DNA of 64,000 nt from Gelidibacter gilvus (GTDB taxonomy: Bacteria > Bacteroidota > Bacteroidia > Flavobacteriales > Flavobacteriaceae), in contig NZ_SDDZ01000001.1 in NCBI RefSeq assembly GCF_004115975.1, positions 1 to 64,000 of the forward strand, given 5' to 3'. This document shows positions 1 to 64,000 of this stretch, in pieces. The notes beneath the pieces are model-generated. The model saw nothing but the letters and a program-made list of their open reading frames with translations, ran no database searches and was not told the DNA's origin. Each line of letters starts with the position of its first letter. Within the stretch, counting starts at the first letter, position 1. The translations under genes and the position numbers were made by a program.

Positions 1-720
1 AGTGACGACTTGCGCCACAGTCACATCATTTACCGTAACCGTTGCAGTTGCGGAACTGCTATTGCCATTGTTATCCACCACCGTTAAGGTAACCGTGTTG
101 GCACCGATATTGGAACAATCAAATGTGATTGGAACAACCGTCATGCTTGCAATACCACAGGCATCGTTGGAACCGTTGTCCACTTGTGCAGCAATAATAC
201 TGGCGTCGCCATTGGCATCGAGATCAATACTTATATCTTGGGTGATGACCTGTGCAAGGGTCACATCATTTACTGTGACCGTTGCCGTTGCTGAACTCAC
301 ATTACCATTTACATCTGTTAGCGTTAAGGTAACCGTGTTGGCACCAATGTTTGAACAATCAAATGTGTTTGGAACAACCGTCATGCTTGCAATACCGCAG
401 GCATCATTGGAACCATTGTCCACTTGTGCAGCAATAATACTGGCGTCGCCATTGGCATCAAGATCAATACTGATATTTTGAGTGATAACTTGTGCAGGGA
501 TTACCTCATTTACTGTTACTTGTGCCGTTGCCGAAGCCACATTACCCACAGCATCTGTAGCCGTTAAAGTGACTGTATTGGCACCAACATTCGAACAATT
601 AAAACTTGTATTGTCAAGTGTTAAAGTGACCGCACTACAGGAGTCAAAAGACCCATCATCAATATTGCTAGTTGATATAGTAGCGTTTCCAGAAGCATCC
701 AATTGGACGCTAAAATCTTT
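1..720 (-). repeat. Three tandem 240-bp in-frame repeats within the surface protein gene
   Basis: The intervals 1-240 and 241-480 are nearly identical over exactly 240 bp (80 codons), and 481-720 is a more diverged third copy. Each encodes an Ig-like module with motifs DCSNIGANTVTLTV and VTVNDVT. The register equals whole codons, so unit number can change without breaking the frame. The array may continue past the left edge. Confidence 0.85.
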
Positions 721-3700
721 AGTAACAACAGTTGGTGGTATGATTTCTAAATCCCAAGAGAGAATGATTCGTCCTCCAGCACCACGGCCACCAGTTCTTG
801 AAGGGGGCGTACCGGGTCCTCCCTTGGTACTAGAACCACTTCCTCCACCTCCAGGAACGATACCATTATTCCCATCACTAATCGGCACAACGCCAGTACC
901 CCCTGAACCACCTCCATTGGCACCGGCAAAGCCCGCACCAGATGGACTTGTTGTAGTGGCATTTGCGAGTCCACCTAAACCACCTGCAGCCCATATTTGC
1001 GATTCAAAACCCAAGATTGTTGAATGGTTACCATTTGCGCCATTGCCATCATTGACGCCACTAACTGAACCCGCAACATCAATAGTTAATATCGCACCAG
1101 GTGTCACTGCTATTGAGTTACTTGCATACGCACCGCCACTACCACCAGCACCGGAATTTATATTCGAACTATTCCCGGTACTTCTAGAGCCGCCACCGGC
1201 TCCACCACCACCCCATGCCTTCACATTGATACTGGTGATTCCGCAAGGCACAATAAAAGTCCCATCAGCATCAAACACCGTTTCATTGCTTACCAATATA
1301 TAATTGGGACTACTTTTAGTAAACGTTGCACCACAAGTGTCTGTAATAAGGAGCGCCACATTATATGCGCCTAAACCATTAAACTGGACCTGCGGATTTG
1401 ATGAACTTGCATTGGTCCCATTAAGAAATGTCACGGTTGATGGCGTAAAAGTCCATAGGTAGGGAGCATTTTGCCCATAAGAAGTATTGGTAAAATTGAC
1501 CACTCCTCCATTTTGTACTACTTGGGTGTTTGAAGAAAACTCAGCTATTGCAGGAATTAAAGTAAAGGTCAAGGCTCCATTAGAAGCACCACTTTGCTCT
1601 ACAACCCGGAATTCTACCGTAGAATTAGCATCCAATTTTCCCGTCCAAATGTTATCATGGAAATCACTCCCTCCAATATGTTCAAAAACCTGAACCCCAT
1701 CAATATATAATCTTGCTGCATCTTCATGCGATGTCACATCTATTTGATAAATACCACAAATAAAATTACTGCGCTTGTACACAACCGTATGATTGTCATT
1801 AGCCACGATACAACCCTGATACCCAGAGGCACTTGAAGGTGAAAGCATCTCCCCCCAGCGATCTTTAGAATCGAAGGTCAGATTGGGTTCCGTATAATAG
1901 CCTGCATAAATTATTCCAGAAAGGTCAAGATTATTACCATTATAAGCATAGACATTCCACTGGTTGTCACCAAATACAGAGGGATTGCCCGCCACACACG
2001 GAATCACATTAACCGAATAATCCTCTATCTGCCCCTGTGCGCTATAAGCAACACAAGGATCTGAATTAAAACTGTTATAGCTCCCTATTACTCGCATTAT
2101 TGTAGGGCCTGCAACCGCATTTGTTGGCACATTGATGACAGCCGTTGTGACTTTACCATCAGTTCCCGTTGAATTGGTGATGGTTCCTATATTATAAGAT
2201 TCACCAGGATCGTTAAAATCGCCATCCTGATTCCAATCAAAAAATACCGTATAATAAAACTGATTATTCCCATTTGTAAAGCCTTCCAAAGTAATAGTTT
2301 GAGCCCCACCAGCTGATAGGTCTGTACTTAATGAGGTATAGTTCTCATAAGATGGACTACCCGTTAAAGGCGAGCTATAATTATCAATGGTTCCAATCGC
2401 AACACGGGTAATGGAGCGCACCTCAGCAAAGGTGATTGGACAATAATTATCAGAACACGAGGTACTGGCTGTTGTAAAGCTCCAGTTTGCAACACCTGTG
2501 GCATCCCCACAGCTGTTTTTAGGAACTACTTTCCAGTAATAAGTTGTACTGGCAGCAAGCGGAATGGCTGTGTAGGCTGTACCTGTTACATTCTGCGTTA
2601 CAGAAGTTGGCATGGAGCCAGGGCTAAAATAAACATCATAAGAGGTGGCACCCGGCACCGCATCCCAGGCCATAGAAGAAACCGCTCCCCCACCTGCATA
2701 ACAAACCCCGGTGGCACCGTTTAAAGGAAACGCAGAGCTTGCGGCACTCGGCGCCGCATTAGCACCAGCTGTTGCAGCGACATTAACTGAAGGAGCACCA
2801 CCGCCCCCGACGCTGATGTTACCATTATGAGACCCCGCGACCACAGGATTAAACCTAACGTATATAACCCGACTAAAAGTACCACCAATTTGTGACAGAC
2901 TTAATGAAGCTGCATAAGGACCTCCTGCCGTCGTGCTATAAGTGAAACCTGTTAGCGCAGCCACAGTTACGTTTTGCGTGGTGAGTTGTGAACCAGTTAT
3001 TGTAAAACTCTCTGGGCCCGCAGTTGTATTTGCACAATGCATCCCAAAATCATTCAAGTCACTCACTGTTAATACCGATGGAATTGGCGCATCAACTATA
3101 GAAAAATCATCTAAAGCTATATCTGACGAGAATCCGTTTCCGGTCCGTCCGCTAAACCTTATTTGTACGTTAGAATTGCCTGCATAGGACAGTAAGGATA
3201 TTGCCGCGGCTTCCCGCCAAGCATTTGGCTGGTTGCCACTAAGGCTCCAAAGGTTACCAGACCAGGTAGCACCACCATTTGCTGACACTTGAACATTAAG
3301 CGTCCCCATGTCCGTCCCATTCATATGGTACCAAAAGCTTAGTTCTGGATTGACTACCCCAGAAAAATCAAATATTGGCGTTGTCACAATACCTAAGCTA
3401 TTATTACAAACTCCTCCACCGGAGGCTTCGGTATATAAGTATTTGCCCCCACCTGTGGTATGGTCACCACTTGGCCCCGTACCACTAGTTGGTGTTGTGC
3501 CACTATTGATGTCCCAATCAATATCATCTCCTGTTGCGTTTGTCCAACATTGTTGCAGATCTACAGTACCATCCGCTGTACATCTACTACCAGTATTACT
3601 TACAGTCCAACTATCAAAGTTCTGATGATAAGGGAAAGAAGACACCTTGGCGCAAGGAGGGATAATGCCTTCAACAAGAACATTGTCAAAGCTGTAGTAC

Positions 3701-4182
3701 GCATCAGCATTTCCTTTTTTATCGTTTTTTAATCTAATAATTATTTGTACGTTATTACCATTTAAACCCACCTGTGAAGCAATTCTATTCGTAAATGTCC
3801 CAGCCGACCCTGTAGTGATGCCGTTAGAACTAAATGGAATTTCTGATCCATTATCAAGCTTATAGTAAACGTTAATATAATCACCTGTCGTACTTATACC
3901 TGAATAATTTAAAGACAATTTTACATTTGAAAATTGAGTGATATTTATGATCTGTGATGCCCAGACATTTTCAACTTTCAAGTTGTAACCTTCCATTTGG
4001 TAAGATTGTACAAGAAAATGACCTGACTGACTAGCTGTGGTTCTCGTCCATTTAGGTGGAGTACCAGAACCTACTATTGTGCCGTTGGAATAAGAATTAA
4101 AATTCTCAGACCAAATGGTAGTTTGAGCAAAAAAAGTGTGAAACGAGAATGCCAAAACGGCAATAAGTAATGCTTTTTTCAT
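1..4182 (-). CDS. Large secreted multidomain surface protein (partial, C-terminus outside window)
   Basis: The frame is open from the ATG at 4182 to the left edge, giving 1394 visible residues and no stop. A signal peptide (residues 1-20, ending in FFAQ) is followed by a beta-sandwich-like region and a MAM-like domain (about 178-365). Next come an Ig-like segment, a fibronectin type III domain (about 481-573) and a GEVEDY domain (about 575-728, with the variant motif GQIEDYSV). A PA14-like lectin fold (about 735-880), a PKD domain (about 880-965) and a glycine-rich domain opening FIVPCGITSINVKAWGGGG (about 965-1148) follow. From residue 1154 there are 80-residue Ig-like repeats. The layout is typical of flavobacterial adhesins exported by T9SS; a sorting domain would lie beyond the window. 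The ligand is not predictable. It lies downstream of another giant secreted gene on the same strand. Confidence 0.85.
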   Translation of the reverse strand, partial: MKKALLIAVLAFSFHTFFAQTTIWSENFNSYSNGTIVGSGTPPKWTRTTASQSGHFLVQSYQMEGYNLKVENVWASQIINITQFSNVKLSLNYSGISTTGDYINVYYKLDNGSEIPFSSNGITTGSAGTFTNRIASQVGLNGNNVQIIIRLKNDKKGNADAYYSFDNVLVEGIIPPCAKVSSFPYHQNFDSWTVSNTGSRCTADGTVDLQQCWTNATGDDIDWDINSGTTPTSGTGPSGDHTTGGGKYLYTEASGGGVCNNSLGIVTTPIFDFSGVVNPELSFWYHMNGTDMGTLNVQVSANGGATWSGNLWSLSGNQPNAWREAAAISLLSYAGNSNVQIRFSGRTGNGFSSDIALDDFSIVDAPIPSVLTVSDLNDFGMHCANTTAGPESFTITGSQLTTQNVTVAALTGFTYSTTAGGPYAASLSLSQIGGTFSRVIYVRFNPVVAGSHNGNISVGGGGAPSVNVAATAGANAAPSAASSAFPLNGATGVCYAGGGAVSSMAWDAVPGATSYDVYFSPGSMPTSVTQNVTGTAYTAIPLAASTTYYWKVVPKNSCGDATGVANWSFTTASTSCSDNYCPITFAEVRSITRVAIGTIDNYSSPLTGSPSYENYTSLSTDLSAGGAQTITLEGFTNGNNQFYYTVFFDWNQDGDFNDPGESYNIGTITNSTGTDGKVTTAVINVPTNAVAGPTIMRVIGSYNSFNSDPCVAYSAQGQIEDYSVNVIPCVAGNPSVFGDNQWNVYAYNGNNLDLSGIIYAGYYTEPNLTFDSKDRWGEMLSPSSASGYQGCIVANDNHTVVYKRSNFICGIYQIDVTSHEDAARLYIDGVQVFEHIGGSDFHDNIWTGKLDANSTVEFRVVEQSGASNGALTFTLIPAIAEFSSNTQVVQNGGVVNFTNTSYGQNAPYLWTFTPSTVTFLNGTNASSSNPQVQFNGLGAYNVALLITDTCGATFTKSSPNYILVSNETVFDADGTFIVPCGITSINVKAWGGGGAGGGSRSTGNSSNINSGAGGSGGAYASNSIAVTPGAILTIDVAGSVSGVNDGNGANGNHSTILGFESQIWAAGGLGGLANATTTSPSGAGFAGANGGGSGGTGVVPISDGNNGIVPGGGGSGSSTKGGPGTPPSRTGGRGAGGRIILSWDLEIIPPTVVTKDFSVQLDASGNATISTSNIDDGSFDSCSAVTLTLDNTSFNCSNVGANTVTLTATDAVGNVASATAQVTVNEVIPAQVITQNISIDLDANGDASIIAAQVDNGSNDACGIASMTVVPNTFDCSNIGANTVTLTLTDVNGNVSSATATVTVNDVTLAQVITQDISIDLDANGDASIIAAQVDNGSNDACGIASMTVVPITFDCSNIGANTVTLTVVDNNGNSSSATATVTVNDVTVAQVVT

Positions 4183-4524
4183 AAGGTTGGATTTTAGTTA
4201 AATAAAACCACAACAGGTCAGTGCTGCAGCGGGGTTTTCAATCTAGTTGTAGGTCAACACTAAGAAAAGGGTATGATAAACTTATATAGAAATTGTAATT
4301 TTAAAAAACAAGGTGTATAGTCATAACAGCAAAATGTATGTAGATATTAATTATTAAGAATATTCTAAAAACAAAAAAAAGGTCCTTAAAAACTTTGCTA
4401 TTAACCTTGTGAGTTCTAATATAAATTAAATTGTTAATAAAATAACAATTATTTAATAATACTCGTCCTTATGATAGAAATCATAGCTAAAGTGATTAAA
4501 AAAATACAAATAATCCAATCCTAA
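4183..4524. other. AT-rich gap between two giant secreted-protein genes
   Basis: This stretch of 342 bases separates two same-strand genes. It is strongly AT-rich and holds no ORF, RNA gene or clear hairpin terminator that I can support. It probably contains the leader and promoter of the downstream gene, but no convincing TAnnTTTG box was found. Confidence 0.5.
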
Positions 4525-7500
4525 CTAATTGATATTAACAATAATCTTTTTACTGAACACCCCAGTGGACGTCCTGATTTTTAGGACATAATTCCCTGAT
4601 GAAACACCCTTTACAGGAACTCTAATGATCCGTTGTTCCAGCTGTCCTTCAAGCTCCCAAGATTTCACTTTTTGCCCTAAGACAGAGATCAAATCAATAC
4701 CCTCAATATCCATAGCGCTTGGGGTTTCTATATAAATCTCTTGTGTTTTATTTAAATATTGGACGGTCATGCTTTTGAAAAGATCCTCAATGACTGATAA
4801 GGTTTCTGAAGGCTGAAATGCCAAATAGAACCTATTTACATAACTGTCTGCCTTCAAATTGATATGATAGTCTGTATTGTTGATTTTCATATAAGTGTCC
4901 ATTAGGGCATCATATATAAAAACAGGAATATCAGAATCAAAATTTTCAAGTGCAGTGAGCTTAATCTCAATGTTACCTGCGTGCTTTAAGAAGATTCCCA
5001 AGGGTATTTTTTTAGTAACATCAAAATCACCAATGCCTTGAATCACGTACCTTTCGTCGGCGATCAACCAAGACATATCATTGGGTAGTGTCTCAGTATT
5101 TATTGCGTCATAGCCATAATCAAATCCGTCAGTTGCCAAATGGTTGGGTACGAATCCTAAAAGCAATGGTCTGGTAGCTCCATGTGGGGTTTTAAATGCC
5201 AACCGTATTCTTTTAATAACAGCAGTCTTATTTTTAGCCGCTGGCCTATCGCCCGTGGCAGATCTCATAAATACCGAGCCATTGTTTAATGTACCAGTAA
5301 CGCCTTCCTTTACAAAAACACGCTGATCATTTTCAAAAACAACACTCCCACCAAATGCATTGGCCACTACCATAAACCCCTGTGCAACCGGAACATACCT
5401 TTCCGGGAGTTTGGATGGGGTGCCCAAGCCACTGACTTCCGGTGGGGATACTGCAGGGTTGCCTCCAACTAAATTATAGGATGAATACCCCCCTTGGTAA
5501 TCGGCCAATACGTGCGTGGCATTTGAGGTGTAATGTTCCCAAAAGTAAAGCGCCCCTTGAATGCTGCCTGAATTATCATTTATAAACGTATCTGCATCAA
5601 TTGCTGACGGGTACGGATTGCCCACCAATGATTCATTACCTACTGTAATTGGCGTGCTTATGACCCCATTGTTTGGTTTGCCCACAAAGGTGTAGTTCTG
5701 CGTAGCACCTGCAGCCCCACTTCCTTTCATGATATAACCCAAGCCCACAGCAATTGGATAAGCCGCATTAATCCGATTCCAAGCGGCATAAGTATTCTCA
5801 GGATAGTTTTCATACAAGTACAGCCATCGGCTACTTAGCGTTATTGGGGTGGTATTTGGAATAGCACTATGTCCAGTAGTCCATTGTACAGGCACGGCTC
5901 CGTCATAAAGCACGTTTCCTATGGCATAGGCAGCGCCATCAAAACTTACTGGAGACCCCCAATAATTGTAATTAAATAAATTGGCACTGCCTTGTTGGTC
6001 GCGTCTCAACACACCTGCTCCAGCATAATCCACAATACTTCCGGTATCTTGCAACAACTGTGACTCCCCCACCAAACGTAAGTCACCATTGAGAATTAGA
6101 TAGTCCATCACCCGAAGGCTCTGTCCATCATTGGCATCAGCATTGGCAATGGTCAGTGTACGGCTTGCGACATCTAAACCTGCAACCGTAATATTAATAT
6201 CTCCTGATGCGATATGATGTGAAGTTCTAACAATATTCCAGTCAATAGGCGTGATCCCATCAATACCTAGGCTGTTCGGAATGGTCTGAAAGGCGCCATG
6301 CAGCCAAACGTTGGTATCCGCCCAGAACCCGTCGGCAGTAGTTTGATACGGAATGGGTGCCGTATCTGGTTGAAAGGTGGTCATATACTTCAACACACCA
6401 TCAATTCCAGAACCATTACTGGAGGTTAAACTGCCGGATACGATATCAGAAATTTGGTTCATTTGGTAATACCCTTCCAAATCAGTCCATGCCAACCCAG
6501 CAATATCCATTTGCATCACGGTGCCCCTTACGTTGCCCAAGTTATCCGCTATCTCTTGATTCATCATCCTACGGATATGCTCTGTGGATAAGGCGCGGTT
6601 CCAAATACGCAGTTCATCTGTACCACCATCGAAATAATGTAAAGGCCTAAATGGCGATACCAAAGTCTGATCCATGGCACCCACAATAAAATCTACCGTA
6701 TTAGGCAATGGCAAAGTACCTGTACTGCTATTAACAACCACACCATCCACATACAAGGTGTAAGTGCCCCCCTCAAAGGTCAGTGCCACATGGTACCATC
6801 GGTTTATTGCTATTGGAAAGGGTGATGCCAACGCTGCGTCATCATCCCAATTAAAAGAAAGAATGTTATTTACCAGTCTCAAATCATAGCCATCTACCAT
6901 ATTATTCGCTTCACGTTTGGATAAAATTGTTTGGATATTGCCCGTAGTGACATCCGATTTCATCCATATTTCAATGGTAAAATCGCCCCCAAAATTATAA
7001 TGATCCCTAAAGCTGATATTATCATCCACCCCATCAAAATCTAAAGCATTACAACCGATAAAAGTGATGGTGGTACTGGCGCTGGTATCCAAACAAGGTG
7101 CAGGATTATCAATGGTCCAGGTCAGGGTATAAACCTCACCTATATCGCCACTAAAGGTTGACGTGGGACTTGTGACATCCGAAAACGAAAAGCCAGAAAT
7201 CTGACCCGAAGTTACCGTCCATAACCCTGTTTCGCCACTTCCAGTGACTGCACTTCCTGCCAAAGTAACGGTAGTTTCAGTGCAAATGATGTTAATCATA
7301 TCGGGACCCGCATTGGCCGGTGCATTATAATCATTAACAGAAATAACAACCTCATTACTTAGTTGCGCTGTGGCACAAATAGACAAACTAGAGGTCATGA
7401 CCACAGTAACCACATCGGCATCTGATAAGAGGGTTGTTGTAAAGGCCTCACCCGTTTCCCCAACCACATCACTGCCGTTGATTTGCCATTGATAGGTTGG

Positions 7501-9669
7501 TGTTGCACCGCCATCAATTGGGGTGGCTGTGAAGATCACCTGTTCGCTCTGACAAATGGTGGTTGCTGTACTGGTAATGCTTACCTGAGCGCTCTCACTC
7601 ACATCTGTTATCGTGATGATGCTGGTGCATGAACCAATATTACCAGAAGCATCAGTAATGATTAAGGTCACTTCATTTTCGCCTAGAGCACTACAGTCAA
7701 ATATCGACGGCGATATACTCAAGGTGAAACTACAATGATCACTCGACCCATTGTCCATATCCGCAGCGGATATCGTTACCAAACCCGTTATAGGGTCTAG
7801 GGCTCTTGTGATATCCTGACAGCGTGCCACCGGAAGTTCCGAATCATTTACAGTAACCTCAAACGAACAGCTGGCGACATTGCCTTCGGCATCGGTAAGT
7901 TCAAAGGTATTGGTGGTTATCCCAATCGGAAAAGCAGCTCCTGATGGCAAACCAGAAGTTTGCACTATAATTTCGCCTGTGCAATTGTCTATAACCATAA
8001 GCTCATAATTCACAATTACCGAACAACTACCTACCTCGGTCTCCAGCACCATATCTTCAGGGCAGGTTATTGTAGGCATTACAGTATCTACAATCTCAAT
8101 GGTTCTAATCACTTCAACACCCGAATTGCCAAAGTTATCCATCACATTATAGGTTACTGGATAGCTGCCCACAAGGCCAAAGTTAACCGCAGAGGCATCT
8201 ATGACTATATCACCTGTATAATCTATATCAAAACAAGAGTCTATTGCTGTGGCCCCCAATTCGGCATAAGGCGCACACAATTCAATAATTTGCGGATTGG
8301 GGCCTTGCAGCACAATGTCCGGACCGTTGGTGTCAATCACCTCAACCGTTCGTGTTATTGGGGTTGCGGCATTCCCTGAGGCATCCATAAGCGTATAAGT
8401 CACCACATAAAACCCTAAAGTACTGGTATCCACATTTGAATTATCGATCACCACAGTTCCAGAGATATCCCCAAAACAGGGATCCATTGCTAGGGCCCCC
8501 AATTCAATATAGGGCGAACAATCGCCAACGGTTAACGGATTAGGACCATTAAGGCTTAAGGACGGCGCTTGGGTATCTACAACATTGACCGTACGGATTT
8601 GAGTAGCGCTTTGACCCGCAGCATTGGTCACGGTGTAGATCACATCATAGCTTCCTACCACGTTGGTCAAAACGGCAGTAGCATCAATCACAATCCTCCC
8701 GGTAATATCCCCGGCGCAAGCATCAAAGCCGGTCGCACCAAATTCAGTATAGGTGCCGCAGGCTTCCATGGTCATGGGGTTGGCACCATTCAAAGTAATT
8801 TCAGGATCTTGGGTATTGATCACAATCACATCAATAGAACAGCTCACGGTGATGCCATCAGAGGCCGTAGCCTGAAACGTGACCGTCGTGGTCCCTAACG
8901 GATACACCCCGCTCGCATCGGCACCGCCGCCATTAAAATTGTTGGTTATGGAAGTTATCGTGCAGTTATCTGTAGTAATGGGAAGCGGTACATTCACATT
9001 GGCAGTACATTGGCCCGAAGTAGCGCTGACGGTTATGGGTGGCGGACAGCTGATGGTAGGCGGCTCAACATCAATAACCGTAACCTTTTGTGTACAGGTC
9101 ACAAAGTTGCCTGCCAAGTCTGTAATCACCCAAATGACGGTAGTGGTACCCACAGGAAAAAGACTTCCTGGAGGCACCCCTACAGGGACCGTTGAGACCC
9201 CAGAACAATTATCAAAAGCTGTTGGGAACATCCCTAAGGCATACAGATCTACGTAGGCGTTACATTGCCCAGGGTCATTGCTGACTTCTACATCCTCTGG
9301 GCAAATTACTATAGGCTGCGTGTAATCATTAAGGGTTACCGTAAAACTACAACTTGCTGAATTGCCTGCGGCATCTTCAATAGTATAGGTAACGGTAGTT
9401 ATGCCAGCTAAAAAGTTGACCGTACTGGCATCATTGATACCCGTATTGGTACTTGACCCTACCGTAGCGCCAGATAAGGTAAAAGTTTGCAACACAATGG
9501 AGCCGCAACCATCGGAGGTTGTAGGCACTAGCGAACCCACACCGCGCTGGCAATCGGCCACGACATTTGTGCAGGTAATTGTTGGCGGCGTAACATCAGG
9601 AGCACATTGACCATATGAATATATAGTAACTATTATGCACAACAGAAGGGTTACGTACTTTTTTCCCAT
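4525..9669 (-). CDS. Giant T9SS-secreted protein with HYR/Ig repeats, LamG domain and C-terminal sorting domain
   Basis: About 1714 residues from the chosen start (MGKKYVTLL...), which puts a clean signal peptide (ending YSYGQ) at the N-terminus; an upstream in-frame codon at 9720 would only add a non-signal extension. Three HYR-type modules (about 27-287) are followed by three DUF5011-like Ig repeats (about 287-528, motif NGANPMTMEACGTYTEFGA). A further HYR module, two Ig/PKD-like segments and a concanavalin/LamG fold follow (about 873-1041, LDFDGVDDNISF and DELRIWNRALS). The last 90 residues are a T9SS type A sorting domain (VLGQKV ... GNYVLKI) ending FSKKIIVNIN. The protein is expected to be exported and anchored or released at the cell surface. 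The ligand is unknown. Confidence 0.9.
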   Translation of the reverse strand: MGKKYVTLLLCIIVTIYSYGQCAPDVTPPTITCTNVVADCQRGVGSLVPTTSDGCGSIVLQTFTLSGATVGSSTNTGINDASTVNFLAGITTVTYTIEDAAGNSASCSFTVTLNDYTQPIVICPEDVEVSNDPGQCNAYVDLYALGMFPTAFDNCSGVSTVPVGVPPGSLFPVGTTTVIWVITDLAGNFVTCTQKVTVIDVEPPTISCPPPITVSATSGQCTANVNVPLPITTDNCTITSITNNFNGGGADASGVYPLGTTTVTFQATASDGITVSCSIDVIVINTQDPEITLNGANPMTMEACGTYTEFGATGFDACAGDITGRIVIDATAVLTNVVGSYDVIYTVTNAAGQSATQIRTVNVVDTQAPSLSLNGPNPLTVGDCSPYIELGALAMDPCFGDISGTVVIDNSNVDTSTLGFYVVTYTLMDASGNAATPITRTVEVIDTNGPDIVLQGPNPQIIELCAPYAELGATAIDSCFDIDYTGDIVIDASAVNFGLVGSYPVTYNVMDNFGNSGVEVIRTIEIVDTVMPTITCPEDMVLETEVGSCSVIVNYELMVIDNCTGEIIVQTSGLPSGAAFPIGITTNTFELTDAEGNVASCSFEVTVNDSELPVARCQDITRALDPITGLVTISAADMDNGSSDHCSFTLSISPSIFDCSALGENEVTLIITDASGNIGSCTSIITITDVSESAQVSITSTATTICQSEQVIFTATPIDGGATPTYQWQINGSDVVGETGEAFTTTLLSDADVVTVVMTSSLSICATAQLSNEVVISVNDYNAPANAGPDMINIICTETTVTLAGSAVTGSGETGLWTVTSGQISGFSFSDVTSPTSTFSGDIGEVYTLTWTIDNPAPCLDTSASTTITFIGCNALDFDGVDDNISFRDHYNFGGDFTIEIWMKSDVTTGNIQTILSKREANNMVDGYDLRLVNNILSFNWDDDAALASPFPIAINRWYHVALTFEGGTYTLYVDGVVVNSSTGTLPLPNTVDFIVGAMDQTLVSPFRPLHYFDGGTDELRIWNRALSTEHIRRMMNQEIADNLGNVRGTVMQMDIAGLAWTDLEGYYQMNQISDIVSGSLTSSNGSGIDGVLKYMTTFQPDTAPIPYQTTADGFWADTNVWLHGAFQTIPNSLGIDGITPIDWNIVRTSHHIASGDINITVAGLDVASRTLTIANADANDGQSLRVMDYLILNGDLRLVGESQLLQDTGSIVDYAGAGVLRRDQQGSANLFNYNYWGSPVSFDGAAYAIGNVLYDGAVPVQWTTGHSAIPNTTPITLSSRWLYLYENYPENTYAAWNRINAAYPIAVGLGYIMKGSGAAGATQNYTFVGKPNNGVISTPITVGNESLVGNPYPSAIDADTFINDNSGSIQGALYFWEHYTSNATHVLADYQGGYSSYNLVGGNPAVSPPEVSGLGTPSKLPERYVPVAQGFMVVANAFGGSVVFENDQRVFVKEGVTGTLNNGSVFMRSATGDRPAAKNKTAVIKRIRLAFKTPHGATRPLLLGFVPNHLATDGFDYGYDAINTETLPNDMSWLIADERYVIQGIGDFDVTKKIPLGIFLKHAGNIEIKLTALENFDSDIPVFIYDALMDTYMKINNTDYHINLKADSYVNRFYLAFQPSETLSVIEDLFKSMTVQYLNKTQEIYIETPSAMDIEGIDLISVLGQKVKSWELEGQLEQRIIRVPVKGVSSGNYVLKIRTSTGVFSKKIIVNIN

Positions 9670-10212
9670 GTTTATTTGGACTATTAAAAAGCTTACAGAC
9701 CACACCCAAATAAACCGCATAACCCCTGAGTGTTTAAGTATCAGTGGTCAGACTAACATCTATAACCCTGGTTACAAAATCAATAAGGGTTTTATAAAGA
9801 TAAATATTTTTGGATTTCCTTAAAATTAATTCGTTAAAGTGCACGTTTCGCTTTTTATATGTAAAAATAGCTCTGACCTATCAATTTATCAAGGCCTGCG
9901 CAATCCCCTAATGGCGATTTACTAACCCTTTTAATTGTGAAAAGGAATTTAAAAAGGTCTAAGATGAAAGGAATTACGGATGGACATCTCAATGTGGGGC
10001 AGACAGCCTGATTTAAAGAAATACATAGTGCTGGTCACTGATTTCATCATGATTTTGATCCCTTCAAAACGTATAAAAACTAAAGGCAACAAAACAAATA
10101 AGTCCCGAGGAAAAAGCGAAATTCAGTGTACGTATAAGGGAGATATACACCATGGTGTATCTGCTTGTATGGCATTTAAGCTTGAATTGATTATTCAATT
10201 AAATTGCACGAC

Positions 10213-10323
10213 ATGAAACATTTAATTGTTGCAATCGTTTTGATTTTGTGTATTTATAATTCTTCCTATATAGAAGACAACAATTTATGCTTAATACTAG
10301 AATCCCACAACTTTCTGACTTAA
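10213..10323 (+). CDS. Possible small secreted or membrane peptide (36 residues)
   Basis: The ORF begins MKHLIVAIVLILCIYNSS, a basic start followed by a hydrophobic stretch like a signal peptide or single membrane anchor, and stops after 36 codons. No promoter box is evident and the peptide is not recognised. It could be chance in AT-rich DNA, where hydrophobic codons are favoured. Confidence 0.2.
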   Translation: MKHLIVAIVLILCIYNSSYIEDNNLCLILESHNFLT

Positions 10324-10483
10324 TCCCCGAATTCTCGAAGAATTCACAAACCACCCCAAAACAAAAAAGCATCCCGATTCTGTTAAAAACAGAAAAGGAA
10401 AGCTTCTCATTGGAATACCAAATTACTTTGGTATCACTACGTTCCGAATTGCTTCGGAAACAACACAACCTCTTTAAAGCAAT

Positions 10484-10512
10484 AAAAAAAGCTCCAAATT
10501 CCTTTAGAGCTT
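10484..10512 (-). terminator. Rho-independent terminator after tRNA-Asp
   Basis: Read on the minus strand this is a 10-bp stem (AAGCTCTAAA / TTTGGAGCTT, one G-U pair) with a GGAA loop, followed by a run of seven T. It sits about 14 bases past the tRNA 3' end. Confidence 0.8.
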
Positions 10513-10525
10513 CTTAGCATTATTG

Positions 10526-10599
10526 CGGTCTGGACGGGACTCGAACCCGCGACCTCCGCCGTGACAGGGCGGCATTCTAACCAACTGAACTACCAGACC
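10526..10599 (-). tRNA. tRNA-Asp (anticodon GTC)
   Basis: A 74-nt cloverleaf on the minus strand. The acceptor arm is GGTCTGG paired with CCAGACC, with G as discriminator base, as expected for aspartate. The anticodon stem CCGCC/GGCGG encloses loop CTGTCAC, giving anticodon GTC. The T arm contains GGTTCGAGTCC. CCA is not encoded. A strong promoter and terminator flank it, so it appears to be a single-gene unit. Confidence 0.95.
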
Positions 10600-10617
10600 G
10601 TTGCGTTAATGCGAGTG

Positions 10618-10648
10618 CAAATATACACTGCATTTTCAATATCGCAAA
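10618..10648 (-). promoter_or_regulatory. Bacteroidota-type promoter for tRNA-Asp
   Basis: On the minus strand, TTTG (complement of 10645-10648) is followed after 19 nt by TATATTTG (complement of 10618-10625). This matches the -33/-7 consensus of the Bacteroidota primary sigma factor, about 19 bases before the tRNA 5' end. Confidence 0.7.
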
Positions 10649-10679
10649 CAATTTAGGTCATTTTTTGCAAAATTATTAT

Positions 10680-11609
10680 TTACTTAAATTTCCCACGCTC
10701 TACCATGTATGTTGTCAGGATTTTATCGAAATCTTTTGTGATGTCTGCCTCCACATATTTAATTTGATATTGGCCACATTTAAGCCGCAATTCCTCAAAA
10801 TAGGAACCTACAGCCTGTTCATAAGCTTCTTTAATAGTTTCCGGGTACAAATTGATGTGCTCGCCTGTTTCAACATCTATAAAACGCTTTGGCGTATTCT
10901 CAAAATCAAAAGTCAGTTCCTTTTCCCTATCGAATACATGAAATAATACCACTTCGTGTTTTTTATGTTTTAAATGCCGTAAGGCTTCAAACAATTTCTC
11001 TTGATCCGTAGTGGTTTGAAACATATCCGTAAAAAAGAAAATCAAGGATCTCCGATGGATTTTTTCCGCAATTTGATGGAGATAGGTATAAGTTTCTGTC
11101 TGTTTGTTAACAGGTTTTGAAACCACCGTTTTGCTCAACTCGCTCAACAACATTTGGTGATGCCGTTCACTGCCTTTTTCGGGCGCGTAATAATCGTAAG
11201 CATCACTGTATATACTCATGCCTACCGCGTCACGCTGTTTTTTAAGAATATGCATCAAACTGGCTGAAGCCAATGCGGAAAATGCGATTTTATTCAGATT
11301 GTTGATTGAGAAATCAGTCATTTCTGGATAATGCATGGAGCTACTGTTATCAATAATCAAATGGCAACGCAAATTGGTTTCCTCATCATAGCGTTTGGTA
11401 AAAAGCTTATCTGTTTTGGCATATAATTTCCAATCGATATGTTTTGTGCTTTCACCTTGATTGTAAATTTTATGCTCAGCAAATTCTGCCGAAAATCCAT
11501 GAAACGGACTCTTATGCATCCCAGCAATAAAACCCTCAACCACTTGTTTGGCGAGGAGTTCGAGGTTTTTAAAACCTCCTGTTTTATTGAGTTGTGCTTG
11601 TAAGTTCAT
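10680..11609 (-). CDS. DUF58 domain-containing protein
   Basis: 309 residues. The core GESTKHIDWKLYAKTDKLF (about 52-70) is the DUF58 signature. It is followed by a von Willebrand A-like fold with an intact MIDAS-type DxSxS motif (D87, S89, S91 in IIDNSSSM), suggesting metal-dependent protein binding. In Bacteroidota such proteins usually accompany MoxR ATPases and BatA/BatB membrane proteins. That cluster would lie elsewhere, since neighbours here are tRNA-Asp and clpP. No membrane segment is seen, so it is probably cytoplasmic. The specific role is unknown. Confidence 0.88.
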   Translation of the reverse strand: MNLQAQLNKTGGFKNLELLAKQVVEGFIAGMHKSPFHGFSAEFAEHKIYNQGESTKHIDWKLYAKTDKLFTKRYDEETNLRCHLIIDNSSSMHYPEMTDFSINNLNKIAFSALASASLMHILKKQRDAVGMSIYSDAYDYYAPEKGSERHHQMLLSELSKTVVSKPVNKQTETYTYLHQIAEKIHRRSLIFFFTDMFQTTTDQEKLFEALRHLKHKKHEVVLFHVFDREKELTFDFENTPKRFIDVETGEHINLYPETIKEAYEQAVGSYFEELRLKCGQYQIKYVEADITKDFDKILTTYMVERGKFK

Positions 11610-11617
11610 AATCTAAT

Positions 11618-11785
11618 CCCCTCCTAACCTCCCCAAAGGGGAGGAATAGCTTGGTTAATAATTGAAATGATTTTCGTCAGTATTAGAAGAGTCCAACCCC
11701 TTCAGAGCAATTAATCGTATTTTTTTTTCCCATAAACGCAGTATTCACATCAGTTAGAATTCCCCCTTCGGGGGCCTAGAGGGAT
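11618..11785. repeat. REPIN-like inverted pair of CCTAACC-hairpin repeats (no ORF)
   Basis: The left end (11618-11646) reads CCCCTCCTAACC then a hairpin CTCCCC-AAA-GGGGAG. The right end (11759-11785), read on the minus strand, is CCCTCTAGGCCCCCGAAGGG. Both ends read inward as CCTA-type foot, C-rich arm, GAAG/AAAG loop, G-rich arm, so they form a terminal inverted pair around about 110 bases without an ORF. The element fills nearly the whole gap between the DUF58 gene and the clpP stop codon. The same repeat bounds the insertion in leuS. Confidence 0.7.
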
Positions 11786-11786
11786 C

Positions 11787-12332
11787 TTATTTCACAATTT
11801 TATCCACAATCCCATAAGCCACAGATTCCTCTGCACCCATCCAATGGTCGCGGTTAAAATCTTTCATTACCTTTTCAATCGTCTGGCCACAATTCTCAGC
11901 CAACAATCTTGCACTCAATTCCTTGGTTTTCAAAATTTCCATTGCAGTAATTTCAATATCACTTGCCGGTCCGCGTGCACCGCCACTTGGTTGGTGGATC
12001 ATCACACGAGCGTGAGGCTGGATAAAACGCTTTCCTTTTTCTCCTGCTGACAATAGAATGGATCCCATAGAAGCGGCGAATCCTGTACAAATTGTTGACA
12101 CCTCACTTTTTAAAGATTTCATGCAATCATAAACAGCAAATCCAGAAGTCACATAACCTCCAGGACTATTGATATATAACTGGATATCCTTGGTCTCCAA
12201 AGCGTCCAAATACATCAAGCGGTCAATGACATGTTTTGCCGATTTATCATCCACTTGTCCCCAAAGGAACACTTTACGTTCTTCTATGAATTTGCGATCA
12301 ATCGCATCTTGAATTTTTATTTTATCACTCAT
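11787..12332 (-). CDS. clpP: ClpP-family serine protease subunit
   Basis: 181 residues, slightly shorter than the usual 190-200 and without a long propeptide. The catalytic triad is intact: Ser88 in GFAASMGS, His113 in VMIHQPSGG, Asp162 in NRDHW, matching the classical spacing with a constant offset of nine from E. coli numbering. ClpP forms a tetradecameric chamber fed by a Clp ATPase. No clpX or tig is adjacent, so this may be a stand-alone paralogue rather than the main clpP1 (inference). It is followed by a REPIN-like repeat and preceded by the trxA terminator. Confidence 0.88.
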   Translation of the reverse strand: MSDKIKIQDAIDRKFIEERKVFLWGQVDDKSAKHVIDRLMYLDALETKDIQLYINSPGGYVTSGFAVYDCMKSLKSEVSTICTGFAASMGSILLSAGEKGKRFIQPHARVMIHQPSGGARGPASDIEITAMEILKTKELSARLLAENCGQTIEKVMKDFNRDHWMGAEESVAYGIVDKIVK

Positions 12333-12353
12333 TTCTTAAATTTTTATCTAAAA

Positions 12354-12386
12354 TAAAAAAAGGTTCACCATTAAAGCAAACCTTTT
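12354..12386 (-). terminator. Terminator downstream of trxA
   Basis: Read on the minus strand, AAAGGTT ... AACCTTT forms a stem with a 14-nt loop followed by a T tract. It separates trxA from clpP. Confidence 0.65.
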
Positions 12387-12496
12387 ATCAATTTATCTGA
12401 ATATTGTGTTTTATTCCTGACAGATAGCACATCACACCATCACTTTTGAAATTTAAATTCCAACTTAAACGCAGATGCCTATCTTATTTTTATCGA

Positions 12497-12814
12497 TTAC
12501 AAAAGTGCATCGATAGCGTCAGTGTATGCGTTTTTTGGAGCCACACCAACTTGTCTTCCAACAACTTCTCCGTTTTGGAACACTAATACCGTTGGAATGT
12601 TACGGACACCATATTTAGCAGCAAACTCCTGATTTGCATCAACGTCCACTTTACCAACTACAGCCTTACCTGCGTACTCTTCACTAATTTGATCAATGAT
12701 AGGTCCAACCATTCTACATGGTCCACACCAAGCGGCCCAAAAATCTACTACTACCGGCTTATCACTTTTCAAAACCGTTTCTTCAAAGTTTGCATCTGTT
12801 ATTTCTAATGCCAT
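12497..12814 (-). CDS. trxA: Thioredoxin
   Basis: 105 residues, the full length of a classical thioredoxin. The active site is WCGPC (Cys30, Cys33) after the conserved VVDFWAAW strand, and the cis-proline region (NIPTVLVF) is present. It is a cytoplasmic disulfide reductant fed by thioredoxin reductase. A TAATTTTG box on the minus strand (12854-12861) could be its -7 element. It is transcribed alone, with a terminator downstream. Confidence 0.97.
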   Translation of the reverse strand: MALEITDANFEETVLKSDKPVVVDFWAAWCGPCRMVGPIIDQISEEYAGKAVVGKVDVDANQEFAAKYGVRNIPTVLVFQNGEVVGRQVGVAPKNAYTDAIDALL

Positions 12815-12939
12815 ATTTTCTATGCTTTAATTGTTTTATTTAACTTAAAGAAACAAAATTAGTCAAAATTTTCGCCAATCCTTATACGCTTAACATTTGT
12901 TTTGCTTATAGCTGGATTCGTGATTGTTATAACGATTTA

Positions 12940-13032
12940 TAGGGCGCATAAACCGGGCTTTTCGTTATATCTTTTTATGCGGTGGCTTCGCTCAGCTCAG
13001 TCACCGCATAAAAAGGATGCCACTGCAATCCC
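12940..13032 (-). repeat. Structured intergenic repeat with long variable hairpin (copy 1)
   Basis: Read on the minus strand: GGGATTGCAGTGGCATCC, CTTTTTATGCGGTG, a 17-nt loop, CACCGCATAAAAAG, then ATATAACGAAAAGCCCGG. The hairpin has a perfect 14-bp stem (12971-12984 with 13002-13015). The same conserved flanks, around a different middle, occur on the plus strand at 27569-27700. No protein is encoded. It could be a transcribed structured RNA tail or a mobile palindromic repeat. Confidence 0.6.
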
Positions 13033-13168
13033 TTGCGCAAACTCGGGCTATTTAAATGGAATTGCTTCTAGAATCGAAACTATTTTCAACGATTATAGTA
13101 TTGAACTACACACAAAACATATAACCGTCGTCTTCTTTTCATGAGATGCCTACAGTCGCAAACATTAA

Positions 13169-16100
13169 TTAGTTTAATTTATAATATACATCTTGGTTGT
13201 TCAATTCGTCAAGCAATTCTTGAGAAATTCTCACCTTTTGCTTTCTACTTGGCATGTGCAACTTCATCTTTTCTTCGGTATCATAAACCAAGAAATTTAA
13301 CGCGTGATTACCTTCGTGCATTTTTAAAATATCCTCTAGTGCCTTAATTTTGCTCTCTTTCAAATCCTTTATTTCCAATTGAATGGACAATTTTTTAGCA
13401 TAGGTATCCATCACATCATGCAACAATTGAAAACTGGAAAACTGCAACCTTGGCTCGCTTTTCTTACCTGTCTCTTTGTTGACCCAGCCCTCCTTGACAT
13501 ACACCCTGATATAAACAAATGAACTTCTTACCAAAAAGTGTCTAAACCTTAGATACTCTTCTCCAAAAATTCGGAATTCAAAACTGTCCGTATAATCTTC
13601 AATGGTAAACATGGCCCAACCTTTACCTTGTTTGCTCACACGGTGTTCAACATCGGTAACGACCCCACCAAAAGTCATTTCTCGGTTAACAAATGGTTCC
13701 AGATCTGCAAAATGTGCTAGAGTAGCGTTGCAAAAGGTTTTCATTTCTACCTTAAAATCATCAAGAGGATGTCCGGAAATGTAAATCCCGACAACTTCTC
13801 GCTCTTGCGCTAATTTTTCCATAGTGCCCCATTCTTCACAAGGCGGCACCAATGGCTCTGCTATTTGGACATCACTGGCATCTCCAAACAAACTCACTTG
13901 TGCTGAATTTTCATTTTCCTGATGCTTACTGCCATACTTTATAGCCTTTTCCAAAAAGGTGATCCCGTCGCCCTCATCTTGAAAATATTGCGCCCTATGG
14001 GTATCGGTAAAGCAATCAAATCCGCCAGCCAGTGCTAGATTTTCAAATGCTTTTTTGTTGGCTGCTCTTAGATCCACACGTTTTGCAAAATCGAAAATAG
14101 ATTTATATTGCCCGTCTTTTCTACGCTGCTCTACAATGGTCATTACCGCACCTCGTCCTACGCCCTTGATGGCACCCATTCCAAACCGAACGGCATAATC
14201 TTTATTTACAGAGAACTTGTAAAAGGATTCATTGACATCTGGTCCAAGTACATTTAATTTCATGCGCTTGCATTCTTCCATAAAGAATGTCACCTGTTTG
14301 ATGTCATTCATATTATTACTTAATACCGATGCCATATACTCTGCAGGGTAATGCGCTTTTAAATAGGCGGTTTGGTAAGCAATCCACGCGTAACAGGTAG
14401 AATGCGATTTGTTAAACGCATAACTTGCAAAGGCTTCCCAGTCCTTCCAAATTTTTTCCAGTTTTTTAGCATCATGACCTTTTGCTTCTGCTTGGGCAAT
14501 AAATTTTGGTTTCATTTTGTCCAAAACCGCGATCTGCTTTTTACCCATTGCCTTACGTAAAACGTCGGCTTCACCCTTGGTGAAATCGGCTAGTTTTTGA
14601 GACAGCAACATCACCTGCTCCTGGTAAACGGTAATCCCGTAAGTTTCCTTCAAGTATTCTTCCATCGCAGGAAGGTCATAGTCTATTTCCTCTTCGCCAT
14701 GTTTTCTTCGGGTAAAACTCGGAATGTACTCCATTGGTCCCGGTCGGTACAAGGCATTCATTGCAATCAAATCCTCAAAAACGGTTGGTTTCAATTCCTT
14801 AAGATGTTTCTGCATCCCTGGCGACTCATACTGAAACACCCCAACGGTTTCACCCTTTTGAAACAGCTCGTAAGTCAATTCGTCATCCAAAGGAAAACTA
14901 TCAGGATCGAGCAAAATATCGTGTTTCGCCTTCACGATTTTCACTGTATCCTTTATTAAGGTCAAGGTTTTCAATCCCAAGAAATCCATTTTCAGCAATC
15001 CGGCATCCTCAACCACGGAGTTGTCAAACTGGGTCACATACAAATCAGAATCCTTAGCGGTTGCCACTGGGACAAATTTTGTAATATCATCAGGTGTAAT
15101 AATCACCCCACAAGCGTGGATTCCCGTATTTCTGACAGATCCTTCAAGAATTCGTGCCAAATTAAGGGTTTCTGCCTCCAAGCCTGAACCTTCTGCGATA
15201 TTAAGCAGCTCATTAACCTTTTCTAAATCGTCAGATCGGAACGCTTTACTGAGTTGTTTTTCATCATAACCAAATATTTTACTCAATTTTGACATGGTTG
15301 GGATGAGTTTCGAAATCCTGTCGGCATCAAAAAGCGGCAGATCTAAAACTCTTGCGGTATCTCTAATGGAAGATTTCGCCGCCATCGTACCATAAGTAAT
15401 AATTTGCGCCACCTGATTGCTGCCATATTTATTGATGACATAATCCATTACCTTGCTCCGACCTTCATCATCAAAATCAATATCAATATCTGGCATACTA
15501 ACACGATCCGGATTCAAGAAACGCTCAAAAAGCAAGTTGTACTTTAACGGATCGATATTGGTAATCTTCAAACAATAAGCCACCACTGATCCTGCCGCAG
15601 ATCCACGACCTGGACCTACGGAAACATCCATATTCCGCGCCTCTCGTATAAAATCTTCAACAATCAAGAAATAGCCTGGATATCCCGTATTTTCAATAAC
15701 GCTCAACTCAAAGTCTATCCGCTCCTTGATTTCATCTGTGAGTTCCGGATACCGTTTTTTGGCACCTTCATAAGTTATATAACGTAGATAAGCATTTTCG
15801 CCGCGCTTTCCTTTATCTATAAGATCCTCTTCATGTTTGAATTCGTCAGGAATTCCAAATGCAGGCAAAAGCACATCTCTTGCCAATTCAAAAGCTTCAA
15901 CTTTATCCACCACTTCCTGAATATTGGATATGGCTTCCGGAATGTCCTTAAAGAGCTTTTTCATCTCTTCTGAAGACTTAAAATAATATTCTTGGTTAGG
16001 CATCCCAAAACGATACCCTCTGCCGCGACCTATAGGTGTTGCCTGTTTTTCTCCATCTTTAACACACAACAAAATATCATGCGCATTGGCATCTTCCTTC

Positions 16101-17557
16101 TTACAATAATAAGTATTGTTGGTTGCCACTAACTTGATGTCATGTTTTCTGGCAAAATCTATCAGAACAGGATTCACACGATTTTCATCTTCCTGATTAT
16201 GGCGCATTAGTTCAATATAAAGATCGTCGCCAAACTCTTCTTTCCACCAAAGCAAGGCCTCCTCTGCTTGGTTTTCACCAATATTCAAGATTTTACTCGG
16301 AACTTCTCCATAAAGATTCCCCGTCAATACAATTAAATCTTCCTTGTACTGTTGGATCAACTTCTTATCAATTCGTGGGAGATAATAAAAGCCATCCACA
16401 AAGGCGTGTGATGATAATTTGGATAAATTATGGTAACCGTTTTTATTTTTCGCCAACATGACAATCTGATAGCCGTTATCCTTTCGCGACTTATCTTTAT
16501 GGTCTTCACATACAAAAAACTCACATCCAAGAATGGGTTTGATTATTTTTTCAGTAGGCATTTCACCGCGCACTTCTGCGGCTTTGTTCTTCGCTTCAAC
16601 GTTTCTATTATGATTTCCTACTGCTCTTATAAAGTGAAAGGCACCCATCATATTGGCATGATCCGTAAGCGCCACCGCAGACATATTTTGTTCCGCTGCT
16701 GCCGCCACCAACTGAGGGATGCTGATAGTAGATTGCAATACTGAAAATTGAGAGTGGTTGTGTAAATGCACAAACTCAACCTCTTTAAGTTCTTCTATAT
16801 TTTGGGCAATCTCCTTTTTTGTAGGCTCGTCAGATTCTTGGAGAGCTTCAATCTGTTTTTTAATTTTTGCACTTTCAGCCTTCAGATTGATATGCTTTAA
16901 GCCGATAAGCTGTATCGTTGCCGGATTTGCCTCTTTAAAATTTTCGAAATAATCTGAAGGCACATCCAACTGTTCCTGGGTGTATTCTTCACGTCTTATC
17001 AACTCCAAAAAGCAACGTGTTGTTGCTTCAACGTCGGCAGTAGCATTATGCGCTTCCGAAAAAGGCGTGTTAAATAGAAACTCATGCAACTCCGTTAAAG
17101 TTGGCAATTTGAATCTGCCATAACGTCCTCCAGGAAGTTGACATAAAGTAGCGGTATGTTCGGTACAGGTATCCAAAACAGGAAGTTCCTGCAAATTATT
17201 TAAAACACTTTCACGGTGGAACTCCGCACCCATAATATTCAAGTCGAAGGCGACATTCTGACCCACAACAAATTTGGCTTTTGCCAAAGCTGCATTGAAC
17301 TTCTCCAATACCTCAGCCAATGGAATACCTTGTTGTTGGGCTAATTCAGTTGAAATACCGTGGATTTTCTCGGCATCATACGGGATATTAAATCCGTCAG
17401 GTTGCACCAGATAATCCTCATGTTCAATACAATTCCCCATGCCATCGTGCAATTGCCATGCAATTTGGATGCATCTCGGCCAGTTGTCAGTATCACTGAT
17501 GGGCGCATCCCAACGTTTTGGTAATCCTGTAGTTTCGGTGTCGAATATTAAATACAT
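13169..17557 (-). CDS. dnaE: DNA polymerase III alpha subunit with N-terminal proofreading exonuclease domain
   Basis: 1462 residues, larger than the roughly 1160 of E. coli DnaE. Residues 1-185 are a DnaQ-like DEDDh exonuclease: FDTETTG (Exo I), GQNVAFDLN (Exo II), HNATADVEAT (Exo III). A PHP domain follows (from about 265: FVHLHNHSQFSVLQ, ALTDHANM). The C-family polymerase core has GPGRGSAAGS and catalytic PDIDIDF near residue 690. The C-terminus carries helix-hairpin-helix and OB-fold regions (GGVVTDVEHRVSKQG). It is the chromosomal replicase with proofreading on the same chain. Both exonuclease and polymerase motifs look intact. Confidence 0.96.
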   Translation of the reverse strand: MYLIFDTETTGLPKRWDAPISDTDNWPRCIQIAWQLHDGMGNCIEHEDYLVQPDGFNIPYDAEKIHGISTELAQQQGIPLAEVLEKFNAALAKAKFVVGQNVAFDLNIMGAEFHRESVLNNLQELPVLDTCTEHTATLCQLPGGRYGRFKLPTLTELHEFLFNTPFSEAHNATADVEATTRCFLELIRREEYTQEQLDVPSDYFENFKEANPATIQLIGLKHINLKAESAKIKKQIEALQESDEPTKKEIAQNIEELKEVEFVHLHNHSQFSVLQSTISIPQLVAAAAEQNMSAVALTDHANMMGAFHFIRAVGNHNRNVEAKNKAAEVRGEMPTEKIIKPILGCEFFVCEDHKDKSRKDNGYQIVMLAKNKNGYHNLSKLSSHAFVDGFYYLPRIDKKLIQQYKEDLIVLTGNLYGEVPSKILNIGENQAEEALLWWKEEFGDDLYIELMRHNQEDENRVNPVLIDFARKHDIKLVATNNTYYCKKEDANAHDILLCVKDGEKQATPIGRGRGYRFGMPNQEYYFKSSEEMKKLFKDIPEAISNIQEVVDKVEAFELARDVLLPAFGIPDEFKHEEDLIDKGKRGENAYLRYITYEGAKKRYPELTDEIKERIDFELSVIENTGYPGYFLIVEDFIREARNMDVSVGPGRGSAAGSVVAYCLKITNIDPLKYNLLFERFLNPDRVSMPDIDIDFDDEGRSKVMDYVINKYGSNQVAQIITYGTMAAKSSIRDTARVLDLPLFDADRISKLIPTMSKLSKIFGYDEKQLSKAFRSDDLEKVNELLNIAEGSGLEAETLNLARILEGSVRNTGIHACGVIITPDDITKFVPVATAKDSDLYVTQFDNSVVEDAGLLKMDFLGLKTLTLIKDTVKIVKAKHDILLDPDSFPLDDELTYELFQKGETVGVFQYESPGMQKHLKELKPTVFEDLIAMNALYRPGPMEYIPSFTRRKHGEEEIDYDLPAMEEYLKETYGITVYQEQVMLLSQKLADFTKGEADVLRKAMGKKQIAVLDKMKPKFIAQAEAKGHDAKKLEKIWKDWEAFASYAFNKSHSTCYAWIAYQTAYLKAHYPAEYMASVLSNNMNDIKQVTFFMEECKRMKLNVLGPDVNESFYKFSVNKDYAVRFGMGAIKGVGRGAVMTIVEQRRKDGQYKSIFDFAKRVDLRAANKKAFENLALAGGFDCFTDTHRAQYFQDEGDGITFLEKAIKYGSKHQENENSAQVSLFGDASDVQIAEPLVPPCEEWGTMEKLAQEREVVGIYISGHPLDDFKVEMKTFCNATLAHFADLEPFVNREMTFGGVVTDVEHRVSKQGKGWAMFTIEDYTDSFEFRIFGEEYLRFRHFLVRSSFVYIRVYVKEGWVNKETGKKSEPRLQFSSFQLLHDVMDTYAKKLSIQLEIKDLKESKIKALEDILKMHEGNHALNFLVYDTEEKMKLHMPSRKQKVRISQELLDELNNQDVYYKLN

Positions 17558-17771
17558 GTAGTGTAGAGTTGTTTGTCATGACGTCGTTTTTGACTACGAA
17601 TTCACGAATATTTGAGCTTAAGGCTGTTGAAATTGTTGGGTTTGTTCTTTGAAATATAAGTTTTTAAAATTACACATTAATAACGTTTTTTTAAAGGGAA
17701 AGTCATGAAAAGTTACCAAAGAAAAAGCAGGTCAAGAAGAACACCTCTAAAATCTATATGTGCATTTCATC

Positions 17772-18236
17772 TTATCTCACAGGTATTTTGTAGAGCACGC
17801 CTTGATTGAATCCTACGGAATATAGACCATCTGATGAAAAAGCAATAAACCTAAAAGTACCAGTAACTGTTTTTCCATCAAATTCAGTAATTACCACCTG
17901 CCCTATTTCTGGATACAACGCACCTTCCTGACTTGGTGGATTTATAGTAGAATAAGAAATGTTTTCAAGATCTAAAAAATCGATTCTCGAATCGCTCATT
18001 TCAGATAAAACATAGGTGCCTTCCTGAAGTGAAGATAACCTAAAGGTCATTTTTTCGAATTTATCACCAGCATTGATCGTCAGTCTGCCATTTTCAGCGA
18101 GCACGGCATCAAAATAAGTGGCGCTCCAAAGTTGATAGTTTTTATTTCCTTGAAGCGCAGGCGAATTGAATTTCACCTCATCGCTACAGCCATAGAATGC
18201 GGTTATGGTAATTATAAGCAAGACAATTTTCCTCAT
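17772..18236 (-). CDS. DUF6252-like lipoprotein
   Basis: 154 residues from ATG 18236, chosen because it puts a short signal with lipobox (AFYGC) at the start; the longer frame to 18302 has no signal. After the lipid Cys the acidic CSDEV suggests export. The mature part is beta-rich (GKTVTGTFRFIAFSSDG), resembling small DUF6252-type Bacteroidota lipoproteins. Function is unknown. It lies upstream of dnaE on the same strand but is separated by about 214 bases. Confidence 0.75.
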   Translation of the reverse strand: MRKIVLLIITITAFYGCSDEVKFNSPALQGNKNYQLWSATYFDAVLAENGRLTINAGDKFEKMTFRLSSLQEGTYVLSEMSDSRIDFLDLENISYSTINPPSQEGALYPEIGQVVITEFDGKTVTGTFRFIAFSSDGLYSVGFNQGVLYKIPVR

Positions 18237-18546
18237 TGTATTAAATTTAACCAACGTATTAGAAACTAAATAAACAACAAATAACGGTTTTGGCAGTATC
18301 AAAAAGGATATTTAAAACCTGTATTAATTTGAAGGGCAAACCAATTAAAGTCAAAATTACATTTTCTTGGCCATTAATTTCACCAATTCGCTCGAATAAC
18401 ACTAACACAACTAATATAAAATGAGTCAATTAGCATCCATATCCATTCATAAGAAACGAAAATCACCTAAATATTAGAAAAACTAGTAACTGGTTGTGGC
18501 TTAAAACGCCATATCTATTTGACTTGACTTTATTTACTTGAAATAA
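18237..18546. other. Intergenic space between divergent lipoprotein gene and rpsP
   Basis: AT-rich divergent region of about 310 bases upstream of the rpsP promoter. No ORF, RNA gene or strong hairpin was recognised. Confidence 0.5.
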
Positions 18547-18579
18547 TTTGACAATAAAAAAATATTTATGGTATCTTTG
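18547..18579 (+). promoter_or_regulatory. Bacteroidota-type promoter of rpsP
   Basis: TTTG at 18547-18550, a 21-nt spacer, and a perfect TAnnTTTG box (TATCTTTG, 18572-18579), about 48 bases before the rpsP ATG. This is the clearest promoter in the window, fitting a highly expressed ribosomal gene. Confidence 0.78.
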
Positions 18580-18626
18580 CAGACTTATTAATAATAGAGG
18601 TCGCGAACCTCACTAATTAATTATTT

Positions 18627-19196
18627 ATGTCAGTTAAAATTAGATTACAAAGACGTGGAAAAAAAGGGAAACCTTATTTCTGGATTGTTGCAGCTGATGC
18701 ACGATCAAAAAGAGATGGTAAGTACTTAGAGAAAATCGGTGCTTACAATCCAACAACCAATCCAGCAACTATTGAATTAGACGTTGATTTGGCTGTAAGT
18801 TGGCTTCAAAATGGCGCACAACCTACTGATACGGCAAGAGGAATTTTGTCTTACAAAGGTGCCATGTTGAAAAATCATCTTGCAGGTGGTGTTAGAAAAG
18901 GTGCTTTAACAGAAGAGCAAGCAGAAGAGAAATTCGCTGCCTGGTTAGAAGAAAAAGCAGGTAAAGTTGACGCCAAAAAAGAAGGTTTAGCAAAAGCTGG
19001 TGCTGATGCTAAAGCAAAAGCTCTTGAAGCTGAAAAAGAAACAAATGCGAAGCGTGAAGCTGAAGCTGCACAGGTTATCGCCGATGCAGAGGCTGCTGAA
19101 GCGGCTGCAAATGCGCCTGCAGAAGAAGCTGCCGAAGTTGAAGCATCTACTGAAGAAGCTCCTGCTGAAGATGCTGAAACAAAAACAGAAGAATAA
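18627..19196 (+). CDS. rpsP: 30S ribosomal protein S16 with long charged C-terminal extension
   Basis: 189 residues. The first 80 are canonical S16 (SVKIRLQRRGKKGKPYFWIV, RDGKYLEKIGAYNP). The rest is an Ala/Glu/Lys-rich low-complexity tail (AEEAAEVEASTEEAPAEDAE) that is predicted helical or disordered and is typical of Bacteroidota S16. It assembles into the 30S subunit body. rimM follows, the usual pairing, but a strong terminator lies between, so rimM probably depends partly on its own promoter or readthrough. Confidence 0.97.
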   Translation: MSVKIRLQRRGKKGKPYFWIVAADARSKRDGKYLEKIGAYNPTTNPATIELDVDLAVSWLQNGAQPTDTARGILSYKGAMLKNHLAGGVRKGALTEEQAEEKFAAWLEEKAGKVDAKKEGLAKAGADAKAKALEAEKETNAKREAEAAQVIADAEAAEAAANAPAEEAAEVEASTEEAPAEDAETKTEE

Positions 19197-19220
19197 AGAA
19201 TTTATTTTTTATACTTTTAA

Positions 19221-19249
19221 ACTCCGATATGACCTATCGGAGTTTTTTT
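19221..19249 (+). terminator. Rho-independent terminator after rpsP
   Basis: Perfect 9-bp stem ACTCCGATA / TATCGGAGT with a 5-nt loop followed by TTTTTTT. Confidence 0.88.
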
Positions 19250-19334
19250 GTGAAATAGCGTTCTTTTTTACAGAAAAAAGAATGCGTTATTGAACAAATC
19301 TCGCTTTTTGGCGGGATCCCACATATATTTGCAC

Positions 19335-19354
19335 ATTCCCTTGCAAAAGGGAAT
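19335..19354. repeat. Short intergenic palindrome ATTCCCTT-GCAA-AAGGGAAT
   Basis: Perfect 8-bp arms with a 4-nt loop in the rpsP-rimM spacer. No T tract follows, so it is not a simple terminator. It resembles other ATTCC... palindromes in the window (22183, 45889, 63214). Confidence 0.55.
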
Positions 19355-19473
19355 CTCAGGTTACATGTAAAACTTTACCTTTGACGAGATCTTATATACA
19401 CCGGGCACATTTTATCTGTGATGAAGGATCTTATTATATTGATTAAATTATAGATTAAATAAAAAAAGAACCG

Positions 19474-19998
19474 ATGCTAAAAAAAGACTGCTTCTTCGTT
19501 GGGAAAATTGTAAAGAAATACAGTTTTAAAGGTGAATTATTGATAAAATTAGACACGGATGAACCCGAAATGTTCGAAGATATGGAATCCGTTTTCATAG
19601 ATCTACGCAATAATTTGGTCCCGTTTTTTATTGAATCGTCTCAATTGCATAAGTCAGAATTGTTGCGCATAAAATTTGAAGACGTAGACTCTGAGCAAGA
19701 TGCGGATGCCTTGTTAAAATCTGACCTCTATCTTCCTTTAGAATTTCTTCCCAAACTTGATGACGATAAATTCTATTTTCACGAGATCATCGGTTTTACG
19801 GTTGAAGATGTCAATTTTGGAATGGTCGGCATTGTCAAATCAATCAATGATTCCACAGCCCAAGCGCTTTTTGAGATTGATCGTGATGGGATTGAAATCC
19901 TGATTCCGATGAATGATGCGTTTATTAAGAAAGTCGACAAAAAGAAGAAATTGATTATTGTTGACACTCCGGAAGGATTGATTGATTTGTACCTGTAA
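19474..19998 (+). CDS. rimM: Ribosome maturation factor RimM
   Basis: 174 residues. The N-terminal RimM barrel (FFVGKIVKKYSFKGELLIKLDTD) is followed by a PRC-barrel (YFHEIIGFTVEDVNFGMVGIVKSI) ending EGLIDLYL. It binds S19 and helps 30S head maturation. It sits after rpsP as in many bacteria. A REP-like palindrome begins one base after its stop codon. Confidence 0.95.
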   Translation: MLKKDCFFVGKIVKKYSFKGELLIKLDTDEPEMFEDMESVFIDLRNNLVPFFIESSQLHKSELLRIKFEDVDSEQDADALLKSDLYLPLEFLPKLDDDKFYFHEIIGFTVEDVNFGMVGIVKSINDSTAQALFEIDRDGIEILIPMNDAFIKKVDKKKKLIIVDTPEGLIDLYL

Positions 19999-19999
19999 T

Positions 20000-20029
20000 C
20001 CCATCCTAAATCCTTCCCAAAGGGAAGGA
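20000..20029 (+). repeat. Single CCTAA-foot hairpin repeat (half element)
   Basis: Reads CCCATCCTAAAT then hairpin TCCTTCCC-AAA-GGGAAGGA. It belongs to the same family as the ends of the leuS insertion and the 11618-11785 pair. It directly adjoins the remnant of a four-helix-bundle gene. No matching inverted partner is visible on the other side. Confidence 0.65.
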
Positions 20030-20155
20030 CTTTCAGTACTATGGCTGAAACTTTTAAGAGATTTAAATGAATCGTTTGAATTGGAATTAACTCATCTTAT
20101 AAATGAGGCAGAAGAACTAAGGAAAATCCTATCTGCAATCATAAACAAAACCTAA
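20030..20155 (+). pseudogene. Remnant of a four-helix-bundle (23S rRNA IVP-like) protein gene
   Basis: In the frame starting at 20030, 41 codons end at TAA 20155. The sequence contains LWLKLLRDLNESFELELTHL and NEAEELRKILSAIINKT. This closely resembles the C-terminal helix pair of the small four-helix-bundle proteins common in Bacteroidota (ETxxWL...L..EAEEL.KIL.SIIK). No start codon or N-terminal helices remain; the hairpin repeat at 20000-20029 sits where the upstream part should be. I read it as a truncated cargo gene, by pattern only. Confidence 0.55.
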
Positions 20156-20205
20156 TTTATTGTTTTCACTTTGGAATTTGGAATTTTAAAAACTTGGTAC
20201 TTTAT

Positions 20206-20937
20206 ATGAAACCTTTTGAATTCAAACACTTCACAATTAACCAAGACCGTTGCGCCATGAAAATTGGCACGGATTCGGTATTGCTAGGTGCTTGGACCTC
20301 GATAGATTCAAATCCGTATTCTATTTTAGATATTGGCGCGGGCACTGGTGTTCTAGCTTTGATATTAGCACAACGCAGCGATGCCCAACTTATTGATGCC
20401 ATTGAAATTGATGATGCAGCCTATGAACAATGTGTAGAGAATTTCGAAAGTTCACCTTGGGGAGATCGTCTTTTCTGTTACCATGCTTCTTTAGAGGAAT
20501 TTGTTGAAGAGCTCTCTGATGATGAAGTAGAAACCGATGAGAAATATGACTTAATTATCTCAAATCCGCCATTTTATTTAAACACTTACAAAAGTGACAA
20601 TGAGCAACGGGATTTAGCCCGATTTATGGATGCGATGCCGTTTAGACAGCTTATTGAAGGTGTATCAAAATTACTATCTCCACAAGGAACATTTTCTGTG
20701 GTCATTCCTTTTTCGGAAGAAAAAGAGTTTATCGTGTTAGCTTCCAAAGAACATCTTTTTCCAAACCGAATTCTAAGAGTTAAAGGATCACCACCGTCAG
20801 AAATCAAGCGAAGTTTACTCCAATTCTCTTTTCAGGAAACTATAGTAAATCCAAAGGAACTTATTATCGAAACCTCAAGACATCAGTACACCGATGACTA
20901 TATTGCGCTGACCAAAGATTTCTATCTCAAAATGTAG
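20206..20937 (+). CDS. trmN6: tRNA1(Val) (adenine37-N6)-methyltransferase-like protein
   Basis: 243 residues from ATG 20206 (MKPFEFKHFTINQDRCAMKIGTD); the TTG at 20194 would add four residues. The SAM site is ILDIGAGTGVLAL, and the catalytic adenine-methyltransferase motif is NPPF (LIISNPPFYLN). It matches the YfiC/TrmN6 family, which methylates A37 of tRNA-Val. It lies between rimM and gcdH on the same strand, behind a short mobile-element scar. Confidence 0.9.
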   Translation: MKPFEFKHFTINQDRCAMKIGTDSVLLGAWTSIDSNPYSILDIGAGTGVLALILAQRSDAQLIDAIEIDDAAYEQCVENFESSPWGDRLFCYHASLEEFVEELSDDEVETDEKYDLIISNPPFYLNTYKSDNEQRDLARFMDAMPFRQLIEGVSKLLSPQGTFSVVIPFSEEKEFIVLASKEHLFPNRILRVKGSPPSEIKRSLLQFSFQETIVNPKELIIETSRHQYTDDYIALTKDFYLKM

Positions 20938-20944
20938 TTTAAAA

Positions 20945-20975
20945 TTGTTCCCTGATAACGTTTTCGTTACTTTTG
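20945..20975 (+). promoter_or_regulatory. Promoter of the glutaryl-CoA dehydrogenase gene
   Basis: TTG at 20945-20947, a 20-nt spacer, and TACTTTTG at 20968-20975, about 26 bases before the ATG at 21002. It fits the TTG/TAnnTTTG consensus. Confidence 0.6.
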
Positions 20976-21001
20976 TGTTTCAATAATTTAAATCCAAAAG
21001 A

Positions 21002-22180
21002 ATGAAGCCAGATTTGTTTCAAGCCCCTGATTATTATAATATTGATGAGTTATTAAATGACGAACATCGTTTGGTACGTGATGCCGCAAGAGAATGGGTA
21101 AAACGTGAAGTTTCTCCTATCATTGAAGACTATGCCCAAAGAGCTGAGTTTCCTAAACAGATCATCAACGGACTAGCCGAAATTGGTGCTTTTGGACCTT
21201 ACATTCCTGCCGAATATGGCGGTGCTGGTCTAGATCAGATTTCTTATGGTCTGATCATGCAAGAAATTGAACGTGGTGATTCTGGCGTGAGAAGTACAGC
21301 TTCTGTACAATCTTCATTAGTGATGTATCCTATATGGAAATACGGGAACGAAGAGCAACGTCAAAGATTTCTACCCAAACTTGCCAGTGGCGAATGGATG
21401 GGAAGTTTCGGACTTACGGAACCTGACCATGGTAGCGACCCGGCAGGTATGACCACAAATTTCAAGGATAAGGGTGATCATTATCTTTTAAATGGAGCCA
21501 AAATGTGGATTTCAAATGCACCTTTTTGTCAAGTAGCCGTAGTTTGGGCCAAAAACGAAGAAGGCCGCATCCACGGATTGATTGTAGAGCGCGGAATGGA
21601 AGGATTCTCTACCCCTGAAACACATAACAAATGGTCTTTGAGAGCTTCTGCTACCGGAGAACTTATTTTTGATAATGTTAAAGTTCCTAAAGAACACCTA
21701 TTGCCCAATAAATCTGGGTTAGGCGCGCCATTAGGCTGTTTGGATTCTGCGCGTTACGGCATTGCTTGGGGCGCTATTGGTGCTGCCATGGATTGTTATG
21801 ACACCGCCTTACGCTATAGCAAAGAGCGCATGCAGTTTGGAAAACCTATCGGACAATTCCAATTGCAGCAAAAGAAATTGGCTGAAATGATTACTGAAAT
21901 CACCAAGGCTCAACTATTAGCCTGGAGACTTGGGGTCATGAGAGAAAACGGAACGGCAACCTCAGCACAAATATCGATGGCAAAACGCAATAATGTGGAA
22001 ATGGCCATTACTATTGCTCGTGAAGCACGTCAAATTTTAGGAGGTATGGGAATAACTGGCGAATACAGCATCATGCGCCACTCAATGAACCTTGAAAGTG
22101 TCATCACTTATGAAGGTACCCACGACATCCACTTACTGATTACAGGATTGGACATCACAGGATTGAACGCCTTCAAATAA
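21002..22180 (+). CDS. gcdH: Glutaryl-CoA dehydrogenase (acyl-CoA dehydrogenase family)
   Basis: 392 residues, a complete acyl-CoA dehydrogenase fold. Features specific to glutaryl-CoA dehydrogenase are RSTASVQSSLVMYPI, SLRASATGEL and the C-terminal TYEGTHDIHLLITG holding the catalytic Glu. FAD contacts are in FGLTEPDHGSDP and QILGGMGITGEY. It converts glutaryl-CoA to crotonyl-CoA plus CO2 in lysine and tryptophan catabolism, passing electrons to ETF. A saccharopine dehydrogenase gene in this window (44430) supports a lysine degradation route. It has its own promoter and terminator. Confidence 0.92.
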   Translation: MKPDLFQAPDYYNIDELLNDEHRLVRDAAREWVKREVSPIIEDYAQRAEFPKQIINGLAEIGAFGPYIPAEYGGAGLDQISYGLIMQEIERGDSGVRSTASVQSSLVMYPIWKYGNEEQRQRFLPKLASGEWMGSFGLTEPDHGSDPAGMTTNFKDKGDHYLLNGAKMWISNAPFCQVAVVWAKNEEGRIHGLIVERGMEGFSTPETHNKWSLRASATGELIFDNVKVPKEHLLPNKSGLGAPLGCLDSARYGIAWGAIGAAMDCYDTALRYSKERMQFGKPIGQFQLQQKKLAEMITEITKAQLLAWRLGVMRENGTATSAQISMAKRNNVEMAITIAREARQILGGMGITGEYSIMRHSMNLESVITYEGTHDIHLLITGLDITGLNAFK

Positions 22181-22182
22181 AA

Positions 22183-22200
22183 TTCCTGCCTAGGCAGGAA
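22183..22200. repeat. Perfect palindrome TTCCTGCCTAGGCAGGAA
   Basis: An 18-bp perfect palindrome two bases past the gcdH stop. A near-identical sequence, ATTCCTGCCTACGCAGGAAT, lies at 63214-63233, so this is an interspersed repeat rather than a gene-specific site. Confidence 0.7.
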
Positions 22201-22254
22201 ACCTAGTTAACCTTGAGATTGGTTGATATTTTCGTTCAATCGATTTACAAAACA

Positions 22255-22287
22255 AAAAATGCTTCTTTTAACAGAAGCATTTTTTTG
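22255..22287 (+). terminator. Rho-independent terminator after gcdH
   Basis: AAAAATGCTTCT / AGAAGCATTTTTTT stem with a 6-nt loop and a T run. Confidence 0.85.
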
Positions 22288-22328
22288 TGTTTTTAAGTAA
22301 AAAAATAAAGAAAATTTTAAAGATTGCT

Positions 22329-22361
22329 AGACCTCACAGGTTTTAGATACCTGTGAGGTCT
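22329..22361. repeat. Interspersed palindrome AGACCTCACAGG / CCTGTGAGGTCT
   Basis: Perfect 12-bp arms with a 9-nt loop just past the 3' end of the ferredoxin gene. It shares its AGACCT...AGGTCT layout with the palindrome at 22718-22750. It has no strong T tract on either side and looks like a Bacteroidota intergenic palindrome. Confidence 0.65.
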
Positions 22362-22369
22362 CCCGTTAA

Positions 22370-22702
22370 TTAAGACTCGGGCGCCAATTCCACCTCCAAG
22401 CCTTCCAATTCAATGGTAATAGGAATCTGGCAACTCAATCGAGAGTTATCTTTCACATAAAAAGCTTCAGATAGCATGGCCTCTTCTTCGTCTTGCATTT
22501 CTGGAAGCTGAGTGCCATTTATGACATAACATTGACAAGAGGCACACATGGCCATTCCGCCACAGGTGCCAATGGTACCTTCTGGCGCAAGCTCATAGCT
22601 TCTAACCACTTCCATTAAGTTCATGGCCATATCTGTAGGTGCCATGACCTCATGAGTAACACCTTCTCTATCTGTTATTTTTATGGTGATATCTTGTTCC
22701 AT
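22370..22702 (-). CDS. 2Fe-2S ferredoxin (adrenodoxin type)
   Basis: 110 residues. The cluster ligands are Cys47, Cys53, Cys56 and Cys91 in the C-x5-C-x2-C...C arrangement (GTCGGMAMCASC, SCQIP) of vertebrate/ISC-type ferredoxins; an extra Cys58 follows. It is a small soluble electron carrier. It lies 59 bases downstream of the ferredoxin-NADP reductase on the same strand, its likely electron donor (inference from adjacency). Confidence 0.93.
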   Translation of the reverse strand: MEQDITIKITDREGVTHEVMAPTDMAMNLMEVVRSYELAPEGTIGTCGGMAMCASCQCYVINGTQLPEMQDEEEAMLSEAFYVKDNSRLSCQIPITIELEGLEVELAPES

Positions 22703-22717
22703 TTATTATTCTTATTC

Positions 22718-22750
22718 AAACCTGTCAGGTTTTGAAAACCTGACAGGTCT
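22718..22750. repeat. Interspersed palindrome ACCTGTCAGGTTTT / AAAACCTGACAGGT
   Basis: Perfect 14-bp arms separated by one base, occupying most of the 59-base gap between ferredoxin and its reductase. The GACCTGTCAGGTTTT type is seen in many flavobacterial spacers (from memory). It could attenuate or stabilise the reductase-ferredoxin transcript. Confidence 0.7.
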
Positions 22751-22761
22751 AATACAATTTA

Positions 22762-23823
22762 TTAATCTATCGCTTTTACCACTTGTTTTGGAGCTTCCTT
22801 ACGCGTACCATCAAAACCATCCACACCACTAACCGTTGTATATTTTAAAACATAACGCTTTCCAGGATTTATGATTTGATATGCAGCTTGGCACATCAAG
22901 GTTGCTTCATGGAAGCCACACAGGATAAGTTTCAATTTACCCGGATAGGTATTCACATCACCTATGGCAAAAATGCCAGGGATATTGGTTTGATAGTCCA
23001 AAGCATTGTTGACCACTATCGCGTTTTTCTCGATTTCAAGTCCCCATTTGGCAATAGGTCCAAGTTTAGGAGATAATCCAAACAATGGAATAAAATGATC
23101 GCACTCAATCTCAAATTCCTTTTCGATATTTAGAGCCTGAGAAACCACTACCGCCTCAACTTTATGATCACCAACAATATTGATGACCTCAGCCGGTGTC
23201 ACCAGATTTATTTTTCCTGAATTCTTTAATTCTTGAACTTTATCCACAGAATCCAAAGCACCTCTAAATTCATTACGTCTATGAATCAAAGTAACCTCAG
23301 AAGCGATGTCGGAAAGAAAAATACTCCAATCTAAAGCAGAGTCTCCTCCACCTGAAATGACCACACGTTTATTTCTATAAATTTCCGGGTCTTTTATAAA
23401 GTACTCCACCCCTTTATCTTCAAAGTAGCTAATATTAGGAATCAAAGGTTTACGTGGTTCAAAACTACCTAAACCTCCAGCAATTGCAACTATTGGCGCT
23501 TGATGTTGGGTGCCTTTATTTGTGGTGACAATGAACGTGCCGTCCTCTTGTTTTTCAATGGTATCTGCCCGCTCGCCCAAAGTAAATCCAGGTTCGAACT
23601 GCTTACACTGCTCCAAGAGATTTTTGGTTAAATCGCCCGCTAATATCTCAGGAAAACCAGGGATATCATAGATGGGTTTTTTAGGATAAAGCTCTGTGCA
23701 TTGACCGCCAGGCTGTGGCAAGGCATCAATTAGGTGGCATTTCATTTTTAATAATCCGGCTTCGAACACAGCAAAAAGTCCTGTTGGTCCTGCGCCAATG
23801 ATAAGTATATCTGTTTTAATCAT
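22762..23823 (-). CDS. Ferredoxin-NADP(+) reductase, thioredoxin-reductase-like
   Basis: 353 residues. The FAD Rossmann motif is IIGAGPTGLFA (9-18), followed by PGGQCTELYPKKPIYDIPG typical of YumC-type reductases. The NADPH motif is VVISGGGDSALDW and the closing FAD motif is FAIGDVNTYPGKLKLI. The redox-active CxxC of true thioredoxin reductases is absent. It transfers electrons between NADPH and ferredoxin; the adjacent 2Fe-2S ferredoxin is the obvious partner. Confidence 0.93.
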   Translation of the reverse strand: MIKTDILIIGAGPTGLFAVFEAGLLKMKCHLIDALPQPGGQCTELYPKKPIYDIPGFPEILAGDLTKNLLEQCKQFEPGFTLGERADTIEKQEDGTFIVTTNKGTQHQAPIVAIAGGLGSFEPRKPLIPNISYFEDKGVEYFIKDPEIYRNKRVVISGGGDSALDWSIFLSDIASEVTLIHRRNEFRGALDSVDKVQELKNSGKINLVTPAEVINIVGDHKVEAVVVSQALNIEKEFEIECDHFIPLFGLSPKLGPIAKWGLEIEKNAIVVNNALDYQTNIPGIFAIGDVNTYPGKLKLILCGFHEATLMCQAAYQIINPGKRYVLKYTTVSGVDGFDGTRKEAPKQVVKAID

Positions 23824-23837
23824 ATAATGGCCACGAT

Positions 23838-23853
23838 CCTGTCTTACGACAGG
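23838..23853. repeat. Short hairpin CCTGTC-TTAC-GACAGG
   Basis: Perfect 6-bp arms with a TTAC loop 15 bases upstream of the reductase start. Similar CCTG..CAGG palindromes occur at 22183 and 63214. It may affect the 5' leader. Confidence 0.4.
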
Positions 23854-24033
23854 CTGAAGTGGTATTTCCTTTAATTCAACTTTATTTTATAACGCAAAAA
23901 TCCAAATAATAAAACTTAAATTTTATGACATTTGTCATTTGCGCGAAGAATGCGGTTCTGGCGTTCGGAGATTTCATCGCTAAGATATCTGCATAGAACC
24001 CTATGTATAGCATTCCGATTCCTAACCAATTCT

Positions 24034-24285
24034 CTACTTTATTTCTCCCTCTACATTGATGACATGCTCAATTTGAGGTGCATATTTCTTAATGGTCATT
24101 TCAACACCTGACTTTAAGGTCATTTGATTGACTGAACATCCTACACAAGCACCTTCAAGCTGTACTCTTACCAAATTGTCATTTTCTATGGACAATAAAG
24201 CAATATCTCCACCATCACTTTGTAGAAATGGACGGATTTCATCAAGTGCTTTCTCAACATTTAATCTAAGTTCTTCAGTTGTCAT
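24034..24285 (-). CDS. nfuA: NifU-like Fe-S scaffold/carrier protein
   Basis: 83 residues consisting only of the Nfu domain, with the paired cysteines CVGC (Cys47, Cys50) that hold a bridging 4Fe-4S cluster between subunits. It lies 47 bases downstream of mrp on the same strand. Both handle Fe-S cluster transfer to apoproteins, so they are probably co-transcribed. Confidence 0.92.
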   Translation of the reverse strand: MTTEELRLNVEKALDEIRPFLQSDGGDIALLSIENDNLVRVQLEGACVGCSVNQMTLKSGVEMTIKKYAPQIEHVINVEGEIK

Positions 24286-24332
24286 ATTACTTATTTAAGG
24301 GTGTTTTCAATTCCATTTAAAGGCATTGTTAT

Positions 24333-25469
24333 TTATTTTTTAACTGCTGAACATCCAGCCATCGTTGTAATTTTGATAGCTTCTGTAGGCGGTAAATCGT
24401 CATTACGTCTTACCACTTCTTCCACAACGTTCTGGGTGAGTTTTTCGAAGGCTTTTTCTAAAGGCGTGGCGGTTTGCAAAGCTGCAGGACGTCCCACATC
24501 TCCGGCTTCACGGATGCTTTGTATCAATGGAATTTCGCCTAAAAATGGAACATCTAAATCTTGAGCCAAGTGTCTAGCCCCTTCTTTTCCGAAAATATAG
24601 TACTTGTTTTCCGGCAATTCAGCAGGTGTAAAATAGGCCATATTTTCAATAATTCCTAACACCGGTACGTTTATGCTTTCTTGTTGAAACATGGAAACAC
24701 CTTTCTTGGCATCAGCTAAAGCTACGTTTTGTGGCGTACTTACAATAACAGCACCTGTGATAGGTAAAGATTGCATGATACTTAAATGGATATCTCCAGT
24801 TCCTGGAGGCAAATCGATGAGCATGAAATCCAACTCACCCCAATGCGCATCAAAAATCATTTGATTTAATGCCTTTGCTGCCATTGGACCACGCCATACC
24901 ACAGCTTGATTTGGTTGGGTGAAAAATCCGATGGACAATATCTTAACGCCATAACTCTCTATCGGTTTCATTTTGGATTTACCATCGATGTTAACGGCTA
25001 TCGGCTTTTCTAACTCCACATCAAACATGATCGGAATAGATGGCCCATAAATATCAGCATCTAGAATACCCACTTTAAAACCCATTTTAGCTAAAGTAAC
25101 CGCTAGGTTTGCTGTAACTGTAGATTTACCTACTCCTCCTTTACCCGAAGCGACTGCTATAATATTCTGAATCCCAGGAATGGCTTTCCCTTTAATGGTA
25201 TTTGCCGACGCTTTTGGCGGTGCATCCACTTTTATATTAACGGTGATTTTTGCTTTTTCGTAAACCTGATCATGAATGGCTTTCATAATTTCTACTTCAG
25301 TCTTCTTTTTCGCCTGAAGCGTCGGATTAGAAATGGTGATATCTACGATGACTTCGTCAGCAAAAGTAACGACGTTTTTCACTGCACCACTTTCCACCAT
25401 GTTTTTACCTTCACCAGGAACAGTAATACTCTCGAGCGCTTTAAGGATGTCTTGTTTATGTAATTTCAT
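24333..25469 (-). CDS. mrp: Mrp/NBP35-type Fe-S carrier P-loop ATPase
   Basis: 378 residues. Residues 1-80 form a MIP18/DUF59-type domain. The deviant Walker A is ASGKGGVGKST (about 108-117). DLPPGTGDIHLS and STPQNVALADAKKG are diagnostic of Mrp. The CxxC that many Mrp proteins use to bridge a cluster is absent (MAYFTPAELPENKYYIF instead), which I believe is usual in Bacteroidota. It probably delivers clusters together with the adjacent Nfu. A TATATTTG box on the minus strand at 25563-25570 may be its -7 element. Confidence 0.93.
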   Translation of the reverse strand: MKLHKQDILKALESITVPGEGKNMVESGAVKNVVTFADEVIVDITISNPTLQAKKKTEVEIMKAIHDQVYEKAKITVNIKVDAPPKASANTIKGKAIPGIQNIIAVASGKGGVGKSTVTANLAVTLAKMGFKVGILDADIYGPSIPIMFDVELEKPIAVNIDGKSKMKPIESYGVKILSIGFFTQPNQAVVWRGPMAAKALNQMIFDAHWGELDFMLIDLPPGTGDIHLSIMQSLPITGAVIVSTPQNVALADAKKGVSMFQQESINVPVLGIIENMAYFTPAELPENKYYIFGKEGARHLAQDLDVPFLGEIPLIQSIREAGDVGRPAALQTATPLEKAFEKLTQNVVEEVVRRNDDLPPTEAIKITTMAGCSAVKK

Positions 25470-25743
25470 TATATTGAGATGCTAAAAGAAAAAGAATAAA
25501 GACAATTACACGAGTTCATCTTTTATTCTTCACTTATTTTTATTAAGAATCATTCTAAAGTGCAAATATAATTAATATTGCTGGAAGAAGGAAGCTGGAA
25601 GCATGAAGATTTCAATGGCTGGATTGAAGTGGTCTATCACTAATTCTAATGTGATTATTTGTAAATTTTACATAAATTAGGAAATAATGAGATCAACTTC
25701 TTTCGTATAGTTTTCGATTGAATTTAACTTTGATGACAGAGAT

Positions 25744-26073
25744 CTAAAGCTCTTTAAGTGGATCCCAAAATATCTTATCAAAGTTCTGGACTTGATTATC
25801 CTTTACAAGAACGCCTTCACTTTCCAAGAGTTGCTGCATTAAGTTGGTGCCTTCAAAATGATGTTTGCCACTAAGCAATCCATTTCTATTGACCACACGA
25901 TGTGCGGGAACATCTTTACCCACCGATCCATTTAATGCATAACCTACCATTCTTGCACTTCGTGCTGCGCCCAAAAAATTTGCAATGGCGCCAAAGCTGG
26001 TCACGCGACCATAGGGAATTTGCTTTGCAACCTCGTATACCTTTTCAAAAAAATTAAGCGTTTCTGGTTTCAT
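25744..26073 (-). CDS. MGMT-family alkyltransferase-like (ATL) protein
   Basis: 109 residues, just the DNA-binding C-domain of O6-alkylguanine-DNA alkyltransferase. The active motif is PAHRVV (56-61), so the acceptor Cys of PCHRV is Ala57. It should not transfer alkyl groups but can bind and flag O6-alkylguanine for nucleotide excision repair, as described for ATL proteins. The tip YGRVTSFGAIA and RSARMVGYAL are conserved. Its ATG overlaps the stop of the LysE gene by four bases, so they are translationally coupled. Confidence 0.9.
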   Translation of the reverse strand: MKPETLNFFEKVYEVAKQIPYGRVTSFGAIANFLGAARSARMVGYALNGSVGKDVPAHRVVNRNGLLSGKHHFEGTNLMQQLLESEGVLVKDNQVQNFDKIFWDPLKEL

Positions 26074-26699
26074 AACGCTCTTACAATATTGAATAATGTG
26101 ACTATGGCAATTATCCCTGTTATAGTACCAATAGTATAATTCATGTTTTTTTGAGAGGTGAGATTTTTGTTCTTGATCTTATCAAAAAAGAAAATGTACA
26201 TATACAACATAACAAAAGTGCCCATTACCGCACCGCCAACATAGGAAATAATCATGGGTCTATTAAATTCCAGCCAGCCAAAGGAAGCCAACGTAACGGT
26301 CATATAAGCTTGATAAGGAATTGGAAACACATTGATGGCAGATAAGAACATGCCATGAAAGAAGCGACTGTGTTTACTTCTTGATTGTGGTTCCACTTCA
26401 GTTTTGGAAGTCGCTTTTGCGATAAGGAGATAATAAACAGTGATCAAAACAAATATAACGAAGGCCACACGTTGCAATACTTTAACCACATCAAGATGAT
26501 TAGATAAATATCGAGCAAACATGGCCGCAATATAAGTTTGTAAAAACACGACTACACAAACCCCAATCGAAAACATTATGCCTCTTACATGGCCTTCTTT
26601 AAGGCTTATTTTGGCAGCTGTCATATTCAATAATCCAGGAGGAATAACGCCAACAAGGGCGATAACCATTCCAAGTAAAAATATGACGGTAATGTTCAA
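26070..26699 (-). CDS. LysE-family transporter
   Basis: 209 residues with about six membrane segments and the family hallmark GVIPPGLLNMTAAKISLKEG near the N-terminus. The start is TTG at 26699; the next ATG would cut into the first membrane helix. It is a proton-coupled exporter of amino acids or similar metabolites; the substrate is not predictable. It begins two bases after the trmB stop and overlaps the ATL gene, forming a tight operon. Confidence 0.88.
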   Translation of the reverse strand: MNITVIFLLGMVIALVGVIPPGLLNMTAAKISLKEGHVRGIMFSIGVCVVVFLQTYIAAMFARYLSNHLDVVKVLQRVAFVIFVLITVYYLLIAKATSKTEVEPQSRSKHSRFFHGMFLSAINVFPIPYQAYMTVTLASFGWLEFNRPMIISYVGGAVMGTFVMLYMYIFFFDKIKNKNLTSQKNMNYTIGTITGIIAIVTLFNIVRAL

Positions 26700-26701
26700 G
26701 T

Positions 26702-27376
26702 TTATTTAATTTTAAATCTAATATAGGTAATTGCTTTGTTCTTTTCTAAATACTGACCTTCATAATACGTCTGAATTTCTGTGACTTCTGCAGGACTTCC
26801 TTCTTGTTTGTAAACGTTATGGTTGGCATAAAGCACGTCATGACCGGCTCCATGAAGCAAGCCTAAAGTGTATCCATGCATAAATTCACTATCCGTTTTT
26901 AGGTGAACAACTCCTTCTGGTTTCAGTATGGATTTATAGCGCTCCAAAAAGACAGCATTCGTCATTCGATGCTTGGTGCGTTTATATTTTATCTGAGGAT
27001 CAGGGAATGTGATCCAGATTTCATCAACTTCATTTTTCCCGAAAGCGTGGTCAATAAGCTCTATTTGTGTTCGTAAAAATGCCACATTTGGGACACCATC
27101 TTCTACGGCTGTTTTCGCACCTCTCCAAAATCGGGCGCCTTTAATATCAATGCCAATGAAATTTTTATTTGGATATCTTTCCGCCAACCCAAGGGTATAT
27201 TCTCCCTTTCCACAGCCCAATTCTAAAACCAAAGGATGATCATTTTTAAAGACCTCCGCATTCCAATGACCTTTCAAATCAAAATTGTCACTCACCAATT
27301 CTTCACGCGTTGGTTGATAAACGTTTGAAAAGGTTTCATTTTCCCTAAATCTTTTGAGTTTATTTTTACTTCCCAC
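26702..27376 (-). CDS. trmB: tRNA (guanine46-N7)-methyltransferase
   Basis: About 224 residues from a GTG at 27376, which gives the family N-terminus (M)GSKNKLKRFRENETF. A longer frame to a TTG at 27442 adds 22 Gly/Thr-rich residues not typical of the family. The SAM motif is LVLELGCGKGEYT, and the substrate motif is ITFPDPQIKYKRTKHRM. It makes m7G46 in the variable loop of tRNAs. It leads the trmB-lysE-ATL operon. Confidence 0.92.
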   Translation of the reverse strand: MGSKNKLKRFRENETFSNVYQPTREELVSDNFDLKGHWNAEVFKNDHPLVLELGCGKGEYTLGLAERYPNKNFIGIDIKGARFWRGAKTAVEDGVPNVAFLRTQIELIDHAFGKNEVDEIWITFPDPQIKYKRTKHRMTNAVFLERYKSILKPEGVVHLKTDSEFMHGYTLGLLHGAGHDVLYANHNVYKQEGSPAEVTEIQTYYEGQYLEKNKAITYIRFKIK

Positions 27377-27722
27377 TTTTATTGTTTCTGTTTTCCCACC
27401 TCCGCCAAAGCTATTGACGGGCAGTCTTGTTTGTTGTTTCAAGTTTACGTGCCTATAAACACGCTAATCTTTTAATAATTGGCAAAATTAATCAAATATA
27501 TGAAAGCCATTAGTTCCTTATCTTTGAATGTTAAAAGATTCTTTTTGAATGTTTGCTAAATTTGCTCGAGGGGTTGAAGCGGCATCCTTTTTTTGCCTCT
27601 CCAAAAACTTATAACAGCCTCATGTTTGTTTGGAAAAAAAAGACCCGGACGGGTAGGTACAACGGAAAACCCGACCATTTGCCTTGCGCTTGTCAAAAGG
27701 AGTGGTCGCACTCTAAATCAAT
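27377..27722. other. Divergent intergenic region containing a structured repeat
   Basis: Spacer between trmB (minus) and the glycosyltransferase gene (plus). Its right part holds copy 2 of the structured repeat family described at 12940-13032; the left part is AT-rich with nothing recognised. Confidence 0.5.
27569..27700 (+). repeat. Structured intergenic repeat (copy 2), possible noncoding RNA
   Basis: Starts GGGGTTGAAGCGGCATCC and TTTTTTT, with a G-rich/C-rich pair (GAGG...CCTC), then a variable part. It continues AAAAAAAAGACCCGGACGGG and a CGGGT...ACCCG pairing with ACGGAAAACCCG. The opening block matches copy 1 (GGGATTGCAGTGGCATCC, minus strand near 13032-13011) at most positions, and the closing ACG.AAA.CCCG block is also shared. 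It may act as a structured RNA or mobile repeat; I cannot confirm a match to any named RNA family. Confidence 0.5.
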
Positions 27723-28778
27723 ATGAAAAAAAAGATATTAATTGCACCTTTAAATTGGGGATTGGGTCATGCCACGCGTTGCATCCCGATCATCAACGCT
27801 TTAATACAACACAATTTCATCCCCGTTCTTGCCAGTGATGGTGCTGCGCTTTCACTATTGAGAAAAGAATTTCCAGATTTGGAAGCGCTTGAGTTGCCTT
27901 CATACAATATTACCTATTCCAAAAAAGGATACTTTTTAAAGCTTAAGCTTTTGAAAGATTCACCAAGAATTATGAAGACGATACGCGACGAACAAAATGA
28001 GATAAAATCTATCGTAAAGACGCATACTATTGACGGCATTATTTCAGACAACCGATTTGGGGTTTACCATAAAGACTTGCCTTCGGTTTTTATAACCCAT
28101 CAATTAAAGGTTTTAAGTGGAAACACAACTTGGCTCAGTACAAAACTTCATCAAAAAACCATAAAACGATTTGATGAGTGCTGGGTTCCTGACAATTTTG
28201 GACAACCCAATTTAAGCGGAAGGATGGGGCATATTGAAAATCCAATGCTTAATATTAAATACATCGGTCCCTTAAGTAGATTTCAAAAAACCTCAAGTAA
28301 ATCAGCTTATGATATTATGGTGTTATTGTCTGGTCCAGAGCCACAGCGGGAGATTCTAGAAAAAAAATTATTAGAGGAATTTAAAGATTATAAAGGAAAA
28401 GTGCTATTTGTAAAAGGAGTTGTAGAAGACGAACAAACAGTTCAGGAATCTGGAAATCTTACTATTAATAATTTCATGACTACTGATTTATTGGAGAAGT
28501 CATTAAATTCCAGTCGCTTAATTATAGCACGTTCTGGATATACCACGATAATGGATTTGGCTAAATTGGGCAAAAAAGCCTTCTTCATTCCGACGCCTGG
28601 TCAATTTGAGCAAGGCTATTTAGCAAAAAGAATGCAAGAAAACCATTTGGCGCCGTTCTGCAAACAGGACGATTTCAGTTTAGAAAAACTTAAGGATATT
28701 GATAATTTTAAAGGCTTGGAAGCTTTTGATGACGCATCCAATTTTAAAGAACTATTTCACCTTTTCGAGGGTAAATGA
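27723..28778 (+). CDS. Glycosyltransferase, MurG/GT28-like fold
   Basis: 351 residues. The N-terminus PLNWGLGHATRCIPIINALI is the glycine-loop acceptor region of GT-B enzymes. The C-terminal donor half has NSSRLIIARSGYTTIMDLAKLGKKAFFIPTPGQFEQ, matching the GT28/MurG UDP-sugar site. It resembles the conserved Bacteroidota glycosyltransferase of unassigned acceptor, perhaps glycolipid synthesis. Its 3' end overlaps the convergent histidine kinase gene by 27 bases. Confidence 0.85.
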   Translation: MKKKILIAPLNWGLGHATRCIPIINALIQHNFIPVLASDGAALSLLRKEFPDLEALELPSYNITYSKKGYFLKLKLLKDSPRIMKTIRDEQNEIKSIVKTHTIDGIISDNRFGVYHKDLPSVFITHQLKVLSGNTTWLSTKLHQKTIKRFDECWVPDNFGQPNLSGRMGHIENPMLNIKYIGPLSRFQKTSSKSAYDIMVLLSGPEPQREILEKKLLEEFKDYKGKVLFVKGVVEDEQTVQESGNLTINNFMTTDLLEKSLNSSRLIIARSGYTTIMDLAKLGKKAFFIPTPGQFEQGYLAKRMQENHLAPFCKQDDFSLEKLKDIDNFKGLEAFDDASNFKELFHLFEGK

Positions 28779-29798
28779 GAATTCGCTGCCAACGCTCAAT
28801 TCACTTTCAATATAAATTTTCTCATCGTGAGCTTCAATGATATGTTTTACGATGGATAATCCCAGTCCAGAACCACCTTCCTTACGTGAACCGCTCTTAT
28901 CAATTCTATAAAAACGTTCAAAGAGCCGGGGAATATTAGCTTTTGCAATGCCTTCGCCATTATCAGTAACGCGCACAATAACCTTGTTTTTTATCAAATT
29001 CTCGATGCTGATTTCAGTAGTTCCCTTAATCCTTCCATATTTGATGGAATTGACGACCAGGTTTGTCAGCACCTGTCTGATCCGTTCTTTATCGGCCTTT
29101 ACCATAATTGGGTTGGGATACTGCATATCAAAAGTCAAGGTGATTTTTTTCTTTGCAGATTTCATTTCGAGCAAATCAAACACACTTTCCACCACTGCCA
29201 CAATGTCAAATGGTTCTATATTTAGACTTAAATCGCCAACCTCCAATTTGGTAATCATATCCAGATCCTGCACAATGTAAATCAAGCGCTCTACACCTTT
29301 ATTGGCTCTTTCAAGATATTTTTCTCTAAGATTTTCATTATCCATGGCGCCATCCAGTAAGGTCAACACATAACCTTGAACGGTAAATAATGGTGTTTTT
29401 AATTCGTGAGAGATATTCCCCAAAAATTCCTTGCGATACTCTTCCCTAACTTTTAGGGTTTCTATCTCCAATTTTTTATCCTGGGCAAATTTCCCGATTT
29501 CCTGAGTCAGGGTTGCCATATCAGTAGTTATGGGCTGTGTACGTAAAGAGGCAGATTCCAATAACGTCAAATCGTCATAGATTTTCTTGACTCTCCTATA
29601 AATAAATCGCTCGACACGATATTGGATAATAAAAAATGAAATGATGTAAGAAATGACAGAAAAGCCTAAAATCGCCCAAATATTAAAAGATTTGGTGAGC
29701 AAAGAAAATACAATAATCAAAACCGTTAAAACCATAGTAATATATAGTGCGGTTTTAATAGCAAATTTATAGGACTTTCTGATTTCTTTTTTTTGCAT
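28752..29798 (-). CDS. PhoR-like sensor histidine kinase
   Basis: 348 residues. Two membrane helices (about 15-35 and 40-60) enclose almost no periplasmic loop, so it likely senses within the membrane or through partner proteins. HisKA has His131 in GNISHELKTPL. The ATPase part has NLVVNSIKYG (N box), VTDNGEGIA and GSGLGLSIVKHI. Its start overlaps the stop of the upstream response regulator gene by one base, so the pair is co-translated. It resembles the single PhoR-type kinase found in flavobacteria; the phosphate link is an assumption. Confidence 0.92.
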   Translation of the reverse strand: MQKKEIRKSYKFAIKTALYITMVLTVLIIVFSLLTKSFNIWAILGFSVISYIISFFIIQYRVERFIYRRVKKIYDDLTLLESASLRTQPITTDMATLTQEIGKFAQDKKLEIETLKVREEYRKEFLGNISHELKTPLFTVQGYVLTLLDGAMDNENLREKYLERANKGVERLIYIVQDLDMITKLEVGDLSLNIEPFDIVAVVESVFDLLEMKSAKKKITLTFDMQYPNPIMVKADKERIRQVLTNLVVNSIKYGRIKGTTEISIENLIKNKVIVRVTDNGEGIAKANIPRLFERFYRIDKSGSRKEGGSGLGLSIVKHIIEAHDEKIYIESELSVGSEFSFTLEKVK

Positions 29799-30481
29799 TA
29801 ATCAACAAACTTATAGCCTACCCCTTTTACGGTCTTAAAGGACTCATCACCAATTTTTTCGCGCAGTTTTCTTATGTGGACGTCAATGGTGCGGCCGCCC
29901 ACAACAACGTCGTTACCCCATACTTTATTTAAAATCTCTTCGCGTTCAAATACTTTATTAGGCTTGGTGGCTAACAAAGATAGCAATTCGAATTCCTTTC
30001 TAGGCAGAATGATTTCTTTGCCATGATGCGATATTTTATACTCTTCCCTATTGATGATCAGCCCACCAATTTTAAGTATTTTTTGTGAAGGGCGCTCTTC
30101 GTTTAATCGCCTGAGCAACGCTTTGACTTTACTGGTCAGCACTTTGGGTTTTATGGGTTTTGTAATATAATCATCGGCTCCAGCATCAAATCCAGCCATT
30201 TGGGAATAATCCTCCCCACGCGCAGTCAAAAAAGTGATGATGGTATTGCTTAGCTCGGGAATCTTACGGATTTGCTCACAGGCTTCAATACCATCCATTT
30301 CTGGCATCATCACATCCATAATGATAAGCTGCGGGCGTTCCTTTCTCGCTTTTTTTATAGCTCTAAGACCATTATCGGCCGTGATGATTTGATAGCCTTC
30401 CTCGGAAAGATTGTAACCAATTATTTCCAATATGTCTGGTTCGTCATCAACCAATAGAATTTTTATATCCTTTTTTTTCAT
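29798..30481 (-). CDS. OmpR/PhoB-family response regulator
   Basis: 227 residues. The receiver domain has acidic pocket DDE (12-14), phospho-acceptor Asp56 in IIMDVMMPEMDG, Thr in TFLTARGED and Lys in DDYITKPIKP. The C-terminal winged helix contains VGGRTIDVHIRKLREKIG and TVKGVGYKF. It is the DNA-binding partner of the downstream kinase. No promoter of consensus type was seen just upstream. Confidence 0.94.
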   Translation of the reverse strand: MKKKDIKILLVDDEPDILEIIGYNLSEEGYQIITADNGLRAIKKARKERPQLIIMDVMMPEMDGIEACEQIRKIPELSNTIITFLTARGEDYSQMAGFDAGADDYITKPIKPKVLTSKVKALLRRLNEERPSQKILKIGGLIINREEYKISHHGKEIILPRKEFELLSLLATKPNKVFEREEILNKVWGNDVVVGGRTIDVHIRKLREKIGDESFKTVKGVGYKFVD

Positions 30482-30697
30482 TAGGGTTCATTCAAGTATT
30501 ATAATGTAAAGATAAGGTTATAAGCAGAAACTTATAAAAAAGCTAGGCATTGATAACACTATGATAACCTGCAGAAAACAATCTTTTAACCTTTTGAAGA
30601 AAACTTTAATTGTTTAACATACCTTTGGTATGGGATTTGCCATAATATTTAGTATCTTTAATACTGATTTCATTTGATGAAAAACTATTGTTGCATG

Positions 30698-31039
30698 ATG
30701 AAAAACTACATTTACATTCTTTTATTATTCTTCGGACTTGGCATGGGCGTAACGACTGGGTATGCACAAACGAATTCCACTAAAACAATCATGTCTGCAT
30801 CAGAAGGCATTGTGGATTTATCAATCTACCCAAATCCTGTAAGCAATGGTAAAATCTATATCACTACAAAAGAAAATTTGACCAAAATCGTTGAAATTTA
30901 TGATGTTTTGGGCAAAAAAATTCTTTCTGAATCACTTTTTGGAAAAGAATTAAACATTTCTAAACTGACTGTTGGCATCTATATATTAAAGATCAAAGAA
31001 GGCAACAATTCTGCCACCAGAAAACTGGTTGTAAGGTAG
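30698..31039 (+). CDS. Small T9SS-sorted secreted protein
   Basis: 113 residues from ATG 30698, chosen because MKNYIYILLLFFGLGMGVTT is a good signal peptide. Upstream ATGs at 30677 and 30695 sit in a short direct repeat (GATGAAAAACTA twice) and would add Cys-rich residues. After the signal (ending GYAQ) come only about 25 residues, then a full T9SS type A sorting domain (LSIYPNPVSNGKIYI ... ISKLTVGIYILKI ... RKLVVR). The passenger is nearly absent, which is unusual; the protein may be a small surface peptide or decoy. Confidence 0.8.
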   Translation: MKNYIYILLLFFGLGMGVTTGYAQTNSTKTIMSASEGIVDLSIYPNPVSNGKIYITTKENLTKIVEIYDVLGKKILSESLFGKELNISKLTVGIYILKIKEGNNSATRKLVVR

Positions 31040-31264
31040 TTCATACTCACTAACTCAATACTTTCCTTATTCATTTTCTTAACTCAAATTGGTCATTTAG
31101 GTTCTATTAGTTATACCATATAATTTTCCAATCTAATTCCCAAGGAGGCATGGTTGACTATGCAACTAAATATAGTGTTCAAAAGCGATTGTTTTTGGTC
31201 GAGATTACACCAGATCAATTGAGAACTTAAAGATTAAAGAACCAAACCTTTTAAAATACTGGAA

Positions 31265-31297
31265 AAGCCTTATCGTATTTGGGTAAGGCTTTTTTTA
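31265..31297 (+). terminator. Terminator between the small T9SS gene and the LuxE-like gene
   Basis: AAGCCTTA / TAAGGCTT stem with an 11-nt loop and a run of T. It lies 226 bases after the upstream gene, so the transcript has a long 3' UTR or an unseen small RNA. Confidence 0.8.
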
Positions 31298-31312
31298 TTT
31301 TCTATATTTTTG
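31278..31312 (+). promoter_or_regulatory. Promoter of the LuxE-like gene
   Basis: TTTG at 31278-31281 and TATTTTTG at 31305-31312 with a 23-nt spacer. The -33 box lies inside the upstream terminator hairpin. The -7 box ends only five bases before the ATG at 31317, so the transcript start is close to the start codon. Confidence 0.5.
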
Positions 31313-31316
31313 TAAT

Positions 31317-32297
31317 ATGATTAGGATGAACACTATTTTCAACATTCAAACCCAAGCCGAATTTGAATCTGCAAGTTTAGAGGTTTTTAAATTTCAATTT
31401 GAGAACAATCGGGTGTATCGTTCCTTTTGCGATTTGCTATATATCCATTCAAGTGACGTTAAACGCATTGAGGACATCCCGTTTTTTCCCATTCAGTTCT
31501 TTAAATCCCATGAGGTTTTGATCAATTCCCATCCCGTAGAACAGGTGTTTACCAGTTCAGGAACTACTGGCGCTTTAACGAGCAAACATCTTGTTACGGA
31601 TATAAATATTTATGAGGAAAGTTTCAGACGGACATTCAACCATTTTTACGGGGCCATTGAAGATTATGTTGTTTTGGCACTATTACCGTCTTATTTAGAA
31701 CGTGAAGGTTCTTCACTCATATATATGGTGGAGGACATGATTAAACAATCACGACATGTAGAAAGTGGGTTTTACCTGCACAACCTTTCAGAATTAAAAG
31801 ATATTTTAATAACCTTGGATAATCAAGGTAAAAAGGTGCTGCTCATTGGCGTTTCCTTCGCCTTATTGGATTTAGTCGAGTCTTATCAATTCGAACTAAA
31901 AAACACCATTATCATGGAAACTGGGGGCATGAAAGGCAGACGAAAAGAGTTGGTGAGAGAAGAACTGCATCAGATTCTCAAACAAGGTTTTGGAGTGAAC
32001 AGTATTCATAGCGAATATGGGATGACCGAGTTGTTGAGCCAAGCCTACTCCCAGGGTCAGGGAATTTTTGAATGTCCTAAGTGGATGCAAGTTCTTACCA
32101 GAGATCCCGAAGACGCGTTAACCATACTTCCAAAATATAGAACGGGCGGCATCAATGTTATAGATCTGGCCAATATCAATTCCTGTGCATTTATTGCTAC
32201 CCAAGACTTAGGAAAGACCTTATCTGATAACCGTTTCGAAATCATCGGACGTTTTGATAATTCCGACCTTAGAGGTTGCAACCTAATGGTATTGTAA
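31317..32297 (+). CDS. LuxE/PaaK-like acyl-protein synthetase family protein
   Basis: 326 residues. It resembles LuxE: PFFPIQFFKSHEV, a P-loop-like adenylation motif VFTSSGTTGALTSKH, METGGMKGRRKELVREEL and HSEYGMTELLSQAY. These fit an ATP-dependent acyl activation. Members in flavobacteria often sit beside acyl-carrier or ketoreductase genes for flexirubin or O-antigen work, but here neighbours are a terminator and GT2 genes. A start at the second ATG (31326) is also possible given the close promoter. Substrate unknown. Confidence 0.83.
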   Translation: MIRMNTIFNIQTQAEFESASLEVFKFQFENNRVYRSFCDLLYIHSSDVKRIEDIPFFPIQFFKSHEVLINSHPVEQVFTSSGTTGALTSKHLVTDINIYEESFRRTFNHFYGAIEDYVVLALLPSYLEREGSSLIYMVEDMIKQSRHVESGFYLHNLSELKDILITLDNQGKKVLLIGVSFALLDLVESYQFELKNTIIMETGGMKGRRKELVREELHQILKQGFGVNSIHSEYGMTELLSQAYSQGQGIFECPKWMQVLTRDPEDALTILPKYRTGGINVIDLANINSCAFIATQDLGKTLSDNRFEIIGRFDNSDLRGCNLMVL

Positions 32298-32656
32298 ATT
32301 TTTGTTAAAGTATAGAATCCATGTAATCAAACAGCATTTTATACGACCAAATACATACTCTAAAAAACTGACTTTTGGGAAACCAAAAAAAAGTATTCTA
32401 TAATTGAAAAAGAGAAGTTTTTAAGTTGATTGGTTGGTTTTTAACGTCTGGGGAAGTTTACTTCTTCAGGCGTTTTTTTAATGAAGGCGTCCTCCCGATT
32501 TTTCGCGGGTCTTCATATAAAGATCGATTCTGACTTTATGATTTCAAAATAGCTTTCGGATAGTAACTTATCGCAATGCTACTAAACAGATGCTATTAAA
32601 CTTCAGAAGAACAACTATAAGTCTTCAAATTGAAAACAAATCTTTCAGCTAAGGGT
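32298..32656. other. Convergent intergenic region
   Basis: 359 bases between the LuxE-like gene and a convergent GT2 gene. Apart from the terminator at 32443-32477, I see no ORF or RNA gene. Confidence 0.5.
32443..32477 (+). terminator. Terminator after the LuxE-like gene
   Basis: AACGTCTG...GAAG - TTTA - CTTC..CAGGCGTT with one G-U pair and a small internal mismatch, followed by seven T. Confidence 0.7.
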
Positions 32657-33478
32657 TTAGTCTTTTACAATCCCGAAGTCCGTCCACGTCTTCTTCTGTT
32701 CTTGGGTTTGTTTACGAATAGCCAAATTTATATCCAGAGCTTCTTGATTTACATAACCACGAGAATGATCAAGATGTATAACCACCGCGCTATATCTAAT
32801 TTGCTTGCCTTTAATTCCGTTATTTACCAAGCGTTCTCCCAGTTCACGATCTTCTCCGCCGTATTGCATACGTTCGTCAAAACCATTGACATCTATAATA
32901 TCTTTCTTCCAACCTGATGAGTTATGGCCATTCCAGCTCGCATTGGTGGTCGTTAAAAAGTTCAAGTATTTTGGGTTTATAAATCCAGAATCTATTTTAT
33001 TGTTTTTAAAAGAAGTTTTTAACCCCAGATTTTTTAACCAGGAAAGATTAAAACAGTTTTCCGTATAGATATCAGTCTTTGTTATGGCTTTTGAAATAAC
33101 CATGGACAACATAAAATAACCTCCGGACAAATAATACCCCTCTTCTCTATATTTCACATGTTGTTCCACAAAATCCTTACGCGGAATACAATCCCCATCG
33201 CTCATTATAATATATTCCGTGTTACATTTCAATAGGGCTTTATTGAGGATTTTAGTTTTTTGAAAACCGTCGTCTTCATGCCAAACATGAATTATGGGAT
33301 AAAAAACCTGTTCTTGCATTTTTTTGAGCAACTGCCGCGTTTCATCGGTAGATCCATCATCAGCAATTATAACTTCAAACTGTCTATAGGTTTGATTATT
33401 ATAACCGTACAATACTTTTTCTAGCCATTCCGGAGAATTATAAGTACTGATAATTATGGAAGTATCTAGGTGTTTCAT
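32657..33478 (-). CDS. Family 2 glycosyltransferase
   Basis: 273 residues, cytoplasmic. GT-A motifs are SIIISTYNSPEWLEKVL (N-terminus), ADDGSTDETRQLLKKM, and the metal-binding SDGDCIPR, with C-terminal GGEDRELGERLV as in GT2 enzymes with a galactosyltransferase-like C-domain. A TATATTTG box (complement of 33484-33491) lies only six bases upstream of the ATG, implying a very short leader. Likely glycan or LPS synthesis; the sugar is unknown. Confidence 0.88.
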   Translation of the reverse strand: MKHLDTSIIISTYNSPEWLEKVLYGYNNQTYRQFEVIIADDGSTDETRQLLKKMQEQVFYPIIHVWHEDDGFQKTKILNKALLKCNTEYIIMSDGDCIPRKDFVEQHVKYREEGYYLSGGYFMLSMVISKAITKTDIYTENCFNLSWLKNLGLKTSFKNNKIDSGFINPKYLNFLTTTNASWNGHNSSGWKKDIIDVNGFDERMQYGGEDRELGERLVNNGIKGKQIRYSAVVIHLDHSRGYVNQEALDINLAIRKQTQEQKKTWTDFGIVKD

Positions 33479-33625
33479 TGCTACAAATATAAAATTATTT
33501 TCGGAGTTGTCTCGGATTTAAAAAAGTTGTAATTTCGAAATGAATAGTAGTAACACCATCATAAAAAAAATCACCTTTACAAAAAATTCAATTTAAAAAC
33601 ATCCCTAAATTCGTTGCCGATAATT

Positions 33626-34363
33626 ATGCCAAAACTAACAGTCATCATCCCCACCTATAATGAAGAAGCCTATTTGGGAGATGCCCTCTTTTCCGTTGCT
33701 TTTGCCCATGAAATCATTGTAGTTGATTCTTTTAGCACCGACAAAACACCATTGATAGCCCAAGCAGGTGCTACCAAACTTCTAAATCGGCAATTTGACA
33801 ATTTTTCAAATCAGAAAAACTATGCACTTCAATACGCTACTCACGATTGGGTTTTATTTCTTGATGCTGATGAACGTGTGACGCATTCCTTAGAAGCAGA
33901 AATCCTGACAACCATTAACAATCCAAAGCACGCAGGATATAAAATAAATTTTCCGCATTTTTATATGAATCGTTTTCTATATCATCACAGTGATAATGTC
34001 TTGCGTCTTGTAAAACGAGAAGGCGCCCATTTTACGGGTACCGTACATGAAAAACTGCATTGTGTTGGAAGCGTTGGCAAGTTAAAAAATAAGATGCTGC
34101 ATTTTACCTACAAAGGTTTGGACAACTATATCACTAAAAAAGAAAGCTATGCTTGGTTTCAGGCTGAAAATCTTTTTGCCAAAAACAAAAGAACAACTTG
34201 GATCCATTTATTTTTCAAACCCTGGTATCGATTTTTCAGTACTATCGTTTTGAAAGGCGGCTATCGTGATGGCATTCCAGGATTAGCGGTCGCTACTGTA
34301 GATGCCTACGGCGTTTTTCAACGCTACGCAAAACTCATACTTCTGGATAAAGGAATCCGATAA
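33626..34363 (+). CDS. Family 2 glycosyltransferase, LPS core WaaE/KdtX-like
   Basis: 245 residues from ATG 33626 (MPKLTVIIPTYNEEAYLGDAL); the TTG at 33614 is less likely. Motifs: VVDSFSTDKT, DWVLFLDADERV (metal site) and a WaaE-like C-terminus (HEKLH, HFTYKGLDNYITKKESYA, FFKPWYRFFSTIVLKGGYRDG). Such enzymes add glucose or heptose in lipopolysaccharide inner core. The next gene is a diverged paralogue. Confidence 0.88.
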   Translation: MPKLTVIIPTYNEEAYLGDALFSVAFAHEIIVVDSFSTDKTPLIAQAGATKLLNRQFDNFSNQKNYALQYATHDWVLFLDADERVTHSLEAEILTTINNPKHAGYKINFPHFYMNRFLYHHSDNVLRLVKREGAHFTGTVHEKLHCVGSVGKLKNKMLHFTYKGLDNYITKKESYAWFQAENLFAKNKRTTWIHLFFKPWYRFFSTIVLKGGYRDGIPGLAVATVDAYGVFQRYAKLILLDKGIR

Positions 34364-34561
34364 TATTATTTTAGAAAACAGCTTTTGTAATCACTTTCAG
34401 TTGTATGATTACACACCTTTTCAAGTATATTTATTGAAATACTCAAACTTTCTCCATGTACCAGATCAACATCATAGGACATTAGTATTGAGAGCTTCGC
34501 CATAAAAGTTCAATTTTTATATTGATAAAATCACTATTTTCGTCCTAAATACTACCCATTT

Positions 34562-35323
34562 TTGAAAACTCCTTATAAAATCTCCGCTCTTGCTGTAACG
34601 ATTAATAAAGCTCAAAACTTTGAACCTTATTTAGAAAGGCTTTGGTTTGTGGATGAGATTATAATCGTGGATGCCTTTAGTAGCGATCAAACAGCAGCTT
34701 TAGCTTCCAAAAACGAAAAAGTCACCGTATATCAACGTGACTTCGATGATGTTTCCGCTCAAAAAAGCTTTGCAATTTCAAAATCAAAAAATGATTGGGT
34801 AACCTTTTTTGATCTGGATGAAGAGGTCACGGAAGCCGTGGCGAATGAGATTTTAAGCGTTTTCACAAATCCAGAAGCAATTGCTTATTCTATAAAACGG
34901 AGCCATTACTTTATGGGGAAAAGATTAAAGTATAGCGGCTTTCAAAACGATTATGTCATTCGTTTCTTCAATAAAAATCGGTGTCAAGTTAACGCAGATG
35001 CCAACATTCAAGCAATTGATTCCAAAGATAAAACCTCAACATTAACCCACAACTTGCCGTACTTCCACTACAAAAGTTTAGATGAATATACTGGAGAGCT
35101 TCACCTGAAAAGTGAACTTGAAGCCAATGCACTTTACGAGAAAGGAAAGAAACCTAATCTTTATGATTTTCTCTTCAAACCAAATTTTCGATTTTGGCAT
35201 AAATACCTATTCGAACTGGCGGTTCTTGATGGAAAAGAGGGTTTTATATTGGCCTATATCAGTGCTTTTTCGGAATTTAAAAAACATTTGAACCTTTGGC
35301 TTTTATACCGAAAAATTGAATAA
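34562..35323 (+). CDS. Family 2 glycosyltransferase, WaaE-like paralogue
   Basis: 253 residues with a TTG start at 34562; no ATG lies near the correct N-terminus (KISALAVTINKAQNF). It parallels the upstream gene: IIVDAFSSDQT, DWVTFFDLDEEV, HYKSLDEYTGELHLKSELEA and FLFKPNFRFWHKYLFELAVLDGKEG. The canonical DAD metal motif reads DLDEE, which may alter metal or donor binding. The tandem pair looks like a duplication with divergence in an LPS glycan set. Confidence 0.85.
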   Translation: MKTPYKISALAVTINKAQNFEPYLERLWFVDEIIIVDAFSSDQTAALASKNEKVTVYQRDFDDVSAQKSFAISKSKNDWVTFFDLDEEVTEAVANEILSVFTNPEAIAYSIKRSHYFMGKRLKYSGFQNDYVIRFFNKNRCQVNADANIQAIDSKDKTSTLTHNLPYFHYKSLDEYTGELHLKSELEANALYEKGKKPNLYDFLFKPNFRFWHKYLFELAVLDGKEGFILAYISAFSEFKKHLNLWLLYRKIE

Positions 35324-35386
35324 TTAATACGTTTATCGCATAGTTGGCATTCATTATAAATCGCACTCTAATTGAAAAAATAAATT

Positions 35387-35545
35387 ATGAATAGAATAAG
35401 AATTTTTGGTTTAATTATCTTAATAATCGGAGTCATTTTACACTTTTCATTTGAAAATGACGGAATCGATTTTCTTACCGGACTTTTAATTGGTGGCGGA
35501 ACTGCATTACTTCTTACTGGAAAAGTAGGCAAACTAACAAAGTAA
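35387..35545 (+). CDS. Small two-helix membrane protein (52 residues)
   Basis: ATG 35387 to TAA 35545. The sequence MNRIRIFGLIILIIGVILHF is one membrane helix, a short polar turn (SFENDGIDF) follows, then a second glycine-rich helix (LTGLLIGGGTALLLTG) and a basic tail GKVGKLTK. This two-helix layout resembles small Bacteroidota membrane proteins of unknown role. It is followed by a strong terminator. Confidence 0.7.
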   Translation: MNRIRIFGLIILIIGVILHFSFENDGIDFLTGLLIGGGTALLLTGKVGKLTK

Positions 35546-35592
35546 TTATATCAGAGATTTGAGCACTGGAGATTCTTCCTAAGTGGTTACCT

Positions 35593-35629
35593 AAAAAAAA
35601 TGCCATACACTTACGGCATGGCATTTTTA
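35593..35629. terminator. Bidirectional terminator between convergent genes
   Basis: AAAATGCCAT / ATGGCATTTT arms flanked by A and T runs, serving both the small membrane protein gene (plus) and tyrS (minus). Confidence 0.85.
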
Positions 35630-35651
35630 CATCAATAGGTTCACTCTTAAT

Positions 35652-36962
35652 TTAAGAATTCACTTTTAGGATATAGGTGTTTTTCTTACCTCTATTTAAA
35701 ATGATGTATTTATCATTGATCAAATCCTCTGAAGTCAAGACATAATCTTCGGATACTTTCTCCTTATTCACAGAAATAGAATTTTCTTTTAGTGCACGAC
35801 GAGCCTCACCATTTGAACTTAAAAAATTGGTCTTGGCTGCAAGTGCAGCAATCATATCTACACCTTCGTCAAACTCAGTTTTAGAGATTTCTGCCAGTGG
35901 TACTCCTTCAAAAACTTCTAAAAACATCGCTTCATTTAAGGTTCTTATATCCTGTTTAAAACTATCACTGAACAGTATATTTGAAGCTCTCTCAGCATTT
36001 TCAAAATCCTCTTTAGAATGCACAAAAGTGGTGACTTCCTCAGCCAATCGCTTTTGTAAAATTCTTAAATGTGGTGCTTCTTGGTGTTCAACAATTAATT
36101 TTTCAATAGTTTCTCGATCTAAAAAAGTAAAGATTTTAATATATCTAACGGCATCCTCATCACTTGTGTTTAACCAATATTGGTAAAATTTATAGACTGA
36201 AGTTTTATCAGTATCCAGCCAAATATTTCCACCTTCACTCTTGCCAAACTTAGTGCCGTCTGCTTTGGTAATCAGTGGGCAGGTCATCGCGTAAGCTTTT
36301 GCCTCTTGGCCAACATTCATACGTCTTACCAACTCTGTCCCTGTAGTAATATTTCCCCATTGGTCACTGCCTCCCATTTGCAAAAGAATGTTGTGGTGTT
36401 TGTGCAGATGATAAAAATCGTAACCTTGAATCAATTGGTAGGTAAATTCAGTAAAGGACATGCCAACGCTGCCTTCTTCACCTGAAAAACGTTTCTTTAC
36501 AGAATCTTTGGACATCATATAATTGACCGTAATACGCTTGCCCACATCCCTTGCAAAATCGATGAATGAGAAATCTTTCATCCAATCGTAGTTATTTACC
36601 AAAACAGGAGCATTTTTGGCAGTCGAATTGAAATCCAAAAATCGGGACAATACTGATTTTATGCCCGCCACATTCTTCGCTAAAGCAGCCTCATCCAACA
36701 AATTGCGCTCATCACTTTTGCCTGAAGGATCGCCAATCATTCCCGTAGCACCGCCTACCAAAGCATAAGGTTTGTGACCAGCTTTTTCCAAATGGACCAA
36801 AAGGATGATAGGCACCAAACTGCCAATATGTAACGAATCTGATGTAGGGTCAAAGCCAATATAAGCACTGGTCATTTCTTTACTGAGTTGTTCTTCAGTG
36901 CCAGGCATGATATCGTGGACCATTCCTCTCCAACGTAAATCTTCTACAAAAGGGTTTGTCAT
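35652..36962 (-). CDS. tyrS: Tyrosyl-tRNA synthetase
   Basis: 436 residues, class I synthetase. HIGH appears as LHIGSLVPI, the tyrosine pocket as [12 protein letters not shown] and [13 protein letters not shown], and KMSKS as KFGKSEGGN. The C-terminal S4-like domain ([20 protein letters not shown]) binds tRNA. A TATCTTTG box (complement of 36994-37001) is a plausible -7 element. Confidence 0.96.
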
Positions 36963-37054
36963 GAATTTTGAAATTAAAATTATAAATTTTCTGCAAAGAT
37001 AAACATCAAAGGAGATTTCGGGTTTAATATCTAATAATTCTTTATTTTAGTCAC

Positions 37055-38080
37055 ATGATATTAGTCACAGGAGGTACAGGTTTGGTGGGTTCCCATTTGC
37101 TCTATAAACTACTAAAAAACAACGAGAAGGTTAAAGCAATTTACCGAAGAGAACACAAATTGGAATTGGTAAAAAAGGTCTTTGCCTATTATTCTGCCGA
37201 TTTTGAGTCGCTTTACCAAAAAATTGAATGGATAAACGCCGATATTACGGATGTTCCTTCATTGCAGATTGCTTTTAAAAATGTAAATTATGTTTACCAT
37301 TGTGCGGCGTTTGTGAGTTTTGAACCTGACAAATACCATCAATTGCGCAAAATCAATATTGAAGGCACTGCTAATGTGGTCAATTTATGCATCTCGCATC
37401 AGGTGAAAAAGCTATGCTATGTAAGCTCTATTGCCACGATAGGCCATCATCAAGATCCGCAGAAATTAATTACAGAAGACACCAATTGGAATCAAGATGA
37501 TGACAATAGTGTGTATGCCATTACTAAATATGGCGCTGAAATTGAAGTTTGGAGAGGTACTCAGGAAGGGCTCGACGCTGTTATTTTAAACCCTGGAATT
37601 ATTATTGGTCCAGGATTATGGAACAGTGGCGGCAGCAGTAGTTTGATTAAGAAAATATATAAAGGGATCCCTTATTATACCACGGGTGTTACCGCTTATG
37701 TAGATGTGGATGACGTGGTGAGAGCGATGCTATTATTGATGCAGAGCCCTATTAAAAACGAACGGTTTATCGTCATCTCAGAAAACCTCTCATTTAAGGA
37801 ATTTCAGCATCAAACAGCTTTAGCACTAGGCGTAAAACCAGCATCAAAAGAAGCCACTTCCCTAATTCTTGGGATAGGATGGCGATTGGATTGGCTAAAT
37901 CGGTTATTCACAGGAAAACGCAGAAGGTTGTCTAAGCACATGACCAAGAGCGCCAAGAGCATTACAAAATATGACGCCTCGAAATTAAAAAACGCTTTGA
38001 ATTTTGAATTTAAACCCATGCAGATTTCCATTGAAGAAAGCTGTAAATTGTTTTTGGAAGATTTGAACAACGACTCCTAA
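37055..38080 (+). CDS. NAD-dependent epimerase/dehydratase (extended SDR)
   Basis: 341 residues. The N-terminal NAD(P) motif is VTGGTGLVGSHL; the active site is SVYAITKYGAE (YxxxK). Mid-region YHCAAFVSFEPDKY and NPGIIIGPG fit dihydroflavonol-reductase-like or sugar/steroid oxidoreductases. Substrate unknown. It converges with the DUF4296 lipoprotein gene and overlaps it by four bases. Confidence 0.88.
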   Translation: MILVTGGTGLVGSHLLYKLLKNNEKVKAIYRREHKLELVKKVFAYYSADFESLYQKIEWINADITDVPSLQIAFKNVNYVYHCAAFVSFEPDKYHQLRKINIEGTANVVNLCISHQVKKLCYVSSIATIGHHQDPQKLITEDTNWNQDDDNSVYAITKYGAEIEVWRGTQEGLDAVILNPGIIIGPGLWNSGGSSSLIKKIYKGIPYYTTGVTAYVDVDDVVRAMLLLMQSPIKNERFIVISENLSFKEFQHQTALALGVKPASKEATSLILGIGWRLDWLNRLFTGKRRRLSKHMTKSAKSITKYDASKLKNALNFEFKPMQISIEESCKLFLEDLNNDS

Positions 38081-38508
38081 TTTATGGAATCGATTTCTAA
38101 GACCCTTATGGTATCTATTACTTTCTTACTGAGTTTTCTAATGGAGTCTTTAGCTTGCTGATCTTCCTTAGTCAGTTTTTCGTAAAGGACTTTATCTTTT
38201 TCAAGGTCGGCTTTCACCTTTTCCACAAGCTCAGCATAGACTTTTGTGTCGTAGGCATAATAGGTATTGCTCTGTGCAAATTGCAAACTGTCAATACCAT
38301 GTTTTTTATAGACATACTCCAACGGCATAATCCCGTTGAGTTCCAACACTTTTTTATTGACCCCTTTTGCTGCATTAAGAATATATAAGTCATACATAAT
38401 GGCTGACATTTTATCTGTGGAAATCAAATCTTTTGGCTTTTTAGGCCTATTAATAGTGTTGCAGCCAACAAATGAAATAAGGATTAAGATGTAAAAAAAG
38501 TGTTTCAT
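38077..38508 (-). CDS. DUF4296 lipoprotein
   Basis: 143 residues. The N-terminal signal ends in lipobox FVGC at about residue 16. The mature part MSAIMYDLYILNAAKGV ... YYAYDTKVYAELVEKVKADLEKDKV is the DUF4296 helical domain found only in Bacteroidota. Its ATG overlaps the pyrC stop by four bases, so it is coupled to dihydroorotase, an arrangement conserved in flavobacteria in my recollection. Function unknown. Confidence 0.88.
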   Translation of the reverse strand: MKHFFYILILISFVGCNTINRPKKPKDLISTDKMSAIMYDLYILNAAKGVNKKVLELNGIMPLEYVYKKHGIDSLQFAQSNTYYAYDTKVYAELVEKVKADLEKDKVLYEKLTKEDQQAKDSIRKLSKKVIDTIRVLEIDSIN

Positions 38509-39851
38509 CTGTCAAAAGTTAATCGTTTTCCTGCTTTGACATTCAAAACCTTGAAGTTCTTATACACTAAAGTGCCATTCACAAACGTATGGGTTATTCT
38601 AGACTTGAATGATACATTTTCAAAAGGCGACCATCCGCATTTGTATAGGATATTATCTTTATTTACTGTCCACGGGCTATTGATGTCCACAATGGCTAAA
38701 TCCGCATAATATCCCGGTTTGATATAACCGCGTTTCTCGATCTGAAATAAAATAGCAGGATTATGGCACATTTTTTCAGCAATTTTTTCTAAACTTATTT
38801 TATCCTTGTGATAGGCTTCAATCATGGCTACCAAGGCATGTTGTACCAAAGGACCTCCAGAAGGTGCATCGGTATAAATATTTTGTTTTTCCTCTAAGGT
38901 GTGCGGTGCATGGTCTGTAGCAATAACATCAATGCGGTCATCCAAAAGTGCTTTCCATAACTCTTCGCGATCATTTGCTGTCTTTACAGCGGGATTCCAT
39001 TTGATAAGTGTTCCCTTTTTCTCATAATCTTCATCACTGAACCACAAATGGTGAATGCACACTTCTGCAGTGATTTTCTTATCCTTTAGCGGAATTTTAT
39101 TTGTGAATAATTTGGTCTCTTTGGCAGTAGACACGTGGAACACATGTAAACGAGCTCCAGTTTTTTTGGCCAATTCGATAGCTTTGGACGATGAAATATA
39201 ACACGCCTCTTCACTCCTGATAATGGGATGGCAAGCCATAGGAATATCATTTCCGTATTTCTGGATATGTGCTTCAAGGTTTTGTTTAATTGTAGCCTCA
39301 TCTTCACAATGCACAGAAATCAATAGATCTGTACTTTTAAAGATATTCTCCAAAACCTCCGTATTATCCACCAACATATCTCCAGTAGACGATCCTAAAA
39401 ACAACTTCAAACCCGCCACATTTTTGGAATCTACCTTTAATATTTCATCCAAATTGGTATTGGTGCCACCAAACATAAATGAATAATTGGCGTATGATGT
39501 ATTTGCCGCAATTTCAAATTTCTCTTCCAGCTTTTCTATGGTCGTAGTTTGTGGCGAGGTATTTGGCATTTCAATAAACGACGTAATCCCACCGGCAACT
39601 GCAGCTTTAGACTCTGATGCTATGGTTCCCTTATGCGTCAACCCAGGTTCTCTAAAATGTACCTGATCATCTATCACTCCGGGAAAAACGTAGCTACCTT
39701 CAACATCAATCACCACCACATCTGAGGTTTTTGCGCTAATAGAATCAGCAACTTCCTTTATGAATTCTCCTTCTATTAAGATATCACCTTCAAAAATGCG
39801 TCCTTCGTTAACAATCTTGGCATTTTTAATAAGTACGGTCTTTACTTTCAT
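38505..39851 (-). CDS. pyrC: Dihydroorotase (class I amidohydrolase)
   Basis: 448 residues. It cyclises carbamoyl-aspartate to dihydroorotate in pyrimidine synthesis. Amidohydrolase motifs: VIDDQVHFREPG (60-70), AGLKLFLGSSTG (position of the bridging carboxylated Lys or its substitute), SVHCEDE, HVFHVST and VIATDHAPHTLEEK. The canonical D-x-HxH reads D-D-Q-V-H, so the first zinc-ligand His is Gln63. Since the substrate loop and other ligands are present I keep the dihydroorotase call, with a possible mono-metal site. Confidence 0.9.
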   Translation of the reverse strand: MKVKTVLIKNAKIVNEGRIFEGDILIEGEFIKEVADSISAKTSDVVVIDVEGSYVFPGVIDDQVHFREPGLTHKGTIASESKAAVAGGITSFIEMPNTSPQTTTIEKLEEKFEIAANTSYANYSFMFGGTNTNLDEILKVDSKNVAGLKLFLGSSTGDMLVDNTEVLENIFKSTDLLISVHCEDEATIKQNLEAHIQKYGNDIPMACHPIIRSEEACYISSSKAIELAKKTGARLHVFHVSTAKETKLFTNKIPLKDKKITAEVCIHHLWFSDEDYEKKGTLIKWNPAVKTANDREELWKALLDDRIDVIATDHAPHTLEEKQNIYTDAPSGGPLVQHALVAMIEAYHKDKISLEKIAEKMCHNPAILFQIEKRGYIKPGYYADLAIVDINSPWTVNKDNILYKCGWSPFENVSFKSRITHTFVNGTLVYKNFKVLNVKAGKRLTFDR

Positions 39852-39966
39852 GTGTATATTTCTATTGTTTTTAAACGGACATACTTCGACTTAGCTCAGC
39901 ACAGGCATGCTGTTCGCAATTAACCATCCTCTTGGGGGTTAAAAACTTTAGCATGCTCATTTCATA

Positions 39967-40689
39967 TTATTTGCCAAATAGACTTTTTAATTTCATGTTT
40001 ATAACTCCAAAAACAGCTTCAGAAATAATGCCTCCGCTCATTTTTGATTTTCCTTTTGCTCGATCTGTAAATATTACTGGGACTTCCACAATTTTAAATC
40101 CTTTTAAATGGGCTTTAAATTTCATTTCTATTTGAAACGCATACCCCACAAATTTAATGGCATCTAAATTTATAGTCTCCAATACTTTTCTTTTATAACA
40201 CACAAACCCAGCTGTGGTATCCTGAATGTCCATTCTCGTAATAAATCGCACATATTTTGATGCAAAATACGACAATAGTATTCTGTTCATGGGCCAATTG
40301 ACCACGTTAACACCTGTTATATATCGTGACCCAATGGCAACATCAGCGCCTTCCTTGGCACAGGCCCGATAAAGTTTTACTAAATCGTCAGGATTATGTG
40401 AAAAATCGGCATCCATTTCAAAAATATAACCATATTTTCTTTCCAAGCACCATTTAAATCCGTCAATATAAGCAGTTCCCAATCCAGTCTTGTTCTGTCG
40501 TTGGAGCAAAAACAAACGGTCTGGAAACTCAGCCTGTAAGGTCTTCACTTTTTCTGCCGTTAAATCTGGCGAGTTGTCATCCACTACAAGAACATCAAAA
40601 GCTTTATCTTGGGCGAAAACCGCAATGATAACAGCCTCAATGTTTTCAATTTCGTTGTAAGTTGGAATGATGACAATAGCGTCTTTCAT
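39967..40689 (-). CDS. Polyprenol-phosphate mannosyltransferase-like GT2
   Basis: 240 residues from ATG 40689 (MKDAIVIIPTYNEIENI). A longer frame to 40707 would run through a TACTTTTG promoter box (complement of 40694-40701), so the shorter start is preferred. Motifs VVDDNSPDLTAE, EMDADFSHNP, RYITGVNVVNWPMNR and QDTTAGFVCYKR match Dpm1-type synthases. It makes a lipid-linked mannose donor at the inner membrane face. It has no C-terminal membrane helices, like the catalytic-only form. Confidence 0.9.
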   Translation of the reverse strand: MKDAIVIIPTYNEIENIEAVIIAVFAQDKAFDVLVVDDNSPDLTAEKVKTLQAEFPDRLFLLQRQNKTGLGTAYIDGFKWCLERKYGYIFEMDADFSHNPDDLVKLYRACAKEGADVAIGSRYITGVNVVNWPMNRILLSYFASKYVRFITRMDIQDTTAGFVCYKRKVLETINLDAIKFVGYAFQIEMKFKAHLKGFKIVEVPVIFTDRAKGKSKMSGGIISEAVFGVINMKLKSLFGK

Positions 40690-40776
40690 TGGTAAAAATT
40701 TTAGCAAAAGTAAGTTTTTTTAAAAGATTAATTTTATTGAAACGGACAGATAAAATTTTCTTTATAATTTAGCGGC

Positions 40777-41430
40777 ATGATAAGAGAGATAATATCTTAT
40801 GAATGGTTCACCATTTTTATGGTTTTAGGATTGGTTTTCATTACCCTTGCCAAGGTATTATATACAAATCGGTTTTTGGATTTTATCGGTGTTTTTGGCA
40901 ACTCCAAATACCTTAAAATTTATACCAAGGATCAAAAATTCATTGATGTTTTTGACGGGCTCTTATTTTTCAACTTAGTCATCTCACTGTCCATTTTTGG
41001 ATACCTCTCTTTTCTCACACTACAACCGGACCAAACTTTTGAACTTAATGTTTTCTTGAAAATTATTTTCGGAATCGCCACATTAGGAGTGATAAAAATT
41101 TTTGTAGAACGGTTGATAGGCAGCATGTTTGAAATTGATAAAGTGATCGATTCTTACCTGTTCCAAAAAACAAGTTATAAAAACTATAGTGGCTTTATAC
41201 TTTTACCCCTTAACGCCCTGTTATTGTACACTATTAACCCATCCAAAAACAGTATTCTTGCAGTAATTTTGGTATTGGCACTAATAAACCTGATTGGATT
41301 TATAACTTCGTTTAAAATTCATCAAAAGACTCTGTTAAGCAACATATTCTATTTTATTTTGTATCTTTGCGCACTTGAAATTGGGCCCTATCTGATTTTA
41401 TATAAAATAATTGTAGAGTATAAAGCTTAA
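40777..41430 (+). CDS. DUF4271 membrane protein
   Basis: 217 residues with about six membrane helices (FMVLGLVFITLAKVL, FFNLVISLSIFGYLS and others). It matches the Bacteroidota-specific DUF4271 family, which regularly precedes hemD in flavobacteria. Function unknown. The last third contains a promoter-like box for hemD. Confidence 0.85.
   Translation: MIREIISYEWFTIFMVLGLVFITLAKVLYTNRFLDFIGVFGNSKYLKIYTKDQKFIDVFDGLLFFNLVISLSIFGYLSFLTLQPDQTFELNVFLKIIFGIATLGVIKIFVERLIGSMFEIDKVIDSYLFQKTSYKNYSGFILLPLNALLLYTINPSKNSILAVILVLALINLIGFITSFKIHQKTLLSNIFYFILYLCALEIGPYLILYKIIVEYKA
41362..41369 (+). promoter_or_regulatory. Possible internal promoter for hemD
   Basis: TATCTTTG lies inside the DUF4271 coding region, 77 bases before the hemD ATG. 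It perfectly matches the -7 box, but no TTTG lies at the right distance upstream. Confidence 0.4.
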
Positions 41431-41445
41431 AACAACCGCAAGCCT

Positions 41446-42195
41446 ATGAAAGTGAAAACAATTTTAGTGTCACAACCTGAACCTAAAATCGAAAATTCGC
41501 CTTACTTTGATCTCCAGGAAAAACAAAAAGTAAAAATTGACTTCCGTCCCTTCATACATGTTGAGGGTCTTGCCGCCAAAGATGTAAGACAGCAAAAAGT
41601 TGACTTGACACAATATTCTGCTATCATTTTGACCAGTAGAAACTCTGTAGATCACTTTTTTAGAGTAGCAGATGAAATGCGCTTCAAAGTGCCTGATACT
41701 TTAAAATATTTTTGTCAAAGCGAAGCCGTAGCTTTCTATCTACAAAAATATGTAGTCTATAGAAAACGGAAGATTTATGTTGGGAAACGTAACTTTGAAG
41801 ATCTCTCACCTTTGATTAAGAAATACAAAGACGAAACGTTCTTGTTGCCAACTACCGACAAATTAAATGATGATGTTCCTGAACTCCTGAATAGTTTAAA
41901 TATTCAGTGGAAGGAAGCTATTTTTTACAAAACGGTTATTAGCGATTTATCTGACCTTGCAGATGTTTTCTATGATATTTTAGTGTTTTTCAGTCCATCA
42001 GGTATTGAATCACTATTTCATAATTTCCCAGACTTTAAGCAAAACTCCACACGTATTGCTGTTTTTGGAAACACAACTGCAAAAGCTGTTGAAGATCACG
42101 GTTTGAGAGTGGACATTTTAGCGCCTACTCCTGAAACCCCATCAATGACAATGGCTTTAGAAAAATATATTGAAAAAGTAAATAGAGGAAAATAA
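41446..42195 (+). CDS. hemD: Uroporphyrinogen-III synthase
   Basis: 249 residues. The two-lobed HemD fold is indicated by VKTILVSQPEPKIENSPYF, SAIILTSRNSVDHFF, LPTTDKLNDDVPELL and VFFSPSGIESLF ... IAVFGNTTAKAVEDHG. It closes the tetrapyrrole ring in haem synthesis. Sequence conservation in this family is low, so the call rests on motif pattern and the DUF4271 neighbour. Confidence 0.88.
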   Translation: MKVKTILVSQPEPKIENSPYFDLQEKQKVKIDFRPFIHVEGLAAKDVRQQKVDLTQYSAIILTSRNSVDHFFRVADEMRFKVPDTLKYFCQSEAVAFYLQKYVVYRKRKIYVGKRNFEDLSPLIKKYKDETFLLPTTDKLNDDVPELLNSLNIQWKEAIFYKTVISDLSDLADVFYDILVFFSPSGIESLFHNFPDFKQNSTRIAVFGNTTAKAVEDHGLRVDILAPTPETPSMTMALEKYIEKVNRGK

Positions 42196-42213
42196 ACACT
42201 CTACTTTAAACAT

Positions 42214-42249
42214 AAAAAAGGCGATTCAATAATTTGAATCGCCTTTTTT
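42214..42249. terminator. Bidirectional terminator between hemD and pckA
   Basis: AAAAAAGGCGATTCAA / TTGAATCGCCTTTTTT, a long GC-cored stem with a 5-nt loop flanked by A and T runs. Confidence 0.9.
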
Positions 42250-42269
42250 GTTGTTATATAATCTTTAAT

Positions 42270-43886
42270 TTAGAAGGTGTAACGCTGCGGTCCACCTCTT
42301 CTAATTTCTTCACTCGCAAAACTTTCAAATTTCTTAAAGTTCTCTCTAAAGGCATTTGTCAATTTAAAAGCCGTCGTATAATAGGCTTCATCATTGTTCC
42401 AAGTAGTTCTTGGACTTAACACTTCAGAAGGTACTCCAGGACAAGATCTTGGTTGTGCCACACCAAATACGGAATGAATGTGGTAATGGTCATAGTCATA
42501 AAGTCCTAAATCACCATTGAGTACTGCATTGATCATTGCTCTGGTATATTTCAATTTCATTCGGGTACCAACACCGTATGGACCACCAGTCCAACCGGTA
42601 TTCACCAACCATACATTGACGCCAGTTTCCTTCATTTTAGTACTTAACATCTCGGCATATTTAGCAGGATGCAAAGGCATAAAAGGCGCACCGAAACACG
42701 CTGAGAAATTTGGTGTAGGTTCAACAACACCAGCTTCAGTTCCGGCAACTTTTGCGGTATAACCAGAAATAAAATGATAGGCTGCTTGGCTAGGTGTCAG
42801 TTTTGAAATTGGAGGCAAAACTCCAAACGCATCTGCTGTTAAAAAGAAAATATTTTTAGGATTTTTACCAATCGAAGGCACTGCGATATTATCGATATGC
42901 TCAATCGGATAACTTACACGTGTATTTTGTGTGATGGAGACATCATCAAAATCGACATTCCCATTAGCATCCAAAATAACATTTTCTAAAATGGCACCTT
43001 TCTTAATGGCTTTAAAGATATCAGGCTCATTTTCTTGGCAAAGATTGATCACTTTCGCATAACAGCCGCCTTCAAAATTGAATACCGTGTTTTCTTTGGT
43101 CCAACCATGCTCATCATCTCCTATCAATCGTCTTTCAGGATCGGCAGATAAGGTCGTTTTTCCTGTTCCCGACAATCCGAAGAAAATAGCAGTATCATCA
43201 TCTTTTCCTATGTTGGCACTACAATGCATTGGCAACGTGTCCTTAAATACTGGAAGGATAAAATTCAAAGCAGAAAAAATTCCTTTTTTAATTTCTCCTG
43301 TGTACCCCGTTCCGCCAATGAGTGCGATTTTTCGGGTAAAATCTAAAATAGCAAAGTTGTGTTGGCGGGTCGCATCGACTGCTGGATCTGCCATAAAACC
43401 GGGGGCGTTAACAATCGTCCATTCCGGAGAAAAATTCTTTAATTCCTCATCTGTTGGACGGAGAAACATGTTGTCGGCAAATTGATTGCTCCAAGCATAC
43501 TCCGTAATCACTCTAATATTCAGCTTGTAATTTTTATCAGCACACGCATAGCTGTCCCTTACAAATACTTCTTTTCCTGAAAGATAATCAGTTACTTTAT
43601 CATATAATTTCTGAAAATCGTTGGGGTCAAAAGGAATGTTGACATTTCCCCACCATACGCGATCTTTAGTAACCTCATCTTTAACAATGAACCTGTCCAA
43701 CGGAGAACGTCCTGTGAACTCCCCGGTGTTGACCGCCAAGGCGCCAGAGGATGTTTCTACGCCCTGCCCTTTGGCGATGGCGATCTCATGAAGTTTTTCT
43801 GGAGGGAGCTGGTAATGTACTTCGGCATTTCTAATACCGTACTCATCTAACGAAATCGATTTCGTTGATTGGGTGTAATTGGCCAT
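42270..43886 (-). CDS. pckA: Phosphoenolpyruvate carboxykinase (ATP)
   Basis: 538 residues from ATG 43886 (MANYTQSTKSISLDEYGI). The longer frame to 43913 would overlap a TAATTTTG promoter box (complement of 43911-43918). P-loop: FGLSGTGKTTLSADP; kinase-2 and metal region: LIGDDEHGW; oxaloacetate site: GEFTGRSPLDRF and RVSYPIEHI. It is the ATP-dependent gluconeogenic enzyme converting oxaloacetate to PEP. Confidence 0.96.
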   Translation of the reverse strand: MANYTQSTKSISLDEYGIRNAEVHYQLPPEKLHEIAIAKGQGVETSSGALAVNTGEFTGRSPLDRFIVKDEVTKDRVWWGNVNIPFDPNDFQKLYDKVTDYLSGKEVFVRDSYACADKNYKLNIRVITEYAWSNQFADNMFLRPTDEELKNFSPEWTIVNAPGFMADPAVDATRQHNFAILDFTRKIALIGGTGYTGEIKKGIFSALNFILPVFKDTLPMHCSANIGKDDDTAIFFGLSGTGKTTLSADPERRLIGDDEHGWTKENTVFNFEGGCYAKVINLCQENEPDIFKAIKKGAILENVILDANGNVDFDDVSITQNTRVSYPIEHIDNIAVPSIGKNPKNIFFLTADAFGVLPPISKLTPSQAAYHFISGYTAKVAGTEAGVVEPTPNFSACFGAPFMPLHPAKYAEMLSTKMKETGVNVWLVNTGWTGGPYGVGTRMKLKYTRAMINAVLNGDLGLYDYDHYHIHSVFGVAQPRSCPGVPSEVLSPRTTWNNDEAYYTTAFKLTNAFRENFKKFESFASEEIRRGGPQRYTF

Positions 43887-43946
43887 AATAATATTGTGTT
43901 GTTTGTACTGCAAAATTAAACATTATTTTAAAGTGGGCACCTATTT

Positions 43947-44342
43947 TCAAGAATTATACCGCTTTAGTTTTAAAAAGTTTATCAACATCAAAGCCCATGC
44001 ACTAATAAGCAGTAACCCACCAATCGGCGTTATAAAACCGATAGTTTTAAAGTTAATTCCGGTGATGTCCATGGTTGATAGACCATATATGGAACCCGAA
44101 AAAAACAGGAGACCTAATAGTACTAGGTAATAAATGATTTTCTTGGGCTTCTCTTTTAAAAACGTCGTTCCTCCAATGAACAACAATAAAATGGCATGAT
44201 ACATTTGGTACCGCACCCCTGTTTCAAAGGTCTGTTGTGCTTCAATAGAGAGCAATTCCTTTAAACCATGCGCGGCAAAAGCCCCTAGTGCAATGGCAAT
44301 AATTCCTAAGATTGCTGCGGTAATCAAAATGGTTCTGTTCAT
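43947..44342 (-). CDS. DUF423 membrane protein
   Basis: 131 residues with four predicted membrane helices and the family start LGAFAAHGLKELL. A C-terminal TPIGGLLLISAWALM is also typical. Function unknown. It lies 60 bases upstream of the pckA start on the same strand. Confidence 0.9.
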   Translation of the reverse strand: MNRTILITAAILGIIAIALGAFAAHGLKELLSIEAQQTFETGVRYQMYHAILLLFIGGTTFLKEKPKKIIYYLVLLGLLFFSGSIYGLSTMDITGINFKTIGFITPIGGLLLISAWALMLINFLKLKRYNS

Positions 44343-44429
44343 TATATTTATATTTTTGGTTTCAATAACCGAGAGTTATTTAGTAAATTCGTCCTTACAA
44401 AAAAACAAAATTACTCAACAATTCCCATT

Positions 44430-45794
44430 ATGCGAAAGATTCTAGTCATAGGTTCAGGAAAATCTTCATCCTATTTAATTAAATATTTATTGGACAAATC
44501 AGAGGAAGAGGATTTGCACATTATTGTTGGTGATATAGACCTTCGCAATGCTCAAAAGCTCATTAATGACCACGAACATGGCCATGCGATTACCTTAGAT
44601 GTCTTCAACCATCAATCTCGTAAACAGGCTATAGAAAATGCTGACATTGTCGTGTCCATGCTTCCCGCCAGATATCATATTGAAGTGGCCAGAGACTGTA
44701 TCACACTTGGCAAGAACCTGGTGACTGCTTCTTATGTGAGCAAGGAAATGGAAGATCTTGATACTGCAGCAAAAAACAAAGGCTTGGTCTTTATGAATGA
44801 GATTGGAGTAGATCCAGGTCTCGACCATATGAGCGCAATGAAAGTTATAGACAAAATAAGGGCAAAAGGGGGTAAAATGGTACTTTTTGAATCTTTTGCT
44901 GGCGGATTGGTTGCTCCAGAAAGCGATAATAATCTGTGGAATTATAAATTTACTTGGAATCCGAGAAATGTGGTAGTTGCCGGTCAAGGCAGTGCTGCAA
45001 AATTCATTCAAGAAGGCAACTATAAGTACATCCCTTATCATCGGTTGTTCAGAAGAACTGAATTCTTAGAAGTAGATGGCTATGGACGCTTTGAGGCGTA
45101 TGCCAATAGAGATTCACTAAAATACCAAAGCGCTTATGGCTTGGATGAAATTAAAACACTGTATCGAGGCACCATGCGTCGTGTTGGTTTTAGCCGTGCG
45201 TGGAATATCTTTGTTCAATTAGGGATGACAGATGACAGTTATACGATTGAAGATAGCGAAAACATGAGCTACCGCGATTTTGTAAATGCTTTTTTACCCT
45301 ATAGCCATACCGATTCGGTGGAACTTAAATTCAGGTTGTCACTCAAAATTGATCAAGATGATATTGTTTGGGAAAAACTTGAAGAGCTTGATCTTTTCAA
45401 CAGCAAAAAAATGGTAGAACTCAAAAAAGCAACACCAGCCGAAATACTTCAGAAGATCTTGATGGACAGCTGGATGCTGGAAGAACATGAGAAAGACATG
45501 ATTGTCATGTACCATAAGTTTGGTTATAAGCTAAATGACAAAATGTATCAGATTGACGCCACCATGGTTACTATGGGTGAGGACCAAACTTACACTGCCA
45601 TGGCTAAAACGGTGGGACTTCCGGTAGCTATTGCAACTTTGGCCATTTTAAATGAAAAAATCACCACGCCTGGGGTTCAAATTCCAATAACAAAAGAGGT
45701 CTATGGTCCTATTTTAAAAGAACTTGAGGATTTTGATATTATATTTACTGAAAAGGAAGTGCCATATTTGGGGTATAATCCATTAAACGTATAG
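44430..45794 (+). CDS. Saccharopine dehydrogenase family protein
   Basis: 454 residues. N-terminal Rossmann motif KILVIGSGKSSSYLIKYLL, then DIVVSMLPARYHIEVARDCI, MNEIGVDPGLDHMSAMKVID and the C-terminal domain LYRGTMRRVGFSRAWN. This matches the glutamate-forming saccharopine dehydrogenase (Lys9/LKR-SDH type), which splits saccharopine into glutamate and aminoadipate semialdehyde. With gcdH in the window this suggests lysine catabolism via saccharopine (inference). An Lrp regulator follows. Confidence 0.88.
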   Translation: MRKILVIGSGKSSSYLIKYLLDKSEEEDLHIIVGDIDLRNAQKLINDHEHGHAITLDVFNHQSRKQAIENADIVVSMLPARYHIEVARDCITLGKNLVTASYVSKEMEDLDTAAKNKGLVFMNEIGVDPGLDHMSAMKVIDKIRAKGGKMVLFESFAGGLVAPESDNNLWNYKFTWNPRNVVVAGQGSAAKFIQEGNYKYIPYHRLFRRTEFLEVDGYGRFEAYANRDSLKYQSAYGLDEIKTLYRGTMRRVGFSRAWNIFVQLGMTDDSYTIEDSENMSYRDFVNAFLPYSHTDSVELKFRLSLKIDQDDIVWEKLEELDLFNSKKMVELKKATPAEILQKILMDSWMLEEHEKDMIVMYHKFGYKLNDKMYQIDATMVTMGEDQTYTAMAKTVGLPVAIATLAILNEKITTPGVQIPITKEVYGPILKELEDFDIIFTEKEVPYLGYNPLNV

Positions 45795-45888
45795 GGTGAA
45801 ATTCTAAATTCAAAATTCAAAACTCCAATTAATGAGCTTATCGAATCGGAATTTAGAGATTTGCTTCGCGAAAAATAAGTTAAAAAGA

Positions 45889-45906
45889 TTCCCACTTTCG
45901 TGGGAA
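45889..45906. repeat. Palindrome TTCCCACTTTCGTGGGAA upstream of the Lrp gene
   Basis: Arms TTCCCAC / GTGGGAA with a TTTC loop, ending seven bases before the Lrp-family ATG. It could be an interspersed ATTCC-type palindrome, or an operator of the regulator itself, given position. Confidence 0.5.
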
Positions 45907-45912
45907 GTGTAC

Positions 45913-46383
45913 ATGAAAATAGTCAATCAAAATATTCAAATTGATGGAATTGATAAAAAGATTCTCCGTGCGTTGATGGCCGATGCCCGAACGCCTATTT
46001 TGGAAATTGCCAGAAACGTCGGTATTTCTGGTGCCGCCATACACCAACGTTTGCGGAAATTGGAAAAATCAGGATTGATATCGGGTTCTAAATTTGTTAT
46101 TAATCCGAAGGTTTTGGGCTATACCACCATGGCTTTTGTGGGCATATATTTGGACAAAGCCATGAGCAACCCTGAAGCGGTTAAGCAGCTCCAAAAAATC
46201 CCTGAAGTATTGGAATGCCATTACACCACTGGAAACTGGAGTATTTTGATAAAAATCCTTTGTAAGGACAATGAACATTTGATGCATTTGCTTAATAAGG
46301 AAATACAATCCATAGCCGGCGTGTCAAGAACTGAAACTTTTATTTCCTTAAACCAGCAAATTGATAGACAGATTCAAATTTAA
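45913..46383 (+). CDS. Lrp/AsnC-family transcriptional regulator
   Basis: 156 residues from ATG 45913 (MKIVNQNIQIDGIDKKILRAL); the longer frame from 45832 runs through the palindrome and has no family homology. HTH: ILEIARNVGISGAAIHQRLRKLEKSG. The RAM ligand domain has GIYLDKAMSNPEAVKQL and CHYTTGNWSILIKI. It probably responds to an amino acid, plausibly lysine, and may control the preceding saccharopine dehydrogenase gene (inference). Confidence 0.92.
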   Translation: MKIVNQNIQIDGIDKKILRALMADARTPILEIARNVGISGAAIHQRLRKLEKSGLISGSKFVINPKVLGYTTMAFVGIYLDKAMSNPEAVKQLQKIPEVLECHYTTGNWSILIKILCKDNEHLMHLLNKEIQSIAGVSRTETFISLNQQIDRQIQI

Positions 46384-46407
46384 AAACGCTCTATTCCAAA
46401 ACAAAAA

Positions 46408-46435
46408 ACTCCTGAAATCATCAGGAGTTTTTTTA
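46408..46435 (+). terminator. Terminator after the Lrp gene
   Basis: ACTCCTGA / TCAGGAGT stem with a 5-nt loop and TTTTTTT. Confidence 0.88.
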
Positions 46436-46451
46436 TGAGATTTGGATTAAA

Positions 46452-47174
46452 TTAATCGCGAGACATAAAAATTTGAAGTACATACCAGAACAACAACATT
46501 AAGGATGCGAACAATCCCAATGCCGCAGGAATGTAATCATCAGTAGAATATTTGTTCACGAGATTGGATGTTTGGTACAAAATAGAGCCACCCGCCAAAA
46601 GGCACATGCCCACTGAGAACCATAATCCTAAGTTAAATCCGAATAAAATTCCGGCAACAATCAATCCGATAGCTATAAAAAAGCCGACGGTCAAACCCGT
46701 TCTAAGAAATGAAAAATCCTTTTTGGTTAAAAACACAACGGCAGATAAACCCGTAAACAATGCCAAGGTTACTATAGCCGCTTGATTCAGAATCTCAGGA
46801 CCGGAATCCATATAAAAGGCCGCAATATAAATTAAAGGCACAAAAATAAAAGCTTGTGCCAAAACATAAAGTCCGAAGGCCAAATACTGCTTATTCTTAT
46901 CTGGTGATTTCATGGTCATTCTTTCCGCATAACTGGTAATAAACATAAAACCTCCCAACATGATCAACCATTTATAACCTTCGGTCATTGACAAGGCAAA
47001 ATTGACAATGGTTTCACTCTGCAATAATAAATATTCAAAAATGATAAAGACCAAAACGCCGCCAGCAACGTGCCCGTAGGTTTTCTTATAAAAATCTACA
47101 CGCTCTGCATCAGAAGTGTGTACCAATAATTTAGTATCAAAATTATTAAAAGGGCTTTCAGTAGGTTGTTCCAT
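46452..47174 (-). CDS. Bax inhibitor-1/YccA family membrane protein
   Basis: 240 residues from ATG 47174 (MEQPTESPFNNF); the upstream extension to 47228 is hydrophobic but lacks family similarity. Seven membrane helices, with the BI-1 pattern KKTYGHVAGGVLVFIIFEY and a C-terminal SNLVNKYSTDDYIPAALGLFASLMLLF. Family members act as pH-sensitive calcium leak channels or bind FtsH; the role here is unknown. Confidence 0.9.
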   Translation of the reverse strand: MEQPTESPFNNFDTKLLVHTSDAERVDFYKKTYGHVAGGVLVFIIFEYLLLQSETIVNFALSMTEGYKWLIMLGGFMFITSYAERMTMKSPDKNKQYLAFGLYVLAQAFIFVPLIYIAAFYMDSGPEILNQAAIVTLALFTGLSAVVFLTKKDFSFLRTGLTVGFFIAIGLIVAGILFGFNLGLWFSVGMCLLAGGSILYQTSNLVNKYSTDDYIPAALGLFASLMLLFWYVLQIFMSRD

Positions 47175-47548
47175 AAGTAGAAGTGTTAAATTAAAGGATA
47201 AAAATAGGAAAAATAACATACCAAACAACGGCGTTACTATTTATAAGTTTGTCTTATAAAGAATGAAACATTCATCTCAATTTGGCATTGTAATAATTTG
47301 TTGAACACAAAGTTCTTGAAACAATTATGATCAATAGATATCATCAAAACATTCCTAATGGTTGCCTATAGTCTGGTATTAAAATAAAAACACCTAAAAA
47401 ATCATCAATTGTTAAAGATTTAGGAAAATTCCCTACTTTGGTCTCGATTCTGAAGCATTGAAGTTTTAGAACACACCCAAATCAACCTATAGAAAATCTT
47501 GTCCTTACTATAAGGGCCTATGTTTTTGTCTAACCTAAAACCTACACT
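47175..47548. other. Divergent intergenic region
   Basis: 374 bases between the divergent BI-1 and lipoprotein genes. AT-rich; no RNA gene or clear hairpin is seen, and no promoter box with both elements could be assigned. Confidence 0.5.
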
Positions 47549-48064
47549 ATGAAAAGCCTACGCCTTATTTACACCCTATTTTTATCAATGATCATCATGT
47601 CCTGTAGCAGTGATGATGTTAACAACGATGCTTCTGAAGGCCCTGAATTCCAAGCCACGATTAATGGTGGAACATTTTCTAATTACAGTTTCAAACTTGG
47701 AGTTTATGATGTGGTAAAGGGTACCAATGGCACTACCTTAAAAATTATCATGGCTGATAAAAACGGCAAACAGATTACTTTATTTTTAAATAGTAGCGGG
47801 GGATTTAAAAGTGGCGCCGTTAAACAGATGGGAGATGTTGATTCGGACAAGTTTAGAACTTATGTAGAAATTAAGGATAACCAACCATCAGCGCAGTATT
47901 TTTCACAAAGTGGCTCCTTAAAAATTACCAACAACAGAGAACACCCTTCAAATTCGCAAAAAAGTTTGATTTCTGCAGAGTTCAATATTGTAGCCTCTAC
48001 CGTCGATGGAAAAACTTCCATAACGATGAAGGGATCTTTTAATGATCTTGAATTTGTGAAATAA
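47549..48064 (+). CDS. Uncharacterised lipoprotein
   Basis: 171 residues. Signal peptide with lipobox IIMSC near residue 19, then a Ser/Asp-rich linker CSSDDVNNDAS. The mature part is beta-rich (FQATINGGTFSNYSFKLGVYD, GSLKITNNRE, EFNIVASTVDGKTSITMKGSFND). It resembles small DUF6252-type Bacteroidota lipoproteins in layout, but I do not recognise it firmly. It is a single-gene unit with a terminator. Confidence 0.75.
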   Translation: MKSLRLIYTLFLSMIIMSCSSDDVNNDASEGPEFQATINGGTFSNYSFKLGVYDVVKGTNGTTLKIIMADKNGKQITLFLNSSGGFKSGAVKQMGDVDSDKFRTYVEIKDNQPSAQYFSQSGSLKITNNREHPSNSQKSLISAEFNIVASTVDGKTSITMKGSFNDLEFVK

Positions 48065-48091
48065 GCCCAAAGTCATTAATCTATTAAAAAC

Positions 48092-48132
48092 AAAAAACCG
48101 AATTTTACCTGATTAAGGTAAATTCGGTTTTT
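48092..48132. terminator. Bidirectional terminator
   Basis: AAAAAACCGAATTTTACC / GGTAAATTCGGTTTTT with one bulged T. Serves the lipoprotein gene (plus) and the zinc peptidase gene (minus). Confidence 0.88.
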
Positions 48133-48155
48133 ATATTTTTAGAAAAGTATTCTAC

Positions 48156-48863
48156 TTAATCTCTTCCGCCAAAGACTTGCATTGCCCAGTATAACAACGA
48201 AGCCAAAGCTCCAATAGCAGCAACCAAGTAGGTTCTTGCAGCCCATTTAAGCGCATCTTCAGATCCTTTGTATTCCTCTGGAGTCAGCATGTTTTTTCCT
48301 TTTAACCAAGCCAATGCTCTATTACTCGCATCATATTCCACTGGTAAAGTGATAAAACTAAATAGTGTTGCAAAACTCATAAACACCAATCCGGCGATAG
48401 CGATATAATAGCCAAATCCAGCTCCTGCAGCCGCACCAAGAATCAAGCCCCCAATGACTAACCACTGTGACATTCCTGAAGTAACACTTACCACCGGAAC
48501 TAATGCCGAACGTAATTTCAAAGCACTATAAGCTTGTGCATGTTGCACCGCATGACCACATTCGTGGGCAGCAACTGCAGCAGCGGCAGCGTTACGTTGT
48601 GAATATACAGACTCACTTAAGTTAACGGTTTTATTTGCTGGATTGTAATGGTCAGTTAATTGTCCTTTTACGGAAATAACTTCTACATCAGTAATGCCAT
48701 TATCGGCTAACATTTTCTCAGCAATTTCTTTCCCGCTCATGCCATTTCTTAAATGGATTTGCGAGTATTTTTTAAATTTTTGTTTTAATTGATTGCTCAC
48801 AAGCCAGCTTACTAGCGCGATGCCTCCAATTAAAATCCAATAGCCCATTCCTATTCCTCCCAT
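48156..48863 (-). CDS. Membrane zinc metallopeptidase, YugP family
   Basis: 235 residues. The zinc motif is AAHECGHAVQHA (His100, Glu101, His104), followed by membrane helices and a downstream acidic ligand candidate in PVEYDASNRALAWL. One N-terminal and three to four C-terminal membrane segments place the site at the membrane. It belongs to the Zn_peptidase_2 family; substrates are unknown. ATG 48848 is an alternative start. Confidence 0.9.
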   Translation of the reverse strand: MGGIGMGYWILIGGIALVSWLVSNQLKQKFKKYSQIHLRNGMSGKEIAEKMLADNGITDVEVISVKGQLTDHYNPANKTVNLSESVYSQRNAAAAAVAAHECGHAVQHAQAYSALKLRSALVPVVSVTSGMSQWLVIGGLILGAAAGAGFGYYIAIAGLVFMSFATLFSFITLPVEYDASNRALAWLKGKNMLTPEEYKGSEDALKWAARTYLVAAIGALASLLYWAMQVFGGRD

Positions 48864-49072
48864 GTTGATTTTTATTTTAAATTCTATCTAAATATAACAA
48901 AAAGCAAGCCAATTTGACAATAGGAAATTTTGTCAGTTGTTTTGATAATTCTACTTATTAAAAGTATCTACTTCCAAAGCCTGCAACGAGAGATATACCA
49001 CCTCGTCTTCTGTCTTTTTTCTGAAACAGAAGCCACTCCTCCTTAAAAAGGAAGAGAATTTTTCATGATTTA

Positions 49073-52000
49073 CTATCCTACAATATTTACAATCTTTCCA
49101 GGAACCACAATCACTTTTTTAGGCGTGCGTCCTTCCAGTTGTGCCATGGTTTTCTCATGTGCCATCACTGTTTTTTCAATATCTTCCTTAGTCATGTCCA
49201 TTGGCAACTCCAACGTGAATTTCACTTTACCATTGAAGGAAATTGGATACTTCTTACTGCTTTCCACTAAATATTTTGCATCAAATTTTGGAAATGCTGC
49301 AGTAGAAATAGATTCATTATGTCCTAACTGACTCCATAATTCTTCTGAAATATGTGGCGCATAAGGTGATAATAAAATCAACAGAGGTTCCAAAATTTCT
49401 TTACTGGTACATTTTAGAGCCGTCAATTCATTCACGGCAATCATAAATGTGGAGACTGAGGTATTGAATGAGAAACTTTCAATGTCTTCCTCAACTTTTT
49501 TAATGGTTCTATGGAGTGTTTTTAATTCCTCCCCTAACCCCTCCGAAGGAGGGGAACTGTTGACGTAAAAACTGCCATTCTCCCCTTGGTGGTATAATTT
49601 CCAAAGTTTTTTGAGAAACCCATTAACCCCTGAAATTCCTGCGGTGTTCCATGGTTTTGCTTGTTCTAATGGCCCTAGGAACATTTCGTACATGCGCAAA
49701 CTATCGGCACCATATTGCTCACAAATGGCATCTGGATTGACGACGTTGTATTTGGATTTGGACATTTTTTCGACTTCGCGAGAAACCTTGAATGACCCAT
49801 CTTCTTCTGTTATAAATTCAGCATCTTTAAACTCAGGTCGCCAATTAATAAAGGCTTCGATATCCAATTCATCTGAAGAATTTACAAAAGAAACATCTGC
49901 ATGAATACCAGGTCGAATAGTAATTTTATATTCCTCAATATTTTCAAGAATTTGATTATATGCTTTTAAAGCTATTTCATCATTTGGTTTAAACTTAAGA
50001 AGTAATTCTTTCAAATATTCTTGGTCAGTTGCTTTTCCATTCGAAAGTAAAATATTAGTATTAATATCATAACCTCCGGCATGATATGCAGTGACACCAA
50101 GCTTACCTTTTTCAAAAATAAAACCATCCACTCTTCTTACAAAAGCACTCGTCCCCAAAATCATTCCTTGGTTGATCAACTTTTTAAAGGGCTCTTCAAT
50201 ACTTACAAAACCTCGGTCCTTCATAAATTTCACCCAGAAACGAGAATAAAGTAAATGACCTGTGGCATGCTCGCTGCCACCAATGTATAAATCGACGTCT
50301 TTCCAATAGGCTAACGCTTCTTCACTGGCAAATGCCTCATCATTCTGAGCGTCCATATATCTGAAGAAATACCAAGAACTTCCCGCCCAACCTGGCATGG
50401 TGTTCAATTCGAGAGGGAAAACCGTTTTATGATCAATCAGTTGATTGCTGACCACTTCACTTTGTTCTACGTCCCAAGCCCAAATATCCGCACGCCCTAA
50501 AGGTGGTTCTCCGGTTTCAGTTGGTAAATATTTTTCTACTTCTGGCAAACGGATTGGCAAATGTTTTTTATCAATCATTTGTGGCATGCCGTTCACGTAA
50601 TACACAGGAAATGGTTCACCCCAATAGCGCTGACGGGAGAAAACCGCATCACGCAATCGGTAATTGATTTTCCCTTCACCCTGATTTAATTTTTCAAGTT
50701 CTGAAATGACTTTTTTAGTAGCTTCTTTAAGTGATAAACCGTTAAGAAAATCAGAATTTGCAATCACCACATTGTCCTTAGACACATAAGCTTCTTCAGA
50801 AATATCAATCCCTTCAAAAATATTCGGAATTGGAATATTGAAGTGTTTAGCAAAATCGTAATCCCGTTGGTCGCCACAAGGTACGGACATTACCGCCCCT
50901 GTTCCGTAACCTGCCAATACATAATCGCCAATCCAGATTGGAATGGGTTCTTTTGAGAAGGGATGTTCGGCATAAGCACCTGTAAAAGCACCAGTGATGG
51001 TTTTGACGTCCGACATACGGTCGCGTTCGCTTCGTTTGGCAGTCGACTTTATATAAGCTTCAACTTCATTTTTTTGTTCTGGAGTGGTAATCTGCGAAAC
51101 TAAATCGTGTTCTGGAGCAAGTGTCATAAAAGAAACTCCAAAAATAGTATCGGGACGCGTCGTAAATACCTGAATCCCCCTAACCCCCGAAGTGGGAACA
51201 GAGTAGGCTTTTAAATGACTTTCTATCGTTTTTAATACTGAATCGCAGTCTTCAAAAATTTCGTCATTACGGAATCTTATAACTTTGAAACCTTTATCAT
51301 TTAATCGTTGTGTTCTTAAGGCATCTTCTTCTATTTGTGAATCATGAATTGCACCATCAATCTCCACAACCAATTTTTTAGACAGACAGACAAAATCAAC
51401 AATAAAATCATCTATGAGATGCTGTTGCCTAAATTTGTCACCAGTACCTTTAGATCTTAAATGCGACCAAAGTATTTTCTCTGCTTCTGTGGGATTATTT
51501 CTCATCGCTTTCGCCTTTTCCAGCAAAAGATGGGCGTTATTTCCACCAGTCATATAACCAGGCTTGGCTATCACGTCAGATTTCTCTTCCCCTTCGGGGA
51601 AGGATAGGATGGGGAATGTTACTGTAGCTCCAATAGACTTCCCAATCCAGTTGCGCTGGCTTTCTTTTAACGATTCCGTCCAATCAATATCATTTAAACC
51701 TTGCAGCAAGCGTTCGGCATAGGCAGAAATTCGCATACTCCATTGGGTCATTTTCTTTCTGACCACAGAATGGCCACCACGTTCTGAAACGCCGTTGACA
51801 ATTTCGTCATTTGCCAAAACAGTTCCTAAAGCAGGACACCAATTGACTTCAGTTTCTGCCAAATAGGTCAGTCTGTATTTTAAAAGAATTTCTTGTTGTT
51901 TTTCTGACGAGAAAGTGTTCCAGTCTGATGCTGAAAATTTTTCGATATGATCATCACAAACCGCATTAATATTGGCATTTCCTTCAGAAGCAAAAATCGC

Positions 52001-52483
52001 AATCAATGTATCGATCGGTTCTGCCTTATTGGATGTGTTATTATACCAAGATTCAAACAATTGGATAAAAATCCATTGCGTCCATTTATAATACGACGGA
52101 TCTGAAGTTCGTACTTCCCTGCTCCAATCGAATGAAAATCCGATTTGATCCAACTGTCTACGATAAGTTTTGATGTTTTCTTCAGTAGTTACAGCAGGAT
52201 GCTGTCCAGTTTGAATCGCATATTGCTCTGCTGGCAATCCAAAACTGTCGTAACCTTGAGGATGCAATACATTAAAACCTTTGTGACGTTTGTAACGGGA
52301 ATAAATATCGCTGGCAATATACCCTAACGGATGTCCCACATGAAGCCCCGCACCACTTGGGTAAGGAAACATGTCCAAAACATAATATTTTGGCTTCTCA
52401 CTGTTATTTGTGGCTTTGAAGGTTTGGTTTTTCGCCCAAAAGTCTTGCCATTTTTTTTCTATCTCGTTAAAATTGTAGTACAT
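49073..52483 (-). CDS. leuS: Leucyl-tRNA synthetase carrying an in-frame DUF559 nuclease insertion
   Basis: 1136 residues in one open frame. Synthetase motifs are intact: [10 protein letters not shown] (HIGH), TTRPDTIFG and [15 protein letters not shown] of the CP1 editing domain, and [13 protein letters not shown] (KMSKS). Residues about 291-436 are an extra block that replaces a beta-hairpin loop between GATVTF and IQVFTTRPD at the entrance of CP1. It holds a DUF559/Vsr-like nuclease domain (about 311-424). A second extra segment [11 protein letters not shown] (about 976-986) is translated from a palindromic repeat. A third long loop (about 790-850, [18 protein letters not shown]) also exceeds what I expect. 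Without the first block the length is 990. A TAAATTTG box (52523-52530) may be the promoter. Confidence 0.95.
49528..49556 (-). repeat. CCTAACC-hairpin repeat translated within leuS
   Basis: The plus strand reads CCTCCCCTAACC then hairpin CCTCC-GAA-GGAGG and GGAA, the same family as the leuS insertion ends. In the leuS frame it encodes [11 protein letters not shown], in a variable region before the helical anticodon-binding domain ([14 protein letters not shown]). It is a single copy with no inverted partner nearby. Confidence 0.75.
51176..51613 (-). mobile_element. Repeat-bounded cassette encoding a DUF559 nuclease domain, inserted in leuS
   Basis: A 438-bp block. Both ends, read inward, show the CCTA(A/T)CC foot and a C-rich/GAAG/G-rich hairpin: the high end gives CCCCATCCTATCC + TTCCCCGAAGGGGAA, the low end CCCCCTAACC + CCCGAAGTGGGAA. 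Between them lies [39 protein letters not shown], then the core [19 protein letters not shown] and H380. Candidate PD-(D/E)XK residues are Asp363, Glu374 and Asp376. An internal ATG at 51553 (Met311) could start a separate product. The whole block, repeats included, is open in the leuS frame. Confidence 0.75.
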
Positions 52484-52621
52484 AAATCGTAGTATCGTTG
52501 ATCTCTCGCATTATTCAGACCGCAAATTTAAACTTATTATAACAATGTTGAAAGTTTAAACGTTGTAAACCTTAACAGATTAGATTTCTTTCATATTTTT
52601 ACAACTTCAACTAAAAATCCT

Positions 52622-53500
52622 ATGAGTTCATCTTTTGACAGATATCAAAAACGGAAGTTAATTTCGTCTTACTTTTCTGTGGTTATCAGTATTGCCTTGG
52701 TCCTTTTTTTATTGGGCTGTTTGGGACTTTTGGTATTAAATGCCAAAAAAGTTGCTGACCATTTTAAAGAGCAAGTGGTCGTGACCATTTATCTAAACGA
52801 TTCTGCTAAAGAAGTTGAAGTGAAACAGCTTGAAAAAAGTCTGGCAATGGCAGAATACACCAAAAGCACAGAGTATGTTTCTAAAGAAGCAGCTGCCGAA
52901 TCGATGAAAGCAGAAACTGGCGAGGACTTTATGGATTTCGTTGGTTATAATCCGCTACAGAATTCTATTGACGTCCATTTGAAAGCCGATTTCGTTACCA
53001 CAGAAACTCTTGCTTCCATCACCGAAGAATTGTCCACGAAGAAATTTATTGAAGAAATTCGGTATGATAATGATTTGGTGGAATTGATGAATGACAACGT
53101 CAAGAAAATCACCTTTTGGGTTTTGGTCATCAGTGCGATTTTTACTTTGATTGCGGTTTTATTGATCAACAGCTCCATCAGATTGGCAGTGTACTCCAAG
53201 CGATTCATCATTAAAACCATGCAGATGGTGGGCGCGACCAAAACATTCATCCGCAGGCCTTTCGTTTATAAAAGTGTACAATTGGGAGTTATTGGAGCCA
53301 TTATTGCCTTAATTGGAATGGGCATCGTGCTCTATTACCTCAATGAAACGTTTGTGGAATTACAACTACTCTCCAACCCGATATTGATTGGTGGTTTGTT
53401 TTTAGCGATTTTCCTATTGGGAATTCTCATTACTTGGATCAGTACTTTTATTGCTACGCAACGTTTCTTGAACTTGAAGACGGACGCCTTGTATTACTAA
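52622..53500 (+). CDS. ftsX: Cell-division protein FtsX
   Basis: 292 residues. One membrane helix near the N-terminus (about 20-42), a periplasmic loop (KEQVVVTIYLNDSAKEVEVKQLEKSL), then three C-terminal helices with the permease region KRFIIKTMQMVGATKTFIRRPF. With FtsE it couples ATP hydrolysis to septal peptidoglycan hydrolases. ftsE is not adjacent, as is usual in Bacteroidota. It leads a run with DUF3098, uppP and truB. Confidence 0.93.
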   Translation: MSSSFDRYQKRKLISSYFSVVISIALVLFLLGCLGLLVLNAKKVADHFKEQVVVTIYLNDSAKEVEVKQLEKSLAMAEYTKSTEYVSKEAAAESMKAETGEDFMDFVGYNPLQNSIDVHLKADFVTTETLASITEELSTKKFIEEIRYDNDLVELMNDNVKKITFWVLVISAIFTLIAVLLINSSIRLAVYSKRFIIKTMQMVGATKTFIRRPFVYKSVQLGVIGAIIALIGMGIVLYYLNETFVELQLLSNPILIGGLFLAIFLLGILITWISTFIATQRFLNLKTDALYY

Positions 53501-53760
53501 TATAGAAGCAAGACCGCTTCGCTTTTAGATTCAAGAATCAAGACTGAATTCTTAATAATTAATATACACAGCTAGTTTTTATATGAATTTGGATGGATGT
53601 CTCAACAACCATCTATAGGCTTTAAAGTCATGAGAAATAATTACATCATAAAGTTATAAGCTTTTTCAAATTCCTCAGCAAACCCGAAGTATTTAGATAC
53701 TATTAACGAAAAGGTTTAAATAAAACCGTTAATTTGCAGGCTATTATTATTGCAATCGTC

Positions 53761-54030
53761 ATGAAAGAAAAAAAACACAAAGAAAGCGCTAATAACAATT
53801 TTATTTTCGGCAAGAAAAACTATAAATTTATGCTCATTGGATTGGGCATTATTGCATTGGGATTTATACTAATGTCTGGTGGCGGTAGTGACGACCCGAA
53901 TGTTTTTAACCCTGAAATTTTTAATTGGAGACGCATTCGTTTAGCACCTACTCTGGTGTTGATTGGATTTGGCGTTCAAGTATATGCCATTTTATTGGAT
54001 CCAAACAAAAATCAAAACTCCAAATCTTAA
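53761..54030 (+). CDS. DUF3098 membrane protein
   Basis: 89 residues from ATG 53761 (MKEKKHKESANNNFIFGKKNY). Two membrane helices enclose SGGGSDDPNVFNPEIFNWRRI, the DUF3098 signature. In Bacteroidota it sits between ftsX and uppP, as here, hinting at an envelope or division role (inference). Confidence 0.9.
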   Translation: MKEKKHKESANNNFIFGKKNYKFMLIGLGIIALGFILMSGGGSDDPNVFNPEIFNWRRIRLAPTLVLIGFGVQVYAILLDPNKNQNSKS

Positions 54031-54102
54031 ATTCCAAATTCTAATGTCACGCCTATTTCCATCTTCGGGATTTAGGTTTGAATTTTGATAACTAATTATT
54101 CT

Positions 54103-54984
54103 ATGAATTTAATTGACGCTATAATTATAGCTATTATTGAAGGTCTTACTGAGTATTTACCTATTTCTTCAACAGCACACATGGGCTTTACAGCAGCTTT
54201 AATGGGTTTACCTGAAGGGGAGTTTTTAAAAATGTTTCAGGTTTCCATTCAGTTTGGCGCCATTTTATCAGTGGTTGTTTTATACTGGAAAAAGTTTTTC
54301 GATTTTTCCAATCTCGATTTTTATCTCAAATTAGTTGTTGCAGTGCTTCCTGCATTGGTTTTAGGTTATTTATTTGATGATGCAATCGAATCGGTATTAG
54401 GAAATCAAATTGCCATTTCGAGCGTATTGATCTTGGGTGGCTTCGTATTGATCTTTGTAGATAAATGGTTTCAAAATCCAAAAATTTTAGACGAAAAAGA
54501 TATCCCTATTAAAAAAGCACTGATCATTGGTTTTTGGCAATGTTTAGCCATGATGCCTGGCACAAGCCGTTCTGCAGCATCAATTATTGGCGGAATGTCG
54601 CAAGGATTGAGCAGAAAAGCTTCGGCCGAGTTTTCGTTTTTCTTAGCTGTACCAACAATGGCAGCCGTGACCGTATATTCAATATTTGTAAAAACCTGGG
54701 GAAAAGGAACCATAAATGAAATGAAAGGCTACGAAATGATTTTGCAAGATCAATTTCACATCATGCTGTTTTTAATTGGTAATGTTGTTGCATTTGTTGT
54801 TGCTATGATTGCTATAAAATTCTTCATTGCTGTGCTAACTAAATTTGGTTTTAAAGCTTGGGGTTGGTACAGAATTGTGATTGGGATCGTTTTATTAGTG
54901 TATTTCTGGAATGTTCCCAACAACGAAATTCAGAATGAAAATATTTCAGAAATAACCGCGATACAACAGTCTACAAATGATTAA
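54103..54984 (+). CDS. uppP: Undecaprenyl-diphosphatase
   Basis: 293 residues from ATG 54103 (MNLIDAIIIAIIEGLTEYLPISSTAH), the family start; 54085 would add six residues. Conserved EGLTEYLPISSTAH and PGTSRSAASIIGG form the active site. About eight membrane helices. It recycles the lipid carrier for peptidoglycan and LPS and can give bacitracin tolerance. Its 3' end overlaps the truB start by eight bases, indicating coupling. Confidence 0.95.
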   Translation: MNLIDAIIIAIIEGLTEYLPISSTAHMGFTAALMGLPEGEFLKMFQVSIQFGAILSVVVLYWKKFFDFSNLDFYLKLVVAVLPALVLGYLFDDAIESVLGNQIAISSVLILGGFVLIFVDKWFQNPKILDEKDIPIKKALIIGFWQCLAMMPGTSRSAASIIGGMSQGLSRKASAEFSFFLAVPTMAAVTVYSIFVKTWGKGTINEMKGYEMILQDQFHIMLFLIGNVVAFVVAMIAIKFFIAVLTKFGFKAWGWYRIVIGIVLLVYFWNVPNNEIQNENISEITAIQQSTND

Positions 54985-55672
54985 AGTAGAAGATTTTCAG
55001 GAAGGAAAAGTTCTATTAATTGACAAACCTTTGCATTGGACCTCATTTCAAGTGGTGAACAAACTGCGTTGGGAAATACGTCGCACCTTCAAAATCAAAA
55101 AGATTAAAGTAGGTCATGCTGGAACTTTGGATCCTTTGGCTACAGGCTTACTGGTGATCTGTACCGGAAAAATGACCAAAAACATTGATAGTTTCCAAGC
55201 ACAAATCAAAGAATATACGGGCACTTTTGTTTTAGGAAGCTCAACACCATCTTACGATTTAGAAACTGAAATTGACCACACCTATCTTACTGAACATTTA
55301 ACCGAGGAATTAATCCGTAATGCTACCCAACAATTTATTGGTGAGATTGCTCAATTCCCACCGGTGTTTTCAGCGCTTAAAAAAGATGGCAAGCGCCTGT
55401 ATGAATTTGCACGAGCTGGAGAAGCGGTAGATATTCCTTCAAGACAAGTTCATATTTCAGAATTTGAAATCACACGGATCAACAATTTAGAAGTCGAATT
55501 CAGGGTAATTTGCAGTAAAGGCACTTATATCCGGTCATTAGCTAATGATTTTGGGAAAGCACTTAATTCTGGCGCTCATTTATCGGCTTTAAGACGGACT
55601 AAAATTGGCGATTTTGATGTTGAAAATGCGGTAAGCGTTGAAGAGTTTATCAAAGCCCTGCCTTCGGAATAG
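54977..55672 (+). CDS. truB: tRNA pseudouridine55 synthase
   Basis: 231 residues. The catalytic Asp lies in VGHAGTLDPLATGLLVI. Other TruB motifs are LLIDKPLHWTSFQVVNKLR, QFPPVFSALKKDGKRLYEFAR and CSKGTYIRSLANDFG. It forms the universal pseudouridine in the T loop. No PUA domain is present, as in shorter TruB proteins. Confidence 0.96.
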   Translation: MIKVEDFQEGKVLLIDKPLHWTSFQVVNKLRWEIRRTFKIKKIKVGHAGTLDPLATGLLVICTGKMTKNIDSFQAQIKEYTGTFVLGSSTPSYDLETEIDHTYLTEHLTEELIRNATQQFIGEIAQFPPVFSALKKDGKRLYEFARAGEAVDIPSRQVHISEFEITRINNLEVEFRVICSKGTYIRSLANDFGKALNSGAHLSALRRTKIGDFDVENAVSVEEFIKALPSE

Positions 55673-55706
55673 TTTTTGATTAAGTAATAGTTCCTAATAC
55701 CGCTTA

Positions 55707-56249
55707 ATGAAAACACTTGTACTGACTTGTATGTTCTGCTGTTCTTTGTTAGATCTATTTGCACAGGAAGATATCAAATCCAGTGGTCTTTATTATAAAA
55801 TTTCAGTGGCAGCAACCCTCACAAATAATGAAGAGTACACTATTGGCAATAATGAAGGACATACGTTTATTGAGGTGAATGGTTTGTTCCTCAACAATTC
55901 TTTAGGTTATCAATTTGATGGACGCTCCAGTATCGACGTCAACATTGAATATGATTATTATTTGCGACAAGAATTAAATTTTTTACCCGTTCATTTGGGA
56001 TTTAATTATAATATTCTCGATTTTGACGATGTCCTTTTTATACGAGGTGGTTATGGAAAATTCATTAAAGCTGGAGAAAGTTTTGAGAAGGGAACCATGT
56101 ATAAAGTGGGAATTGGGTACAGAGCATTTGATGAGAATTTTAAAAACTCATGGTTGATAGGTCTCGATTTTAATAGAAAACGCTTCGGATACAAACAGCA
56201 AGAGAAACTTTCAAGTGTCTCCCTTTTTCTTGAATTCATGGTCTTTTAA
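55707..56249 (+). CDS. Probable outer-membrane beta-barrel protein
   Basis: 180 residues. A signal peptide ends LLDLFAQ. The rest alternates aromatic/hydrophobic residues in beta-strand pattern (GLYYKISVAATL, INIEYDYYLRQ-like stretches, MYKVGIGYRAFDENF, SVSLFLEFMVF), with an aromatic C-terminal residue typical of barrels. No family is recognised. It follows truB by 34 bases on the same strand. Confidence 0.65.
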   Translation: MKTLVLTCMFCCSLLDLFAQEDIKSSGLYYKISVAATLTNNEEYTIGNNEGHTFIEVNGLFLNNSLGYQFDGRSSIDVNIEYDYYLRQELNFLPVHLGFNYNILDFDDVLFIRGGYGKFIKAGESFEKGTMYKVGIGYRAFDENFKNSWLIGLDFNRKRFGYKQQEKLSSVSLFLEFMVF

Positions 56250-56318
56250 ACTTTTTTACTTAATTTGACGTATATATTGTTGCACAATACAATTGGAAAT
56301 CATTAAAAAAACGAATTT

Positions 56319-57104
56319 TTGGAATTTATAGATAAACATAAAGCTTTAATAATTACCACTTTAATCAGTGGTACGTTAGTGCTTGCTATGTTCGCGCTTG
56401 GTATCAAACAGCAAACGGAAGTAATGGCTGAAAGCTATTATGAGTTGCCGCCACCTCTAACACCAGAGGAGCAGAAAATACTAGAGGAGTTGGCATTGAG
56501 CGATCCTAATATTTCAGAAACCAACAAAGCTTACAACTCCGAACACGAGTTTAAGGAGATTATGAAGAATTTCAAAACGGTCAATTCAGACGATTTTGAT
56601 AAGAATGCGAAAAAAACAGAAACCGAGGACACTGAAACACCTGAGGAGGTTACGGATGTAGAAAACAAACCTACGGCTGAAGATTATTCCCTCAATGAAA
56701 ACGAACTGTCATCTTACAGTAAGATCAACAACGTGATCGCGATGCGTTCTGCTGAAAAGCGTCAATCAGCCAAATCAACTGGTAACAATTCCACCAATAA
56801 CTTATCAAATAATTCTGCGTGGAATACCAATAGCAGTGTTTCTTACAGTTTGGTTAATCGGAAAGACAAACATCTGCCACCTCCGGTATATCTCTGTGAA
56901 GAAAGCGGTAAAATAGTGATTAATATTACCGTAAATAATTTGGGCGAAGTCATTGATGCTTATCTCAACACCTCTTCCACTTCAAAAAACGCCTGTCTGA
57001 TTGAAAGTGCACTGCAATATGCCAATGAGGCGCGTTTTAGCCCTGATGCTTCCAAAACCAAGCAGATTGGTTCTATCACCTATCATTTTAAAGGGAAGAA
57101 CTAA
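56319..57104 (+). CDS. TonB-like single-pass envelope protein
   Basis: 261 residues with a TTG start at 56319; no ATG is near. A membrane helix at about 9-28 (ALIITTLISGTLVLAMFAL) follows a short cytoplasmic start. A proline- and charge-rich linker and Asn/Ser tract lead to a small C-terminal domain (GKIVINITVNNLGEVIDAYL ... ESALQYANEARFSPD) resembling TonB C-terminal folds. It may be an energy transducer or periplasm-spanning protein; partner receptors are not adjacent. Confidence 0.7.
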   Translation: MEFIDKHKALIITTLISGTLVLAMFALGIKQQTEVMAESYYELPPPLTPEEQKILEELALSDPNISETNKAYNSEHEFKEIMKNFKTVNSDDFDKNAKKTETEDTETPEEVTDVENKPTAEDYSLNENELSSYSKINNVIAMRSAEKRQSAKSTGNNSTNNLSNNSAWNTNSSVSYSLVNRKDKHLPPPVYLCEESGKIVINITVNNLGEVIDAYLNTSSTSKNACLIESALQYANEARFSPDASKTKQIGSITYHFKGKN

Positions 57105-57209
57105 AATTAGCCCCTCCCTTCAATATATTAAAGTAATAATTCTGATCTTTTCAAAGTGAAGCCAAGCTCTAATGATGATACACTCTCAGAATTTATCAAT
57201 GTCAACTTT

Positions 57210-57833
57210 TTAGGAAAGTCCCTCAAGTTTCAATAAATCTGAAATGGTATTTTGACCTTTATCTTTATTGTACCACCCTTGCAAGATTTCCTTAAATTCT
57301 TCAGTAATCGTACCATGTTCAGCTAGGTAATCTTTTACCAATTGCGTCGCTGCATCAGGTCTTGGACCAAAAGTTCCGAGAACCTCTCCAGAAGTATTAT
57401 CAATCATAATCAACTTAGGAATTGATTTCCCGCCATTGGTTAAAAACTGTTGCATAAGTGCATCGTTCTCATCACGTAACACTAATTTTAAATGGATATT
57501 GGCGTTCAATTCTGCTATTTTATTGATAACAGGAATTACGTGTGCCGCATCACCGCACCAACTTTCAGTAAGCACCAACCAGGTGACATCTCCTTTGTAT
57601 GACTTTATTTTTTCTTGAGCTTCTTCTGAAACCTTAATCGTTTTATCCCAACGTTTCATGCGCTGCTCATTCAAAACCGTATAGGCAACCATGTCAAGAC
57701 TTTTGTCCAATCCTGTTGTGGCTTGGGTTTTAACTAAATCAGCCATTAACAATCTGTATTCTTTATATGACATACTGTTGTCCAAGCTTTCTTTAATGAT
57801 TTTTTTTATTTCGTTTTGAGTGATAGTATCCAT
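57210..57833 (-). CDS. Thioredoxin-family protein with degenerate active site
   Basis: 207 residues, cytoplasmic, Thioredoxin_9-type. The site reads ESWCGDAAHVIPVINKIAE, so the CxxC motif is reduced to a single Cys (CGDA). The cis-Pro region is GGKSIPKLIMID. It may act on mixed disulfides or peroxides rather than as a dithiol reductase. A TAAATTTG box (complement of 57848-57855) lies about 15 bases before the ATG. Confidence 0.85.
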   Translation of the reverse strand: MDTITQNEIKKIIKESLDNSMSYKEYRLLMADLVKTQATTGLDKSLDMVAYTVLNEQRMKRWDKTIKVSEEAQEKIKSYKGDVTWLVLTESWCGDAAHVIPVINKIAELNANIHLKLVLRDENDALMQQFLTNGGKSIPKLIMIDNTSGEVLGTFGPRPDAATQLVKDYLAEHGTITEEFKEILQGWYNKDKGQNTISDLLKLEGLS

Positions 57834-57921
57834 AAATATATTTTTTGCAAATTTAACCCTATTTTATGTCTTATTGGGTAACCCTTGTTACATTAGTAAT
57901 TCTAATCAAATTACCTAGAAA

Positions 57922-58488
57922 ATGGGAAAACAGAGATGCGGTTGGTGCAAAGGTGATGCGCTTTATGAGCAATATCACGATAGAGAATGGGGTGTTCCGG
58001 TAAAAGACGACGACACACTTTTTGAGTTTTTAGTCTTGGAAACCTTTCAGGCAGGATTGAGTTGGATTACCATTTTACGCAAGCGCGAAAATTTCAGAAC
58101 AGCCTTTGACCAATTTGATTACAAAAAAATAGCACACTACAATCAAGATAAAATTGACAGCCTACTTCAAGATGCCGGTATTATCAGAAACAAATTGAAA
58201 GTCCATGCAACGGTTGCCAACGCGAAGCTCTTTATGAAGGTTCAGGAGGAATTTGGTTCTTTTTCCAACTATGTCTGGGGATTTGTAGATGGCAAACCCA
58301 TCAAGAATAAAGTTAAAAACTACAAAGAGGCAGCTCCAACTACAGCCCAAAGTGATGCGTTGAGTAAAGATTTAAAAAAACGAGGCTTTAAGTTTGTGGG
58401 TTCTACGGTCATGTATGCCTATATGCAAGCGGTAGGGATGGTGAATGATCATGAGGTGGATTGTTTTAGGTACGAGGAGATTCATTAA
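57922..58488 (+). CDS. tag: DNA-3-methyladenine glycosylase I
   Basis: 188 residues. Zinc ligands are represented by Cys6 in RCGWC, His19 in YEQYHDREWG, and a C-terminal HEVDCF pair. The catalytic region is FEFLVLETFQAGLSWITIL, with GIIRNKLKVHATVANAK in the HhH part. It removes 3-methyladenine from alkylated DNA. It is an alkylation-repair gene unlinked to the ATL gene at 25744. Confidence 0.95.
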   Translation: MGKQRCGWCKGDALYEQYHDREWGVPVKDDDTLFEFLVLETFQAGLSWITILRKRENFRTAFDQFDYKKIAHYNQDKIDSLLQDAGIIRNKLKVHATVANAKLFMKVQEEFGSFSNYVWGFVDGKPIKNKVKNYKEAAPTTAQSDALSKDLKKRGFKFVGSTVMYAYMQAVGMVNDHEVDCFRYEEIH

Positions 58489-58600
58489 TGCCAAAGATGA
58501 TTTTGATTGACGAAAATTAAAAAGCTATTCCACAAAGGTGTACGAAGGAGGCACAAAGTCTTCAATAAGCTGACAACTTATGACTATCACTGCAGACTGT

Positions 58601-58626
58601 GGACTGAGGACTGAGGACTGAGGACT
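58601..58626 (+). repeat. Heptamer array (GGACTGA) x 3.7
   Basis: Three exact GGACTGA units followed by GGACTA, after a diverged GACTGT. Period is exactly seven bases. Confidence 0.85.
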
Positions 58627-58756
58627 AAAAAAGTCATTCCTCAAAAAATTTTGTCAAATTCTCCTTAGTGTTTTTTGTGACTTCTTTGTGTCTTTTGTGA
58701 AATAACCACTATGGTTTTACAAAAAAACTAAAAAAGTTTATAATCGTCGCAAAATT

Positions 58757-58826
58757 AGAATTTGGAACTTGAAACCTGGAATTTGGAATTTGGAATTTGG
58801 AACTTGGAACTTGGAACTTGGAACTT
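58757..58826 (+). repeat. Heptamer array GGAATTT/GGAACTT, about ten units
   Basis: From 58778 three GGAATTT units are followed by four GGAACTT units, preceded by degenerate copies (GGAACTT, GAAACCT). Period seven. Related fragments TTTGGAATTTGGAATTT occur near 20171. Such seven-base repeats are frequent in flavobacterial spacers. Confidence 0.85.
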
Positions 58827-58832
58827 TAATAA

Positions 58833-59468
58833 CTAACTCTCTTTCAAATATTCCAAAAACTCACTTCGTTCCATCTCTTCAGCACCCAAACTTGCCAAAT
58901 GATTGGTGTACACCTGACAATCGATAAGCTTGTAGTTTGTGTTTTGGATAAAGGTGATAAAAGCCACTTTGCTCGCGTTACTTACTTTTGTGAACATGCT
59001 CTCACCACAAAAAACACCATTCCCCAGATCAATTCCATAGAGACCACCTACCAAGCTCTCATTCTGCCAGACCTCAACAGAAGTAGCGTAACCCAAATGA
59101 TGTAGTTTGGTATATGCTTTAATCATTTCATCTGTTATCCAGGTGCCAGCCTGCCCTCCACGTTTGGCTTTTGAGCACTCTGAAATAACCGAATTAAAAT
59201 CCTTGTTGACGGTGACGGTGAACTCTTTATTCCGAAGAATTTGAGACATACTTTTCGAAACTTTCAAGCGATCAGGAAGGAGAACAAACCTCGGATTTGG
59301 AGACCACCATAAAATCAAATCGCCATCATCATTAAACCAAGGGAAGATGCCATTTCTATAAGCTAAAAGCAAGCGCTCCACTGACAAGTCGCCACCAATA
59401 GCCAACAAGCCATCTGGGTCGGCTTGAGCTGGATTTGGGAATTCGATTTTATCGGTTAAAAAAATCAT
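58833..59468 (-). CDS. aat: Leucyl/phenylalanyl-tRNA-protein transferase
   Basis: 211 residues. Signature DGLLAIGGDLSVERLLLAYRNGIFPWF, then WWSPNPRFVL, GQAGTWITDEMIKAY and GGLYGIDLGNGVFCGESMF. It adds Leu or Phe to proteins with N-terminal Arg or Lys, marking them for ClpS/ClpAP. This ties functionally to Clp proteolysis. Confidence 0.96.
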   Translation of the reverse strand: MIFLTDKIEFPNPAQADPDGLLAIGGDLSVERLLLAYRNGIFPWFNDDGDLILWWSPNPRFVLLPDRLKVSKSMSQILRNKEFTVTVNKDFNSVISECSKAKRGGQAGTWITDEMIKAYTKLHHLGYATSVEVWQNESLVGGLYGIDLGNGVFCGESMFTKVSNASKVAFITFIQNTNYKLIDCQVYTNHLASLGAEEMERSEFLEYLKES

Positions 59469-59498
59469 GGGTTACACTTTTATCAATGCTAAATATCA

Positions 59499-59536
59499 AA
59501 AAAAAACCTCAACGTTTATAGCATTGAGGTTTTTTT
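59499..59536. terminator. Terminator after the DUF3127 gene
   Basis: AAAAAACCTCAA / TTGAGGTTTTTT stem with an 11-nt loop and flanking A and T runs; acts on the minus-strand DUF3127 transcript before aat. Confidence 0.85.
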
Positions 59537-59600
59537 ATAGGATTTCCGCTTCCAAACATTTCGACAATCTCAACGTTTCAAAGTGGAAAATTCTGTTGAC

Positions 59601-59975
59601 TTAAAACGGTAGATCGTCGTGATCGTCTTCTTTTAAATCGTTTGCTGGTTGAAACGCTTCAGCAGGAGCTGCAGGAGGCATGCCTCCAGAAGAACCTTCT
59701 TGTAAACTCTCAATACGCCATCCTTGGATAGCGTTGAAATATTTAGTTTCGCCTTGTGGATTCACCCATTCTCTACCTCTCAAATTGATGCTGATCTTCA
59801 CATTTTGACCAACTTGATAATTGTTTAACAAATCGGTCTTATCCTGTACGAACTCAACCAGAATATGTTGAGGGTATTGATCTTCTGTAGTCACTACCAC
59901 TTCTCTTTTTCTGAACCCACCACTTCCAACAGTTTGAGTTTCTCCTACCATTTTGATTTTTCCTTGTACTTCCAT
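59601..59975 (-). CDS. DUF3127 (OB-fold-like) protein
   Basis: 124 residues. MEVQGKIKMVGETQTVGSGGF, FRKREVVVTTEDQYPQ and NLRGREWVNPQGETKYFN define DUF3127, and the acidic tail ends DDHDDLPF, like the tip of single-stranded DNA-binding proteins. That tail could recruit replication or repair proteins (inference). DNA binding is unproven. Confidence 0.88.
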   Translation of the reverse strand: MEVQGKIKMVGETQTVGSGGFRKREVVVTTEDQYPQHILVEFVQDKTDLLNNYQVGQNVKISINLRGREWVNPQGETKYFNAIQGWRIESLQEGSSGGMPPAAPAEAFQPANDLKEDDHDDLPF

Positions 59976-60074
59976 TTGACTAATTTTTATTATTCCTATT
60001 TATTATTATTCTCTATTATTGATTATTGTTCTTTATTGCTCTGAATTTTGAATTTTCAATCCTAAACTCCAAAA

Positions 60075-60944
60075 TTAAGAAAGCAGCAACTTCCAAGCAC
60101 TGTCAACATCGCCATAGCTAAGGTAATTTCTGGCCATTTTGTGTTTTTCACGATGTGTCATTTCCTTAATTCCCTCATGATGTTCACCGACGCTCTTTAT
60201 AAAATCCGCAATATCCTCTTCCGTTGGGAACCTTTCAATATTGCCCAACATGCCTAGGTCATTGCCAGTAAAAATCATACTGTTTTTAATTTCATCTGGC
60301 ATCGCATCAATTCCGATACCGATGGTTCGCAATGGTTTTGGCACTTTAAAAAAGCCGGTTTTAGCTCGGCTATAATAATCGCCTCCCGCTCTTGCCACCA
60401 AATCAAGTTTTTCCTGATCGATCATTTCATTGGCATCCAAAATTTCCTTCGAAATATGAATTTTAACCACTTCACAAATAACCAAGTTACCTGCACCGCC
60501 TTCTGTGCCTAATTTTATAATTTCATTGACCTTGCACTCCAATTGGATTGGCGATTCTGCTACCCTAAAAGGTTTTACAAGATCTGATTTTAGCATGGTC
60601 AGACCTGCTTTCTCAAATTCATTAATATCTTTTTCATACTCTGTACTACTTAATGACGCTTGGTGCACCAAATCATAGTTGACAACATTTATTACAACTT
60701 CCTTCGTGGCTTCAACATTCTCCAAGGTATGTTTCACGCTATTGTTCCTCACGCGCCTTGCGGGCGAAAAAATGAGTATTGGCGGATTAGCACTAAACAC
60801 ATTAAAGAAACTAAAAGGTGATAAATTTGGATTCCCATCCGCATCCACAGTACTTGCAAAGGCAATTGGCCGCGGGGCCACAGCACTTAACAAATAACCA
60901 TGTAATTTACCTGTTTCCAGGTCTTTAGCTTCAAAACTTACCAT
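60075..60944 (-). CDS. Flavin reductase-like protein
   Basis: 289 residues. The FMN-binding split-barrel signature is AVAPRPIAFASTVDADGNPNLSPFSFFNVF, followed by SANPPILIFSPARR. A C-terminal helical extension (about 205-289) goes beyond the basic domain. A TACATTTG box (complement of 60964-60971) lies 20 bases before the ATG. Partner oxygenase unknown. Confidence 0.88.
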   Translation of the reverse strand: MVSFEAKDLETGKLHGYLLSAVAPRPIAFASTVDADGNPNLSPFSFFNVFSANPPILIFSPARRVRNNSVKHTLENVEATKEVVINVVNYDLVHQASLSSTEYEKDINEFEKAGLTMLKSDLVKPFRVAESPIQLECKVNEIIKLGTEGGAGNLVICEVVKIHISKEILDANEMIDQEKLDLVARAGGDYYSRAKTGFFKVPKPLRTIGIGIDAMPDEIKNSMIFTGNDLGMLGNIERFPTEEDIADFIKSVGEHHEGIKEMTHREKHKMARNYLSYGDVDSAWKLLLS

Positions 60945-61137
60945 CTAAAAAAATTGTTAGTTGCAAATGTAACCATATTGTTAAACCTATAAAAATGAAA
61001 TAGAACAAGAATCAAACAATAATATCAACATAATTGCATTAGTTAACTAGTACTTAAAAATTATCGTAATAAAGATTTTCTATTTGCTAATTTCTTTAAG
61101 TATATTTAAAATCACAAATGTATTGATGCCTTACTCT

Positions 61138-62277
61138 ATGAACCGAAATATCTTACGGTGGATCATTATTGCTTCGTCTTTTATAATTATCTCTTTAATT
61201 TTGTGGAATACGTATATTTTCTTTCAGAATTTCAAGGCTGAAGAGCGCATCAAAATGCAAAACTGGTCGTTTGCCCAATCAGAACTCTTAAAATCTGGCG
61301 CTGATGAGAATGTGGAACTTACACTTAAGATTTTAGAAAGCAACCACACCACGCCTATGTTGGCCATTAATAAAGATGGAAGTTTAGGCACCTTCAAAAA
61401 TATTGATAAAAAGAAAGTTGAGAATCCCGTCTCAGTCCAACATCTTATAACCGCATTTGAAAGTGAAAACCAGCCCATTGAGGTGTATTATAACGAAGAT
61501 ATTTATTACACCATTTATTATGGCAATTCACCCTTAATCAACAAACTTAAATACTATCCGTTAGCACTGCTGCTTATTATTGTGCTTTTTGCGGCAGTTG
61601 TTTATTTTTTCTATCGCAGTTCAAAAATTGCCGCACAAAACAAACTTTGGACGGGAATGGCCAAGGAAACCGCCCATCAAATTGGTACGCCGCTATCGTC
61701 TTTAATAGGATGGACAGAAATTTTGCGCTCTGAAGATGTCAATCCATCTTATCTTTTGGAAATTGAAAAAGACATCACACGATTACAAACCATCACCGAT
61801 CGATTTAGTAAGATCGGATCTATGCCGACTTTAAAAAGATCGGATATTGTTAAGGAAACTGTCGAGTCCTATGAATATCTAAAAGCACGTTCAAGCCGAT
61901 TAATAGGTTTTGAAATTGAAGCGCCAGAACATCCCATTTATGTCGATTTGAATCAGCAGTTATACAGTTGGACGATTGAAAATTTAGTCAAAAATGCCAT
62001 TGACGCCATGAGAGGAAAAGGCAATTTGAAAGTAATGATCATTGAAAATGATAAAGATGTTAAAATAACAGTGACAGACTCGGGCAAGGGACTACCTAAA
62101 AGCTTGTACAACAAGATTTTCGAACCGGGTTTTACCAGTAAAAAACGAGGTTGGGGCTTAGGACTTTCATTGGCAAAACGGATTGTAGAAGATTACCACG
62201 ACGGAAAAATAAAGGTGTTACATTCAGAAATTGACAAAGGAACAACCATGCAGATTTCATTAAAATTAATTCCGTAG
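61138..62277 (+). CDS. Membrane histidine kinase with non-standard H box
   Basis: 379 residues from ATG 61138 (MNRNILRWIIIASSF); ATG 61126 is an alternative. Two membrane helices (about 8-28 and 138-158) enclose a periplasmic sensor. The H box is AKETAHQIGTPLSSLIGW rather than HELKTPL, with N box WTIENLVKNAIDAM, DSGKGLP and GWGLGLSLAKRI. No response regulator is adjacent, so it is an orphan kinase. A zinc-ribbon protein gene follows after nine bases. Confidence 0.9.
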   Translation: MNRNILRWIIIASSFIIISLILWNTYIFFQNFKAEERIKMQNWSFAQSELLKSGADENVELTLKILESNHTTPMLAINKDGSLGTFKNIDKKKVENPVSVQHLITAFESENQPIEVYYNEDIYYTIYYGNSPLINKLKYYPLALLLIIVLFAAVVYFFYRSSKIAAQNKLWTGMAKETAHQIGTPLSSLIGWTEILRSEDVNPSYLLEIEKDITRLQTITDRFSKIGSMPTLKRSDIVKETVESYEYLKARSSRLIGFEIEAPEHPIYVDLNQQLYSWTIENLVKNAIDAMRGKGNLKVMIIENDKDVKITVTDSGKGLPKSLYNKIFEPGFTSKKRGWGLGLSLAKRIVEDYHDGKIKVLHSEIDKGTTMQISLKLIP

Positions 62278-62286
62278 ATTTGGCTC

Positions 62287-62640
62287 ATGGAGAACAAGTT
62301 TTTCACATTAAGAGAGGTCGAATTAAACAACAACTGTCCTGAATGTTATTCAAGAGACGGGTTGCAGCTGACCTTCAAGCAACGCTTTATTGAAAACTTT
62401 TTTTACAAAGCCATTTCAACAGATACCGCACACTCATTATTTTGCAAGGTTTGTGAAACCATGATTTTCCCTGCACGATGGACAGATGATATTGATAGAG
62501 TTTTTGATTACCAACAACGTGCATCACCACCAAAACCCACGTCGTTTAAATTGAAAACTTCATCTTGGATTTTAATTGTGATATTCGTAGTGATTTTAGT
62601 CGCGACTGGGCTTTTCTTTCTCGGAGTTTTTGAGAATTAG
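62287..62640 (+). CDS. Zinc-ribbon-like protein with C-terminal membrane helix
   Basis: 117 residues. Paired CxxC motifs (NCPECYS and FCKVCET) suggest a zinc ribbon; a C-terminal membrane helix (SSWILIVIFVVILVATGLFFLG) anchors it. It follows the orphan kinase by nine bases and may work with it. Not a recognised family. Confidence 0.75.
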   Translation: MENKFFTLREVELNNNCPECYSRDGLQLTFKQRFIENFFYKAISTDTAHSLFCKVCETMIFPARWTDDIDRVFDYQQRASPPKPTSFKLKTSSWILIVIFVVILVATGLFFLGVFEN

Positions 62641-62642
62641 AA

Positions 62643-63032
62643 TTATAATCGGTCTGAAATTCGTTGCGCTATCGCTTCAAACTCTTCCTTTTCCAATTTC
62701 ACCTTGTTGGTAAAACGTATATCATCCATGCTATGTAGCGGTATTAAATGTACATGCACATGCGGTACTTCCAAACCTACAACAGCCATCCCGACGCGTT
62801 TACATGGCACTGCTTTTTTAAGTGCGATGGCGACACTTCGCGAAAACTCCATTAATCCTACATAGGTGGTTTCATCCAAATCGAAAAGTTGGTCGACCTC
62901 AATTTTAGGGATACAGAGCGTATGCCCTTCTGTATTAGGGTTTACATCTAAAAAGGCCAAAAAATCTTTCGTTTCAGCAACTTTGTAACATGGAATTTCA
63001 CCATTGACTATTTTTGTAAATATGGATGCCAT
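62643..63032 (-). CDS. HIT-family hydrolase
   Basis: 129 residues. The histidine triad is HVHVHLIPL near residue 94; the N-terminus MASIFTKIVNGEIPCYKV is typical of HinT/Fhit-like proteins. It hydrolyses nucleotide phosphoramidates or dinucleoside polyphosphates. It converges with the zinc-ribbon gene, two bases apart. greA lies upstream on the same strand. Confidence 0.94.
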   Translation of the reverse strand: MASIFTKIVNGEIPCYKVAETKDFLAFLDVNPNTEGHTLCIPKIEVDQLFDLDETTYVGLMEFSRSVAIALKKAVPCKRVGMAVVGLEVPHVHVHLIPLHSMDDIRFTNKVKLEKEEFEAIAQRISDRL

Positions 63033-63137
63033 TTTATTGTTTCAGGTTTATAGTTTATTGTTCAGTTTAACATTTTTTATCTTAAATCTCGATCTCTGCC
63101 CGTCCGTAGTATTAGCGAAGGCGTGAACTCTATAAAG

Positions 63138-63178
63138 ATAAAAAGAAAATTCCTGTTAGAATTGATCTTAACAGGAAT
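63138..63178 (-). terminator. Terminator after greA
   Basis: On the minus strand ATTCCTGTTA / TAACAGGAAT with a 10-nt loop, followed by TTTTCTTTTTAT. Confidence 0.75.
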
Positions 63179-63213
63179 GTTGAGTTTTTTAATTAAAAAG
63201 AAAAACCAATAGA

Positions 63214-63233
63214 TTCCTGCCTACGCAGGAATG
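63214..63233. repeat. Palindrome ATTCCTGC-CTAC-GCAGGAAT
   Basis: Perfect 8-bp arms with a CTAC loop just past the greA stop. It differs by one central base from the perfect palindrome at 22183-22200, so both belong to one interspersed family. Confidence 0.7.
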
Positions 63234-63236
63234 AGG

Positions 63237-63710
63237 TTATCTGGAAATTTCAAGGATGTCAAATTTCAAAGTACCGTTGGGCACTTGAATATCTGCGACT
63301 TCTCCTACCGTCTTGCCTAAAAGTCCTTTTCCTATCGGGGAGTTCACTGAAATTTTACCCGAAGCCAAATCAGCTTCACCATCAGCCACCAAAGTATAGG
63401 TCACTTCCATACCATTGGTTTGGTTTTTTATTTTCACTTTAGAAAGCACCAATACTTTGGAACTATCCAACTGTGATTCGTCAATCAAACGAGCATTGGA
63501 TAAGGTTTCCTCCAATTTGGAGATCTTCATTTCCAACATGCCTTGTGCCTCTTTGGCTGCATCATATTCGGCGTTCTCGCTCAAATCACCCTTATCTCTC
63601 GCCTCACCAATCGCTCGTGAAGCGTTTGGTCGCTCAACGTCTTTTAATTGACTGAGTTCTTCCCTTAGCTTCTTTAGACCTTCTGGGGTATAATAAGATA
63701 CTTTACTCAT
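63237..63710 (-). CDS. greA: Transcription elongation factor GreA
   Basis: 157 residues from ATG 63710 (MSKVSYYTPEGLKKLREEL), the family start; the longer frame to 63767 is not conserved. The coiled coil holds ARDKGDLSENAEYDAAKEAQG with the acidic tip that stimulates RNA polymerase to cut backtracked RNA. The C-terminal domain ends LLGKTVGEVADIQVPNGTLKFDILEI. A TATATTTG box (complement of 63798-63805) may be its promoter. Confidence 0.96.
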   Translation of the reverse strand: MSKVSYYTPEGLKKLREELSQLKDVERPNASRAIGEARDKGDLSENAEYDAAKEAQGMLEMKISKLEETLSNARLIDESQLDSSKVLVLSKVKIKNQTNGMEVTYTLVADGEADLASGKISVNSPIGKGLLGKTVGEVADIQVPNGTLKFDILEISR

Positions 63711-63862
63711 AATTCTTCGTTTTACTGTATATAAAATATGCTGAAACCCCGTTGTGGAGAACAGCATAAAAAAATCTCGCTAGCACGAGATATCAAACAA
63801 ATATACAAAATATTTACGTCAACTTTGAGATTGTTGTAAATTGCGTTACAATTATATATTTG

Positions 63863-64000
63863 ATGAAACAGTTTTTTTTATTTGTTGGTCTTATTCTTTT
63901 AACAGCTTGTAGTAGAAACAATAGTGATGAGAATTGCAGATTCTTGGTCAATGCTGCTGTGAACGTCACTGTCAACATGAATTTACCACAGTACAACCAA
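63863..64000 (+). CDS. Lipoprotein (partial, runs off right edge)
   Basis: 46 codons visible. The signal MKQFFLFVGLILLTAC has a clear lipobox (LTAC, Cys16), and the mature start is CSRNNSDENCRFLVNAAVNV. Divergent from greA. A TATATTTG box abuts the ATG directly (63855-63862), which cannot serve this start unless transcription begins inside the gene. Family unknown. Confidence 0.75.
   Translation, partial: MKQFFLFVGLILLTACSRNNSDENCRFLVNAAVNVTVNMNLPQYNQ

Follow-up and report, generated by a model that had tools for sequence, protein, structure and literature searches.

The leucyl-tRNA synthetase (LeuRS) gene of Gelidibacter gilvus carries, within one open reading frame, a nuclease domain that has nothing to do with a synthetase, and it raises the question of how such a domain came to lie in an essential enzyme and how it is kept there. 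The gene lies in a window of 64,000 nucleotides (contig NZ_SDDZ01000001.1, positions 1 to 64,000), the whole stretch of DNA analysed here, and the genome to which it belongs is designated G000. The original prediction, made from the sequence letters, placed a DUF559 domain in frame at LeuRS residues 291-436 (51176-51613). This placement is borne out by the single open frame and by Pfam, which finds PF04480 in the protein (E 4e-33, 114 bits against a gathering cut-off of 20.6), so that similarity to DUF559 in an HMM search is clear. LeuRS domains flank DUF559 on both sides, with the editing domain picking up again at aa 435, and the HIGH and KMSKS signatures are kept as had been foreseen (HVGHP at aa 48-52, KMSKS at aa 906-910). 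The evidence collected below suggests that the block is probably a homing-like mobile element of about 440 bp, consisting of DUF559 and inverted ends and maintained, without splicing, as a domain within essential enzymes. The features discussed are collected in Table 1.

Table 1. Features of the window that bear on the inserted block.
Feature	Position	Strand	Remarks
leuS (leucyl-tRNA synthetase)	49073..52483	minus	one 1136-codon open frame enclosing the element
In-frame element, aa 291-436, terminal repeat to terminal repeat	51176..51613	minus	438 bp; absent in 7/9 genus genomes
DUF559 (PF04480) nuclease domain, aa 322-424	51212..51520	minus	Pfam
Short N-terminal segment, conserved in many nested LeuRS copies	51530..51562	minus	sequence comparison
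Putative catalytic Asp363 (51395-51397), Glu374 (51362-51364), Asp376 (51356-51358), His380 (51344-51346)	51344..51397	minus	invariant; putative role, from homology
Glu335 of DUF559	51479-51481	minus	invariant in 66 domains
Left terminal repeat with internal hairpin, TCCCCATCCTATCCTTCCCCGAAGGGGAAGAG	51584..51615	minus	role taken from the element family
Right terminal repeat, GTTCCCACTTCGGGGGTTAGGGGGA, translated VPTSGVRG	51175..51199	minus	conserved as DNA in other LeuRS copies
Solitary REP-like palindrome, aa 976-986	49526..49558	minus	in frame in the same leuS; no nuclease
Intergenic pair of similar C/G-rich ends, inverted and without an ORF, ~170 bp	11617..11786		by eye

Within the genus the block is present in two of nine genomes (G000 and G001), and in the other seven (G002-G008) the site is empty, the flanks being joined by a short loop that we take to be the CP1-entrance loop. 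Relatives thus include many empty sites, and the presence/absence pattern that had been expected among them is found. The expectation of an exact, clean addition did not hold: about eight loop codons are missing from the filled leuS relative to the commonest empty loop (16 aa), so the insertion is better described as a replacement. An AlphaFold model of the whole LeuRS, based on a 20-row alignment, is poor (mean pLDDT 62.7); in it the insert is predicted to form a contiguous domain with low-confidence linkers on either side, between strands 282-292 and 436-441.

The nuclease itself appears to be intact. Asp363, Glu374, Asp376 and His380, all four of which the original prediction had listed as preserved, do not vary among 20 aligned LeuRS proteins that carry the insert. 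The same four residues, together with Glu335, Trp339, Asp387, Arg390 and Arg403, are invariant in 66 DUF559 domains, comprising the window's own and 65 picked out of 77 usable loci. Between G000 and G001 the insert has a dN/dS of 0.13 (dN 0.108, dS 0.839), and five further insert pairs give values of 0.08-0.22 (one of the seven pairs was not computable), ratios that indicate purifying selection on an intact nuclease. When a profile of the domain was compared with the PDB, two chains fell below E 0.01, namely 3hrl (E 2e-29) and 3r3p (E 1.6e-7), the latter titled as a mobile intron protein. The AlphaFold model of the insert alone has a mean pLDDT of 75.9, with mean values of 71-92 for ten-residue blocks across insert residues 31-140, and a Foldseek search with this model also ranks 3hrl and 3r3p first. 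The entry 3r3p is the catalytic domain of the homing endonuclease I-Bth0305I (E 7e-5), and Vsr ranks lower (E 0.08). By profile and by predicted fold, the DUF559 domain is judged to be a homologue of I-Bth0305I, and it presumably cuts its target.

Occupation of the LeuRS site was followed beyond the genus. The LeuRS segment is present in all 149 genomes of a second sample, 13 of which are known insert carriers. The loops of 107 LeuRS loci were read, taken from 90 of those 149 genomes (30 + 60), 10 further known carriers and 7 genomes of the genus; because the set deliberately includes known carriers and three long frames, the share of carriers among the 107 is not a prevalence. Fourteen loops hold a DUF559 domain with intact motif, two (G010 and G120) hold decayed copies and 91 are without DUF559. 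A C-rich hairpin occurs in 13 of the 16 DUF559-holding loops and in none of the 91 others. Overall, 44 distinct LeuRS sequences have a filled loop. In several empty loops there are other repeats of palindromic appearance, with translations such as VIASEAKQSH and QNSEFRI, and for this reason the loop seems to be a general landing place. The decayed copies of G010 and G120 occupy the same loop without hairpin ends and without the Glu-x-Asp-Gly motif; they are identical at 73 of 141 positions and both are still in frame. Because these two proteins retain a motif-less copy, LeuRS does not appear to need the nuclease motif, with the proviso that a dead domain can still be kept. The suggestion that the block might lend the synthetase a useful nucleic-acid-cutting side activity finds no support in these copies.

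Neither the terminal repeats nor the further host genes were noticed in the first reading. The ends of the block (51176 and 51613) fall at most 1-2 bases from the outer edges of C/G-rich hairpins, the left one reading CCCATCCTATCCTTCCCCGAAGGGGAAGAG and the right one GTTCCCACTTCGGGGGTTAGGGGG. The window element's own pair of ends has an alignment score of 10.5 (11.0 in G001), with a hairpin core in common and no long repeat; a score of 12 is reached by 2.5% of control intervals, and the window's value falls below this. Since its own ends match weakly, the role of terminal repeats in the window's copy leans on its relatives. Among 130 elements (144 less 12 duplicates and 2 with short flanks), left and right ends score at least 15 in 51, compared with 1 of 650 control intervals drawn at random from the same loci, and the remaining 79 score below 15. 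The 51 include 13 of the 44 LeuRS copies. In 122 elements, the left flank matched against the reverse-complemented right flank gives a mean of 15.2, as against a permuted mean of 9.55 and a maximum of 10.7 in 5000 permutations. This excess of own-end pairing is significant within LeuRS copies and within solo copies, and is not significant within RecG, MetH1 or HemD copies. Many copies may thus be immobile, given this result and the 79 low-scoring elements. The best cases have repeats of 35 to 53 bp, and the 57 elements with clear repeats are 413-657 bp long (10 of the 30 loci of one set were not parsed, and L095 was left out of another set).

The ends of the LeuRS copies are also unusually uniform at the level of codons. 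Where residues agree, codons are identical in 695 of 704 comparisons (98.7%) in the left end of 16 copies with the window-type left end, and in 253 of 259 (97.7%) in the right end of 10 copies. Elsewhere in the same ORFs the figure is lower, at 43-66% for five blocks of the nuclease and 37-57% for six of LeuRS, so the LeuRS ends seem to be constrained, or homogenised, as DNA. In RecG copies codon identity is 70-74% in the ends, 56-59% in the bodies and 31-55% in the hosts; in MetH1 copies the corresponding values are 67-91%, 47-55% and 43-59%. Target-site duplications were not found in 44 elements (mean junction match 2.45 vs permuted 2.50). The end sequence of the leuS element occurs once in G000 at up to three mismatches and forms no identical repeat family, which argues against recent copying inside this genome; a looser form of the end pattern occurs at two other places in G000. 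The intergenic pair of ends listed in Table 1 is possibly a non-autonomous derivative. The solitary palindrome at aa 976-986 is similar in sequence to the element ends, and the same or a close peptide is present in the LeuRS of G004 and G005 and absent from that of G002, G003 and G008.

The LeuRS copies belong to a wider set of nested domains. PF04480 was found in 143 of 299 genomes of a family sample, where the open frame is 200 aa or longer in 47 of the best 150 rows and shorter in 103, and in 109 of 198 genomes of a phylum sample, where 34 of the best 150 rows lie in frames of at least 200 aa. All 47 of the longer frames of the family sample were retrieved. Hosts were identified by BLAST for LeuRS and IleRS, by Pfam for ten examples and by flanking motifs elsewhere. 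The ten further hosts confirmed by Pfam are MetH, RecG, IleRS, HemD, acetyl-CoA synthetase, RecJ, a UvrD-like helicase, a CoA-transferase, methylmalonyl-CoA mutase and MazG, and the MetH example holds two DUF559 stretches. GTDB contigs were also searched with nested copies, aligned, as the query, and the best 80 of 573 relatives were compared. Of these 80, 67 lie in long frames (one of them, L183, was later counted as solitary), a share that is inflated because the query was built from nested copies. By record title 77 of the best 80 are from Bacteroidota, and the others are from Spirochaetaceae (L162), Marithrix (L165) and Paceibacterota (L179, in LeuRS). The nested pattern was found in isolate genomes as well as in metagenome-assembled genomes (MAGs); isolates that carry the LeuRS insert include Gillisia mitskevichiae DSM 19839 (L114) and Cellulophaga baltica DSM 24729 (L116).

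On a tree of 128 distinct domains the host-site labels cluster strongly, requiring 27 changes as compared with a shuffled mean of 78.7. This is a quick tree of 120 columns with many forks unresolved; 12 of the 17 solitary loci were missed by the motif filter, 5 duplicate rows were left out, and the labels of L126, L130, L161, L172 and some others were assigned by hand. The RecG copies form one group (14 rows, SH-aLRT 94), as do the HemD copies, and the 44 LeuRS copies require 9 changes, at least 3 of them forced by starred branches. Copies from MetH site 1 and site 2 (L139, L146, L155, L163) are intermixed in one group with support of 97, a mixing that suggests a jump between the sites. Two solo/nested pairs were considered as signs of recent movement and set aside: in the near-identical pair L143/L147, L143 ends at a contig end and is possibly a cut fusion, and L181 and L149 are about 0.33 changes per site apart.

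The history of the LeuRS insert was compared with that of its host. Insert presence requires 12 changes on a 105-row LeuRS tree (shuffled mean 13.4), and intact copies require 13 on a 107-row tree (shuffled mean 13.4); the scatter of intact carriers is about what chance would give. When any DUF559 copy is counted on the 107-row tree, 13 changes are required, as compared with a shuffled mean of 15.2 and values as low in 19 of 500 shuffles, a slight clustering to which one 99-supported host group contributes, made up of the decayed G010 and G120 and the intact G138. G000 sits among empty species, apart from G001, yet the inserts of these two genomes are mutually nearest; one old gain followed by losses and two separate gains are both possible. 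By eye, G000 and G001 are unlike at 7 of the 20 bases that precede the left end, and for this reason co-conversion of the flank is not apparent in this pair. In two pairs the inserts are far more divergent than their hosts (L070/L132, hosts 13.5% and inserts 44.7% apart; L082/L116, 15.0% and 47.4%), and in L076/L077 the order is reversed (hosts 17.7%, inserts 10.3%). Over the 39 of 42 remaining pairs that could be used (host above 800 aa, with L129 and L179 left out), insert and host distances are correlated (Mantel r 0.60). In AU tests the insert rejects the host tree (delta lnL 397), and LeuRS control segments of the same width reject it as well (101, 113 and 138), which leaves the rejection only partly meaningful. 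Part of the history is therefore vertical, given the rejection by these controls and the Mantel correlation. Junctions differ slightly by element type and a few copies mix the ends of two types, suggesting that this loop was entered several times and that some exchange took place.

These observations can be accommodated by the following model of a homing-like element. The element would consist of one DUF559 nuclease gene (Vsr / EDxHD-type) between inverted, hairpin-bearing repeats, with the frame open through both ends. The nuclease would cut or nick its target, and repair of the break would then copy in the element as delimited by its hairpin ends. Copying into uninterrupted leuS alleles of related genomes (homing) would produce scattered occupancy, and rarer copying into other genes would give rise to the other host families. 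Because essential genes would remove the rest, the survivors would be in-frame insertions in tolerant surface loops. The ends would be translated into Pro/Ser/Gly-rich linkers, leaving a flexibly tethered extra domain on an otherwise intact LeuRS. Inside a host gene the element would be expressed with that gene and would escape loss by frameshift, and could later decay in place or be lost. Cutting, copying, persistence of the block in the mature enzyme and full LeuRS activity are parts of this scheme that we infer. The original proposal of a selfish, translated nuclease with an intein-like or palindromic-element-like strategy, possibly of homing type, gains support from the empty sites, the patchy distribution, the intact motif, the homology to a homing endonuclease and the ends constrained as DNA.

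Other explanations place the cause of movement, or of persistence, elsewhere. A different enzyme might move the ends, such as an HUH transposase of the REP-associated kind (RAYT/Y1_Tnp), with DUF559 as a passenger or accessory nuclease. REPs inside genes are known and REP palindromes are substrates of RAYT (PMC3733652), and the element ends resemble such palindromes; the ORF-less pair of ends and the lone REP-like palindrome in leuS also fit this reading, as do Y1_Tnp matches, some of them weak, in 18 of 24 DUF559-element genomes (19 of the 24 being LeuRS carriers). Against it, 6 of the 24, some of them draft assemblies, are without a Y1_Tnp match, and RAYT as a necessary mover is not supported by this count. 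When the inserts were scanned by Pfam, only DUF559-type matches were obtained and no Y1 (HUH) transposase is encoded in them. The hairpin occurs in the leuS loop only alongside DUF559, the nuclease gene lies between inverted ends that match each other within an element, and DUF559 is itself a homologue of a homing endonuclease. A separate mover is thus considered unlikely. Domestication, in which the DUF559 lobe was recruited for an activity or for structure and passed on vertically with frequent loss, is a still weaker candidate and is judged distinctly improbable. Purifying selection could also reflect a benefit to the host, and host-specific clades such as that of RecG, the correlated host and insert distances, and the persistence in frame of two decayed LeuRS copies in a host group that also includes an intact one would all be expected from a resident domain. 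The near-random scatter of intact carriers, the presence of the same nuclease in functionally unrelated proteins and the tolerance of decayed copies argue in the other direction, and a function at the protein level would not predict constraint on the ends as DNA.

The block might instead be removed after transcription or translation, as an intein, as an intron or by ribosomal bypass, so that mature LeuRS would be without it. The essential nature of leuS would make such removal attractive, and the inverted ends could join the flanks in RNA, the left end pairing with the right in the minimum-energy fold. This fold is not unusual (z -1.43), however, and no Hint/intein domain is matched in the window's LeuRS by Pfam up to E 0.1, nor does Rfam at its gathering thresholds report an intron in the window or any match inside the element. 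Selection on the reading frame also fits translation of the block, and its removal is regarded as very improbable. Finally, the block might be an accidental in-frame fusion or an assembly artefact without broader significance, a possibility that could be entertained in view of the 103 family-sample rows, out of the best 150, that lie in frames below 200 aa. The filling of the loop in 44 distinct LeuRS sequences and the recurrence of the pattern across other host families, in isolate genomes and MAGs, make this reading scarcely credible.

The homing-like element proposed for leuS may have a wider meaning. Tentatively, and with somewhat less than even confidence, it may represent a new class of mobile element found across Bacteroidota, in which the nuclease is the sole gene, the inverted ends carry hairpins, the target is not duplicated and the frame is open through the ends. 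Members of such a class would persist as unspliced, translated domains (in LeuRS, IleRS, RecG, MetH, RecJ, HemD and others) and would spread by homing between alleles and, less often, by jumping from gene to gene. The usual view is that an essential gene tolerates a homing nuclease only with self-splicing, as in introns and inteins. The DUF559 nuclease persists with no sign of splicing in at least 11 kinds of host protein (LeuRS and the ten Pfam examples), apparently thanks to the flexible linkers that its ends encode and to a fold that the hosts can accommodate. The element would provide a natural, repeated experiment in domain gain by proteins and a lead to the function of DUF559, a family of unknown function. 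It would also account for odd multi-domain proteins of Bacteroidota, and the host sites would show which loops of essential enzymes can accommodate a domain of 100 residues.

Among the open-access papers listed, judged by title and opening lines of the abstract, none was found to describe a DUF559 domain lying within a host protein or a DUF559 element that has inverted repeats. VsrA of Caulobacter, likewise a DUF559 protein, is described as the product of a free-standing chromosomal gene that is not nested, with a proposed role in mismatch repair, and the SOS response of a methyltransferase mutant is reported to depend on it (PMC12907096). REPtrons (REP plus RAYT) resemble the present element in having short C/G-rich hairpins inverted around a nuclease gene, and differ in that the nuclease here is a PD-(D/E)XK-like DUF559 and not an HUH Y1 transposase. 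I-Bth0305I (EDxHD / Vsr-like, PDB 3r3p) shares with the element a homologous catalytic domain and a patchy presence at a single site within a conserved gene. The enzyme is reported to be long and built of several domains, with additional DNA-binding regions (PMC3943268), whereas in the element neither an intron nor an extra domain was found and the ends are inverted repeats. A precedent in a ribosomal protein is provided by fungal mitochondrial rps3, which is fused in frame to a LAGLIDADG homing endonuclease (PMC7902536). That case involves another nuclease superfamily and is organellar, confined to one host gene and situated within a group I intron. Of the features of a classical insertion sequence, terminal inverted repeats are present at the level of the family and target-site duplication is absent from the elements compared. 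To our knowledge, the Rickettsia palindromic elements (RPEs) encode no enzyme. They are palindromic, about 150 bp long and translated in frame in unrelated genes (PMC10969869), and the present element shares with them palindromic DNA and in-frame translation in unrelated hosts, but is 438 bp long (413-657 bp in elements with clear repeats) and encodes a nuclease. Inteins with homing endonucleases possess a Hint/splicing domain that the element is without, and its nuclease domain is accordingly expected to remain in the protein; what the two have in common is translation in frame inside conserved essential genes and, probably, a cycle of gain, decay and loss.

The loop at the entrance to the CP1 domain of LeuRS appears to be a hotspot for in-frame repeats. 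In species free of DUF559 the same loop is often filled by other translated repeats, of the VIASEAKQSH, QNSEFRI, and SEMLKQVQHD types (loci L227, L231, L242, L249, L266, L271, and L277, among others). Decayed DUF559 copies that have lost the motifs occupy this loop in two further genomes (L253 in G010 and L254 in G120), with 73 of 141 positions identical between them and the reading frame open in both, and their LeuRS hosts group with that of G138, a carrier of an intact copy. Synonymous divergence (dS) was lower in the insert than in the 5' portion of its host gene in all five LeuRS pairs for which both values were computable, a comparison lying beyond interpretation, as the pairs are few and dS is saturated.

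The window's leuS gene holds a second, in-frame REP-like palindrome, which among the genus genomes is common to G004 and G005 and absent from G002, G003, and G008. Elsewhere in the window, an intergenic inverted pair of C/G-rich hairpins without an ORF adjoins what by appearance is a clpP-like gene, and this pair is possibly a non-autonomous derivative of a DUF559-type element. Two RNA features were also annotated (see table).

Features in the window and selected loci
Feature	Position	Remarks
Inverted hairpin pair	window 11617-11786	ends ~170 bp apart
Flavo-1 RNA	window 12947-13053	Rfam
S16-Flavobacteria leader	window 18587-18621	Rfam
REP-like palindrome in leuS	window 49526-49558	aa 976-986
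L001	C24:519321	solitary DUF559 gene
L003	C14:411	solitary DUF559 gene
L004	C24:74447	165-aa ORF
MetH	L066:3886-7362	one open frame

Outside the window, solitary DUF559 genes in the genome of G. gilvus (L001 and L003) are, as judged by eye, surrounded by other hairpin repeats of CCTTCCC..GGGAAGG types. L004, approximately 10 kb past the window's end, looks Vsr-like by eye and matches DUF559 weakly.

One MetH (L066) carries two DUF559 stretches in a single open frame. In a HemD-like protein DUF559 is found at the N-terminus, joined via a REP-like linker; these fusions form one group of nine rows (L069, L079, L081, L085, L089, L090, L091, L093, and L096; Pfam check on L079 only).
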